Assembly: GCA_019787685.1 (NCBI GenBank)
Contig: JAHNUO010000005.1
Location: forward strand, 1,302,001-1,366,000
Source of the DNA: Chiua virens
Lineage: Eukaryota > Basidiomycota > Agaricomycetes > Boletales > Boletaceae
Length of the DNA stretch: 64,000 nt
Reading direction: 5' to 3'
The notes under the pieces were generated by a model that was not told the origin of the DNA, ran no database searches, and saw only the letters and a list, made by a program, of their open reading frames with translations. Both the position numbers and the translations under genes were made by a program. Shown in pieces: positions 1-64,000 of this stretch; positions within the stretch are counted from its first letter, which is position 1, and every line of letters begins with the position of its first letter.

Positions 1-349
1 CTGTAGGAGTTGAGTACTTCTTATGGTTACAGCCTACCTTTTCCCCACTCTGTATCACATCCTCTCATATCTCTTCCCATCCACTATCAACTTCGTGCCA
101 GTCCAGTTTTATTTCTAGTGTTTACAGATCATCCAGACCCAATCCAAGTCAACATGATCCAATCTGGTTTCATCATACATATTCTGCTTCATCTGGTTTA
201 ACTTGTTCTATCTGATTTGGCCTTATTGAGGTTGTTCCTATCATAAAATCCTTCTTTTCTTTCGTTATCTACAAGGTTTGACATTTTTTTTCTTAAATAC
301 TCACCCTACATCGATCTTGTACACTTACCTAGGTCGGATTGCCTTTAAC

Positions 350-372
350 AGTCCTGGGTTGTGCCCAGGACT
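350..372. repeat. Perfect 9-bp hairpin with 5-nt loop
   Basis: AGTCCTGGG at 350-358 pairs perfectly with CCCAGGACT at 364-372 around the loop TTGTG. The right arm plus following bases (CCCAGGACTAT) recurs near 1955 and 2155, each time followed by an A/T-rich stretch, so it is part of a dispersed element rather than a chance palindrome. It could be a transcription terminator or a structured RNA segment of a decayed element. Confidence 0.6.
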
Positions 373-925
373 ATAAAAACCATGTTTCTGACATAAAATA
401 CTATCCTTCTGCATTCAGGAGATCACCTGTCTACCCTCCTGTTGAAGGTAATAAATTCCAGCTGTAGTGCAATACTCAGGGGGATTGAAATAGAAAAGAG
501 GGTGAAGGAAATGTGATTCCATTCAACCCAGGGACAACACTGAGTTGGTGAACAATGAGAAATAGATTTTTAGTGGTCCAAGATGAATCCAGGGCAAATC
601 TGGATTAAAATGGATAGAAAAGTGGACACAGCAGTCTGAATCCAGATCAATAAAACACAAGGAGAGCGAGAGAAAACGAATGTCAACCAAAAACAATGTG
701 AGACAGATACACACAGGCAAAGCTACTGTATTTTGTCAATACAGTGAGTTTTATAGTCCTTAGGAATACCCTCAGACTTGTCCTATGGATAATGATAAAA
801 GAAGGTTTTCATATGGTATAAAGTTCAAGGGGCACCCGAACATCCCTGCAAGGGCTGCATGACATTGTCTAAGCCTATGCTAAGTACGAATAAGGAGCAA
901 TAAAATAAAATAAAAGAGTTTGAGG

Positions 926-1107
926 CAAAATGAGCATGAATATATCAATCCAGATGAGTTTGCACATACAATCAAGCAAATGATGGTGGATTGGAGTGGA
1001 CAGATGATTTGGATTTGGATTTGGATTTGGATGATGACAGCAAGTGGTGGGAATGCGCTTTACAAGCACAAGGAATGTCTATTCCTTACACTGTGTGTGA
1101 GTAGGCT
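926..1107 (+). pseudogene. Relic of an acidic-repeat coding segment
   Basis: One frame reads EHEYINPDEFAHTIKQMMVD and then runs into a non-coding-looking Trp/Ile run; shifting frame over the hexamer repeat gives an acidic Asp-Leu repeat followed by DDSKWWECALQAQGMSIPY and a stop. The two halves look like one former protein interrupted by a frameshift. I do not recognise the family; transposon-derived protein is the likeliest source given its surroundings. Confidence 0.3.
1007..1030. repeat. Hexanucleotide microsatellite (ATTTGG)4
   Basis: Four perfect tandem copies of ATTTGG. In one frame it encodes alternating Asp-Leu, inside the acidic coding relic described at 926-1107. It is not the telomeric TTAGGG unit. 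Confidence 0.85.
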
Positions 1108-1877
1108 GGATATCATTCCTTTTACCTCATTTCACCTCGTCCTATCATTTCCTCACATCTCATCTCCTTAAATCAATCCTCTCATTGTTTTGACTCCATC
1201 CAGATACTTTTACATCAATCACTTTTCATTCTGAATCACTCAGCAACCTCTAGGACACATTAACAAACCCTAATTCATCAATCCCTTCGAGTATAACCCC
1301 CCTTGGGATGAACCTATTGCCCTATCTTTCTCATATCACCCATTATTTATTTCCACACTGCTTCCTTTCCTTTTTATCCAATTGCACAACTCTGGTCCAA
1401 CCTGTTGTTCCATCATCACCATTTGACTTCTGCTTCTGCTGATCTGTTAGGGATCCTTTTCATTTCCATCATCATTCCAATGGCTTCCACTTCCACCTTT
1501 TCCTTTCATTTCACCTGATGCCTTTACATTGTACATCTCCTTTTGGCCCTTGGTTTAGTTCTGCTCTTCTTGGCCAACCCTTTTCCCTGCTCTATGATAT
1601 GTATATAAACCTTGCAAAGATACCCTGTATTCCCTAGTCTTGATCTCCACAATCTAGTTGAATATCTTTGCTCCTCCTTGGGCTTCATCTAAGCTACCCT
1701 TCATCGCTGCAACCAACATCCAGCTCCTCAGTCCATCCCAATCACAAGGGGAAGTTTTCAGTCCTTCGGGTATAGATTCCCAACAGAACACTCTCAGCAA
1801 TACCTGAGTTCTATCCTCATCTCACTGGTAGCAACCCACTGACCAGTAACCCTCCTCGAACTCTTCAGCGCACCACA

Positions 1878-1970
1878 TATCAAGTGGTGGTTGTTTAAGT
1901 TATCACAGCCACTTGATACTTAGTGCTTTTGCGACTATTCTAGGCCCTACCCAGGACTATCATAAGAGGG
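1878..1970. repeat. Hairpin-bearing direct repeat, copy 1
   Basis: A perfect 10-bp stem (TATCAAGTGG at 1878-1887 with CCACTTGATA at 1909-1918) encloses a 21-nt loop containing AAGTTATCACAG. The stem is followed by ACTTAG and, about 25 nt on, by TAGGCCCTACCCAGGACTAT. Copy 2 at 2074-2171 has the same order of parts; the loop and 3' block are similar in sequence while the stem differs in sequence but still pairs. Confidence 0.55.
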
Positions 1971-2073
1971 CCTGCAAGATATGAGGCTTGAGCCTTCAGG
2001 CTTTGTGAGCCATCAGTGTGGCCTGGCCCTGCACATTACTAATCAGTAGCCTATGGACCCTAACCCTTTGTCC

Positions 2074-2171
2074 CTCTGTGGTAGGTTTTTTGAGTTATTG
2101 CAGCCACAGAGATACTTAGGTTACTCTGAGTCTACTACAGTCTACATTAGGCCCTACCCAGGACTATCATA
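2074..2171. repeat. Hairpin-bearing direct repeat, copy 2
   Basis: An 8-bp perfect stem (CTCTGTGG at 2074-2081 with CCACAGAG at 2104-2111) encloses a 22-nt loop ending GAGTTATTGCAG. It is followed by ATACTTAG and later by TAGGCCCTACCCAGGACTAT, matching copy 1 about 193 nt upstream. Together the copies suggest a small structured element that duplicated and then drifted. Confidence 0.55.
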
Positions 2172-2340
2172 GTATCACTGCTGCATTTTTTATCTGTACT
2201 TTGTGGCAGTGCTTTCACCTCCCTGGCATGTTCATAGTGTTATCTATGAGAGGTCCTTGGCACTTAATGCAGCAGGTCCTCAGCTACTGCTGGATTTCTG
2301 TTGGACTTCAATGGAATTTTTTTCAGCCTTTAAACTCACT

Positions 2341-2444
2341 GTTATAGCTGTTTTCAAATCTATGTGGAAAATGTATTTGAAAAGTCATGCCTCAGGATCT
2401 GCCAGGCAAGGACCCTGGGCACACCTGAGTGTGTGTTGAGCAAG
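2341..2444. repeat. Inverted repeat, left arm (104 nt)
   Basis: This arm matches the reverse complement of 3003-3106 with scattered mismatches, including shared blocks such as AGCTGTTTTCAAAT, TATGTGGAAAATG, ATCTGCCAGGCA and ACCTGAGTGTGTGTTGAG. The arms are separated by 558 nt. Two oppositely oriented copies of one element, or the ends of a foldback element, would give this pattern. Confidence 0.8.
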
Positions 2445-2661
2445 TGGTCACATGCTGAGTAAGCACCCTTTGTTTTGTGCTGTTCATGCTATGCCATATC
2501 ATGTCTGCCAACCTTAAAGCTCATATTCCCCCTTTGTACAATGATGGTTATACTGTCAAGCAGATCTGAGTCTATTAGGCATCAAGAAATCACTCATTTA
2601 TGAAACCCTCACTCTCTACTCACAATACAATACCATCACCGAGCACTGGCTAAATAAAATG

Positions 2662-2900
2662 TTATTGTAAAATATGTACTGAGCAGTGAAAAACAACATG
2701 ACACCCTTTCACTTTTGGTGCAATGAACTTGAATGGGAAGTATTGCTTTCCAGAGACCTTGTATTGGGTTTTTCCATGCTTCTCAAGAATGCTTTGCAAG
2801 AATTCAATATAATCATCCTCCTTGAGTACAAAATGCAGTTCCTTCATCTTGACAGAGTTCTCCAGTCAAGCCTTGCCCTCAGTCTGCTTCTTTGGGGTGG
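2662..2900 (-). pseudogene. Coding relic inside the inverted repeat
   Basis: On the minus strand an upstream piece reading HTFAVALTVYSTPKKQTEGK is followed, after an in-frame stop, by an open stretch containing MKELHFVLKEDDYIEFLQSI and FPFKFIAPKVKG. The composition is protein-like and the frame is continuous across the stop, so this looks like a decayed gene fragment carried between the two arms. I cannot assign a family. Confidence 0.35.
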
Positions 2901-3002
2901 AGTACACAGTGAGGGCAACAGCAAAGGTATGTCGCCTCTCTAAATCACAAGTGAGGGATAGTAAAGACATATAGCATGCAATACTACTGTAAATACATGC
3001 TG

Positions 3003-3106
3003 CTTACTCAACACACACTCAGGTGCACCCAGGGTCCCTGCCTGGCAGATCCCAAGGTGCAACTTTTTCGAATGCATTTTCCACATAAATTTGAAAACAG
3101 CTGTAA
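3003..3106. repeat. Inverted repeat, right arm (104 nt)
   Basis: Reverse-complement partner of 2341-2444. Most mismatches are C/T or A/G transitions, which fits ageing of a once identical pair, possibly by cytosine deamination. The spacer contains an eroded coding relic on the minus strand. Confidence 0.8.
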
Positions 3107-4383
3107 TTTAATACCAATCTTCATAATTGATGGCTTGATTATTTGTTCTAATGAAAATCAGAATAGGAGGCTCCTCAAGATTTTTCTTAAGCTACTTTTA
3201 CACCCTAGGTGCACAATGAATTGACATTGATTTTGTTGTCTAGTCATGCATTGTAACACTTGAGCATGTGACATTTATTATATTTCAACAACATCTACCT
3301 TAGAAGCTACTAGTAAATGCTCTTTACTAAATATTCATACTAGGTCCTTTCCCTACTTTCTAGCACTTCTCCAGTCTTCCATCTTGTTGTCAGTTGTTGT
3401 CTAGTGCAATCCTGTGATTCCTGTCATATCTTTGTGATCCATCATTATATGTATCTGTGTCCATCTGCATCAATCTGAGTTCTGTTACCATTGCCCTTCC
3501 AACAACTACAGACAAGTATTCAATTTCCTCATGAATCAACCAAGACAATAACTTATTCTTACTCCTTCATATCATCACATCTTAGATCTCTCCACATCCC
3601 TTTCACAACATTGCCATACCACACCTTCCCCTCATGTTACACTGATCCAATCTTCCATTCTGCCACACAGGGCTGTTCATCTCATGTTATGCTATGCTTC
3701 CTCAATGACTCACTTCAACTCACACCTTATCTTGTACCAATAGCATAATGGACTCTTATCTCTACCATAGCTTTACACAAATAGTTATACACCTGTACAG
3801 CAGTATATAAAGCCTAAAAGTGACTCCAGAGGATCTTTAGTTAAATCCTCTTGAAGATTCCCCAACATACTTAGTGGGAATGTCCTCTTTACTTTACTCC
3901 AACCTTCAGTCTTCATCATCTTTCAGTTAGTCCCTAGTCATGACAGCTGAACTCTTATCAAGTCTTGGTTGTTTCAAGTTCAATCCAAGTCATCCAGAAG
4001 TTTTTGTATGTGTTTCCTTTGATTCTTTGGACTCATTGTATTTGTTCTAACCCCTTTGACAATACCATTGTGTTGACATCACTAGCTAGGTTTCTCTGCA
4101 AGATGGTGAACTAGTGTTTGATGCAATCATCCCAGTTACACTCTAATAGCCCTACCACCACCACCACATTCAAACTACTTGCATAAGACCATTTAATTGC
4201 ATGGGTGCATTAACACATAAAAGCCCTAGAGATCACAACTGGAGAATTGACCTTGGTAAACAAGGTAATAAACAATAATAGGTGTAAGACCAATCAGACA
4301 AGAACAAGCTCTACAAATGGTATCCACCACTGCAGCAATCATCTATGCTATGAATGCAAGTAGAAGGAATGTCAACCATAGCT

Positions 4384-6993
<2,610 letters not shown>

Positions 6994-7317
6994 TTTTGAA
7001 CAGTTCTAAAGGAGTAGTAAAAGCTAAACTAGATGCAGAGTAACAATGAGAGTCGTGGTACAAGATGGAGTCTGACACAGCAGCTTGCAGAAAGGTTGAC
7101 AAACACATGTAAATTGCTTACATAACAATCTAATTATGTAACAATAAATCATTTCCCAATGCGTTAAGCGCCTGCTCTCGGCCTCCGAGCAGTTGGGAAG
7201 TCAGGGTATACATAATAATCGAATCAATACAGTAACGCTTAGGCTACTTTGCCACGTATGTCAGTATGTGCAATGAGCAAGTACTGTGTGACGAACAGAG
7301 AGGAGGGAAACATCACC

Positions 7318-8233
7318 TCACATAACCGTGCACGGTTTACGGAACCGGCCCGATTTCTTGCATGAAGGATCGTCAGGATATCGTGCGAGCATCTGCTTCA
7401 CAAGGTCTTGAAATACATCAGAAACGTGCCAGTTCCGCTTGGCAGACGTCTCATAGAAGGGAATACCCCAGCGCTCCACCAAGGACTGAATCGTGTTGCG
7501 TGAAACTTCCCGTTCATCCACTAAATCCAATTTGGTGCCGACGACGACGATAGGAACTGCCTGCATAATAACACGGTTCAGCATCCCTTGCAATGCGAAT
7601 GTGTAAGCGCTAATTACAGCTTCACCGCCCTTCACACGATAGATTTGCTGCCGGAGATTATCCACCTCACGAAGGCTTGCTTCTTGAGTGAGACTTGCGG
7701 AAAGATCAACCATAGAAGGATTGATAGAACAAGAATGGTACCTGAAAACTAAAACAAAGCCTTGTCCAGACTAGCAAGTCGTTGCAATGAGTACCGTACC
7801 TGCTTCAATGGAAAAGACTTGGATATCCTACCTTGATGTAGAGTTCTTTAAGTGCGGTAAATTGTTCGGCCCCCGCAGTATCCAGTACTTCGAGCTAGGA
7901 GATAAGTATCAGTACAAGATTGCATAGGAGGCCGGGTCCGGTGGAGTAGGACACACACGAGCTCACCGAAGTCTTGACACCATCAACATCGAGTGTACGT
8001 CTGTATGCTTCTACACTGGTTTGTTAGTAAAGCCGTCAAACTGGCTGACCAGGAGAAGAGGCACCTTCTATTGTGGGATCATAGTTCTCGAGAAAAACGT
8101 CTTGCACAAATCGTACTGTTAAAGTTGACTTTCCGACCCCACCGGCTATAGGTTCAGGAAGTTATAAGGAAGCTTGCGCCAAACTGCTGTAAAGGCACTC
8201 ACCACCAAGGACAACAACGTTGTAATGTCTCAT
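7318..8233 (-). CDS. Ras-family small GTPase, Rap/RSR1-like
   Basis: Predicted 184-residue membrane-anchored signalling GTPase from about eight exons, all in frame. G1 is GAGGVGKS (residues 10-17), the effector loop is YDPTIEEAY (32-40), G3 is DTAGAEQ (57-63), G4 is TKLD in place of the usual NKxD, and G5 is ETSAK. The C-terminus carries a basic stretch and the CaaX box CTVM, predicting farnesylation. Position 61, Gln in Ras and Thr in Rap, is Ala, which is expected to slow intrinsic GTP hydrolysis. The DTAGxEQ pattern and effector loop resemble Rap/RSR1 more than Ras1, so a role in polarity or morphogenesis is plausible but inferred. It is divergently arranged with the cyclophilin gene. Confidence 0.88.
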
Positions 8234-8616
8234 ATTGGGTGACATCGATACCGACAAGTCGGACAAGTGTCAGACGGGTGAGTGAATAAGCCAGCCGCAG
8301 GGTGGGAAGCACAGAAGTAACAGAACAGGCAATTTGGGGCAAAGTTGCTCCTTTACTTCAATCGTGGGTGACAACGTTAATTTGTCCAAATTCACCCAGC
8401 TTCATGTAAAAAACTCCTAGTGGTCCAGGGAGAAGTATATGTCATTTTATCCTCAAGATGGTTTGAACCACGAAAATCGAATTATAAGGACAGGGGTATT
8501 CCGAGTTCGAGTCGACTTGTACTCGAATAACCTCAACATGCTGTATTATGTAATTATACAAAATAGTGAGTCAATCAAGTATAACTTGGTAAGTACTACG
8601 GCCTACTCCAAGCTAG
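8234..8616. promoter_or_regulatory. Divergent promoter region, Ras GTPase / cyclophilin
   Basis: 383 nt separate the two divergent start codons. I see no canonical TATA box or further open gene; the region must contain both promoters and 5' leaders. Confidence 0.5.
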
Positions 8617-9898
8617 ATGCCTCGTCCACGCGTCTTCTTCGACTTTTCCGTCAGGTCCTGAGCCAGTGGGAAGGTACGATGAGTTTTTTTACGGCTAATA
8701 CATTTGCCACATACTTACATTGCTTCAGAGTCATCTTTGAACTATTCAACGATACAGCTCCAAAGTCAGCAGAAAAGTAGGTAATTTCAACAATACCAGG
8801 GTGAGCTGGAACCGATGGAACCTGCAGCTTTCGAGCACTATGCACAGGAGAAAAGGGACTTTCAGTTGTCTCAGAGCGTCCACTGTACTACAAGAACAGT
8901 ATTATCCACCGGTCCATCGATGATTTCATGATTCAAGGAGGAGGTCTGTACCCATCCACAGTCAAGCTACCGTCCACTCATCGTTACCGCAGACTTCACT
9001 AAGCACAATGGCACCGGAGGGGAATCTATCTACGGAGGTCACTTCCCCGACGAAGATTTGACTAGGCCCCTCGACTCGGAAGGGTGTGTCTCGTGTTCTT
9101 TGTCGGGTTTGACGACTCTTCGGGCTAATTCTGCGAATTGTTCAAGGTTGCTGTGCATGGCTAATCGAGGTCCTGATACCAACGGGTCACAATTCTTCAT
9201 TACGCTGCGAGAGTGTCCCCACTTGAATGGTAGGCCATTAAACGCCAATTGGTTTCTGTATCGCTGAAGAACACCAGGCAAACACGTCGTGTTTGGCAAG
9301 GTGATCAGGGGTTACGAGGATGTTGTAAAAGGGTGTCACAAGTACCCGTAGATGCGAAGGATCGGCCGCAGACACCAATTGTGATCTCGAGTTGCGGGGA
9401 ACTCGAACTAAAAAAACCAAAGCCAGTGGAGCAAACGAACCGTTTGTTACACTTTCTTTTCAACCGTCCATCTTCACAAGTCATTTTACGCAGGAGAGAG
9501 TGCTAAACATCGCAAGCGTCACAATAGTCGCTCCCGATCGCGTAGTGCAGACCGCGAGCGGCGCCGCAAAAAGTCGAAGTTACGGAATTCCAAACCAGAA
9601 TCCCAGGTCGAGGAACCGGAACCTCAAGAATTAGAGCGAACCGCCGTTCCGCAGGAGACGGAGGAGGAATATGATGCGCGGTTGGAACGTGAAGAACGAG
9701 AGCGAGTAGAAAAGGCTAGACGCCAAGAGTTGGAGCGTATTCAACGAATACATGAGAACACGAATTTGACGCAAGGCGTCCGCTTCAAAGGTATCTGATT
9801 GAATGTCACATCCCGGTATGCGTCTTAACATCAATTTTCTTTCTATAGGTCGTGGTCGCATGAAATTCGTTGATCCAGAACTCCACCATCGACAATAG
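8617..9898 (+). CDS. Nuclear cyclophilin-type peptidyl-prolyl isomerase with RS/acidic tail
   Basis: Cis-trans prolyl isomerase. It starts [12 protein letters not shown], the normal start of multidomain cyclophilins, continues with [20 protein letters not shown], the catalytic [16 protein letters not shown] region, and the [13 protein letters not shown] motif. A C-terminal extension is rich in Arg/Ser and then Glu/Arg, ending [19 protein letters not shown]; such tails mark spliceosome-associated cyclophilins. About seven exons. Two single-base frame breaks occur: an extra A near 8653 and a missing A near 9330; they cancel, so start and end share a frame but the whole catalytic domain lies between them. 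Conservation on both sides argues for sequence error rather than decay. Confidence 0.88.
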
Positions 9899-10027
9899 CT
9901 TAGGCTTCCTACTGCCTTTACTACTTGAACTCGTGATACCTGTATTACATTGAAACTCACACCAGATTTCCCTAAGGATCATAATATTTGCCGTAGGATA
10001 GAGGCATAAACAGATCTAAGTTGATGT

Positions 10028-11887
10028 CTAGGCCACCTCATCAGTCGCATCCTGCACCACAGAAGTTGTATCCTCCATAGCCTTCTCGTCATCTGTCCTT
10101 CTGACGATGGTCGTTTTTGTGCTCGCTGCATTAGCGAAACTAAATGATGGCCGGACGACAGAATTAATCACAGCAGCGGAGGTTCCCGAAGTAGATGTAG
10201 CGGAAGGGGATGTGGGCGAAGCTTTAGTCGGATGAGTGGGCCCTCGTTCAGTGGCTTGCCGAGAATTTGTGCGTGACATCGATTGCTGAGGTGGCTTCGC
10301 AAATTCTAGGCGGGCTGTAATTTCACGTTCCTTCACAGAAATGTCTACAGGCCTGCACAGCGTCAGAGTAATGTTCCTGGCTGGGGAGAGTGAACTAACT
10401 TGGCAGCACCAAATGGATTCGGTCTCGGAGCATTGGGAGCCAACTTGGGGGAGGACAAGGGCGACGGACTCGTGGAACCCGTAGAAGAACGAGGTAGTAA
10501 TTCAAGCTTTTTGCGGCTAATTTGAGGTGTTGGAGGTGTGGAGCCAGTTGCTACGTGCGAACAGATTAACTACAATGAAACATTGCGGATGTGGTGGCAC
10601 AGACACTCACGAGAAGTACCACCTGGGGCTCTTTTCGCGCGCCAATCACCTTCATCAGGGGTGTCACGTGCATGAACGGACTCGTATTTTCTAACGCTAC
10701 CAAACTTGCTACCATGCGCAGACTCTTCGGGTGCCGAAGGTTTAAATTTGCTTCCCATTGTCCAATGTTCTTCTTTATCCGCAGCGCCGGTTTGGCCCTC
10801 TGCAGTGGAAAAGCCTGAGCCCCGCCGACGAGCCGGCGGTGCCTCCGGCTCAGCCGCTCTTGACATGGGTCGTGTTGATCGCCAGTCACTGATTTCGTCA
10901 GAAACACCCGGTGGTGGCTGTGGACGTTCTCCTGGCGGCCCGTCGAAGCGACGTCGTGAAGACTCACGAGAATCTCCGAAGGATGGAAGGGGCCCTTCCC
11001 TGCGCCAGTTACCAGAAAATTTGGAATCATCCTCCGAAATAGCACCGCCAAATCCAAGCCTTTCCTTTGCTAACGCAAAACTGAGCCTACTTCCAACAAA
11101 GTGATAGAAACTTACGAGGTTCGGCAACGCTTACCCGAACAGTACGGCCCGATAGACTCTGGTGGTAGCGTCAGCTGATGTATCGAACCAGAGGGACTTG
11201 ACTAACAGATCCTGTCCTTGATAGTGCATCCTTTCAAGGCATCTAGGTCTGCAAATTCGATGTAACCAAAACCTTTGGGTTTGTCCTCGCGGTCTTTGAT
11301 TATTTTGATGGACTTGGCCTGCACGTATGTTGGACGACACATGACTCTGATCAACCAAACCACGAACCTCGTGAGGAGCAAAGAAACCAGCCAATTCGGT
11401 TTCAGTGATATCAAAGGCAAGGTTTCCGATAAATGCAGTAAAAGGCGGTTGGGATGGCAATGGGACCTCTTCTCTCACGGGAGCGAATGGACGATCGGCT
11501 GGGAATGGAGTGAATCGGCACGATACCGAGAAACCCAAGACCGAACGTACATCGAGAGGATGCAAAGTCATCACGTCTGTTGAAGCGATCGCCGTGGCGT
11601 GGCAGCCTGTCATCGTCTGTTTTAATGGAGGCTAGAAAAAGCTGTAAGACAGTCCACCGAATGACGTGCAAGGTACGTACGAGCCGAAGGGAGGGCGTCC
11701 ATTTCATCAGCCCATGAGCCGAGAGCTAGTCTCAAGCTCAACGAAGGGACAAGAAGGAATAGAAGAATTTGAGCGTACTGCTATCACCGAGAAACTCGTT
11801 GAGAGACATCTTCGATGCCTTTGATTTTTTGGGCGCTATTTATGGTCAATTGCATAGAAAAATGTAAACGTCGATGAGCTTACCCAT
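10028..11887 (-). CDS. Eukaryotic translation initiation factor 4B
   Basis: RNA-binding cofactor of eIF4A/eIF4F in cap-dependent initiation. Reconstructed start MAPKKSKASKMSLNEFLGDS then GSWADEMDALPSA, the standard fungal eIF4B opening. One RRM follows: FTAFIGNLAFDI (RNP2-like), then DKPKGFGYIEFADLDAL (RNP1) and LSGRTVRVSVAEPPKER. The long C-terminal half is low-complexity, rich in Arg, Gly, Ser and Pro, ending EDTTSVVQDATDEVA. About nine exons. One extra A near 11233 (TTGAAAGGATGC) separates DALK from the expected DALSRTGS. It diverges from ARPC2 across only 169 nt and converges with the cyclophilin gene. Confidence 0.9.
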
Positions 11888-12056
11888 GATCGCAAGCTGA
11901 GGCTTTTTTTTTCTCGGATAAGTTGAGTGAGTTCTAGGATCCGAATGTTGACTGTGTATGGAGTCCACCTGAATTCCTGAAAAGTGGTCGAAGATATCAA
12001 TTATTCCCACGCGTATACTTTGTCATCTAAGTACCATCTTGCTACAGGCTGGCAGT
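11888..12056. promoter_or_regulatory. Short bidirectional promoter, eIF4B / ARPC2
   Basis: Only 169 nt lie between the two divergent start codons, so promoter elements are likely shared. A T-rich tract (about 11908-11917) is the only conspicuous element. Confidence 0.5.
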
Positions 12057-13218
12057 ATGATCCTCCTCGAGGTAGGACTGAATTCAACGCACCGTTCAGA
12101 AAAGCTAATACGATTGTAGTCTCACAATGTTATCATACAGACAACGTTGACAGACAAGCTCGTCAAGTAGGTCCATAATCTGTCCGCTACCATCCCATCG
12201 TGTTCATTGATGACTCGCAAGACCATCATCTCTCGATGTCTTGTTCGTAGATTTTGATGGAGTACGATTCCATCTGTCAGCTCCGGAAAAGAAGACGGTG
12301 GTCCTACTTTCGATGAACATTCGTTGCTGGGACGAGCTCGTGGCGTACGGTGCACTAGACGTGCTCAGACGGGAGTATGGCACCCTGATCAAAGCCCAGG
12401 CGGAACCTGAATATCATATCAGTCTCGAAATCGACCTTGAACAGCTCCCCGATGATGAAGGTGTGTGTTTAGTATCTGATGGAACGTAGCTCATCGACCG
12501 CAGCAAATCGGGATGCACTTATCAAATCCATCGCCCTCCTGAAGCGGAATGCCCTTGCGGCTCCTTTCGAACTGGCTTTTCATCAACAGAAGGAACTAGA
12601 AACCTCAGGAGGTGCTCTCGGAGACCTGATGCAGATCCATTATCGTGATGAGGAGGCTATATACATTCGCGCATCGCCTGATCGGGTGACAGTCATATTC
12701 TCAACAGTTTTTCGTGAGGAAACAGATAGGATTTTTGGTAAAGTATTCTTGCAGGTGAGTTCAACATGTCAGACATACGCAGAACCTGTGTGACATGACG
12801 ATCAGGAATTCGTTGATGCACGGCGTCAGCCCAGTATCCAGAACGCTCCGCAAGTACTTTACACCAATCGCGAGCCACCTCTCGAAATCCGAGATGTACC
12901 CGGTCTCCGTGATTCCGAAGACGTTGGATATGTCACTTTCGTGCTCTTTCCCCGCCACTTTGCCAAGACGGATGTCTCGTACAACACCATCTCTCACATT
13001 CAATTATTCCGCGACTACCTCCACTACCACATCAAATGCTGCAAGGCATACATGCACTCTCGCATGCGTCATCGAGTGGCGGAATTCCAGAAGATCTTGA
13101 ATCGCGCCAAGGCAGAGGCAGCCACTGAAAGGAAGACTGTGACGTAAGTTCATTCAAAGATTGGGATTTGAGTCATTCCTAACACCGCTGCAGGGGGAGA
13201 ACTATGGTAGTTCGATAA
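12057..13218 (+). CDS. Arp2/3 complex 34-kDa subunit (ARPC2)
   Basis: Structural subunit of the Arp2/3 actin-nucleation complex; with ARPC4 it forms the core that contacts the mother filament. Reconstructed start MILLESHNVIIQTTLTDKLV, followed by VLFVDFDGVRFHLSAPEKK, CWDELVAYGALDVLRREYG, MQIHYRDEEAIYIRASPDRV, FREETDRIFGKVFLQEFVDA, and the conserved C-terminal FRDYLHYHIKCCKAYMHSRM helix. About six exons; every junction is in frame and the length of roughly 310 residues matches the family. The tail GRTMVVR is normal. This is one of the cleanest models in the window. Confidence 0.95.
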
Positions 13219-13343
13219 AGGAGAGTAAGCCTAGCCTAGCCTAATCAATGTATAACTTGAGGTTGTAGTGGTACCCACGATTTCCCACGCCACGGTAGAC
13301 TGCTAAAATACTGCTCTTACGACGATTGCGACGATTTACTGAT

Positions 13344-14030
13344 ATGGACGTCGGTGACGAGCTAGTGGCGATATCCAGCAACGGTGGGTTACCAGATCCA
13401 ATCCGCATAACTAGACACGGGAAACTTCGCGTTTGGATTGAGAAGGGGCTCGATTTTCTCAAAGTACGTTCCATTGCTGATAAGTAGCCCAGCAAGCATC
13501 CAACACTGACACCAGAGCCATCCAGATAAACCGCTTATCCTCTATTCAGCACCAGCGGATGTGTCTACCTCCACGATGCCACGTCTTGTCTCGGTTGTTG
13601 AGATCATCAAACGCGAGTACTTGAAAGGACGTGACGCATCTACAGGGCGATGTGTTCGGGCTGCATCAGTATAACCAGCTCCTATTTGAGAAACGAGACA
13701 GTATTCCTACGGAGGCTGGCGAAGATCGAAGTGATGCGCTATGCCGGGTACTCGATGGTCCTTCCCAGTGCGTGCCGCGGTGCTTCAAGCAGAGTCATTG
13801 ATCGAAACTGCAATAGTGTGAAACAGTCCTTCGCACCGCACATGAAAATTACGCTGTCTACCAAGGCCATCCCACGCAACGAGGAGTCGCGCGAGACGTG
13901 AGTTTGACTACGGATCCGGTGTTGCGGGACATACTGAACGTGATGCAGATACCAAGCACCGGGGATGCGTCACATGACCAAGTCGGCCAAGGCGAGGTTG
14001 CGGAAGCGACTGAGGAAACAGGGAGAATAG
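13344..14030 (+). CDS. Alba-domain protein, possible RNase P/MRP subunit
   Basis: Small basic protein. The opening MDVGDELVAISSNGG leads to IRITRHGKLRVWIEKGLDFL, then KPLILYSAPADV and PRLVSVVEIIKREYLK, the strand-helix pattern typical of Alba folds (Rpp20/Rpp25-like), then LHQYNQLLFE. The C-terminus ends with MTKSAKARLRKRLRKQ, a Lys/Arg-rich RNA-binding-like tail. Four exons. An extra A near 13625 (TTGAAAGGACG) must be removed to join REYLK to the following QYN segment. The Alba assignment rests on pattern memory only; RNase P/MRP function is inference. Confidence 0.6.
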
Positions 14031-14358
14031 TTTTTTTGTGTCAAAGTTATCCTCGAAATGGCATGAGTATGACGTAATATTTGTGGAGATTTTGAGTGAA
14101 ATTTGCCCGAAAACGCTCTCATAGTCAGTTGAACTTGAAGCCAAGTCGTCAGTCCAACTCAAAAGGTGATATAGTCCTGCGGTACTGCAAGACTTTCCAG
14201 CGGACACCAGTCAAGTCGATACAGTCAGAGGCAGTTTTCATTTGTTGCATTATCTTGCCTTATCGCAACTGCACCGATATTGCGTCCCGCAAGTCCCGCT
14301 TGGTCCAATCCTGCCGGTAGATCTCCGACCTTTTTAGAACGCCTTGCTTGGCTGCGCT

Positions 14359-17300
14359 ATGCCTCGCCGCATCTCTGCCCGCACCGTCACCTCCTCGGCG
14401 ACCCCTCAAGCACCCGCCACTCCCCAACAACTAGAGACCCCTTACGATTCCAACATTCACCAGCTCCGTCGCCATTGGAAATGGGCCGCCTTTTCTCAAT
14501 TCTTCTTCACGTTCAGTCCTCTTTTCGCCATGCCCGACGTTTCTCTTACAGTAAGTCCCCCTTTCGTTCCAGGTACTCAGCACCTTCACCCTTGCCCACA
14601 GGACGTCGAGAATGATCTCGTCCACTTCCACGGACCAAGTTCTGTCTCGCATTATGCAGCGCTTGCTCGTAACCCTCACTCAGGATAGGAAAATAACGTG
14701 AGTTTACCTCAACCCTCTATGTTTCTTCGACGTTTCCATTGATCCCCACCTCCAGCACTGATACATGGCAAAATACACTGCGACGCCAGTACCAGAGGAG
14801 GGACCCCCAAGCTAGCCCCATCGGTCTTGTGACACGTTCCCAACATTTCACCGTCGAGTCTCCTCGGGCCTCTACACCGCCCCCGGCTGCTCCCACCGAA
14901 GCACCCCTCGATGAACTTGAATGCGGGGATGATTCCCTCGACCACCGCCAGCCTACCTCGGCTCCTTCTCCTGACAATCCACACCGTGCTGCAAGTTCAG
15001 CTGGAATTTCCGAGAACAATCCCGTTACCAAAGTCGAGGAAGAGGATAATTCCTCTGAATCACTAGAGGCACCGGAAAAACAGCCTGATTGGTTGGATCT
15101 ATCGATGCTTGCGAAGCTAGAGTCTCTCCATACCTTGGCGGAGTGGCAATTTCAGAATCCAAACCGAATTCGCCAGCAAATGAAAACTGACGATGAACAG
15201 GCTACATGGGTAAGCCGAAATACACCCACTTCCCTTCTGTTCCTGATGGATCGTTTGTGGAACTTAGCGCATTGAGCCAATCGGATATGATGCCAAGAGA
15301 AATGCATATTGGCTTATTGGCGGTATGTTAGCATAGTATTGCATGAATGATGTCTACTACAACCACGAGCAGGTGAACGGCTTTGGATCCAGCGAGAACC
15401 TCCTAGACCCAACCTAAAGCGGAAACGAAAACCAGGTGAAAATGGTAGGAAGGCCACGAAGGAGCCGACCCAATCCATCACAACGAAACGCCTGCAGATG
15501 GACTCAAATACCGTGAGCGTGGCGCGGTCGCCTGTAATACGTATCACCCGTGGCAAGACACAATCTCAACGTTCTCCTGGCTCTAGAGAGGGCCGTGCTG
15601 CAAAAACGCGAGCAAACCAAAGACTCGATGCACAAGCAAGAGATCTTGCGGAATTCCAGCGTCAGATGGTTAATTCTCGTACCAGAGCTGGATCCACAAC
15701 CCCTCGAAAGCCCACTGGCATAAGGGTTAGCGCGCGACTGCGTGGCACAGCCGTTGACAATGACGAGTGGCAAGAAGTTCCCGACGAATGGTTAGCCGAG
15801 AGCGATACTCGTAGAACACTTGCCAAGGATTCGCCTTCTGATTCTCTGCCGGCCAATAAGAAGCGAGTGAAGACCGGTCTCGAAAGCGATAATAGCTCAA
15901 TTAGTGAACTCACGGAACTCAGCGAAGGCGACGATTCAATTGAGGCGGAACGGGATCTCGACAGGAAGGTGGTGACGGATATGGAGGACACGAACCCAGC
16001 ATCCAAAGATAATGATACCAATCTGGAAGGCGAAGGCGAAGGTCAGCTAGACGAAGAGGCAAAATCACTTGACCCACCCATTACGCCGCCACCTCCTGAT
16101 GATTTTGTCGAGTGGGAAACAGTCAGTGTAACATCCCAGTATACTCAGCAGAACAACCTACTTACCTATCCAAACAGATATGTGTGACACTAGGGGAATG
16201 GGAGAGCATTGGACAGATGTTCGAGAAAGCAACGCATTATGCAGAGAGGGCACTTCATAAAGTATTGTCACAAAGTATAGTTCCGATGGTTACAGCCGAA
16301 CTCAGGGTATGTTTATTTAACTTTTCAGACGTGCCATTATTCATGTTCTCCAAGGAAATCGAGAAGAAACGACGGACAGAGGAAGCTGTTGTACATCGCA
16401 AGCGTTCCTCTAGGATTGCCATGAAGGAGACTGAAAGGGAAGAAGAGCGTGCAGCAATGAGAAAGCGAACCGAGGAAGCAGAGAAAATGAGCCGAGCTCG
16501 AAGACTAGAAGTTCGCCAACAGAAGGAACAGGCAGAAAGGTTGCGGAGGGAGAATATGCGAGAACAGCGTCGGAATGAACGCGAGCTTCGGGAGCAACAG
16601 TTAGCCGAAATGCAGGAGGCAGAATCAAAGTTGGTTGCCATTGATATTTCATATTCGATGTTCTTACTGCAGTCCATAGGCACGACTTCCGCGGAGAAAA
16701 AAGAAGACTTGAACTCCAACCTACTACAACCACTAGGGCAAGGCAAGGTTATTCCAATGAATGGCACAGGGAGCGGGTCTCGTAGTCCCGTCGAGAACTG
16801 GGAGCTTGACTGTGAGGTTTGTGGGAGAAGGGGCATTAATCAAGTGAGTTTGACCTATAAAACTTGTCTTCATCTCCGACATCACACCTTCACAGGACGA
16901 TGGTGTCTCCCTCTTATCCTGTGGGATGTGCGGGAAGTGGCAGCATATCGTTTGCCATGACAAACAAGATTCGATAGTTGGACGCCCGAAGCGTAATTGG
17001 GATGCTGAAGACTTCCTTTGTCGACAATGTCTGGCCAATTCCAAGAATTTGTCATCCAGCAGTTCTGCGGATCTCCTCTCGCTCGGTATAAACAACAAGA
17101 AAATTCAAGCTTCTAGTTCTGCAGCTCATTCCACACAACCATCCATTCACCCCAGAAGTTACTCCAACGATAGCTACTATCAAGACTCGCAGTCTAATGC
17201 AAAGTATTCCCGCAATCATCCTGACCTCCAGACAACCATTCCTCCTTCGTCACATTCTTACACACCACAAGCCTCATCGGCCGGCGCCACGTTTGCACAC

Positions 17301-17762
17301 TATCAACCTCAGCACGGCGGGTTCTCTACGTCCCGACCAACGTACACACTGCAGGACGTGAGCTCCTCCCCTCAGCACGCTCGGTACAGTATTACGCCCC
17401 ATCCAGTTTCGGCAACGGGGATCACTCCATATCCATCCACTTTCCAGGTGAGTCTGTCGTCGACATTTCATTGAGCACACAGTCATTTTCTCTACCTTCA
17501 GACACAAGCTATAACCCACTCATCCGCCCATGTCCACGAACAGTGGCACTCTTCGTCGTACCCTCGCACCACCAATTCGTACCCGATAAATGGTGCACAA
17601 TCCCTTCATTCACAAGGGGGTCAGCCATATTACAACGGACACGTCCACACGTCTTACTCTCATATGCGGGGAACATCTAGTCCGACCCCGCTCGGACGAT
17701 ACGCTGGGCTTCAGCATGTTCCATCATATCAACATAGTAATAGCGGCAAACTCCAGGACTAG
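14359..17762 (+). CDS. DDT-WHIM-PHD chromatin-remodelling protein (RSF1/CECR2-like)
   Basis: Predicted nuclear subunit of an ISWI-type remodelling complex. The N-terminal DDT-like region reads WKWAAFSQFFFTFSPLF and VLSRIMQRLLVTLTQD. A WHIM-type motif follows: RIEPIGYDAKRNAYWLIG and ERLWIQREPP. Then come a Lys/Arg-rich segment, a long charged coiled coil (Glu/Arg repeats, about 16360-16620), and a PHD finger: CEVCGRRGINQ, CGMCGKWQHIVCH, and FLCRQC supply the C4HC3 ligands. The C-terminal quarter is Ser/Tyr/Gln/Pro-rich and probably disordered. About nine exons. An extra T near 14627 separates DLVH from STDQVLSR in the DDT domain. The specific complex is inferred from domain order. Confidence 0.8.
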
Positions 17763-17894
17763 CCACTCTAGCTTCTTGGTCTTTATTTCTTACTGTCCTT
17801 CACCTCGGTACCCTGTGATCTCTGTCGTTGACCTTGCAAATGATGTGACACTGTTATACAATGTAGAACATGGGTAATATGTAGTAGGGATAAT

Positions 17895-18858
17895 CTATCG
17901 AATTGTTTCATACATCTTGAATGCAGGAGACGTGAATGGGAGTGGATCATCGTCTGTGACATTGTCCCTGAATGGTCCTAATCTCAATCAGGCGTGCAAC
18001 TCCACATAACGGAATCACGCACTCCATAGGTCCGAGGATCCTCAGTCCACGGATGTGGGTGTCTTTCCCACTCATATGATTTGCTGCCACAATGATCTGG
18101 AGTACGTAGGCATGGACCGCCTTGCTGGACAACACAAACCAAGTTGAGCAACACAGTCACGGTCATCCCCCGCAGTCGCGCGCGTTCCAAAGAGTCGACC
18201 GAAAAGGCTCACTAGGTTGTTCCGTCTTCACTTAATTCTGACGACACGTCAAAAGTGATCCAGCCATCGGGTTTGTCAAAGGTAGCGACTCGAACATCTT
18301 GGAGGTCGCTTGGGCCAGTTCCGGCACGGATAGCCAAGGTCGACGGGGTGTAAGAGTCGTCTTGCAACCAGCTGAGATAAATACTGATTTTCTGAGATCA
18401 GGTCTCCTTCAGCTGAAAGGTAACGAAGGAAAGCGGAAGATCAACCTGAATGGCGACTTTCCGAGGGAATTCGACGGTGATGAAATGGGGTTGAGGACCA
18501 TCGGAACTGAATCCGAACGCTCAATCGACCGTGATGAATCGGTCAAAAGAAAATGGGTACTGACTGCCAAAAGGTGTCCGGATCGCCGTCCCTCAAACAC
18601 TCGGCCCCGAAACCGAATTTGTAAGAGGAAACGGACCACTTGGCAATGCGCCCGATGTCTGGCCATGGAAGGGTTGGCGGTAGGCGGGCTACGATTGGTT
18701 TCAGCCTCTGGGGTAATTCGTTCGAGATGCAGACATGAATGCAGACTTTGGTGCATAATAGGTAGACCGTCCTTGGGCAGATTGACTGCAGTAGATGGAT
18801 CAGCATCCGTAGCATTCTGTGCGTCGTTGCGTGCGCCGTCAGCGGCCGTTGCGTCCAT
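17895..18858 (-). CDS. Anaphase-promoting complex subunit 10 (DOC domain)
   Basis: Substrate-recruiting subunit of the APC/C ubiquitin ligase. The reconstructed DOC/APC10 domain is continuous: IGRIAKWSVSSYKFGFG, RDGDPDTFWHSDGPQPHF, TVEFPRKVAIQKISIYLS, DDSYTPSTLAIRAGTG, DVRVATFDKPDGWITFDV, IVAANHMSGKDTHIRGLRIL, and the C-terminal FTSPAFKMYETIR ending in the Ile-Arg tail used to dock to Cdc27/APC3-type TPR subunits. About six short exons, all in frame. The start MDATAADGARND lies 156 nt from the divergent UBA4 start. Confidence 0.9.
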
Positions 18859-19014
18859 GTGTTTGGAAGTACCCTGAAGTTATGGGGGTCGGAGGAAGAA
18901 TTACATACTTTCGAACTTGAACTCGTGAAGAGGAATTTCCATTCAGGTTCACGAGGTTCGGCTCGTCCAAGTAACCTCCAGATTGTACCGAGATATTTAT
19001 CGACCTGCGATACG
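18859..19014. promoter_or_regulatory. Short bidirectional promoter, APC10 / UBA4
   Basis: 156 nt between divergent start codons. No clear TATA box. Co-regulation of the two genes is possible but not shown. Confidence 0.45.
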
Positions 19015-20526
19015 ATGACGGACGACACAAGTTGGCCAAGATTGGCTCATCTCGACGACTACTCTCGCTATGGCCGGCAAATGATCCTGGACAAGTTCGG
19101 ACTACAAGGTCTTCCACGTCCTTTCCGTTGTGTGACATTGTTCAGACTGTTTCTTCAGGTCAAATCAAGCTTCAACGCGCATCGGTAGCCGTGATTGGTG
19201 CGGGGGGTCTTGGATGCCCTGCACTCCAGTACCTTGCCGCTGCCGGTGTTGGCAAGCATTTCCTCTCCGTCGTCGTTATCAACGTAATTACCAGCCGCAA
19301 CCAGGACGGATAGCCATCATCGATCATGACACGGTCGAGCTTTCCAACATACAAAGACAGGTCCTCCATAACGAAGAGACGATCGGCATGTCCAAAGTAC
19401 ACTCGGCGGCAGCTGCAATCAAAAAGTGAGCCACTACCACGCAGGTTATCCTCGCTTCATGCAAGATGAGACATCCTCAGGATCAACTCGACAATCCAAG
19501 TCGAACCCATCGACGAAGCAATCCATTCGTCCAATGCGATGACGCGCTTACAGCCGTACGATGTCATTCTAGATTGCACAGATAACGTGCCGACAAGGTA
19601 TCTTCTCTCTGACACCGCCGTTCGACTCGGAAGGCCTCTCGTCAGTGGTGCCTGCTCAAAAATACGAGGGACAGCTCTGCATCTACAACCTCGGCGAGTC
19701 GGGACCCTGCTATCGCTGCATATTTCCCAAATCGCCTGCTCCAGAGATGTCTGGCAGTTGTGAGGAGCTGGGTATCCTGGGTGCCGTTACCGGGGTCATT
19801 GGTGTCATGCAAGCATTGGAAACCGTCAAGATCCTCGTTGGTCTCCATGGTGTGTACGATGTTTTTGATGTTCGTTCTCTCGGCACAAGTTATTAGTACA
19901 GACGGAAAGCCCTCCTTGATGCTATTCTCCGCTATGTCAGTGCCGCCCTTTCGGACCATCAAGTTAAGGGAAAGAAAACAGACATGTACTGCCTGTGGGG
20001 TAGATGGACAAAGATTAGGCGCCATTCACGAAATTGACTACGTTGCACTCTGTGGGGGTCCCCACCCCGATTGGCAAGCAAGGGGTCTAGTGTCCGGAAA
20101 CCCAGGCGATCGCATCTCTGCAGAAGTAAGGTGTTGAACGCTGTTGCACAGAATAATCTCAACTACTTTCAGGAGCTACGAAAACGGCTGGACTCGCAGG
20201 ATCAATGCATCTTGCTTGATGTTCGCCCTGAAATCGAATTTGGGATTTGCCATTTACCAGGTTCACGGAGTAAGTTGTTTTGCATTACCCTCCTGCGTCT
20301 TTCACACTTTCATTCAGGTGTTCCACTACCGCAGCTACTCGCGAATCCTTCTGCCTGCATACCCGATGACAAATCGAAGATCGTAATCTTGTGTCGACTC
20401 GGGAATGACTCCCAAATCGCGGCCTCAGCACTTCGTGAATCCAATCCACTGTTCGAGGTAAATGATGTTATCGGAGGGTTACGTGCATGGGCAAAATATG
20501 TAGATCCACAATTTCCAGTCTACTAA
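19015..20526 (+). CDS. UBA4: UBA4/MOCS3 sulfurtransferase-adenylyltransferase
   Basis: E1-like enzyme that adenylates and thiocarboxylates URM1 for tRNA wobble-U thiolation and protein urmylation. N-terminal ThiF/E1 domain: [34 protein letters not shown] (nucleotide-binding), [43 protein letters not shown] with a zinc-ligand Cys pair, and TCTACG as the second pair. C-terminal rhodanese domain: [20 protein letters not shown] and the active loop ILCRLGNDS. Ends PQFPVY. About seven exons, one intron (19252-19304) with a GC donor. An extra C near 19651 breaks PLVSGA from AQKYEGQLC. Confidence 0.92.
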
Positions 20527-20693
20527 AACAATTCAAAGGGATAATGCAGTTATTTAAGCACATACAAGTCAATATGGTAACGAAGATACATCAGCGCTCG
20601 CTTGATACAGATTGCGTACAGGTAAAAAACGAAATGTAGTTTACTTCCCTAGAAATAGTTCTTGAGTGAATGTGTATGCTCATAGGATCAAAT

Positions 20694-21609
20694 CTACTTA
20701 CTCAAACCAGCTTTAAACCACTTGGGTATCTTCTTCTGCTCCGACCCAGCGCTCTGCGAGCCTGTGCTTGACCGCGCGTCGGGCTTTGCGACTACTTCTA
20801 CTTCTTGGAAACCAGGTGGCTTTGGAAGCTCGATTGCTTGCGCAGCAATGGAGGTCAGCAGTGGCGCTGGCACGTCGCTCTCTAGTGATCATCAGCATAA
20901 TTCCACTCATTGGCGGTGTTGAGGGGACGAACTGTTTAACGACTCGTCTTCGAATCTGAGCAACAGCACGGAGGACGGCGCCAGTTGAAGCTCGGCCAGA
21001 GTCAAGTCCCTGACCTTTGGGTCAGACACTTTGAGGTCCCGTTTGGGAGGGGACTGATCTAAAACAATAATGTGACAACACATCCAAACGCAGCGTGAGT
21101 TTACGAACATAAAATGAATTTGATCGGTTTCACATCATGTCGGAGTGACGCGCGAACAAAGGCATAGACGGAACGAATTTTATCTGTCGAGGGAAAGGTC
21201 TTCTCTAGTTGCGTACGATCGCTGAATCGGACACGGATGGTCGTCTGCAAGGAATTTAGCTTTATCACCGGGACCAGGACTAGACTGACAGTGGGCCATC
21301 TATCCTTCTTCGCTCGCTCCGCTGCCTCCCTTGTGGCCCGTAGCTGCAAGGGCGCGTTCACCAGCGCTTGTGTGCGCGCAGTCAGCGTCGCTTGCGCGGC
21401 CTTGAGATCTGTTGCAGTCGGAATAAAGTATGACTCTGGCAACTCTCGTACTTGAAATGCGCAACATGAGTGCAGGAACGATACACTGCAGGACGCGCGA
21501 ACGCACACGGGGAACCACTCGAGGACGAAGGTGCTTTGTACACCTTGAAATCCGACGGTTCAACTGCAAGGGAAGTGCCGTTCCCGGAAGGTCCAGGGGT
21601 ATCAGACAT
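20694..21609 (-). CDS. UBX-domain protein (TUG/UBX4-like)
   Basis: Likely adaptor of the Cdc48/p97 AAA-ATPase. Reconstructed protein of about 240 residues: start MSDTPGPSGNGTSLAVEPSD, then VRELPESYFIPTATDLKAAQ, a helical Arg/Ala/Glu stretch (APLQLRATREAAERAKKDRW), and a UBX fold TTIRVRFSDRTQLEKTFPST, VYAFVRASLRHDVKPIKFIL, LTLAELQLAPSSVLLLRFED. The tail is Pro/Ser/Lys-rich and ends KIPKWFKAGLSK, a motif seen in fungal homologues of ASPSCR1/TUG. It lacks the N-terminal ubiquitin-like domain of animal TUG. Five or six exons, all in frame. Confidence 0.8.
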
Positions 21610-22044
21610 TGCAATAGGCCTGTTCTGTGTATAGAGCTATGGAACGACGTATCAACAAGATCTTGATTACTACGGAAAGGCACCACACGAACGGGCGGTC
21701 GCGTTTATGTGAGTACGGCCACCTGCGACATATATCAGTCTGAGAACAACCCCATAGACAGAAAAAAAAAAGATCAGGGAATGTTAACTGTCTCAGCTCA
21801 CGGACCTCAGGGTGAGCCGGCAAGCACACCTTTTGGAACAAGGCCCGTGAATCGAACGCAAATTACAAGAGTGCATCATTTACACACGAAAAAGAGGACC
21901 AATACTCACAAAGCGAAGTAGACGATAGTATTAGTAGCGAGCAAAGCAAAGGCTTAATGGTTGTTTATATCTGTTTCAAGGAGTCCCTGTTTGGGTAAAT
22001 CTCCCCTTTATATGACTGACCTGCATATGACCTCACATAGTAAC
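21610..22044. promoter_or_regulatory. Divergent intergenic region, UBX protein / PITH protein
   Basis: 435 nt between divergent starts. A 10-nt A tract near 21761 is the only salient element; earlier in-frame ATGs for the PITH gene exist at 21961 and 22012, so the 5' leader may overlap this region. Confidence 0.4.
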
Positions 22045-23006
22045 ATGTCTGATAATCACCACCACCACGAAGGCTGCGGTCACGAAAGCCATGATCACGA
22101 CCACGACGGCGGAGACGTTGGTCCCAACGACAACCTCTTCCCCTACATTGACCGCCCTCACGTCGTCGCATTAAATGCGACGGCGCCAGGATCCAGCGTC
22201 ATCAAACCGTGGCACGAGCGAACGAGCGAGCAAGTGGTAAGTACGAGATCGAAGCGTACTAATGATACTCATCCACCGAGTCGAATCACAGTACCTGGAA
22301 TCGGACGCAGACGAACAATTGTAAGATGCGGCACCACATTGGCATGATCACTTGTTGAATTGATATTGACATGGCTGACTCGGCGGCACGCAGAATCGTT
22401 CGCATTCCGTTCACTGGTTCTGTCAAATTACGCGCGCTTCTTCTCAAGGCCGGTCCCGGCGATCAGACCCCTCAAAAAGTTGTCTTGGTGCGTGGATCTC
22501 GGCGTACGCGTGCAGGTTTCCTCATGATTCCATAAACTGCTGCCATTCTCGTTGATCTGCAACTCAAGTTTGCCAATGAGCCGAGCTTGGACTTTGATGA
22601 TGCTTCAGACAAAACGCCCGCGCAGGAATTTGAGGTCCCGATTGGGCGAGACGTAGGTGAATACGCTGTCAGGCACGTCGTTCTCTGTCCGACCGCGGGC
22701 TCGAATCGTGTTGATAGCCGTCATTCATAGGGCGACGAAGTTTACCAATGTGACCTCCGTGACCTTGTTTATTCCGTCAAGCCAAGGAGCAGACGCGACG
22801 CGACTGTACTATATCGGATTCCTCGGACACTGGACCCAAGTACGCAAGATTTTTGCTGCCAGATTGTATGATCTCTCATGGACCTCGTACAATTACTCTA
22901 GCGGAAAAATAATCCGGTCATAACCGTATATGAGGCCCAGGCCAATTTAGCAGATCACACAAAGATTCAAGGGACTGAGGGTGCTTTCAACACACCTCAA
23001 ACATAG
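22045..23006 (+). CDS. PITH-domain protein (PITHD1-like)
   Basis: Member of the PITH family, a beta-sandwich proposed to interact with the proteasome. The N-terminus is His/Asp-rich (HHHH, HDHDHD) and could bind metal. The PITH domain runs LFPYIDRPHVVALNAT, YLESDADEQLIVRIPFTG, SVKLRALLLKAGPGDQTP, FANEPSLDFDDASDKTPAQE, VTSVTLFIPSSQGADATRLY, YIGFLGHWTQ, and ends with a short GAFNTPQT tail. About six exons in frame, one of them with a GC donor (intron 22673-22730). I chose the third in-frame ATG because MSDNHHHH fits the family start; two upstream ATGs would add 28 or 11 residues. Confidence 0.88.
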
Positions 23007-23144
23007 AAATGACATTAGTTCAAGAATACAACATGCGTTGGATGAACAATGATAGCGTAAAGTAGCAACCATGTACGAATGATCATGATAGTCAAACAAA
23101 CAGCATCTAATGGATATAATGATGGCACAGAACGAAATGAATTG

Positions 23145-26123
23145 CTAGCTTGGGTTTATTCCTTGCGAAGCGGACGTCGATCCCTCCGCGTTGCGTTGCA
23201 TAAAGGATTGCAACATCTCGTAATTCACGGTCCCACTGGCCGTGTTATATGATCCAGCATTCATCGGTGCGTTAGCATTCACATTCAACTTGGAAGAGTT
23301 CAGTACAGATTCCAAAGCAACGAACACAAGCACCTACTTGAAGACCTGCGGGTATATTCGCGACCGTGTTGTACATGTTTGGGGGTATAGACATCCCAAG
23401 AGTGTTCAAAGCCTGACCGGAGGTGTTATGAACTTGTTGGGTTTGTTGCAACTGCTGCCGTCGCAGATGCTCCTGCGAAGCCCGAATCCACTGTGCGAGA
23501 AGTTGTCTTTGTTTCGCTGGTTCAAGACCTTGCAAGCGCGCTTTAAGCGCTGGAGGGAAGTTTGGTGCGCCAAACGCCAAGGGCTTCACCTCCGCGGCCG
23601 GGGGTTGATTGTCTAATGCGTTTACACCCCCAGGAAAGTCGGGGATGCCTTCGGGAACACTGCCCCAGCGAAACTGGGCCCAATTGGAAAAATAACGGAT
23701 ATTGTATGAAAAAGTTCCTGATGGCAGTTGCCATCCTGCATAGGCGAACTAGGGCTGACGTAAGTAGGTTGAACATAACACATCACTGAGAATGATCGTA
23801 CCATACGGCGGTCGAGCATATGTTTCTTGAGGCCCTGGAATTTTTGTTCGTTCAGGGGCGCATCAGGAACACGAGGATTAGGTTTGAACTGCATGATATG
23901 ACTCCGGGGCTGGTGCCGTTTCAACCACGACGGGAGTTCCGCAGCATCCTTGAGGGGTTCTTTGCAGGTGTTCAAAATCAAGTTTTTTGGCCAGTTGTCT
24001 GTGCGGCTGGAAGGGACTGTGACTCAGAACTTGTTTAGGAAACGAGGTGGATGGCCTACACATCGCTCGGCGTCCCCGGAGCATACATTCCGATGGCATG
24101 TATCTGTAGTTGCATTTCACTCGCTCCCTGGCCATTGTTGTTGGGCTTGGGAATGACTAAAGAGAGCGTCCCACTCCAGGTAGATGTATTAAATGACTGG
24201 ACAGGGTTGGGTCATCGCGGTGGAATTGATACCTGTCTCCTGAGATAGCGTCCCTGACGCCTGTGAGGATGGCCCGGCAACAGGCGGCCTGATCCCTTTC
24301 TTCTCAATCAATTTTTGCATCTGAGCGGCGACCTCGGAGGTGGGTTGTGGTTGTGGTTGATTGGGACCTGCTGAAGGATCACCGCCGAGAACGGATAACG
24401 TCCCACCACGGGACTGCCAGAGATTTGTCATAATTTGAGCATCAGAAAGCACAGGTTTAGGCTCCTCTGTCGTCGGACCGGGTGGTTTCTCGCTGGATGG
24501 GTTTGGTGTATTCGGTGGGTGAGACTGAGCAGACGGACCAACCTCCACCGTTAGATTTTGGACGGTCGATGCTGCGCTTCCCGCTTGCGGGTTTGGAGCA
24601 TCTTTAGGGCCATATGTCTTGTGATAGTGTTGCCTAAGTCGCAGTTTGATCTGTTCTCTTATATAAATCTTTGAGGCTCGCTCTTTTTGGAGTTTGGTCA
24701 GAACCACTGTCTGGCCAGCAATTTGTGGATGGGATATCTGCTCTTCCATCATCGTGACCTCTCTGTCTAGCGTTCTCAAATGTTCCATCGCCTGCCCAAA
24801 TGTGAGCCCTATTCCATCTACATTCTGTTCCAGGAATTCAGAAGTCATAGAGGGACCAGATGGAGGCGGTTGAGCAGTAGAAGAGGAAGTGGCCGGTGTG
24901 GATGCAGGTGCGGCGGGTGTAGCTTGAACAGATTGGGTCGAAGGCGGGTTCGGGGCAGCAGCGGGCGTAGGTGGTGGCGGTGGTGGCTGCGGTGGCGCGA
25001 CTTGTGGAGGCACTGGTTGTTGGGGACGTTGGTTCTGTGGTATGGGTATGCGTGCAGGAGGGAGAGCAGGAGATGCAGACGGCCTCTTTGAAGTGGAATC
25101 GATGGTGAATTTTTGCCGCTTCGTGTCCGGGCTCTGGTCGGATACATCGGGCTGGCGTTTGATACCTATGGTCGAGTGAGAATGTGCCATGTCGATATTC
25201 AGATATACTTACTCGTCTTTTGTGGTGCAGGGAATCCTGCGAGTGACAGAACATGTGGTGCATGTACATCGAACCATGGGGATTGGGTCATGGAGCCTGC
25301 TACCTGCGATGGAGAGATATAGATTAAGAAGTCGCAAAACAGGTATGGAAACGAACAGATGATTGAAGGTCTTGAAACAGAGGTATCTTCGTTAGGCTAA
25401 TTAGACTCAAATTGATCTTTCTCTGCAAAGCGTTGTTCTGTCCCCACTCCTGGAACGAAGAGACGAAATATACTCACCTTCCTAAGTTCTGCGGGCATGG
25501 AATCCCAGCTGACGGAATCGAGGTAATGCATGGTGTTACAGTGAGGTTTTTTGGCATCATCAGGCGGAGACGCTGCAATATGCAGCATATGTAATATCAA
25601 TGATCGGCTCTCCTTCTGTGGCGATTGCGGCGTTGGTAAGTTGACCGATGTCATTAAAATGTCGAATAACTGCGAAATGACGACATATAGCCAGCACGGT
25701 ATACGAGGGCGAAGGTGGACAAACCTCGATGGCAGCTACAAGTCCTTCTAGCGCACACAATCCTCGGCCACTCCCCGAGTTCGTTTGGCCGATACCAAGC
25801 TTGGAGGGGTCTTCGTTGAGTTCCTTCCTAATCTGAGAAAGAGGAGCAAAGAACCTCTTGGAGACGAGAGGTTGTGGATTGTGTCGGCAGCGCCATAGGT
25901 GACGAAGGCAACGCGAAACTAGAGGGAAGTTTTCAGAAGGTATTGGAAAGATATTCATAGGCCAATTACCTGGTGGGAAGGGTGTAGCTTCGTTCAAGCG
26001 CCTGAGGAGCGGAAAGACATACTCCGTCAGGATACGAGACCACTCAGAGGCGAGCAAGAGCGAGGCTTCGACGACACAAGCTACGGCGACGATGTCGACG
26101 TTCGATTCTTGTCCTGTCGACAT
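23145..26123 (-). CDS. Mediator complex subunit MED25-like protein (vWA domain)
   Basis: Predicted subunit of the Mediator coactivator. The N-terminal von Willebrand A domain begins VDIVAVACVVEASLLLASEW and includes RVAFVTYGAADT, LGIGQTNSGSGRGLCALEGL and KINLSLISLTKIPLF. The middle is Pro/Thr/Ala-rich with a short coiled coil (TFGQAMEHLRTLDREVTMME). The C-terminal domain starts TSTWSGTLSLVIPKP, the opening of the MED25/PTOV activator-interacting fold, and ends in a Gln/Asn-rich tail finishing ASQGINPS. About eleven exons. Three single-base breaks are needed: +T near 25917, -A near 25880 (these two cancel), and +C near 24210. Family assignment comes from domain order; fungal MED25 is divergent, so a related vWA protein remains possible. 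Confidence 0.72.
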
Positions 26124-26429
26124 GATGGTAGGAGTACGGACCGTAGAACTACCACACGGCCATCACAATTGAGCGCTATGTGATGGAACGCCACTGTGAG
26201 AACAAGAACGATCTAATATGCCTCGCTCGCAAGGCTGGTTCCATGAATGCAGTTCTACTGTTCAGATATACAAGTCCATAATACTAGAGAGGCAGGATGG
26301 TAATCCTATAGGGATATGGTATTGCTAAGAAAACCAAATGAATGAGGTCGATGTCCAACCAAGCGGGGGCGATTGAAATGTAAGGTATGCGACGAGAAAA
26401 CATACAAGTAGTGCAGTACAACTAACGAC

Positions 26430-27098
26430 TCATAAGATGATCAGCCATACGCCTCCCGCTAGACCGGCAAAGGCCGTTGCTGCGAAATAATACCACCCGG
26501 CTGCCACTGAAATCGACGTGCGATGGGCTGCATTGGCTGGCACTGTGTATGTCCCGACCATCGATAGCCACTGGGAGTAGCCAAGGACGCTGCCGGTGGT
26601 TGTCGGAACGGGGAGCACGGTTCCTGGCGTTGTAGGGGTGAATACGCCCTGCTGGACCACCGTGTTACCGTTTGCATCGGTCGTGGTGTACTCATAAGGC
26701 GTTGGACCACCGGGTGTCGCTGGCTCGCTGGCCGGCTGTCCAACTGGACCTTGCGGTACCGTCGTCGTCGCCAGTGCAGTGGTCTGCAATAGGTTGGAGG
26801 TGGTGGAAGCCGTCGTGAGAGCTGTCTTTGATGTGGTTGCACCAGTGATTGTTTGACTGCAAATTGTTAGCACAAAACAGGGTGACATTCATCTCGAACG
26901 TACAGTATTACGGTTGTTGCGAGTCCATTAAGTGGATTTACGGAGAGGACTTCGACAACTGTTGCACCGGCGCTGCAAGAGATCAGATGGGAGGATGACA
27001 GCCATATTAATGACATACGCGTTGACTGCAGTCTCGGTCTGAGCGTGCGCAAAGACAGACAAAAGTAGGATGACCGCCAGACAAAGTAGCGTTTTCAT
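26430..27098 (-). CDS. Secreted Ser/Thr-rich cell-surface protein
   Basis: Three-exon gene. A signal peptide (MKTLLCLAVILLLSVFAHAQ) is followed by VVEVLSVNPLNGLATTVI, then a long Thr/Ser/Pro-rich, probably O-glycosylated stalk containing TTTDANGNTVVQQGVF. The C-terminus is a hydrophobic segment (ATAFAGLAGGVWLIIL), which would act as a GPI-anchor signal or a membrane helix. No Cys-rich or enzymatic domain is visible. Architecture like this is common among fungal wall proteins; the function is unknown. Confidence 0.8.
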
Positions 27099-27346
27099 GG
27101 TGGGGGAAGGCGGGCACCTGAGGACAGCCTGCGGATGGATGAGTATGAGGGACCTTGTGAGTGTTCGGCTAGTTCGGCAGATAACCCCTTAAGAACATAG
27201 CCAAGTATAAATAGAACATAAAATTTTAAAAATAATTCTTCCTCTTTGAAATGATTGATCGATTTGGATGTCGTCGTTCTCTACTCTACCACCATCTAAC
27301 ACGGCTATTCTCGGTCTCGCCAGTAACGCAGGCAAAACCAAGAAAA

Positions 27347-29257
27347 ATGCCCCCAAAGAAGGCTTCCGCTCAAGAGAAAAAAGTCCTGTTGGGTCGTCCA
27401 AGCAACAACCTTAAGATCGGCATCGTGGGTGCGTGCACTCTTCAATTCCTGAACACCATGAAATCAATTGATCACTCTAGGTCTTCCCAACGTCGGAAAG
27501 TCGTCCTTTTTCAATGCACTCTCCAACACAGGTCTGTCTACCTTTTTCTTGTTCGTCCATCCCACTCAGCTCGTCCAGACCTTGGAAAGGCCGCCAACTT
27601 CCCGTACGCGACCATAAATCCAGAGGAAGCGCGTATCCCGGTGCCTGATACACGATTTGAATGGCTTTGTGACCTCTACAAACCAGCTTCACGCGTTCCC
27701 GCTTTCCTCACATGCATCGATATCGCTGGTTTGACCGCTGTGCGTACTCCGACGATTCTACTTGAATCTCACTGACATAAGATAGGGGGCATCCACGGGT
27801 GCAGGTCTCGGGAACGCTTTCCTCTCACATGTCCGTGCTGTGGACGGCATCTTCCAGGTCGTCCGAGCTTTCGATGATGCAGAAGTCATCCACGTCGAGG
27901 GTGACGTCGATCCTCTGCGAGACATGGAAATTATCCAAACAGAGCTACGCCTCAAGGATATAGAATGGGTCGAGAAGCACCTGGAGGGCCTGAAGAGAAC
28001 CGGACGCTCTCTTGGGAACAATAGCTTGGCCGACAAAGCCAGGAAAGAGGAAATCGTACGTCCTTCCTACCTGTCCGACTTTTCATCCGTACGGACTCGA
28101 CCCAACAGGCTACAATTGAAAAGGTGTTGAAAACTCTGACCGTTGACAGCAAAGACGTGCGCAAGGGGGACTGGACAAACAAAGAGGTGTGTATCATGAA
28201 TAATATCAACTATATTTTTTTCTTCCTTGATGAAAAAGAGCTTCGTGCTCGAATAACCCAGCTCATTGAGGCGGGAGTAACGCCCCACATTCCTATGATA
28301 TGACGTCCAATCTGAGAATTTCAATCCCCTTTCACTCATTGTCCATTTTGTGAAGGTTGCTGATGCCAATTCAGGTAATTATCTGTTTTGCACCCCACTC
28401 CTGGATCAAAGAGAGTTCATGTGCGTTGGGGTGAAAACGACGCCTCACATGCACTATGAAATCGATTTCTCGACCTGCTGGCAAGCTTACTATTACTCAG
28501 AACTGATCGCAACTGGTAGATCGAAGTCGTCAATGGCCTTTCCCTTTTGACTGCGAAGCCTATCACTTATCTCGTCAACCTGAGTGAAACAGATTATACT
28601 CGGAAAAAGAACAAATGGTACGCCAGAACCACCGATCCGTATGCAACTTGCCGAGTTTTTATAGGTTGCCAAAGATCAAAGGGTGGATCGATACCAACAA
28701 TCCCGGCGATCCATTGATACCGTTTTCCGTTTCGCTAGAGGAGCGTCTCTCCGCGCTTAGCGACGAGGAGAAGGCGGCGGCTCAAAAAGAGGGAGCTCAG
28801 AGTGCCTTGGGCAAGATCACTCAAGCAGGCTATGCATCGCTCGATGTGTGTGATCCATCGATCTGTCCCAAAAAAATTATACTCATCTTTGTATATTTAG
28901 CTCATCCGTTACTTTACCTGCGGACCTGATGAAGTTAGGGCATGGACGATCAGACGAGGCACGAAAGCCCCCCAGGCTGCTGGTGTCATTCAGTAAGTCT
29001 CCACCATCACCTTTTGGTTATCGCTCAACAGTCTATCCAGCTCGGACTTTGAAAACAAGTTTGTCTGCGGGGAAATTATGACATTTGACGACCTCAAAGA
29101 GCATGGGAGTGAAGCTGCTGTGAAAGCCGGGGGGAAACTGCGACAGCAGGGCAAACCCTACGAGAGTAAGTCACATTTTTCAGATATTTTTGATTTGCTG
29201 ATTGACACTGATTCAGTGGTTGACGGTGATATTGCATACTGGAAATCTGGGGCATGA
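27347..29257 (+). CDS. Obg-like ATPase 1 (OLA1/YchF family)
   Basis: Cytosolic P-loop ATPase linked to translation and stress responses. [20 protein letters not shown] leads into NLKIGIVG and [16 protein letters not shown] (Walker A), then [34 protein letters not shown] (Walker B/G3), [40 protein letters not shown], the nucleotide-specificity motif YLVNLSE in place of NKxD, and a C-terminal TGS-like domain ([46 protein letters not shown]). About eleven exons, all in frame. One intron (28187-28519) is 333 nt, far longer than its neighbours. Confidence 0.95.
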
Positions 29258-29499
29258 GAGTAATTCGACGCTGAAGAGAAGAAACCATGTATACTACGAA
29301 AGCTCAGTATACTAGAATCCCTTTCGTGTAATTGGTGGATCAGTGTTGTCGTAAACAAGAATGACCACATCGACGATTTGTATTTTTTAGGTGTAGATCC
29401 GCAGATGAAGTCTAGAGCACTGATAACCATGATACTTCACTGCTTTTTGCCCAAGAAACCCTTGTAGTGCAACCGCTTCAAGTGCACCTCATAGGATCC

Positions 29500-29631
29500 C
29501 TAGTCCTTGACCTCGTCTTGTTCGCTCGAGACTTCCTCGGCCCCGTCCACGCTACCATTGATCTCAGCTCCCGGATGGAACGGATCATCAATGATCGACT
29601 CTAGATAGGCAAGGGCGGCCTGCAAGGGTGT
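29500..29631 (-). other. In-frame extension of the pICln reading frame past the TAG
   Basis: Directly after the TAG the same frame reads TPLQAALAYLESIIDDPFHP and continues as an acidic tail to a second TAG at 29500-29502. Acidic C-terminal tails are usual in pICln proteins, so this segment looks like the genuine protein end. Confidence 0.6.
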
Positions 29632-30328
29632 CTAGTACGGGGCGAAACGACTGTCGTTGACGAAATCACTGCGCACCCTCCCGACTTGACTCAACTCCTC
29701 CCCCTCATCGCCATCAAACGTCTCAAACTGTCCTTCCGAGACGACTCCATCCGCGTCGTCGTCGTCGGACACGTTTGTGTCCGGGTGGAGGGATGCACAG
29801 TGGGACAGGGCTTCAAACATGGGTTCCACTGCGGTGGTCAGTATCACGCGACGAGCGGAGGTGATCGGACGTACACGCGTCGGGGTTCGAGGGCACGAGC
29901 GTCAGTTCATGCATGTCTGGGATGTCTTTTTCGGACGTGTCCTCGGTGTCTGTCGTGTCGAGTTGGCAGTAGAGAGAAGGTCTGCCTTGGGCGCGTGACG
30001 TCGCGTGCAGGGTGATCGCGGGGTACGCGATCTGGAAACCACGACCGGTGGAGGACATGAAGACGAGCGCGCTGGATGGGCTCGTGATGGATGTGCAGCG
30101 TAAACGGGGATCGACTTACCTCTCGACGATGTAGAGGGTGCCGCTGGCACCGTCTTCTGGCGCGAAGCCATCGAGGGGGGGATCGAGGGTGGCAGAGACA
30201 TCGACCTCCTTGTGACGGAGCACAGGTGGGATGTCGCTAAACGACGACGGTGTCGATGCGACGATGGCTCTGTGTTCGTCTGGCGAAACGAAAACGGGGA
30301 CGGTGGTGATGACGATGACGGTGGACAT
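29632..30328 (-). CDS. pICln / methylosome subunit, interrupted by an in-frame TAG
   Basis: pICln-type PH-fold protein that chaperones Sm proteins to the PRMT5 methylosome. Start MSTVIVITTVPVFVSPDEHR, then SFSDIPPVLRHKEVDVSATL, GASGTLYIVER, LVFMSSTGRGFQIAYPAITL, GRPSLYCQLD, acidic loop, and EPMFEALSHCASLHPD. Three exons. The frame ends with RFAPY and a TAG at 29632-29634, but the same frame stays open for a further 43 codons of acidic, pICln-like sequence. The early stop is either a nonsense change (a C-to-T would turn a Gln codon into TAG) or the true end. Confidence 0.82.
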
Positions 30329-30454
30329 CTTTGATTAGAATTAGTTTGTCGCGAACGTTATTGATTGCACTTGTGAGTACGGTAGCACAGCCAAGACGGT
30401 ATTTATACCTGGCACTCCCCATCTCTCGTCCTTCCCAAGGTCGCCAACCACAGC

Positions 30455-31292
30455 ATGTCTCTCTCACAAGAACTCCAGACTGCGGCCCTTTTGGGCCACA
30501 TCGCAACCCAGATGCAACTCAATGTCGCCTTTCTCGAATCACAAAACTATCTCTCCGCCCAAGATGCAGCGACGATGAAAGACATCATCGGGCGTCTCCC
30601 TGTACAGGTACAAACCAGTGTCGCGACAACGACCCAAGTGAGGGTTATCGGGGCTCCACCTGCTGGTGAACGTGTTGTCCCACCAGTCCCACGACCAGTG
30701 GCAGCGTCGCCGGTATATGCCCGCGCAATTTGGGATTACAACGAGGACGGCGCTGTAAGTGCATCCCATGTATTTAATTGACCATTGCTCAATCCCACGA
30801 CACAGGAAACAAACGATCTGTCGTTTGCTGCTGGCGAGACGATCGAAATTATTGCGGAAAAGAACGAAGACTGGTGGCAAGGCAAGGCACGTGGGAAGGA
30901 GGGACTCTTCCCATCCAATTATGTCGAGAAGGTCGCGTCTGGTGTTGCACCTGCACCAGCGATCGCTGGTAAACCATACCGTCCGTTTGGCGCGGCACTG
31001 CACGGGACAGACAAACCACCGCCGAACGGTGTAGGGGTCAACTCTGTCGGTTTGCAGCAAGCGGCGGGACAGGCTGAGAAGAAGAGCAAGTATGGTGCTC
31101 TGGGCAACACGGTAATTGGTTGTTGCACTTGAGGGTTATTTCCGCTGATCAACGTGTAGATGGCGCACTCTGCTGCTGGTGGCGTTGGATTTGGTGCTGG
31201 TAAGTTGTCTATCACGATTCTTTGCGAGATGGAACTGAAAGTGGGTGTTAGGTGCTGCCATCGGAGGTGGACTTGTCAGAGCGATATTCTAG
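30455..31292 (+). CDS. SH3-domain protein, LSB1/PIN3-like
   Basis: About 230-residue protein in four exons. The N-terminal helix (MSLSQELQTAALLGHIATQM) precedes a Pro-rich linker (RVVPPVPRPVAASP) and one SH3 domain: YARAIWDYNEDGA, ETNDLSFAAGETIEIIAEKN, DWWQGKARGKEGLFPSNYVE. The ALYDY-like, WW and SNYV signature residues are present. A Gly-rich tail (GGVGFGAGAAIGGGLVRAIF) closes the protein. The order matches yeast Lsb1/Pin3, which bind the WASP homologue Las17. It shares a 126-nt divergent promoter with pICln. Confidence 0.85.
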
Positions 31293-31490
31293 TAGTACAT
31301 AAAGTTGGACATTGATTGGATACCTTTTTGTTACATAATCTATATCATGTGATCTGGGTCTCGGGGATGGTCGCTACGTTCGACTGCGCCGCATTCCGTT
31401 TGACTGCGCTGCCTTGCATAGCCGACGAGTCTCGTTCTAGTACATAACTTTTAACCCACCTCTCGTTGCTATCTCTATTATCTCTGCGAC

Positions 31491-33089
31491 ATGCCCTTCT
31501 TGGAATCCCTTCAAGACAGGCTGGATCGGATCCTGGCCAGAAGGAGGCGCGACCCGATTGTTTCCAAGTCAATATCTGGTGGCATAGGAAGTACAGTCGG
31601 AGCTGTTAGATACCACGACGATGTGAGCTTCCCTCCTACCCTTCTTTTTTTTTTGGTGTCTTGGCCGCGTTGTCCGTCGTAATCTCGACGAGTAACTCTT
31701 GTTACGTAATTTATCTTTCTCTTCTGCTCTCTGCAGATGCCTTATGGACCAGTCTGGCACGCTGGTCTTTCTCCTCTTCGTACCCCTCTTATGGGTCATA
31801 TGGCTTGCGGTCGTTTTCTTATTCACCTCCAGTTTGAACCCTTACTGACATCTTTCTAGATGATTATATCCAAGCCTGCCATCATATTCCATACCTCCCA
31901 AGCCTTCTTCAATTTCCTCGCCATGGCGTGTTTCGCCAGCGTCGCCAGTTTCCAGGCAAAATGGGGCGTAGGCCCTTGTGAGTACCGCTCGCGCTTCCTG
32001 TCTCGTCTGCGGTTGACTTTCTTGCTTCACACGCAGCCGGCCTCACCGGGTTCGCGCTATTCGTGTCCATCTCCGGCATTTTCCTCTCTGTCTTTCTAAT
32101 GTTTGTCCCTGTCGTCTACGACAAGTACGACAAGTTCGCCCGTCTCGCACGCGCCCTCCAGGAGATGCGCGTTGGTTTCATTCTCACGGGTACCGGGTGT
32201 ACGTTCAGCCTTCTTATTGCGTGCGTACCTTTCATCACTTTGCCGTCGTAACTCCGTTTCTCATGCATCATTTTACTTTAGGTTCATAACAACCATCTCA
32301 GCATGGACCGAGGCCGGCTGCAAAAACGCCAGCAATGACCCCCATGCGTCGCTTGGCCAAGATTTCGTCAACGGCTTGCCGTCGTGGTGCAGCACGAAGA
32401 AAGCGGGGTGCATATTTTTCTGGCTGGCTTTTGGTAATTCCTTACTACCCACTGCTTCGTTCCCATGATTCACGCGTCACTCAGGCTTCTGGCTTGCGTC
32501 GCTTGTCCTTCTCATCATAGACTGGCGATCAGGTAACCTGACAACGCGTCCATTGGACCCTCCTTTTACTCGCCCGGATATCGAAGAGGCTGAAGAAGAA
32601 GAAGACGCGCCAGAGACGGCGTATCAGCCTGTTGGGTCTGCGCCACCACCTGCGGCCCAGACTACCGAGGAGACAACAGCTCCCCCGCCTGTTGTCGCCG
32701 CCCCCCGACGATCCACGTACGACAATGCGGAGACTGCCAGCTCTCCCTTTTTTGACGACAATCGCTGGTCTGCCACCACCACCACGACGGCCGCGCCAAG
32801 TACTACTACGTACTTGAGTAGTGCCGTGCGGACCAGCGAATATGTAGTGCCCCCCGCCGCCGTTTCGCGGCCATCTTTAGATGCGTATGGCGCGTTCTCA
32901 GACCCTGCACCGACAGGGTTTGGTGGCGTATCGAGTTCGTTCGCGCCAACTGCTTCTGGGGAGCCGAACGGACCACGAATGAGTCGGACGATGCAATATG
33001 CGGATCCCTACGCTGCTGTGCGGGCATCTTTGGTGGCAAGTGGACATGCTCCACCGCCGAGCTATGAATCGTACACGGGATATAGATGA
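31491..33089 (+). CDS. Four-helix membrane protein with acidic/Pro-rich tail
   Basis: Starts MPFLESLQDRLDRILARRRR. Four hydrophobic segments follow: AFFNFLAMACFASVASF, FALFVSISGIFLSVFLMFVP, VGFILTGTGCTFSLLIAF, and FWLASLVLLIIDW, with a Cys-bearing loop (CKNASNDPHASLGQDFVNG, WCSTKKAGC) between helices three and four. The cytosolic tail is Glu-rich, then Pro/Thr/Ser-rich, ending YADPYAAVRASLVASG and SYTGYR. The topology resembles MARVEL/tetraspan proteins of fungi. The junction between the second exon (PYGPVWHAGLSPL) and MIISKPAIIFH lacks an ideal donor, so that splice is uncertain. Function unknown. Confidence 0.72.
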
Positions 33090-33354
33090 GAGAATCACGG
33101 GTTGTTGTCTCTTGATGTTGTTGGACGTTGAACTTGTACGCATTCATCTTACCCGCTGCCTTTCTTACCCCTTCATCACTACGGACTTGTTTGTTGTCGA
33201 CGATGTTTTACGCGTGGAGCTCCACATACCTCATAATTATATTATTCCACCGATGTATGTATTGTTATAGAAGATTGTGGACCTTGTTGATTGCCTAAAT
33301 CGTGTCCGAGCCGGTCTCACACGGGGCATTTTGAACACTCACCCTTGATCTCAC

Positions 33355-36335
33355 ATGGCTCGTTCAACTCGACGTCGACCTGTACCCCATAACTCAACAT
33401 CAAAACCGACCGCTGGACTACTCTCGAATGTATTTAGTTTTGTCTCGAGGGAATTCGAATCCTTCGTGGTCAATGCCACGGGCGGTTCAGTCAGTCGTAC
33501 CAGTCCTCGCCATTTCCCAGTTACTAATCGCGCTACCCCCAGACAAATTCACCTGCACCGATAAAGCATGACAAGAACTCTGCAAGGAGGCGTGGTCGAG
33601 GCCGGGAGGGGGATATGACCGACACCGAGGCGAGGTACACTTCCAGAGCACGACTCCGAGAACGCGATGGGCGCTCGCATCGCAAACAGCCCCGCTCTAC
33701 GAAGCCACGCTCCAGATCCACAGACGTCACTAAAAGATCGCGTCACAACCCCGCGTATATCGATACCGACGACTGCCGACCGAGGTAGGCCTGTTTTTCG
33801 CATACGTTCGATGTTGTTGACCTCCTATCCGCAGTACTCTCCGCCAGCGACCAGGAGCGTTCGGAATCCCCTGCGCCCCGATTACAGCCCGTATTTCTGG
33901 TCCCTGAACTCCCGACGCTGCACAAAAAGCCGTCGTTCACCATGCCTGGCGCGCTCTTCCCCCGGTCGCCCTCACTCATGCCAGACCAACCAGACCGTCA
34001 TCAACTCGCACCGACGGCCACGAATGTCCCATCATCTAACCAAAAAATCCACCATCCCCTTAACAATGACCTATACGAGGCTGATACAGAAGCTGGATCG
34101 TCGTTGGTCCACTCGCCCCCCAATCCAAGCGCAGACGTCGCGGGCCCTGACCAGCCTTCCATGGACCAGCACGTTTCCCCTTGGCATACTCGCTCTGTCG
34201 CCTCAGTCAAAGATGCGGTACATCGTTTTAATATCACGGAAGGCGCCGAGGCAGACTTTTCTCTCATGTTGCCTAGTCCTCATTCCTCTCCGGCCAAGTC
34301 GGGCTCTCACACTCGCTCTGTCGACGAGACATCTCCACACCGCCCATTCACGGACTCTGACCCCCCGCACTCGACGTCGGGGAAGGGTAAAGAGCTCGCC
34401 AGAGACACTACGGACGATGCCGATTTAGAGTTTATCGTGGGTGGGAGTTCGGGCCAAGGTGGTGTCTACGACAAGGAGCGTGAGCTGGATGCCGCACGAG
34501 AGGAGCAGCGCGAACATGAACGATGTTTGAGCGGCGACCAGAGCAGGCGAGCTTCAGACGAACGCGAACGGGATAAACGCCATATCAGAGCCCTGGAGAA
34601 AGAGGTGAGGTGGTTGAAGGAAGAGGTGCGAATACTTTTTTTTCCTGTTTGCATCCACGTCGGGCTCACGCTATATCAGCTCTCCAGAAGCCAGTGTCGC
34701 TCGTCTCCGCCCCCACCGCCCCCACCGCCTCCGCCGCCTCCGCCTCCGCCACCTCATCCCTTGCGCATCGACACGACCCCTTTTACTCCCACTACCATGT
34801 TTGCTTCAGCCCGTGCCTCTCTACGACACGCGATGACACCCGTTGAAGCACCGATCAACAACCCTGGGCTCAATAAGTCTTGCAGACGCGGGCGGCCGAC
34901 TGTCAACTGTTCCATCTGAAAAAATGGCGGCGTTCTTGCACGAAATCAAGACTGCCAAGCTCCGAAAAGTCGATTCAGGCCTGAATGCAATGGGAGGGGA
35001 CGGTGTTGCTGGTCCGTCCGGTCTTAGCAAGAGCGTCATCGTACACAATAGTTTTGCGTCGACGAATCCTGGAAAACTCACCGCCAAGGAGTTGCTACGT
35101 CGACGTTCACTCGCGAGCCTTCGTGTCCCGATTGGTTCCGCTCTCGCTGCTCCCGTACCGTTCTCATTGTTGGCAGCGTCGGAGTCGGATGGGCGGGTGG
35201 GCCGGAAGCGCAAGGCTCATGCATTGGGTGAGGATGAGGAAACGAGCGCGCCAGCACCAGGTTTGTCCCCTTTTCTATGTTGGCACTGAATCCCCCCTAA
35301 CTGGAACTGCTTGATGCACACAGCGAAGCGCCGCCTAGCACAGTCGTCTTCCCAACCATCGGGGTCGAGCCAGAGCAGTGCTGCGTCGTCGTCAGAAAGC
35401 CCGTTGTTATCCAACCTCTCCGCTCCACCTCGTCCATTGTCGACCAACGAAACCGATGTAACTACGCCTTCGCTCTCCTCGGACAACGATCGCGAAGAGA
35501 ACAGTATTGAAGATCGAGTCCCCTCAACTCCCCCTGGATCCCGTGTCATAGGCTGTAACTCAGAAGGTTTCCATGACAGAGGTTCCCGAAGAGCAGGTAG
35601 AAGTCATTGATGTCGACATGGAAGAGGATGAGTTATACCCGCAACCCCGCATAATCAATCCTAGTTCAGCACCTCGCCGTACCTCCGATCTATTCAAAAA
35701 GCGACCCCCCACATCTCCATTACCTAACCCTACTCCACGCAAGCCTTCGGCGCCAGGACGTACCAAGCGTGGAGCGACTCCAAAGCCAAGGTCCATCTCG
35801 TTCTCTGAATCAGATCCAGAAGACGAAGACGAGCCCCTCTCACAATCCGCAGCCGTTCCGTTCTTGTCACTCATCCCTGTCGCCAAATCCAAACCAACCA
35901 AATCGAAACCGAAACCAACCTTGACTGGGAAAGGCCGCCCACGAGCCGCGCCGCAAAGACAAAACCCCAGCACTTCTTCAAACTCGGGATCAGGTTCCCA
36001 GAACAAGCGCAAGAAAGGCCATAAACGACGTCTTACGCTTGACGAAGAACTGCGGCATGCGGAAGGCCGTTCCTCTGACTTTGATCAATGCAACGACGAG
36101 CTGGAGCCAGAAGGAAAGGAAGATGATGTATTTACGGCGACTGGGACGAGGAGTAAGCAGCAGAGGGTTTCTCGCGCACGGCGGCGGCGGCGGGGCTCCT
36201 GTGTTTATGAGTGTTGGATGTGTGCAGGGAGCGACGCTGGACAGTGCGGACGAGGACGAGCTCACGCTGGCAAAACCTTGGAGACCGCCATCTAAACCAA
36301 TCTCTCTTATTCCTCGACCGAAAGCCAGGGCGTGA
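33355..36335 (+). CDS. Large disordered protein with polyproline tract and WH2-like motif
   Basis: Probably one gene in several frames. It opens MARSTRRRPVPHN, then FSFVSREFESFVV; next come Arg/Ser-rich, Ser/Thr-rich and coiled-coil stretches (ERERDKRHIRALEKEVRWL), then a run of about seventeen prolines (34707-34755) and EKMAAFLHEIKTAKLRKV, which resembles a WH2 actin-binding motif. Acidic and basic low-complexity regions follow (QVEVIDVDMEEDEL), and it ends ADEDELTLAKPWRPPS then IPRPKARA. Polyproline next to a WH2-like helix suggests an actin/profilin regulator of verprolin type; that is inference. Frame changes near 33830, 34847, 35570 and 36165 may be indels or missed introns, so exon boundaries are tentative. 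Confidence 0.5.
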
Positions 36336-36464
36336 TATGCGTGAGTTTTCTTTTGATATACCTTTGCAACGCTATCAGACTCGTACCTTTGATGATTTGC
36401 TATTTATCTGTATTTTTCGAATGTATGTGCTAGCTACTTAGAACTTGTCCTTGATCTACTATAC

Positions 36465-37530
36465 ATGGAACCAACCACTCTGGACTTGCAATCTTATTCC
36501 GAGAGGACCAGACTTGGTGTCGAGCGACTCCGTACGCATGGCGTTCTTCGCCAGCCATCAGATTTGTAAGTGCTCTCCTCGATGTCCCCGACATCGTATG
36601 CAGAACCCGCCGACATACAGATTCAGGCATCCCGAGCAACAAACTCGCCGCCGTACTCGTCCTGCTCTACGAGGAACACGGCGAGCTCCGCGTCCTCCTC
36701 ACCACACGCTCCAAACTCCTCCGCGCCCACCCGGGACAGACAGCTCTCCCAGGCGGCAAAGCCGACGAGACCGACCCCGATCTCGTCTATACATCTGTAA
36801 GACCTCTTCCTCCCACGTCGTTCCCCACCCCGGTCGACGTTCCCTTGACACTCCCTCACTGGCCGGCACAGTTTAGAGAAGCACACGAAGAAGTCGGTCT
36901 CCCCCGCTCCCCGCACGTCCACACGCTGTGCACGCTCCAGCCGTTCCTCTCACAGAGCCAGCTGATCGTCACGCCGGTCGTGGCAGTTCCTTGACGGACC
37001 CTACCGTGCTCGGGACGCTCACCCCGTCCGCGGTCGAAGTCGACCGCATCTTTACGTACCCGCTCGAGGCGGTGCTCGACCCCACGCTGTCGGCCACGGA
37101 GCCGTTGGTACCGAGGGGGAGCGAAGTATTGGTCGTATCCAGAGGAATTTCACGTGCGTGTGGTGTTCTTCTCTCGTGGCTTGCGGTTTGACCGAGTCCA
37201 TGTCATGTCTTGCTTGACGAGGATAGAACGTGACCGATCAGGTTGTCAAGATCGACGAGACGGATACCGTGCTTTATCGTCACCACCGTCTTCGTTCGTG
37301 CGCGTCTCCCGTCAAGGGTCTGACGGCCGATATACTTGTGCGTGATGTGGTCGTGAATGTGGTCATGGCTGATTCGTCCGTAGATTTGTGTTGCCGGCGT
37401 GGTGTATGAGAAGACGACGACATATGAGCGTCATCCTCCCGGGCAGGGTGTCGCCTACTTACTCGATCTTCGAATGAAGCAATACCGGGCATTAGAAGGG
37501 CCTAGAGTGAATACTGTATCCATTGCATAG
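36465..37530 (+). CDS. Nudix hydrolase, CoA diphosphatase (PCD1/NUDT7-like)
   Basis: Predicted peroxisomal or mitochondrial enzyme that hydrolyses CoA and derivatives. Start MEPTTLDLQSYSERTRLGVE, then NKLAAVLVLLYEEHGELRVL, LLTTRSKLLRAHPGQTALPG and the Nudix box GGKADETDPDL...FREAHEEVGLP split by an intron. The HPGQ-x-ALPGG sequence just before the box is characteristic of the CoA-pyrophosphatase branch. The C-terminal half (VDRIFTYPLEAVLDP, VVKIDETDTVLYRHHRLRS, GVAYLLDLRMKQYRALEG) fits fungal PCD1 homologues. About five exons. One base seems missing near 36990, breaking VVAV from LTDPTVLGTL. Confidence 0.8.
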
Positions 37531-37663
37531 TAGAACATAGAGTAGTTCACGTCCATCAGCAGACTGAACGTTCATACTTGATACCATTCTACAAGAGGGT
37601 GCGCCGAAATCGAGGCACCATCAGATTCACCAGTGTCCTCCCATATACATCTAGATATCCGTG

Positions 37664-39919
37664 TCATGACTGTGACTGGATAGATTTCAGAATGTACCCC
37701 TCCAGCCCTCCGCAGACCCAGAGCTCTTGTACACTTGCGCCGACCGTGCGGACAACATACTGTTTTTCGTACCCAGGTCCCTTGACACTGACAGACCCGT
37801 CCCGCATGTTAATCTGTATCTCGTGACCCTCATTGATCGTGAGTTCGCCCTTGTTCCCCCCACCGCCGCGCTTGCCGTCCCTGGCATACGCGTTTGTGAG
37901 ATCCTTGACCAGCTCCGGACATTCGAGGCACACGAGCCCGTTGTTGATCGCATTTCGTTTGAAGATGTCGCCAAAGGAGCCTGCCACGACGACAGGGACG
38001 CCCGCCGCTTTGAGCGCGGTCGCAGCCTGTTCGCGGGACGAGCCTGTGCCAAAGTTGTACCCCGACACGAGTATGACGCCCTCCTTTGTGATGCTGTCGC
38101 CAGGCGCGGCGCGGCACTGGTTGTTTTGGTCTGCGATGAGGGCAGCCACTGTGCCTGCAAAGGTAGGATCGTAGTTCTCCATGACGACCTGCGCTTGTCG
38201 CTCGAGGGTGATGTCATCTTGGTACGTGTACTTTCCGGGGTACAGCGCATCCGTGTTCAAGTTGTCTTGAGGTGCAAAGAGCAGACGGCCTGAGAACAGC
38301 GATGGGAAGCCCTGGAAGAGGGGTTCATCGGCGGTTTGCGGCGACGGCTCGGAGGACGTCGTGGCCAATTCCGTGGGGGCGACGTAAAACGTAGGTGCAC
38401 CCGGTGGCGGTAGACGGGTGGCGTCGAGCGCGTCGGGACCGGCGATGTACCCTTTGATGGCGCTGGCAGCGACGACCGCAGGGCTTGCTAAGTACGCTTG
38501 TGCCTTGGGATGGCCCATGCGCCCCTTGTAGTTCCTGTTCGTCGCACTAATGCCCGTCTCGCCCTCCTCGAGAAGACCCGTCCCGAGACCAATGCATGGC
38601 CCGCACCCAGCTGGAAGAACCTTGGCGCCAGACGCAACGAGTGTACTCCAATACCCGAGCCGCTCGGACTCCTGTTGGACGAGGGAACTCGCGGCTGCGA
38701 TATAAAACTCGACGCCTTCCGCAACCTTGTTTCCTTCCATGACGGCTGCCGCCTCTGCAATGTCTGAAACACGCGAATTGGTGCAGCTGACGAGGTAGGC
38801 TTTCTGGATGGGTATGCGAGCTTCCTCAAGCTTGGGAAGCGGTGTAGATATCTTGACACTGTTTGGGCCGGAAACATGCGGGACGAGCGTGGAAAGGTCA
38901 AAGACGAGATGTGAGGCGTAAGCAGCACCACTGTCTGAAGTGAGGGCGCCAGCCTTGAGCGCGTCGAGACGTTGCCGGTTGATACGAGGATGTTGTGGAG
39001 GCGCAGGGATACCAGAAGTATCTGTATTAAAGGCGCGGAGTTCTACTCTCTTGAGCGTTTGTTCGTACCAGTCGAAGAGGGTCTGGTCGACAGGGAAAAC
39101 ACCAACAAGGGCACCCCATTCCGTTGTCATGTTTGCGATCGTGAGACGCTCATCGACCGAAAGAGAAGCAGCACCTTCGCCCGTGAATTCGATCGCCGCG
39201 TTCAGAACCTCGTCCTTGTTGAACGAGCCGCATAGAGCTACGATGACGTCCTTTCCCGTGACTCCAGGGGGCAATTTACCTCGGAGTTCCACCTTGACCA
39301 TCCGAGGGACCTGCCACCACGTCTTCCCGGTCGCCCAGAGTGCAGCCTGCGTCCGTACGAACGATTGGCGTACCAACGCAACCAACACCACCGTACATGT
39401 TGCTGTGACTGTCGCTGGCAACAGTAAGGGTATAGGGAAACGCATATCCTTCCTCGACGAGGACCTGATGTCCGATGCCCCGACCAGCGGGGAAGAAGTC
39501 TACATCGTGCTGGCGAGCAAATGACTCGATCGCAAAGTACTTGGCGAGGTTTTTCTCAGATTTGTTTTGGACATCATGGTCAAGAGTGAACACGAGTTGC
39601 TTGGGGTCTCTAATTTTGGTAGCGCCTATGGATTTGAACCTGCCATGGACAAGATGAGCATGAACACACCATGCTAGGGAAGGTATGCGTACTTGGAGAT
39701 GACAGGACCAGTGTTGTCGTGCGTCATGACATGTTCTGGATGAATCATGACATAGTCTCCGGCCTTGATTACTTTTCCGTTTGGGACATCAACCGCGTAC
39801 TTTTGCACGACCTTTTCAATGATGGTTTGTGGTGTGGCAGAGGCTGTCGCGAACAAACGGGCATACACGCGGGCGTAAGGTCGAGCTCGTAGCGGCGACA
39901 AACTCGAGGTGAACCGCAT
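37664..39919 (-). CDS. LYS4: Homoaconitase, mitochondrial (lysine biosynthesis)
   Basis: Converts homocitrate/homoaconitate to homoisocitrate in the fungal alpha-aminoadipate pathway; [4Fe-4S] enzyme. Two exons. An Arg/Ser-rich mitochondrial presequence ([20 protein letters not shown]) precedes [73 protein letters not shown] and [11 protein letters not shown]. Cluster ligands are in SCTNSR and GCGPCIGLG. The swivel domain has [20 protein letters not shown] and [11 protein letters not shown]. An extra G near 39346 separates IVRTDA from [11 protein letters not shown]. The 3' end converges on the Nudix gene. Confidence 0.93.
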
Positions 39920-40214
39920 GGTGTGCGTTGCCGACCGCGACCCGTGGTGGATTTTTTAGAGTAGGGCGATCTCGGATACGCTGTAAGTTATTTCGGCTCG
40001 CATCTAGCATAAGTCTGAGGCTTCAACTCAGGCTTCAACGCTGGGGAGACATTTGCAAGGTAAAAACTACCGGTAAGCTCTCAAATTATTGCTCGCGTTT
40101 CATTGATTCCTGACTGTCGGAGACTACGATTGACATTAAATTATGAATATTGACTAGGACTTGCTACTAGTACTGGCACAACATGTCCGACAGGACGACA
40201 GGAAAAACTAAACC

Positions 40215-41920
40215 AGGTACTAAACAAAGCTGCGTGCGCTTGAAGCACTCTATTCAATCCCTCCCGCTTGGTGCAAATTTAGAACTTGAAACTCGCAGCG
40301 ACTTCGTCCAATTGTTCGAAGCTCAATCCCTTCAGAGTGCCTGCTCATTCCTTCACCCTAAGCCACCAGTATCGTTCTCGAAAGTCGCGCCGCTCGATTC
40401 TCGACACTCCAGACGGGAAAATACAATCGCTGGTTGGCCTCCGGCACATTTTCCTTGATGAGGTCCACGATCGGCTGGTAAATATGCTTGACGTAGTTGT
40501 CATTGGTACCCATGCGTCGACAGCGATGCGAAACTTGCGTTCGAGGAACTTGTAGGGCGTGCCGCGGGAGACGTGGACCATGCCCTGAAATCCAACATCC
40601 TTGTACAGCCAGATCAACCAACTACGCCGGTCCTGAACGTCATGAAATTGCTGTCGGTAGCAGTCGGGCGACAAACTGGGCACGAATCTCTGCGTGGATG
40701 TCGAGCTGATCTTTCAGGACGTTGTAACGCCGCTCGTTTATGTCGTCGGCCTCTTCTCCATTGTATTCCTTTCGAGCAGGAACAGGGCCCCACTCGCCAT
40801 TTCATACACAGAGACCACGTTGGTCCATCCAGGCGCGTTTGTGCTGGTATGTATCTCGCATCAATTTTATTTGTTCCGGTGACCTGTCGTAAGGGGCAGG
40901 AGAAGCCGGAAACCCGTACACTGCATACTTAGGGCGAAACGTTAGTGAGGGATACCATCACGATTTCCAATGTGGGGAAGGCTCACGTCGTGTATGGCAT
41001 ATACAGTATTTTTCCACCTGTCCTTCGCGTCGCCTGGGAAGGCGGAAAAGTCAGTCGAGTAGGTGTTTCCGCCCAAGAACAAGATGTGGTTCTTGTCGAC
41101 GTTGTGAATCGCTTCATAGATACGATCATAAAACCGGATAAGGCCAGCACTAAGCGGATCCGCAAGTTCGTTATTGGACGGCAACTCATGCGTTATCTTT
41201 GTAGCATTCAGCAATCTTCGTCCAAAGCCAGATCAGCCTGTCCTGAAAATCCTTGTGTATCCAAAAGCCTAATGAACGACGATCGGTGATCGTTGTACTT
41301 CGGCTCACCTGCCATATGTACCGCCGAATCACAATACCAACCACCATTTTGTCCACCAGGTGCGGTGTGCATGTCGATGATGGTGTATAGGTGGTGCTTT
41401 GCACACGCATCGATGACACGGTCGAGGTGACAAACCCTTCAGCTTTGAGCACACGCGGATTGTCGTCGTCCTCGAGATGCCTATAGTTTACTGCGATACG
41501 GATGCAGTTCAGACCGAGCGACTTGAAGAATGCGGCATCGGGCTCCGCGAAGAAATATTCGAGAAACTGATGATTTGAGTGAGCCTTGGTATCATACTGA
41601 GAGTATCCTGAAACCCAAACCTTGTTGAAGAAGAAATGCGACTTGTCCTTCCCAATCGCGGTTGCCAACGCATCGCGGATCTGGAACTCACAGCCAGCGT
41701 GACCTGGCTGAAATAAGCACGGTAAAATTGCTGGCTGCTGTTCGTACCGTTGATGAAGTTCTCCATCCTATGAGAAACCGAGTTCAACTGACGATTTCAC
41801 CACTGAACGCCAAGCTGCTAACTCACGTCATCCATCCCCCGAGACCAGCTCCATGAAGAACTACTTCCTTGCTTCCGGAATCGACAATCTTCGACCCTTC
41901 CAGTACCACTCACAGAAACA
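40215..41920 (-). pseudogene. Decayed GH5 glycoside hydrolase (glucosylceramidase/glucanase-like)
   Basis: Recognisable GH5 fold segments on the minus strand: GSKIVDSGSKEVVLHGAGLG, FFAEPDAAFFKSLGLNCIRI, AVNYRHLEDDDNPRVLKAEG, MHTAPGGQNGGWYCDS, IHKDFQDRLIWLW, NNELADP with the acid/base Glu, ILFLGGNTYSTDFSAFPGD, NGEWGPVPARKEY with the nucleophile Glu, and WLIWLYKDVGFQGMVHVS. The order and C-terminal VKHIYQPIVDLIKENVPEA suggest subfamily 12 (ergosteryl/ceramide glucosidases). It carries an in-frame TGA where Trp is expected after KDNA, an apparent short deletion next to the catalytic NE, a TAA inside FKFxxCTKREGLNR, and several frameshifts. The combination of stops and a deletion argues for true decay. 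Confidence 0.8.
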
Positions 41921-42259
41921 GGTTAGATATCTGTCTTTGGTGAGAGTGTAGATACGGGCATTCGCCTTCCCCGGCTTTAAATACTAGCGTGCTCGCCCCA
42001 GGCCTTTTCGATCACCTGAGGGCCTGTCCAAGAATAAAACGCAGACCCTAGGGGATACTTTATTCCTAGCGTATACGCGGATATGCCTCTTTTTCGGGAG
42101 TACTTCAGAAAAGAATTTCAGCCTTGGGAGGGAGACAGTTCTTTCAGCTGTTCAACAAGCATCAATACAGCGGAGCAAACATCCTAATACCCCGCAGCAG
42201 TACGCGGCGGCGGAAGACATCCAAGGAATTCGATTGTCTTTGTATCTGACAGGTGTCCG

Positions 42260-43503
42260 TCATCTCAGTTTACCGTAGAATTTTTCGCGCGCTTTTATGC
42301 CCCGTCGAGCCTCCTCGTCCTTGAGTTTAGCCTCTAGCCCCGCCCATGCATTGCGAGCGTACGTTTCTGTACGCTGCAATATCGTGGCGAGATCAGCTCA
42401 AAGAGGAATCACAAAAGATCAGTACGAACCTTGATGAGATCTCGTATTTGGTCCATGGTAGACGTCTCTGGACCGACCAGCCTGAAAGTCTGGAGGATAG
42501 GTTTCCCTTTCGGGAACGCATACATCACATACATCCGCAGCGGTACGGAAGCTTCTTCCTGTAAGGTAGCGTCCAGGAAGTGCGTGTTCGATAGCTAGAC
42601 GAACACGAGCCAACGCATGAGACAACATCACCACGATAGAATCAGGCCGAAGAAAAAGAACGGACGTACGACGTTGAGTGTGACGCACACCGGCCACGAT
42701 TCCCTTCCGCTCAGGGCCTCTCCCTCGTCCCAATAGTCCGTGAGCTCGAAATCGGTCGCATTGCTTACCCCCTTGGTCCGAAGCCCGTCCCTGACGTCGT
42801 CTCCCCCATCCAGACCCGTGTCCATCCCGACATCGTCTTGTGTGGTAGTGGTGGCACCATGCCGTGTTGGTGCCCGATACTCCACTTCCTTGTGCGCGGT
42901 ACTTTTGTGTCCCAAAGTGCAGCCCGACAGGCAAGCATCAGGCAATCCACGATGTTACCTCCGTCCGCGAACACGACTGCATCTAGTTTTACCGCCCAGG
43001 CCTTCTTTCCCGGGACAATAATCAGATTGCTCGCACAGAGAGACGGATGGGCGAGCACGCTCTCCAAAAGAATCGTCAGGTCTGATTGGAAGTCCTCCAA
43101 CGCGTTTGAAGACAAGGATGGATATGCTGCCGGGGAACTGTCCAGTCGCCATCAAAGTCGGCGTGTCATGACGGAAAGTCGCAAAACGTGAACCCACCAG
43201 GAAACAGTACAGGCAATTCGCCCTCCCACTCCTTCTTCCTGTTCGCCAACCCCGGCTACTTCGAGTTTGACGCCAACGACCACTTCTGTTCCGCCACCCA
43301 CCCCTCCAGCGTCCTGCACATCCCCACCTCGGCCGGGACATCCTATGCACACCTTGGCGCTCCCATTTGCAAGCGGGATCACGCCTGTTTCGAGCGCGAT
43401 GGGTCCGATAGTCTTCGAGTGAGCGGCCATCAACTCGCAATGGTGGATCAGAGAGAAGTGATGATTGGATGTACGACTTTTCGGCTTTGGACAATGAGAT
43501 CAT
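42260..43503 (-). CDS. RRP42: Exosome complex subunit RRP42 (RNase PH fold)
   Basis: Ring subunit of the RNA exosome in rRNA and mRNA 3'-end processing and decay. Start MISLSKAEKSYIQSSLLSDP, then LRVDGRSLEDYR, IALETGVIPLANGSAK, GGGTEVVVGVKLEV, a CSPAAYPSLSSNALEDFQSD segment, VKLDAVVFADGGNIVDCLML, RAALWDTKVPRTR, DFELTDYWDEGEALSGRESW, HFLDATLQEEASVPLRMYVM and a basic helical tail ending KAREKFYGKLR. Five or six exons. An extra C near 43402 and a missing G near 42888 break the frame; both flank fully conserved blocks. The 3' processing signals are not obvious. Confidence 0.9.
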
Positions 43504-43631
43504 CTCAGTGTAAGTATGTTGGCACTGGCAGTTGTCTACAGGGTTGTCTTCCACAACCACAACAGGTTGAAAACACGCGTCATTTCTCGGTGACTACGAG
43601 CACATTCTACACCGCAAACCATGGGTCTAGC

Positions 43632-44207
43632 TCAAAATATTCCCTTCTCCACCATAAACGCGTAAAATCCGCTACAGTCTGTAGCCGTTTCAATCGCCGC
43701 CTTGAGCGCGTCCCAACTCGAGAACAATGCCATGATGTTCACAATCTCTAACACCGCTTCCCAGTCCTTGACGCCTAGCGTACAGAACCCGTTGCCAACG
43801 TAACACCCCGCATGGGACGCAAACGCCCGACCACGAAGCGCTTGGCATGTCGTGGGCGTGGCGTTGACGGCGTCTGACACGAGTGCAAGTTGAAGACAGT
43901 GCATGGTGTCCAACATCCATCGCACGCCTCGAGTGTCAAACAGGGTGCTCTCGTTCGAAAATTTTTGACAGTAATACTGGCCGTAACCGATAGGGTAACC
44001 GGCAAGACCACACTGGTATCTGGACTCGAGGCAGTCTGCATAAAAGGCGCACTGGTCCATGGGTGGGCTTGCGCATGCTGGGTCGGTCGAAGGTGGGCCC
44101 GGTTTTGGGTCTTGGGCCCGGCGGAGTAGGTAAGCAATGCATAGGCCCAATACGACGAGAATGTAAAACCTACCATTGCGTGAGTAAGATGAGTCGAAGA
44201 CCTTCAT
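43632..44207 (-). CDS. Cys-rich protein with N-terminal membrane anchor
   Basis: Apparently single-exon, 191 residues. A short N-terminal cytosolic stretch and one hydrophobic helix (FYILVVLGLCIAYLL) predict a type II anchor or uncleaved signal. The luminal/extracellular part has paired cysteines: DQCAFYADCLESRYQCG, YYCQKF, MLDTMHCLQLAL, TTCQALRGRAFASHAGCYV, NGFCTLGVKDWEAVLEIVNI and TDCSGFY. The Cys spacing suggests an extracellular disulfide fold that I associate loosely with stanniocalcin-like proteins. Function unknown. It lies 128 nt downstream of the RRP42 start on the same strand. Confidence 0.75.
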   Translation of the reverse strand: MKVFDSSYSRNGRFYILVVLGLCIAYLLRRAQDPKPGPPSTDPACASPPMDQCAFYADCLESRYQCGLAGYPIGYGQYYCQKFSNESTLFDTRGVRWMLDTMHCLQLALVSDAVNATPTTCQALRGRAFASHAGCYVGNGFCTLGVKDWEAVLEIVNIMALFSSWDALKAAIETATDCSGFYAFMVEKGIF

Positions 44208-44499
44208 GTGGATGAGGACTCACCACTTTCTTGCTACAGGTATCATTTGCAGAATCTAAACGGCTGGCTTGAAAAGTTGTGAATGGGCCATGGTGAGGGC
44301 CTCGTTTAAGTAATCTCACGGAGCACGCGAGCTTGTTGCTCGGTGTGGTTGCTGCGATGCCGTCATGGCAGGATATAACAGCTCGACGAAAAAGTCAGCA
44401 TGGATCTTATCACATTTCATGATGCGAAGTTAGTTAGTCCGGCTTGGTGTATTGAATGAACATAGACGTGTTGATAGATTATACAAAAACCCTTTGCAT

Positions 44500-47400
44500 C
44501 TACTGTAGCTTGGCAAACATCTCTCTCGATTCTTGCAGCGCCGCAAGCTCCACTTCCAGTGTTTTCCGCTACGAGTCATTTGCAATTAGTGCAGATCAAC
44601 GCAAAGGCGAAACGTATGTAGCAGACCTTTTCCTCGTTGTTGAGTTGCACAGCTTCAGGCACAGTGCTCTGATAGTCTGGTTGGGAGATCACTTTATAGA
44701 GTTTTTCAAGGTTGAGACGAGTGAGATCAAGTTTCTTGTCACACTTGGCGACTTCCGCCTCCAGGTTCACAAGGCCCTGAGTTTTATTAGGGAAGGAATT
44801 TCCAAAAGTAACCCAACGTGACTTACCTGCACCTGAAGATAGACGACTACAGTAGATGAAACAACGGCCGAGCCACATCCTGTCGGTATTTGAGAAGATG
44901 AGGCTTCGATAACTTCCACCTTTGTGCATCCCTTGATTAGTGCACTAATGGTAGGAACCTGAGATTCAAACAGGGCCTTCTCGTCCATGGTCTGAACATG
45001 GATGAAGACTAGATAAAACGGACCAGGTCAGCTTAGACACTTTGCCTTGTTTGATACGTACGCTGTATGTTCGATTGCAAGTTATATGACGCCGCCAGTG
45101 AACGACAAGTGCGCAAAGTCGCGAAGACAAGATCGAATTTGTCTTCGGCTTCCGCAGATCGGAAGCCCGCGTCCTGTGCATACGATTGGTGAAAACGACC
45201 TCAATCAAGTCAATATCACTCACAAAGGTCGGATATCGCGATATCATGATGGAGGCAAGATCTGTTGATCGTCTAGGTAGCCGCTGCCATAGTTCCTCCG
45301 TGACGAACGGCATGAAGGGGTGGAGGAGTCGAAGACCGTAATCGAGACAGGTGTGCAATGTTTGCTGTGCCGACGTGCGCACCTTGGGATCAGCAGCAGG
45401 ATCGGTCATAGGCTTCATTGCCTCCTGCAAACGATGAACAAGATCGCCCGTGGATGCAACAAAGATCACTCACGATATATACGTCACAAAGCTCGTATAA
45501 CCAGAAGTTGTATACATCGGTCGTAGCAGCCATGAAATTGCGCGCTTCAAGGTGTTTATTGACCTCGCCCGCAGTAAAGTTGAGCTTGTGCAGGATCCAT
45601 CGCTCAACGAGGGTTTCATTGCCCGTGAGCTAGACTCTTCATGAACATGTGGAAAAAGTGGGGTGAATCAGACTACCTTTGCCATGTCGAGAGGGACAAA
45701 ATCGGGTTCGAACTTGAGCATCGCGAATTTGGTCGCATTGAATACCTTGTTGCAAAACTTTCTATATCCTTCTACCCGAAGAATCTCGAGATTGATATCA
45801 CGACCTTATGTGCAAAAGGTCACCATCAATTCTGCAGACAGAGAGCTTATCGCACCTCCACCCGAATAGGCGCACAAAGCAAATCGAAGACCATCTGTTC
45901 CACATTCTGGAATGCCCTTTGGGAAGTCCTTCTTCTGCCCCGCAACAGCTTTAGCGATTTCTTTGTCGTCTAGATTGCCTTCGTACAACTTTTGGTGAAG
46001 GTCTTGAAGGGGCAATCCGTGAATGACATCTAGCGGATCAATGACGTTTCCTAGACTTTTGCTCATCTTCCGTCCATGTGCGTCACGGATCATTGCATGA
46101 CAAAGAACTTCGTCGAACGGAACCTTTCCGGTCAAATAAATTCCAAGCATGACCATGCGCGCAACCCAGAAGAATAGAATGTCCCAGCCTGTCTCCAGCA
46201 AACTCGACGGGTAGTAATATTGTAGATCGGAAGTCTAATGGATCAGGTATGAAACACAGAACACGAAAAGGACGCTCACTTTTTCAGGCCAACCCATGAT
46301 GGAGAATGGCCATAAGCCAGAGGAGAACCACGTGTCAAGTACGTCTTCGTCTTGTTTTAAGGTAAAGCTCTTTCCCGAAGCCAAAACCTTCGCGCGTTCT
46401 GTGGCTTCTTCAAGTGTACGACCTACTACCCAATTTTTGCCATCGTTGGTCTAAGAAAGACGCAATGTTGAAAAAAGTACAGTATCCGAGGATCATCGGA
46501 CACGCACGTCGTTCTCTTCACCCTCTATGTGGACGAAGTATGCCGGACAACGGTGGCCCCACCACAATTGACGAGAGACGCACCAATCCTGGATATTTTC
46601 CAACCATCTATACCAGTCAGCTTCTGATTGCGCTGGTGTAATCTTCAGCTCTCCGGCCCGACTCCGCTATGATAAGAATAAGACCGGCGCGAAACACTGA
46701 AGTACTTCCCAATGGGTCTACTGTACCTTCATCGCTTCCTCGGCTAAAGGCTTGCATTTCACCCACCATTGGGGCTTCAAGATCGGTTCAATAATATCTC
46801 CGGACTTACTGTGCACATAAATTAGAATTCATGCGCATATATAGCAGGCCCAAGAGAACACTCGCCTGCAAAGAGGAATTTGCATTGGGTTATCCTTCGT
46901 CTCGATGAATAATCCAGCTTCTGTGAGTGCCTTGACGACTTCTCTCCTGGCATGGAACCGTTTCATGCCCTGTTGGTATATGTATAGCAGTTCCACCTAT
47001 CCAGGACGGCCAATCATACTCACATTGAACTTCTCTCCGGCGTTAGCATTTAGCGTACCATCATCATTGAGGATGTTAATGAATTCCAGATTATGGCGTT
47101 TTCCAACTTCATAATCGTTGGGGTCATGAGCTGGCGTGATCTTCACGGCCCCTGTCCCAAACTCCTTGTCAACCATCTCGTCCGCTACGATCAACAGCTG
47201 CCTGTCGACGAAGGGGTGTTTCGCGAATTTTCCATGAAGGTGCTAGACTCATTTAAGTTGGTAAATACGATTACGCTAGGGATGTTCACACACCTTGTAA
47301 CGATTGTCCTCGGGATGTACAGCGATAGCAGAATCACCCAGCATCGTCTCCGGTCGCGTGGTCGCAACGATAATCTTTTCATCTACAAGAGTGTGAGCGA

Positions 47401-48783
47401 ACTGAATCTGCCATTCAACAATGGCATACCGGATCCCTCAATGGGGTATGCAAACGATGTGATAACACCAAACTCGAATTTCTCCTTTGGATCATAACCT
47501 GGGATGTTTAGCAGGGTTCTGCCCTCTAGTTGTTTTTGATCCACCTTGATGATGTCAACAAAAAAGAACTTAAATCGACGCAGAAACTGCACCTCCAAGT
47601 TTGATAAAGTCGTATTCAGCCTCACACACCAGTTCACCAAACGGTTGTCACGGTATAGAATTCCACCCTCGTGGAGCCGACAAAAGTTCTCGATGACAGC
47701 TTTTGAAAGCGACTGAAACGCAAATGAGATGGATGACGACAAGGATGTACATTTCCTCCTTACAGGGTTCATGGTAAATGCAACACGGTCCCAATCGAAG
47801 CTTCCTCCGAGTCGACGGAGTTGATTAGTGATACGCGCTTGGTAGCTGAAATTTATGAGGTGATGTTTCCGCTGATGGTATTACATCACTAACTCGTTCT
47901 TCCAATCCATGACCTTCTCCAAAAAGGCCTCTCTACCGAGATCGTGACGGGTTTTGCCTTCCTGTTTGAACAAACGGCGTTCCACAACAGACTGAGTGGA
48001 AATGCCGGCGTGATCGAAGCCTGGAACGAATAGAGTGGTCTTGCCTAACATCCGGTTCCTGACTATTTTTAGTCATTGACGAAACGACGCGCGAGAATGG
48101 GTCACTCACCAGCGTACCAACCCGTCCTGGATGGCTACGGTGAGGGCGTGACCAATATGGAGACTGCCAGTGACGTTCGGAGGAGGGAAAGGAATGACGA
48201 AGGACGCCTTCCGGTTTCACCGAACCATCTGGGGTCGTCTGTGGCTTGAAGAAACCCTGCGCTTCCCACCAATCATACCAAGCAGCCTCAACAGCCTGTG
48301 GGTTGTATCCAGCTCCCATGGGTTGGGACATGTCTGTGCAAACGAAGCGCGTCAGAGAAGGATGAAAAGAACGCTGCGCGGTATAACCTTTCTTCTCTCC
48401 CTTGGGCGTCGTGTTGACAAACACAGGTTCCTCCGCCTTTTTTTCTTTCTCTGCCTTGGCCTTTTTCTCGTTTGATGTGGATGCAGTCTGCTTAAGCTGT
48501 TTCGCGGCGAGTTTGGCTTCTTTTTCCTGTCTCTTGGCTTCCTTCTTGACTATTCGGTGTCAGCTGATGGATGGTGGACTAAGACGTCGGTCATCCTACC
48601 AGAGCTCTTCGATGGGGCCGTGTCCGTTCCGGGTGTTTCTGACCCATTGGAGGTCGCATCGGCTGGGGTATTGGGCTGGGTACTCGCAGAGGACATTTTT
48701 GCTAAGGAGGGTACACGAATTGGAGTAGATCGCTTTGAAAAGAGATGGGGGAGATATCGATGTCTGCACAGCGCATTTAACAT
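44500..48783 (-). CDS. VAS1: Valyl-tRNA synthetase, probably dual mitochondrial/cytosolic
   Basis: Class Ia synthetase charging tRNA-Val. More than fifteen short exons. Catalytic signatures: [20 protein letters not shown] (HIGH), [15 protein letters not shown] (KMSKS), [35 protein letters not shown] (editing domain), [58 protein letters not shown], and anticodon-binding [22 protein letters not shown]-terminal coiled coil ([20 protein letters not shown]) ends EMFAKLQ. Two in-frame ATGs exist: 48783 gives a 29-residue Arg/Ser/Leu-rich, acid-free extension; 48696 gives [18 protein letters not shown], a cytosolic start with a Lys/Glu-rich appendix. An extra C near 48203 breaks KPEG from FVIPFPPP. 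Confidence 0.93.
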
Positions 48784-48943
48784 CCGAGATTCCGACCGAG
48801 TCACAACCAACAAGTCATCTAGCCATCTCTTATGTAACCATCATTAGCACAATCAAACCTTACACTTATCAGCAGCAGCAATCTATCCATAAACCAACCA
48901 CCTTGAGTCATAAATAAAATAAGACTCCACCGTACGGTCTGCT

Positions 48944-50869
48944 CTACACATCCGCACACCACACCTCGATCTTGCCCTCTGACTTTCCTTTACAATTCAC
49001 CCATGCCGTCTCAATCGCGAGTTCGAAATCACTCTCGTCGCGGAGGGTGATCTTGGTCCCATCTTCGTCTGTAAACTTCATCCCTAAGCCATTCATGGAA
49101 ATCCCAAACTTGGTCGTCACCCGCTCGACGAATTCGTTAAACGACGCGATATGCGGGATCGTCATCCCACGGACGTCACCTTGGTAGTGTAGCTATAACA
49201 CAGGAGAACATGCATTAGAGATGCCATTTGAAGCGTCAACCACAGTGACACACTCTGATCCGGATGTTTGTCACTTCCAACTCGTCTTCGACGAATCCGT
49301 CGTCACTCTCGTTATCATACACCAGCATCCGATGCATCGTTGGGCGGCGCGTCGGCTTCCAGCAGCGTGTACCGTTTGAGATGCTCGGTGGACTCCGAAG
49401 CGCCCTCAGGGCTCCGATTGCTACTGCTTCGATGTCTCCACCATCCTTCGGACTGCCCGCAACCCCTGGGGCAGGGGCTTGCATCATCTTGACCTTAAGA
49501 GGCACTGCAGTAGTATTGTTCGTGGCACTTCTTGCTGACCGTGCTGTGTCATTCCTGCCCAGCGTGGTGTTTCTCCTCGACAGGGTTAATGCTAGGGGTG
49601 GTTGTGGTACATTCGCAGGATTTGAGACTGACTGCGACCGTCGCGAGGCAAAGATCGAGCTTGTGTCAGGACGAACCACGGTACCAATCTGAAGAGCGGT
49701 CTCAGAACGAGGAATACGGCGTGCGAGAGTCGAGTCTGTGCCTGAATCTGCACGATGAAGATACACGGAAATGCGTAGATAAACAGACGACGAACGGGGT
49801 GCAGGCATGATTGCACTTCTGGTTAGCGAGGACTCGGGGCCAATATTCTTCTCGTATTCTTTGTCCTCCGGGTTCGTTTCAGAAGCTTGTTCCAGTCTCT
49901 TTACACCTGTAAATTCAGTGAAGGCATCGTTAGAGTCGCTTGCCGCGATCAGTCTCTGTCGTTATGAAGGTGAGTGGGATAAGCGGGGACATGACAGCAG
50001 AAAGAGACTTGCAGCCTTTTCGAAATAATTCTTGCTCTTGGAATTTTTAATCTTATCTTCCGACGGACGATAGAGCACACCAACAGGCTGGATGGCGCAG
50101 TTAGACTAGTAGACGCAATATAGAAAAGATGAAGGCGAACGATGCTGAACACAGTGTACCCCTGCCCACGCTTTCGGATAGCGTCATCAATAACATTGTG
50201 CTCGTCCGTGACCTTTTGTCTGCTAGCCTCTTGCATGTCTGCCATACCTTCTTGGGCGAAGCCGAGATTGATTTGAGTAAGACCCTTATTAAACAGGATT
50301 TCTGCGGAGAAGAGTTTGAACTTGAGACCAATTTGTTCATAGTTGCTAAAATGCAGGGTTGATCAGCTCGAGTGCAGGACAACTCGGCAGTGTGATGGAA
50401 TTAACATTGCCTCATTTCCACGCAGAAAAAAATATGTCTCCTCAAAGTTTAGAAGTGCGAGGTCATAACGTTCTAGGAGAAAGTTGGACACGCCGCATTG
50501 GAAATGCCTACAAGGGGAAGTAAGGATGTTTACTACTCAGTCGGACCAGCTCGGTAACTGCGCCCGGGTGAATACTCACGCGATGGCAAGATAAGAGTCG
50601 AGGTCGGTCGCAGCATAGAAATGCTGAGCGGCGGTCTCATGGTCACCGATGGTGGCATATATAAGACCCATGTTGGTGAGGATCTTTGAGGAATCGGCAA
50701 TAAGCTGCCAGTAGAATTGTGGATGTCAGATACAGCTGTGAATTGAAGGTAATGGTGAAGTCTGCCAACTCACGGAGAATAGTTTCAGAGCTTGTTCCAA
50801 GTTTTTTTCATCGTACGCCTTGAGGGCAGATGCCCATATTTCGAGTTCAGCCTTGAAGGAGAGCGACAT
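48944..50869 (-). CDS. NADPH-oxidase regulator NoxR (p67phox homologue)
   Basis: Cytosolic activator of fungal NADPH oxidases, controlling reactive-oxygen signalling in differentiation. N-terminal TPR repeats: MSLSFKAELEIWASALKAYD, LIADSSKILTNMGLIYATIG, DHETAAQHFYAATDLDSYLA, FQCGVSNFLLERYDLALLNF, GLKFKLFSAEILFNKGLTQI. An activation-domain-like motif YTVFSIPVGVLYRPSEDKIK follows. The middle is Ser/Arg/Pro-rich. The C-terminal PB1 domain has FVERVTTKFGISMNGLGMKF, TDEDGTKITLRDESDFELAI and ends GKIEVWCADV. About eight exons, in frame; one intron (49956-50012) has a GC donor with consensus GCAAGT. Confidence 0.9.
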
Positions 50870-51710
50870 GATTTAGGGTGCACTCTGAAGTAGAAACCGC
50901 GTGCCAGACGCGGGATAGAGAGGAAATGGAATAAAGAGATGAACGAAAACAAGAAGAAATCGAAATTTATGGACAGTCACGGTTCATTGCAAAGCCAGCG
51001 ATCGGCCAATCATGATGTAAATCAGTTTCTTGATTACTTACTGCATATGGCAATGCTGGCATGCTTGGTCACAACCAGTAAGTCCAGTTCTACCAGTATG
51101 TCGGAAATTGTCATCTGGACGTGGTCCGTCTATTCGCAAAGATTGCACAGAGCCCTAGCGGGTCGCCTTCAATTATGAAAGCAATGAAATCGCGTCTCTC
51201 ACTGCCAATGGCAAAGATTTCGCCGGTATAAAAAAGCTTTTACAAGTGAGGCATCGCGGTCATAATGTTCCAGGACGAAAGTGGCACTACTTTTATGGAT
51301 TCTCCCTTAACTGTAAGTGGGAGTCACGGACAAGCATGAGCAGATGGGCGGTATGTTAGTCAGAGTTATAAACTAGCGAGCGGTGGACTGCTAAGCTTAG
51401 GTCGGCGGCTGTTTCTTAACTGCTGAAACCTTGGCCGAAACATTAATATTGAATTCGCACTGGCAATTGGTGGCTGACATGGACACCCAACGTGACCATG
51501 ACCATAAAAGCGGCACCTCCTGCCGAGTCGCTGGCTTGCATTCCAACTTCAGATCACGTCGCCCAGCTATTCCAATTCCAAACCAACAGGTCGTTATGAA
51601 CATCGTTTCCAACACTTTCACACCTCGGACAACGAAGATCTTTGGCAAGAGGAAGAACGGTCGGGCTGCGCACGTCGGCGACCGACTTGACACAGATATT
51701 ATCAACCATC
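50870..51710. other. Intergenic region between NoxR and an unidentified gene
   Basis: About 840 nt. No conserved reading frame is evident. It must hold the promoter of NoxR (minus) and of the gene starting at 51711 (plus). Confidence 0.5.
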
Positions 51711-53106
51711 ATGAGCAAAGAAATTCCCAACCACGGTACCTCCATCGACGACGCCCCATGTCGGGGAAAGCGGTCAGAGAGCGAGGCAAGTGGAACCATC
51801 TAGTAAATTATTGATCTTGCAATCGCCAGTCCGAAGATAATTCGATCCCCATCGCTCCTCGAAATGTGCACCGTGACGAACATCCGAACGAAGAAGCAAA
51901 CGAAGATCTTCTACAGTGTCAAACTGGCAAGAGACAACCTCACTAAGTTGTTCAAACCGACCGGTCGCGCTTCCGCGGTTGTTTCGGATGACCTTCCATC
52001 CGCGATTCTTAGTCCCTGTGTACAGGATGTTCATCCGTTTTCGGCCTCGCGAGATTCGGCCTCAAGAGTTTGCATTGTCAAGGAATCTGATTCACTTTCC
52101 TCTGGGAAAACTGGATCGGAGGCGATCGCTTCTCTTATCACGCATACTAACAGTCTTGAAACGGGGGAGCACGTCGAAAACTTCGAGCACGCGTCTCTAC
52201 AGTTGCCAACACGCCCTCCGACTGCGTTGGGCTTCCGACACAGCCATCCACACAGGTTCCCTATCAATGAGCTTTATACGATCGAAGAAGAAATCAGACT
52301 CGGAGATCCGGCGGTGGATGTTGACGTGGTACACACAGAACCAGAAGAACTTCCCGCATCCAGTTTACGCATACCCTTGACCACCAGCGACTCGCAAGCG
52401 AATTACGATGCGATGTTGGCAGCTGACGTTGCAACGTTCTCCTTTCACTCGGACGACTTTGTTGGATGGTCCGATCAGGTGGAGAAAGGGAAGCAGGGAA
52501 GGAAGGATTCTTACTTTGCATCAATGGTTTGGGCGGTTCCCGTCCCAAAATTCTCCGCCTACTTCTCCCCAGCCATCCCCTCCGAGTTCACCGCGGCTGA
52601 TCTGGAAGAATCCGTCATTAGTGAACCTTCACCCTTCAAGTCCGAGAGATCCGACACAAGCGCGTTGTCTGGAGACTCTTCAGTACCGACCAGCTTTGAC
52701 ACAGAGGAGAGTCCACGTCAAGTTTTACCTGCGATAATACCTGGGCTACGGAGAATCGGAAGCCACGAGGATCTGAGGGTTTGTTGACTTCGATGCCACT
52801 GCTGTATTCTAACCTTTTAATTTCTAGAGCTTACACTTCTTGGCAGCACTGGCGTGCAGCGATTCGCACGAGCCTGAGGATATGTCCTTGTCGTTTGATC
52901 TGAGTCCATCAAGATCGCCCGCGATCGGGGACAAGACAGGAGCGTTGCGTAAATCGGTCAGGTGCAACGACCTTCGGGTATGTTGATTCCTCCACTGCCG
53001 TCTTTGAACACTCGCTAAAGGGCTAGCTCAGAAATCGTTTGCGTCAACGGAAATCAAGATGCTTCCTTTCTTCAAATTCGGTGGTATTGAAGCGGGCATG
53101 AACTAA
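51711..53106 (+). CDS. Unidentified Ser/Asp/Glu-rich protein
   Basis: Four exons join in frame: MSKEIPNHGTSIDDAPCRGK, then a long second exon (TKIFYSVKLARDNLTKLFKP at its start, FPINELYTIEEEIRLGDPAV, NYDAMLAADVATFSFHSDDF, SYFASMVWAVPVPKFSAYFS), SLHFLAALACSDSHEPEDMS, and a final KSFASTEIKMLPFFKFGGIE. The protein is acidic and Ser-rich, without signal peptide, membrane segment or recognisable domain. The consistent splicing supports a real gene; the start could lie further upstream. Function unknown. Confidence 0.65.
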
Positions 53107-53652
53107 ACTGTAAGAATCTGGCTGCTGTTGTCGTTCTGGTGCCTCAGCGACCCTGTACTCTGCGCTCAGGCTGCTATTGCATCGTACAGAATGTCACTTG
53201 GTAACTGCTGATTGACGCCTGCTTGCCTGTGGACCATGCGCGAGACGGCGGGACAGCGTTGTCAATTGTATTGTTTTAAAAACACAACTTGGCATTGGTT
53301 CGGTAAGGAGAAAAACAAAGAATGTCAATTTCCGCAGACCATCACTCCTCCTCGGATCACGTACACGCCGTTGCGGCTCAAAGGTTCGATCTCCGTGTGG
53401 CATTACACCCACCAAAAGGGTCAGTGACTGAATTTATGGCGAGAAAGACATGCCAAATGCGCAAGGCTATCAACGTTCAGCTTTAATCATTGGGATTGAC
53501 CGATAGCCAGTATCGGCCTTTGAAGTATATTAATGAATCATCGAAGTCGTACAAGGCATGCTAGGTCATTAAAACGTTAACATCGCAATGGACATTCCAT
53601 TCCGCCTGTATCCCCATCAAAACCTCCCATCGCAGATTAAGATGATGCACGC
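53107..53652. other. Intergenic region, convergent ends
   Basis: 546 nt between two convergent genes. I see no conserved reading frame, tRNA or repeat; it should contain both 3' untranslated regions. Confidence 0.5.
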
Positions 53653-54901
53653 TTAATCAAGATCCACCCCACGTTTATCCTCCAATTCCACAACACTATG
53701 CAAGTCACGGCCATTCAACAGACCATGCAACGCATCCACGTAGTTCCCGCGCTTGCCTATGCCGCTCAACCCGTTGTTGTTCAACAGGTCGTGCAGCGCG
53801 TTCATATATGCCTGGCGCTTGTCCAAACCACTCAGCCCGTTGTTGTCCAACAGACCGTGGAGCGCGTTCATGTATGCCTGGCGTTTGCCCAAACCATTCA
53901 GCCCGCTGTTGTCCAACAGACCATGCAGGGCGTTCATGTACGCCTGGCGCTTGTCCAATCCGCCGTTGTCCAACAGACCGTGGAGCGCGTTCATGTATGC
54001 CTGGCGTTTGTCCAAACCATTCAGCCCGTTGTTGTCCAACAGGCCGTGGAGTGCGTTCATGTACGCCTGGCGCTTATCCAATCCGCCGTTGTCCAACAGA
54101 CCGTGGAGCGCGTTCATGTATGCCTGGCGTTTGTCCAAACCGCTCAGCCCGTTGTTGTCCAACAGGCCATGGAGCGCGTTCATGTACGCCTGGCGCTTGT
54201 CCAAACCATTCAGCCCGTTGTTGTGCAACAGACCGTGGAGCGCGTTCATGTATGCCTGGCGCTTGTCCAAACCACTCAGCCCGCTGTTGTGCAACAGACC
54301 GTGGAGCGCGTTCATGTATGCCTGGCGCTTGTCCAAACCACTCAGCCCGCTGTTGTGCAACAGACCGTGGAGCGCGTTCATGTATGCCTGGCGCTTGTCC
54401 AAACCACTCAGCCCGTTGTTGTGCAACAGACCGTGGAGCGCGTTCATATATGCCTGACGCTTGCCTAGCGGCGCGTCCTGGTACGCCTGGCGCTTGCCCA
54501 AGCCCCTGTATCTCTATGAGCATCCGTCGAAAGTGTCACATGGAGCACGTACTGAATGGCCTGGAGGAAGGCGTTGGCCTCGTCTTGAGTGATGAGGCCA
54601 TCCTGGACGGTGCCATTGATAGCGCTAGTGAGTTCAGATGCCAAATCCTCCCGTTTGCATGCACCGGTCTCGGAGCAAAATCCAGGAATGATAACAGGTC
54701 CGATCCCGTAGCTGGGCGGCGACCTCTCGTCCACGGACGTGGTCGTTGCTGAGAAGAGCTCGGCTGTGTCACTGTCGGGCGTCAGCATCTCATGGTCTGG
54801 TCTGGTTATTCGCCGATGACTCACTGAGGAGAGGGACTGGCCATGACCGGGGCAACGGCGGCGGCGATGAAAGCTGCGGAGAGTACTGCACGGGAACGCA
54901 T
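53653..54901 (-). CDS. Secreted Kex2-processed repeat-peptide precursor (KEP type)
   Basis: Three exons give a precursor of about 380 residues. A signal peptide (MRSRAVLSAAFIAAAVAPVM then ASPSP) is followed by a leader of about 75 residues containing PGFCSETGACKREDLASELT and DGLITQDEANAFLQAI. The last intron (donor GTACGT) joins the leader to GLGKR and then to thirteen peptides each ended by Lys-Arg. Twelve begin Gln-Ala-Tyr; ten of these share QAYMNALHGLL followed by a Gly/Asn/Leu tail ending in Asp or Gly, and a last variant starts GNYVDALHGLL. The tail GVDLD follows the final KR. Kex2 cleavage after each KR, trimming by a Kex1-type carboxypeptidase and N-terminal Gln cyclisation would give short secreted peptides of 17-20 residues. 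No maturation enzyme gene is visible nearby. The function is unknown. Confidence 0.9.
53671..54489 (-). repeat. Tandem peptide-coding array, 66- and 57-bp units
   Basis: Units are 22 codons (66 bp) with two 19-codon (57 bp) versions that lack three codons of the Asn-Gly-Leu-Ser tail. In translation order the first unit is short (QAYQDAPLG), units 2-5 read LLHN, units 6-11 read LLDN, unit 12 is degenerate (LHDLLNNN), and unit 13 is the GNY variant. Near-identity at DNA level, blockwise His/Asp difference and preserved frame indicate recent unit duplication or gene conversion under selection for the coding frame. Confidence 0.9.
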
Positions 54902-56386
54902 CTTGAAGAGTGGTTGTAGAAACAGAGAAAGTTGATTAACGAGAGAGTGGTGGGCCGTTCAACGGGAAGCTGATGGTAGTTGAAGAATACAGAAAAGGCT
55001 AATGGTGAGGGGATTAGAGGAGGTCAAACACTATGAAAAGGAATCGACTCACTAGCCAGTACCTGAGCTCGAATGAATGGAAGAAAGCTAGCGAAACAGG
55101 AGAAAAGGGATGGTATTTATACGCTGCGAGGGGTGTGTCGGACCGACAAGACCTAATCAGTGTGAATCTTGCGGTTTTCGTAGAAGCTATGCGTCTGAAC
55201 CGTGAGCATGATTGTTGATGGCCCAATATGTTGCCAGGAGTAATTTCCACAGGGGTCAGCATAGTTCGTTCCCTCGATGCATTCTCGGAGTTACCGGATG
55301 TTTAGGGAATGGATGTGTGAGAACCATCAGCAAGTTACTCCTGTTCAAAGCCGAACTTGATGGTGGCTTGGTTCACGGGAAATTCCTGCAAACAGTACGG
55401 TGTAGGGACCCGAGACGCGTCGGGCATGACGCGTCAAGTTTGCCCAAACTTGCTTCCCCTTGACCATACTAGTAGTTGGCCATCACATGGTGACACGGCT
55501 CGTTGGCACATCCTATCAGACTGGCTGGAACCGACGTCTCATTCCAGTCTCGATTCGGGTCATTTAGTCGTGACAAAGTCGTAGCGAGAATTCGTGTATA
55601 CTTCGGACTCGGATCCTTTATGGGATTAACTGAAAGGAAAACCGTTGCTGACAGATGGCTCGGGGCAGGGCAATGATGTTACTTACAGTTATCGCCTTCC
55701 GAGATTAAGTCATGGTTCGACTTGAGTGATGGTCATCGTCCGTAGTTACAGCGGGAGCACTGCCAACACGCCACTCCAAGGCAGCCTGAGAGACATCAAA
55801 ATTAATATTGATAATGATCCAGATTGTTACAACGTTGCAATTTTTCCACACGCATGTCTGAACGCAGCGGAAGATATCTTCGGTCCATCGTGCATTGGCA
55901 TGCGACCGGTCTGCTGAAAACCTTATTTCATCAAAATCATGCGTCGATCAGTCAAAGAGCTTATACTCCGAATATACCCGCCGTTGATCGACGCAATGCA
56001 ACTACCTTCGTAAGTATGTTTCTCTCAAAGTTGTTCCTTACCACCAGATCCGGTGTCCTCGTGGGGGTAAGCGGAGTCGTCTGGATGACGCTCTCATCAG
56101 CCGTCGTCCACTAGGGTCTCTGGGCATTGCGGTTTCGACTTTGCTACCCATGGGTCTCGCTAGTCCCTGCGGCTGTCGGATCGCCCGCGTTGTATTCCAG
56201 CCCGCCTTTCGGTTTCTGCAATTTCTCTAGCTCTCTCGGCTCTTTACGGTGCGCCGTGCATGCAGGTGGCACTCCTGGCTGTTCATAGTAGTGATACAAA
56301 CTAGTAGCTTGTATTGTATATTTCTGAAGACGTTAAGATATTATTTCCGTCCATCACATATATACAACATACATAAAACCTTTGGA
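54902..56386. other. Long intergenic region upstream of the repeat-peptide gene
   Basis: About 1.5 kb with no conserved reading frame; the largest gene-free stretch outside 1-4383. The proximal part is the promoter of the repeat-peptide gene; the distal part lies 3' of SDE2. I saw no tRNA, repeat or mobile-element signature. Confidence 0.5.
55114..55121 (-). promoter_or_regulatory. TATA box of the repeat-peptide gene
   Basis: TATAAATA on the minus strand, about 213 nt upstream of the start codon, the clearest TATA box near any gene in the window. Between it and the ATG a possible 5'-leader intron starts GTGAGTCG and ends CCATTAG (about 54 nt). A TATA promoter would fit an inducible, highly expressed gene. 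Confidence 0.55.
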
Positions 56387-57238
56387 CTATGCTGATGCAG
56401 TTACTTGGACGGGCGCATTCACAGAGGAAGCTACTACATTCGTTGCTCCTGCGGAACGGTGAGCTGCCAAGGGAAGTTCTTCCTGGGGTGTGTTTGAGGC
56501 TTCCTGAGAACCTGAAGTATGGTTGATCTTGATCTTTTTCTTCTTCTTGAGCAAGCCTGTCAGATACTAATTGAGCAAGTCGACCCCGGTAAACTCGGAG
56601 GCCTGTACCAACCCGTAGATACAGCGGTTTTAACATTATCAATGATTTCGCGACTTTCTTCCAAATATTCGGTGTCGTCAAAACGGTGCTTCTTCCCGGC
56701 TGAAGCCTCAGGATCCGCTGAAGCAATCTTCTTCTCCAGGTTTTCTAGCTTGGCTCTTTTGGTTTCGGCGGCAGCTTTCTTGCGTTCCTCTTCATTTTCC
56801 ATATAGTCGACTAGGCTAGCAAGAGGTCGGAATGATGGATCAATAAACAGAGTAACAAACGTACCGTTTGGCCGTTTTGATGGTACTAAGCCTGCGACCA
56901 CTAAGATCCCTGCATGAATCGTTGTTGTTCGTCTTCTGACTACTCATACGACCACCAGCGGCACGGAGCTGCGAGCCAAACCCACCCTTTCCACCACGGA
57001 GACGAGGAACGATCCGTAGAGTGACGAGATCTGATGACTCGCCACATAGTTCTGACACACAAGTGGATGGGGTGAGTGAGCCACTGGGGGAGGATATATG
57101 CAGGGAATACGAGGCGGGGAGATTGGTGTAGCGGTCACAAAGGAGATCGTAGAGGTCATCTACGCAAGTGTCTGAAGGGACACGGAGAGATAGAGTGGGG
57201 AAAGGGGGGAATGTGGTGAAGAGGACACTCGTGGACAT
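56387..57238 (-). CDS. Splicing/genome-stability factor SDE2
   Basis: Ubiquitin-fold precursor cleaved after a GG to release a C-terminal KGG-starting protein that joins the spliceosome. Start [20 protein letters not shown], ubiquitin-like region to [12 protein letters not shown], then the invariant [20 protein letters not shown] and CRDLSGRRL. Second exon: [20 protein letters not shown] and [20 protein letters not shown]. Third exon: [11 protein letters not shown], a basic nuclear-localisation-like run, and a Ser/Ala-rich tail ending QVTASA. Three exons in frame; length about 240 residues, usual for fungi. Confidence 0.92.
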
Positions 57239-57369
57239 GGCGGTATATGTACGAGTAACAGAATTGCGTAACCAATTGATAAGTTGAAGCATAATTACAT
57301 AATCAGGGGTTCACCGTCAACAACTCACAACTGCCAGCAAGTACTTAAGTAGGGGGTTTCGATCGAAGA

Positions 57370-58658
57370 ATGTTGACCACAACCACGATGAACGCACTCA
57401 TCCAGCAAGTACCGCTTTTCGTGTGGCCAGCCCAGTTTTGTCTCGCGACGACACTGACCACATATATCTTGTCTATCCTCACCGGAAATGTCTCTCAAGT
57501 AGACAGAGTTTGGACGTTCCTCCCCGCCATCTACACCGCCTACTATGCGCTTCTCCCCCTCTGGCCGCGTGCTTGGCAGGCTTTCCCCTTTCTCTTTCCA
57601 TATACTCCAGAAACAGTTCACGATGCTTTCGTGGATACCTATAGTCCCCGGGCACTTCTCATGCTCGCTTTGGTCGTAAGTCGTTTGTATGCTTACTGGA
57701 AGTGTGTCTCATGCACAAGACCTCAGGTTACTTGGATGGTCAGGTGTGTAGTGTCTCCTATCTAATTTCATGACCCCTCAAAGAACGGTTCGCAGGCTTT
57801 CGTACAATACATGGCGACGTGGACTCTTCGGGTGGTAGGTGCTACCGAAGATCGAATTAACGGACGACTCCATTCCTCACTGTTGACTTTTAGGAACAGT
57901 GAGGACTACCGCTGGCTGATCGTTCGGGGCAACATGTCTGTTTGGCAGTTTCAGGCCGTCAACCTTACGTTTATCGGTAAGCCGAATTGTAACATGGGCA
58001 TCGATGCTCACCATCGGTCTAGCTGTGACTCAAAATATCATTCTCTTTCTTCTTGGTATCCCTGCCAAGATTGCAATCACCCAACCTCATACGATGTTGG
58101 ATATCTCGGATTATGTTTTGGGCGTATTTGGATTTCTCACTATCTTGACCGAGTTCGTCGCGGACAATCAGCAGTACTCATATCAGACCTTCAAGCGTTC
58201 GGGAAAATTGAATCCCAATGAGTGGATCGGAGCGCGCATTGCTTGGACGAAGCGAGATGCGCAAAGGGGATTCGTGACGCGGGGGCTGTGGGCGTGGTCG
58301 AGGCACCCCAATTTTCTGTGCGAGCAGAGTTTCTGGGTAGGTCCCCTTGCGGATAAATAGTATGGTTTGACTAATGATCCTTAGGTGATCATTAATTTGA
58401 TCCCGCTGGTGTGCACGGACGGACCTTGGGGACAAGAATGGCCAAAATCGCTTGAAGCGCTTGCACCATTGCTTCCAAGCGTGGTGTTGTGTGCGCTGTT
58501 CCTTACTGTCGACCCCGTTCACAGAATCGATTTCGCTGTCCAAGTACCCTGTCGCGTACAAGACATATCAGAAGCGCGTCGGGATGTTGATCCCCGTTTT
58601 CACGTTGGTTCAGGGTGTTTTAGTTGAACGTGCAAGGAAAGAGGAAGGAGGTAGATGA
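57370..58658 (+). CDS. DUF1295 multi-span membrane protein, steroid-reductase-like
   Basis: Integral membrane protein of the DUF1295 family, distantly related to steroid 5-alpha-reductases and isoprenylcysteine methyltransferases. Exons give VWPAQFCLATTLTTYILSIL, VSQVDRVWTFLPAIYTAYYA, LSYNTWRRGLF, MSVWQFQAVNLTFI, VTQNIILFLLGIPAKIAIT, VLGVFGFLTILTEFVADNQQ, GLWAWSRHPNFLCEQSFW (the conserved RHPNF signature), IINLIPLVCTDGPWGQEW and SKYPVAYKTYQKRVGMLIPV. About eight exons. An extra base around 58500-58515 separates LCALFLT from PFTESISLSKY. The substrate is unknown. Confidence 0.82.
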
Positions 58659-58963
58659 GATTGTGTATGGTCAGGGAGCCCTAAAAAAGAAAGAGTAAGT
58701 ACATCCGAGTCATGTCGAATAACATTCCACTCGGCGCTGGGCGCATGAGTGAATGCACTGTCAATTTAAAATGGCTTGTTTGCCACTTGAGCGATTTGAA
58801 GGCTAGCACTGATATACTGGCAAGATTCTAACTGAGCCCATAAGAAGTAGATGAACTTGAGAATGATAACGTACGTCGGTGTAAATCGGATTCGGTTGTG
58901 CGTGTTCGGCCGAGCTGTCAAGGTAGAAAAAGAGACGGATCGCAACTTTTTTGACTTGCAACG

Positions 58964-60475
58964 ATGGCCTCGATCGCATTGCGTCTCTCTTCCCGCTCTC
59001 TCCGCGCTCTTGCTCGTCGCGCTCCTCGTAACGTGCACGCAGCCGCCTTTTCTTTCGTCGCCCGTCCCACGGTCGCGTCGCGTCCTGCTTTTCAGGTGAC
59101 ATTTCACTAATAAAAAACTCGCTTTTTTTAGCTAACGCGTACCCCAAGTCCGTCCCTTCACGCGGCGTGAAAACCCTCAATTTTGCCGGCACAGAGGAGG
59201 TCGTCTATGAGCGCAGCGACTGGCCCCTTTCCAGGCTTCATGAATACTTCAAAAACGACACCCTCGCCCTCATCGGTTACGGCTCTCAAGGTCATGGCCA
59301 GGGTCTAAATGCCCGTGACAACGGCCTCAATGTCGTCGTCGGTGTTCGCGAGGGCGGTGAGAGCTGGAAGCAGGCTGTCGAGGATGGCTGGGTCTGTCCA
59401 TCCTTTTCTCGTTTGTTCTCTCTTCTTACCTGTCTGCCCTAGATACCCGGTGAAACTCTCTTCTCTATCGAGGAAGCCATCAATCGTGGCACAATCATCA
59501 TGAACTTGCTTTCCGACGCAGCGCAATCATCAACCTGGCCCACCGTTGCTCCCCTTATCACAAAGGGCAAGACCCTCTACTTCTCCCACGGGTTTTCCGT
59601 CATCTACAAAAATGACACCCATGTTGTCCCTCCCCCTGATGTAGACGTTATCCTGGTCGCGCCAAAGGGTTCAGGCCGTACCGTCCGCACTCTTTTCAAA
59701 GAGGGCAGAGGTATTAACTCTAGTGTCGCCGTCTTCCAAGATGTCACTGGCAAGGCAAGGGAAACGGCTGTCGCCCTTGGTGTGGCCATCGGCTCAGGCT
59801 ACATGTACGAGACTACCTTTGAGAAGGAGGTTTTCTCTGACTTGTATGGTGAACGAGGCGTGGTATGTCCCCATTGTATATTTCAGCTCTCATGTACTTA
59901 CTGGCTTGAATAGCTCATGGGCGCTATTCGTGAGTCCGCTTGTGTGTATTACTGATCTCTCTCTCAAATGACAATTAGAGGCCTGTTCTGTGCCCAATAC
60001 AAGGTTCTTCGCGCCAATGGTCACACTCCTTCGGAGGCATTCAACGAGACCGTTGAGGAGGCTACTCAGTCTCTCTACCCTTTGATCGGTCAGAAGGGGT
60101 GAGTGTTTCATCTTTTTTCGCATCACTGCATCAATCAAGTCTCCCTTTCCACAGTATGGACTACATGTACAACGCTTGCTCCACTACTGCCCGTCGCGGA
60201 GCGCTTGACTGGGCCCCCGTCTTTGAAAAGGCAAACCTTCCTATCTTTGAGAAGCTCTACGAGAGTGTCAAGAACGGCACTGAGACTCGCAAGGCCTTGG
60301 AGTTCAATGGCCGCGCGACCTACCGCCAAGACCTCGCCAAGGAGCTCAAGGAGATTGATGACCAGGAAATCTGGAGAGCTGGTAAGACCATCGTTCCTAT
60401 TTTAGTGCAGTCACTCAGCTAGCTTCTTCAGGCAAAGTCGTCCGTTCTCTGCGCCCCGATTACAAGGCTGAGTAA
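58964..60475 (+). CDS. ILV5: Ketol-acid reductoisomerase, mitochondrial
   Basis: NADPH-dependent enzyme of valine/isoleucine synthesis. An Arg/Ala/Ser-rich presequence ([20 protein letters not shown]) is followed by [20 protein letters not shown], the nucleotide-binding [77 protein letters not shown] and the C-terminal [14 protein letters not shown], ending DYKAE. About six exons. One G appears to be missing near 59980 in the MGAIQGLFCAQ block. Length and order match fungal ILV5. Confidence 0.94.
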
Positions 60476-60714
60476 TTGATTGGGGGCATATTGTGTGAGG
60501 ATGTGAAACGCCATCCTATTTGAGCACAGTTGCTTTGTGTTCACAGTAAAAGCACCATCGGTGCAGTCGAGTAGACAGAATCTCTATGTACTGTATTATT
60601 GTGAGCAATCTGATGAGGTGTAATGGCAATGATGACGGAGAAATCTCAAATGGGTGACCACTTGAGCTTCGGTTCGGGTCGTACACTCTGAATCGCGGCA
60701 ACTACCATCACTCA

Positions 60715-63700
60715 ATGGACAAGGACAATCGCGACGATTTCACATTCGCCAAGCTTTCCGACCTCAAGTTACCGCTGACTTTTCGCATGTACGCACTCTT
60801 CTAGCTTGTGTCCATCAACTCATACCCAACGAACCTGCTTCAGCTCACAACTAGAAGGAACAAGGCCACGCAAGTCAGTCTCGGAAGTACTGGAAAGCCC
60901 AGAGCTGAAGTTTCATGGCGCTCAATCTTCGTACGCTCCCCTACCTTCTCGCCCCCTCCCCGACTGATGTCGAGACAGGTCGCTTTCCGATCTCTACTGT
61001 CACCTGTCAGCTCGTCGCTGACAACAAACCCTTGACGATACCATTCCGAACCTCTTTCAAGGCATTCAAGACCAACTATACGTACGTCCTGCACTCGAAT
61101 ACCCTTGTACCTAACCTAACCCGCGGCGGTGCAGCTGGAACGAATGGGTCACGCTCCCGATACGCTATTGCGATCTCCCGCTGAGCTCGCAGATCACGTT
61201 TACGGTGTGGGATATCGGAGGTCCACGCGAGACTGTTCCGGTGGGCGGCACGACGTTTAGATTGTTTGGAAAGAAATGGTAGGTACGCGTCCTCGACGTG
61301 CATGTCTTGCGCGTTCACCATGGCCCAGGTCGTTGCGAAGAGGTAAACACAGGCTGTTGTTGTGGTCCGATAAGGAGGCCGATGGGTCCATGGAGAGCAC
61401 GACGCCCAGTAAACTGGGGACGAGGGACGAAATGGGTCGGTTGGAAAAGGTTCGTTTACTGCTTCGATCTACGCGTCCTCTGACGGATCCCACGTTTCAT
61501 CCATTAGCTCGTGAAGAAGTATGAACGAGGGGATCTTCCAAAGTCAGATTGGCTGGATAAGATGTCTTTTCGAAGGATGGAGGAGATACATGCTGTGAGT
61601 GCGAGTCCAGAATGACACTAGTTACGCTAAACCGTGGCAGTCCGAGGCCGCAAAGTCGGAGAACATGTTCTTGTACATCGATCTGCCTCGTTTCGACTTT
61701 CCAGTGAATCTTTAGCGAACCTGTGAGTGCCTTGATACCTGGAGATAGACCATGAGGCCAATGCGATCCGGACAGGAGACTCAGAATACGCCATCTACTT
61801 CCACGGCGCCGACGACGGTCGTTCAACCGCCCACCGCACCTGTTCTCCCACCCTCATTTTCGACTGACCCTCACATCTGGGCAGTCTTAGATCCTGAGAT
61901 GGAGCGCGAGAATCCTGTGGAGGACAAGCACCGTCGCTTGGTCCGGAGCCATCGGAGTAGCCCGTACGACCGCGAACTCAAACCAAATGCCAAGATTAGA
62001 GACGAGCTTGGGGTGAGTGTCCTACGTCCGCGTCAATTTACAAGCACATCGTCGACATTATTACTCCAGGAAATCCTCAGTTACCCTCCGTCCCAACCGC
62101 TGACGTCGGAGGAGAAAGACTTGATCTGGAAGTTCCGTTTCTATCTCGCAAGGGACAAGCGCGGATTAACCAAGTTCTTGAAGTCGGTCACATGGAGAGA
62201 TCCCTCGGAAGTCAAGCAAGCGGTCGAAGAGTTATTACCTATGTGGACCGAGGTAGATACCGATGATGCGCTTGAGCTGCTGGGTCCCAACACCGTGGAC
62301 TCCCGCGTGAGAGCATTTGCAGTCAGGCAGCTGAACCGTGCCGACGATGATGTGATTATACCCGTTTCCCATTATCATTGTCGTGTCATCGTTGATGGAC
62401 ATGTTTCAGGAACTCATGATGTATCTACTGCAGCTCGTCCAAGCGCTCAAGTTCGAGAGCGCCGCCAGCGATCAACGATCGTCGCGGTCGACGACGAGTG
62501 CAATTTCTTACGATGACAGTGGACTGTCCGACTTTCTGATCACTCGGGGAGTGAAGAATCGTGTGCTGGGGAACCGATTATATTGGTACCTCATGGTTGA
62601 GGTCGCCCTCGAGGATAGAATGGTGGCGAAGATGTATGGGAGAGTGGTATTCAAGTTTCTAAGCAAGATACTCGAGGTGCGCACCTCCGGCCCCGGTGGC
62701 CGACTGCATATTTACGTTTGCCTCTAGTCTGAAGGCGGTAGCGAACGCCGCGAGCTCATGCGAAGACAAGGGATCATGGTCGAAACGTTGGCAAAGCGTG
62801 CCAGAGACATCCGAACATCCAAGGATCCGCGGCCGAAGAAGATCGAAAAGCTGCGCTCGTTCATAAACGACTCCAAGAATGGCCTCATCAACATTGCCCC
62901 GCTTCCGCTACCCCTCAATGCGCGAATCGAGATTACGGGCATCAACGCGGACAAGTCGTCCGTGTTCAAATCCAATCAATTTCCATTCCTGCTCTATTTC
63001 CAATGCGTCGATGGGTCAGAGTACCCGGTCATGTTTAAAGACGGAGACGATATGCGACAGGACCAGTTGGTGTTGCAGTTGTTCACGCTAATGGACCAGT
63101 TGTTGCGGAAGGAGAATCTGGACTTGAAACTGATCCCGTACGACGTCTTGGCGACAGGGCCGTTGCAAGGTATGGCGCAATTCATTCCGAGCAAGACGAT
63201 AGCAGCGATCGTCAGCGAGCACGGAACGCTACTCAACTACCTGCGCGCAAGCCATCCAGACGAGGGAAGCGTCGGCACGTATGGGGTAGAACCGAGCGTC
63301 ATTGACACGTTCGTGCGTAGCTGTGGTACGTGTTTGGTCGCACAATCCGAGGACCGCCATTGAGACCAAGCTGTAGCCGGTTACTGCGTCGTGACGTACC
63401 TACTTGGTGTGGGAGATCGCCACTTGGATAATCTATTAGTCACCCCCGATGGTCCGTTTTCATTCTTATCCGATGCATCTATTCAAAGAGGGTACTCAAA
63501 AAATCGCCGACTGCAGGGCATTTCTTCCATGGTACTCACCAGGGTTCTCTTGTCATGTGCCTGCTGACGTATCCCCATTCTAGTCGACTTTGGCTACATT
63601 TTAGGCCGCGACCCAAAACCGTTCCCACCTCCTGTGAAAGTATGCAAAGAAATGGTCGATGGCATGGGTGGCGCACAATCCACGCATTATGCACGTTTCA

Positions 63701-63957
63701 AAAACTTTTGCTTTACCGCCTTTTCCATTCTGCGAAAGAGCGCAAATCTCATACTAAATCTGGTGGCGCTCATGGTCGATGCCAACATCCCGGACATCAA
63801 ACATCGCGACGTGCACGAACAGATCCAAGAAAAGTTCCGTCTCGATCTCACAGAAGAGGGAGCCATCAAACACTTTGAGGCGTTGTTGAACGAGACGTCG
63901 TACTTTACGGTCGTGCTCGATCGGATTCATGACTTGGCACAGTATTGGAGGAGTTGA
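60715..63957 (+). CDS. VPS34: Class III phosphatidylinositol 3-kinase VPS34
   Basis: Makes PI3P for endosomal sorting and autophagy. Start [21 protein letters not shown]2 domain: [68 protein letters not shown]. Helical domain: [54 protein letters not shown]. Kinase domain: [40 protein letters not shown], catalytic loop [12 protein letters not shown], then [20 protein letters not shown], and the C-terminal HDLAQYWRS typical of VPS34. More than a dozen exons. Extra bases near 60998 (T) and 61705 (G) break SDLY/VTCQ and DFPV/IFSEP. Confidence 0.95.
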
Positions 63958-64000
63958 TGATGCCATTGTCGTACAAGATTCGCACAGGGTTAAGGGCATG

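What the first reader, a model, noticed from the sequence alone, without database searches (positions are those of the whole stretch)
53653..54901. Repeat-peptide precursor predicted to release about thirteen secreted peptides
A signal peptide and leader precede thirteen Lys-Arg-delimited peptides, twelve starting Gln-Ala-Tyr and ten nearly identical. This is the architecture of Kex2-processed repeat proteins (yeast alpha-factor logic, Ustilago Rep1, dikaritin-type RiPP precursors). The core sequence is not one I recognise. N-terminal Gln after cleavage predicts pyroglutamate ends, and the QAYMNALHGLL part is amphipathic-helix-like. Possible roles are a surface-active wall peptide, a self-signalling peptide or a modified RiPP.
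Basis: partly seen in the sequence, partly recalled or inferred. Interest (0 to 1): 0.88.

Follow-up and report, generated by a model that had tools for sequence, protein, structure and literature searches.

The report
Bolete gene for eleven-copy secreted peptide
A gene in a bolete mushroom encodes a secreted precursor that the cell would be expected to cut into eleven near-identical small peptides, and it belongs to a gene family in the same genome that shares one delivery end but carries several quite different peptide payloads.

Summary
On the minus strand (54901-53653) two short introns give a 382-aa precursor: signal-peptide-like start, leader, then 13 KR-bounded peptides, 12 starting QAY and 11 QAYMN. 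The window is from Chiua virens, a bolete. The dikaritin/RiPP option is not supported: nearest UstYa match found 177 kb away.

What is new lies outside the window. The genome holds 11-12 related loci. Eight keep a common upstream/5'UTR/signal-peptide cassette; in the six compared, upstream identity is 46-68% (shuffled mean 26%), but cargo falls into five types averaging 11.5% identity (shuffled 9.5%), joined at most by a nine-residue motif. In two types each repeat unit is one phase-2 exon. Of 7997 database candidates scored, only two matched, both Chiua virens. One copy is a CpG-decayed pseudogene.

Best reading: linear, probably N-pyroglutamyl, partly helical peptides secreted at high dose to act outside the cell; expression, processing and role are inferred. 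New variant of a known kind.

The parts
55114..55121 (-). TATA-like box (TATAAATA), about 220 nt before the ATG
   Evidence: A TATA-like string at -214 to -237 in 7 of 8 cassette members scanned; L005 has TTTAAATA instead (alignment of five)
55046..55063 (-). 18-nt conserved 5'UTR motif GGTACTGGCTAGTGAGTC holding an intron donor
   Evidence: 9 places in the genome at up to 1 mismatch, reversed control 0; alignment
54999..55052 (-). Inferred 5'UTR intron, 54 nt (GTGAGT..TTAG)
   Evidence: Read by eye from the sequence and the upstream alignment; not verified by RNA
54825..54901 (-). Exon 1: start codon and signal-peptide-like stretch (MRSRAVLSAAFIAAAVAPVMA-SPSP)
   Evidence: 11-residue hydropathy peak 2.5 at residues 6-16; similar exons at 7 places of the genome, this one included
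54772..54824 (-). Intron 1, 53 nt, GTGAGT..GACAG, phase 2
   Evidence: same position and phase in L005 and in the models of L032, L034, L035
54553..54771 (-). Exon 2: leader (PSYGIGPVIIPGFCSETGACKR / EDLASELTSAINGTVQDGLITQDEANAFLQAIQ), recognisable in cargo types A-D
   Evidence: two helices predicted at low confidence, mean pLDDT 61.6
54506..54552 (-). Intron 2, 47 nt, GTACGT..TACAG, phase 2, alignable with the intron of L005, L006, L032, L034, L035
53653..54505 (-). Exon 3: repeat array and stop
53671..54489 (-). 13 KR-bounded peptides: QAYQDAPLG, 11 x QAYMNALH..., GNYVDALHGLLNGRDLHSVVELED
53656..53670 (-). C-terminal tail GVDLD

Best explanation
The gene encodes a Kex2-processed repeat protein (KEP) of the bolete Chiua virens. 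The signal peptide sends the 382-aa precursor into the secretory pathway; a kexin cuts after each Lys-Arg, a Kex1-type carboxypeptidase trims the basic pair, and one chain yields 11 near-identical 17-20-residue peptides (such as QAYMNALHGLLDNNGLSGLD). Their N-terminal Gln most likely closes to pyroglutamate and their first half folds as an amphipathic helix on contact with a partner or surface. They stay linear and act outside the cell, most likely in contact with other organisms (plant root, microbes) and next most likely at the hyphal surface. The gene is one of a family that keeps a common upstream/5'UTR/signal-peptide cassette while the cargo diverges. Shown: gene anatomy by sequence, family, constraint. 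Inferred: expression, secretion, cleavage, pyroGlu, helix, role.
For: Anatomy and repeat statistics. Constraint between units (pN/pS 0.18) and between paralogue cores (window-L005 dN 0.104, dS 0.515; window-L006 0.328, 1.696; 15 codons each). Paralogues with the same KR-QxYM spacing on C4 and C18; two family members annotated independently with the same leader splicing. A kexin P-domain exon and a DPPIV_N locus in the genome. Shared cassette and leader. No UstYa match within 177 kb of any family locus. Precedent: linear pyro-Q KEP peptides measured in Coprinopsis (PMC9769878).
Against: No transcript or peptide data. Signal peptide judged by hydropathy only. AF2 model of two units has mean pLDDT 66.6; the whole core is not significantly amphipathic. 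PF05096 glutaminyl cyclase not found. QA could be a Ste13 dipeptide, whose removal would take the Gln away. Six kep knockouts in Coprinopsis showed no phenotype and synthetic peptides no antibacterial activity (PMC9769878), so the role may be slight. No relative outside Chiua virens was found among the candidates scored.
Confidence: 0.7

Rival explanations
1. Surface-active wall peptides that work like Ustilago Rep1 repellents: released peptides assemble on the hyphal surface and make it attach or repel water.
For: Eleven near-identical copies per chain suggest bulk use; Rep1 has 12 amphipathic Kex2-separated repeats forming fibrils (PMC4617103, passages). First half of the core amphipathic, P=0.004.
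Against: Cores of 17-20 aa are about half the size of Rep1 peptides (35-53 aa); relatives with 2 copies (L005, L006) do not suggest bulk; the full core is not amphipathic. No sequence comparison with Rep1 was made.
Confidence: 0.22
2. A self-signalling peptide with alpha-factor logic: Kex2, Kex1 and Ste13 trim QA, leaving YMNALHGLL..., sensed by a receptor of the fungus itself.
For: QA fits the XA Ste13 signature in 12 of 13 KR-bounded peptides of the window gene and 2 of 2 cores of L005; a DPPIV_N locus is present, not resolved to Ste13; Le Marquer et al. report basidiomycete KEPs with Ste13 signatures (PMC6339444, sections).
Against: Only one dipeptide, not a series; in L006 it is QE, not XA, while Q1 stays; basidiomycete mating pheromones are of a-type (PMC9769878 introduction); the cargo of sister genes is unlike, which is odd for one receptor.
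Confidence: 0.2
3. A dikaritin-type RiPP: the tyrosine of each core is cyclised by UstYa-like oxidases.
For: Precursor architecture is the same; each QAYMN core holds a Tyr; the genome has 18 UstYa exon matches elsewhere, so action from a distance is not excluded.
Against: 0 of 12 family loci have a UstYa match on their contig nearer than 177 kb (against 26), while Umemura gives a mean distance of 3.09 genes where they are paired (PMC7329392 abstract); 7 of the 20 window frames searched had Pfam families, all of housekeeping kinds.
Confidence: 0.07
4. Not a working peptide source: the repeats are a by-product of tandem slippage, or the gene is silent.
For: A sister copy (L007) is a decayed pseudogene and another (L033) lacks its start; no database protein for this gene was found.
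Against: Open through all its KR sites, third-position bias and pN/pS 0.18, constrained leader (dN/dS about 0.14-0.29 between three members, 44 codons).
Confidence: 0.08

Closest known systems
Kex2-processed repeat proteins (KEPs; Le Marquer 2019, Umemura 2020, Vogt 2022)
   Same: Signal-peptide-like start, leader, many near-identical peptides bounded by KR; 9-24 aa size class; N-terminal Gln cores as in Coprinopsis KEP 497993
   Different: Core and leader matched nothing outside Chiua virens among the candidates scored; the family shares an upstream/5'UTR/signal cassette with unlike cargo; some members have one repeat unit per exon
Ustilago maydis Rep1 repellents
   Same: Tandem Kex2-bounded peptides with amphipathic character
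   Different: Shorter cores; sequences not compared; no evidence of fibrils
Ascomycete alpha-factor precursors
   Same: KR-bounded near-identical peptides; XA dipeptide after KR
   Different: No repeated XA/XP series; Q1 rather than A2 is kept in L006; basidiomycete
Dikaritins (ustiloxin, phomopsin, asperipin)
   Same: Precursor architecture, Tyr in core
   Different: No UstYa match nearby; core longer (core length of dikaritins recalled)
MiSSP8 of Laccaria bicolor (ectomycorrhizal effector with Kex2 sites)
   Same: Secreted Kex2-site protein of an agaricomycete
   Different: Known here only from a passage of PMC7329392 (species name recalled); sequence not compared

Membership tests
KEP | N-terminal signal peptide, no other membrane span | tested here: inconclusive
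   Hydropathy peak 2.5 (11-residue windows, residues 6-16) with a VMA-S end, similar N terminus in two annotated paralogues; SignalP and TMHMM not available
KEP | At least four fragments on KR/RR cleavage, at least three alike | tested here: met
   15 dibasic sites after residue 22, 11 similar fragments
KEP | Repeats make up at least 15% of the protein | tested here: met
   56% in QAYMN cores without KR; threshold read in PMC6339444
KEP | Cleavage in vivo by kexin | not testable with these tools
   Only one kexin P-domain exon shown in the genome
Dikaritin RiPP | UstYa/DUF3328 gene next to the precursor | tested here: not met
   18 UstYa matches in the genome (a lower bound), nearest 177 kb away on C5, none on the other seven contigs of the family
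Dikaritin RiPP | Cyclised, modified core | not testable with these tools
   Needs mass spectrometry
Alpha-factor-type precursor | Series of XA/XP dipeptides after KR | tested here: not met
   A single QA, replaced by QE in L006
Rep1-type repellent | Amphipathic repeats forming surface-active fibrils | tested here: inconclusive
   Only the first 11 residues amphipathic (P=0.004), whole core not (P=0.38); fibrils not testable

The most novel reading that the evidence does not exclude
Chiua virens carries a secreted-peptide arsenal built like animal venom gene families (comparison recalled): one fixed delivery cassette (upstream region, 5'UTR intron, signal peptide, often the leader) in front of fast-diversifying, Kex2-released cargo, spread by gene duplication and by duplication of phase-2 exons that each encode one unit, the cargo types descending from one ancestral amphipathic nine-residue motif. 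The window gene is the member whose cargo was amplified to eleven copies.
Probability: 0.35. Interest if true: 0.75.

Novelty: new variant of a known kind. Interest (0 to 1): 0.5.

Why it matters
KEPs are widespread in fungi but most encode peptides of unknown function (PMC9769878), and how their cargo arises is little known. Here one genome shows several stages side by side: a conserved delivery end, five cargo types, one-unit exons, a tandem array of eleven beside relatives with two, and dead copies. If the peptides are found, this gives a testable system for how fungi invent secreted peptides, and new short peptides from a bolete whose relatives are mostly ectomycorrhizal (recalled).

Tried and rejected
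Protein search with the whole precursor: none of 7993 scored candidates at E<=0.001. Profile search with five family members: 2 of 7997 candidates at E<=1, both Chiua virens; both searches score only proteins that share words and are 0.55-1.75 times the query length. Rfam and tRNA scans of the window: nothing. Pfam on the precursor: Gag_p10 (E 2.2e-7) and CBF (E 3.7e-6) exceed their whole-protein cut-offs, but no single stretch passes even E<=1, so I judge them sums over repeats; paralogue P0121 passes the DUF4168 cut-off (E 5.5e-7, two stretches), the window protein shows no DUF4168; not used. Cationic antimicrobial peptide: put aside because the trimmed QAYMN cores of the window have no Lys or Arg (read). 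Paper searches: core strings 0, Boletales with Kex2 0, KEP/leader/exon 0, conserved signal peptide 0, hypervariable 2 (one opened for passages, the other not opened). Common neighbours of the family loci: only duplicated-block and repeat-like matches, not followed. The first L034 leader splice used was replaced by the annotated one, so alignment A1 is superseded by A5. In one search one L006 unit was out of register; one search has the corrected figures. My splice script gave other 3' ends for L005 and the window gene than I adopt. Without type E the nine-residue motif is not significant.

Full report
WHAT IS THERE. The finding is real. The gene lies on the minus strand, ATG at 54901, stop ending at 53653. 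Frame analysis with splice-site search gives two introns, 54824-54772 (53 nt, GTGAGT..GACAG) and 54552-54506 (47 nt, GTACGT..TACAG), and a 382-aa product; other open splice combinations exist, and this one was chosen for its sites and its agreement with the paralogues. Cutting after each KR yields a signal+leader piece ending ACKR, a 38-aa second leader piece, then QAYQDAPLG-KR, eleven units starting QAYMN (nine of 22 aa and two of 19 aa with KR), one GNYVDALHGLLNGRDLHSVVELED-KR, and GVDLD. TRF finds 10.9 copies of 66 bp, score 1020. It is the only frame of at least 80 aa in the window with two or more similar dibasic-bounded fragments; 60 simulated windows (first-order Markov) gave none. Long plus-strand frames over the array (256 and 314 aa) are its mirror image; among the nine full-length units differences fall 40/58/141 on codon positions 1/2/3 of the minus frame over 36 pairs and pN/pS is 0.18. 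Tandem units evolve in concert, so this ratio describes constraint only roughly.

WHERE IT IS FROM. A homoaconitase frame in the window (37667-39499, -) is 100% identical over 90% to JVU11DRAFT_4265 of Chiua virens, on a contig of 2,399,986 bases, the exact length of contig C5 that holds the window. Chiua virens is a Boletaceae. That boletes of this kind are ectomycorrhizal is recalled, not tested. Of 62 stop-to-stop frames of at least 150 aa I searched 20 against Pfam; 7 matched: homoaconitase, class I tRNA synthetase (two frames), SDE2, ketol-acid reductoisomerase, PI3/PI4 kinase (two frames): housekeeping neighbours, no sign of a peptide cluster. Some genes of the window will have been missed by this.

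THE FAMILY. A search of the own genome with the repeat protein gave three more loci, the leader five more besides (it also found the C11 locus, and C18 at E 0.07, and missed C4:792k), and an 18-nt 5'UTR motif three more. Loci: C5 window; C4:792k (L005, two QAYM units, annotated as JVU11DRAFT_3240); C18:244k (L006, two QEYM units, leader, no signal peptide found by me and no cassette motif); C11:538k (L007, pseudogene); C12:231k (L032); C12:238k (L033, start lost); C4:882k (L034, annotated as JVU11DRAFT_3266); C49:92k and C15:576k (L035, L036; inside a 9.7-kb block present twice at 95.6% identity); C34:134k and C4:10k (L050, L051; 97.4% identical over 5.0 kb); and C4:923k (L052: motif with one mismatch, dibasic units, no family signal peptide, doubtful). 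Counts are lower bounds, as the tool says.

Cargo types: A, QAYMNALHGLLDNNGLSGLD-KR (window 11 units, L005 2, L006 2 as QEYM, L007 remnants of about 2 plus the same GNYV-type end, read by eye). B, RRR-IGTGTVLNGLFDSVSTAASLADFFGGSHKGSNA, three copies, each in its own exon that opens with the basic site; three further exons of that gene also open with RR. C, RKSAGEILGSVFGTLANAFATLDGQA-KR-GLSEASENIVA, three copies (the last cut short), each unit one exon; here the KR lies inside the exon, so a released peptide would span two exons. D, SSKTAVASAVFGGIGSLSTLANVIISNL, followed by HQNKGNKR; leader and core are duplicated as a module in L034. E, SWTPAPTFDHGPETPPDYHKLAAVFGALNGRGFIDPDLDE and variants. In the three models L032, L034 and L035 all 25 junctions are phase 2 (9, 7 and 9), as are both coding introns of the window gene, so exons can be copied without breaking the frame; the junctions were picked by my script, which does not fix the phase, and copies are not independent. 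The first B exon depends on the acceptor chosen, and the downstream ends of L032, L034, L035, L050 and L051 are uncertain. Of four models scanned for similar KR/RR-bounded internal fragments the window gene has 11, L032 3, L035 2 and L005 1, so by the Le Marquer rule of three alike only the first two would be called KEPs.

CASSETTE CONSTANT, CARGO VARIABLE. Eight loci have the motif and a family signal peptide (window, L005, L032, L034, L035, L036, L050, L051). I compared six of them, leaving out the near-duplicates L036 and L051: 260 nt before the ATG are 46-68% identical (mean 54.7; shuffled mean 26.4, maximum 30.9 in 20 trials), the first 25 residues 32-76% (aligned without gaps, so an underestimate for L032 and L034), while one chosen core per locus averages 11.5% between types (shuffled 9.5) and 77% within type A. 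The motif GGTACTGGCTAGTRAGTC occurs 9 times in 48.3 Mb at up to one mismatch, 0 times in the reversed control; 8 of the 9 precede a family signal peptide (the signal search itself returned 7 places and missed L034). The leader exon is recognisable in A-D, not in E. The upstream alignment includes a TATA-like box and a probable 5'UTR intron. Leader dN/dS is 0.14-0.29 between window, L032 and L034 over 44 codons (window-L032 0.206/1.028). Are the cargo types related at all? A gap-free nine-residue block, YMNALHGLL / VLNGLFDSV / ILGSVFGTL / VASAVFGGI / KLAAVFGAL, scored 134; 1 of 1000 composition shuffles reached that. Leaving out one type gave 1, 0, 10, 5 and 54 of 500 (without A, B, C, D, E), and of the ten pairs only D-E (2 of 500) and C-E (8 of 500) stand out, A-B being next (19 of 500); the block length was chosen after I had seen the alignment. 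I treat common descent of the cores as a hint.

HOW IT PROBABLY WORKS. Signal peptide, kexin cuts after KR, Kex1-type trimming of KR, release of 11 near-identical peptides per chain. A kexin P-domain exon and one DPPIV_N locus are in the genome; the PF05096 type of glutaminyl cyclase was not found; other cyclase types were not searched. Gln 1 is kept in L006 where position 2 is Glu, which favours pyroglutamate over Ste13 removal of QA. In Coprinopsis, KEP peptides with N-terminal Gln were found as pyro-Gln forms in culture fluid, mycelium or caps (PMC9769878: introduction, two of three parts of the results, and discussion read). AF2 of two units predicts helices at 2-13 and 19-35 with mean pLDDT 66.6. 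Of ten segments that I chose for the hydrophobic moment, QAYMNALHGLL has P=0.004, its 14-mer 0.046 and the whole 20-mer 0.38; L005 and L006 cores 0.36 and 0.18; type B 0.28 (long) and 0.075 (short); C 0.0015 and 0.0002; D 0.013 (uncorrected). The trimmed QAYMN cores have no Lys or Arg, so a classical cationic antimicrobial is unlikely. The role is a guess: contact with other organisms first (as Vogt et al. argue after six knockouts without phenotype; MiSSP8 has Kex2 sites and matters for mycorrhiza according to a passage of PMC7329392), hyphal surface second (Rep1, passages of PMC4617103), self-signal third, cyclic RiPP last.

THE RIPP OPTION. UstYa (PF11807) gives 18 exon matches in the genome, one on C5 at 177 kb from the gene, and none on C4, C11, C12, C15, C18, C34 or C49. 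Umemura found UstYa genes beside 22% of KEPs, at a mean of 3.09 genes (abstract), so their absence is common among KEPs.

DEAD COPIES. L007 aligns with the window gene at 72.8% over 674 columns; 30 of 41 CpG of the window gene became TG/CA, 3 were kept, and none changed the other way; the 8 kb around it have CpG observed/expected 0.133 against 0.976 in the window. L033 shares 645 bp at 87% with L032 but lacks its start. So the family shows birth and death within one genome.

NOVELTY. KEPs, lineage-specific KEP expansions (Umemura reports 20 of one type in one Peniophora strain) and pyro-Gln KEP peptides are known. No held paper text has the core strings or joins Boletales with Kex2, repeat and peptides; the library lacks most subscription journals. 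A fixed cassette with unlike KEP cargo was not met in the sections and passages I read (PMC9769878, PMC7329392, PMC6339444, PMC4617103) or in three text searches (one of the two papers was not opened). Hence: new variant of a known kind.

Noticed in passing
L007 (G000:C11:534500-542500): Strongly CpG-depleted stretch (o/e 0.133 versus 0.976 in the window) holding a dead copy of the gene: a mark of methylation-type or RIP-like decay in this bolete
   Followed up: partly
L035/L036 with L037-L040 (C49:91.4-101.1k, C15:567.2-576.8k): 9.7-kb block present twice at 95.6% identity, each with a type B peptide gene; segmental duplication or differing haplotypes
   Followed up: partly
L050 (C34:134k) and L051 (C4:10k): Two type E genes (DHGPE..PPD repeats) with the same cassette, 97.4% identical over 5.0 kb, one of them 10 kb from a contig end
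   Followed up: partly
L052 (C4:922.9k): Cassette motif with one mismatch before dibasic units (RRDWLGNYLHAISELV..) but no family signal peptide: a decayed member or a false match
   Followed up: partly
L005:659-1309 and L034:1-658, also L005:7752-8001: Repeat-like blocks shared by the flanks of two family loci (84% over 658 bp), perhaps a mobile element
   Followed up: no
P0121 (JVU11DRAFT_3266), residues 156-204: The leader module of the annotated paralogue passes the Pfam DUF4168 cut-off in two stretches, while the window protein does not list it
   Followed up: no
window 51807-52784 (+): 326-aa open frame next to the gene without any Pfam match
   Followed up: no
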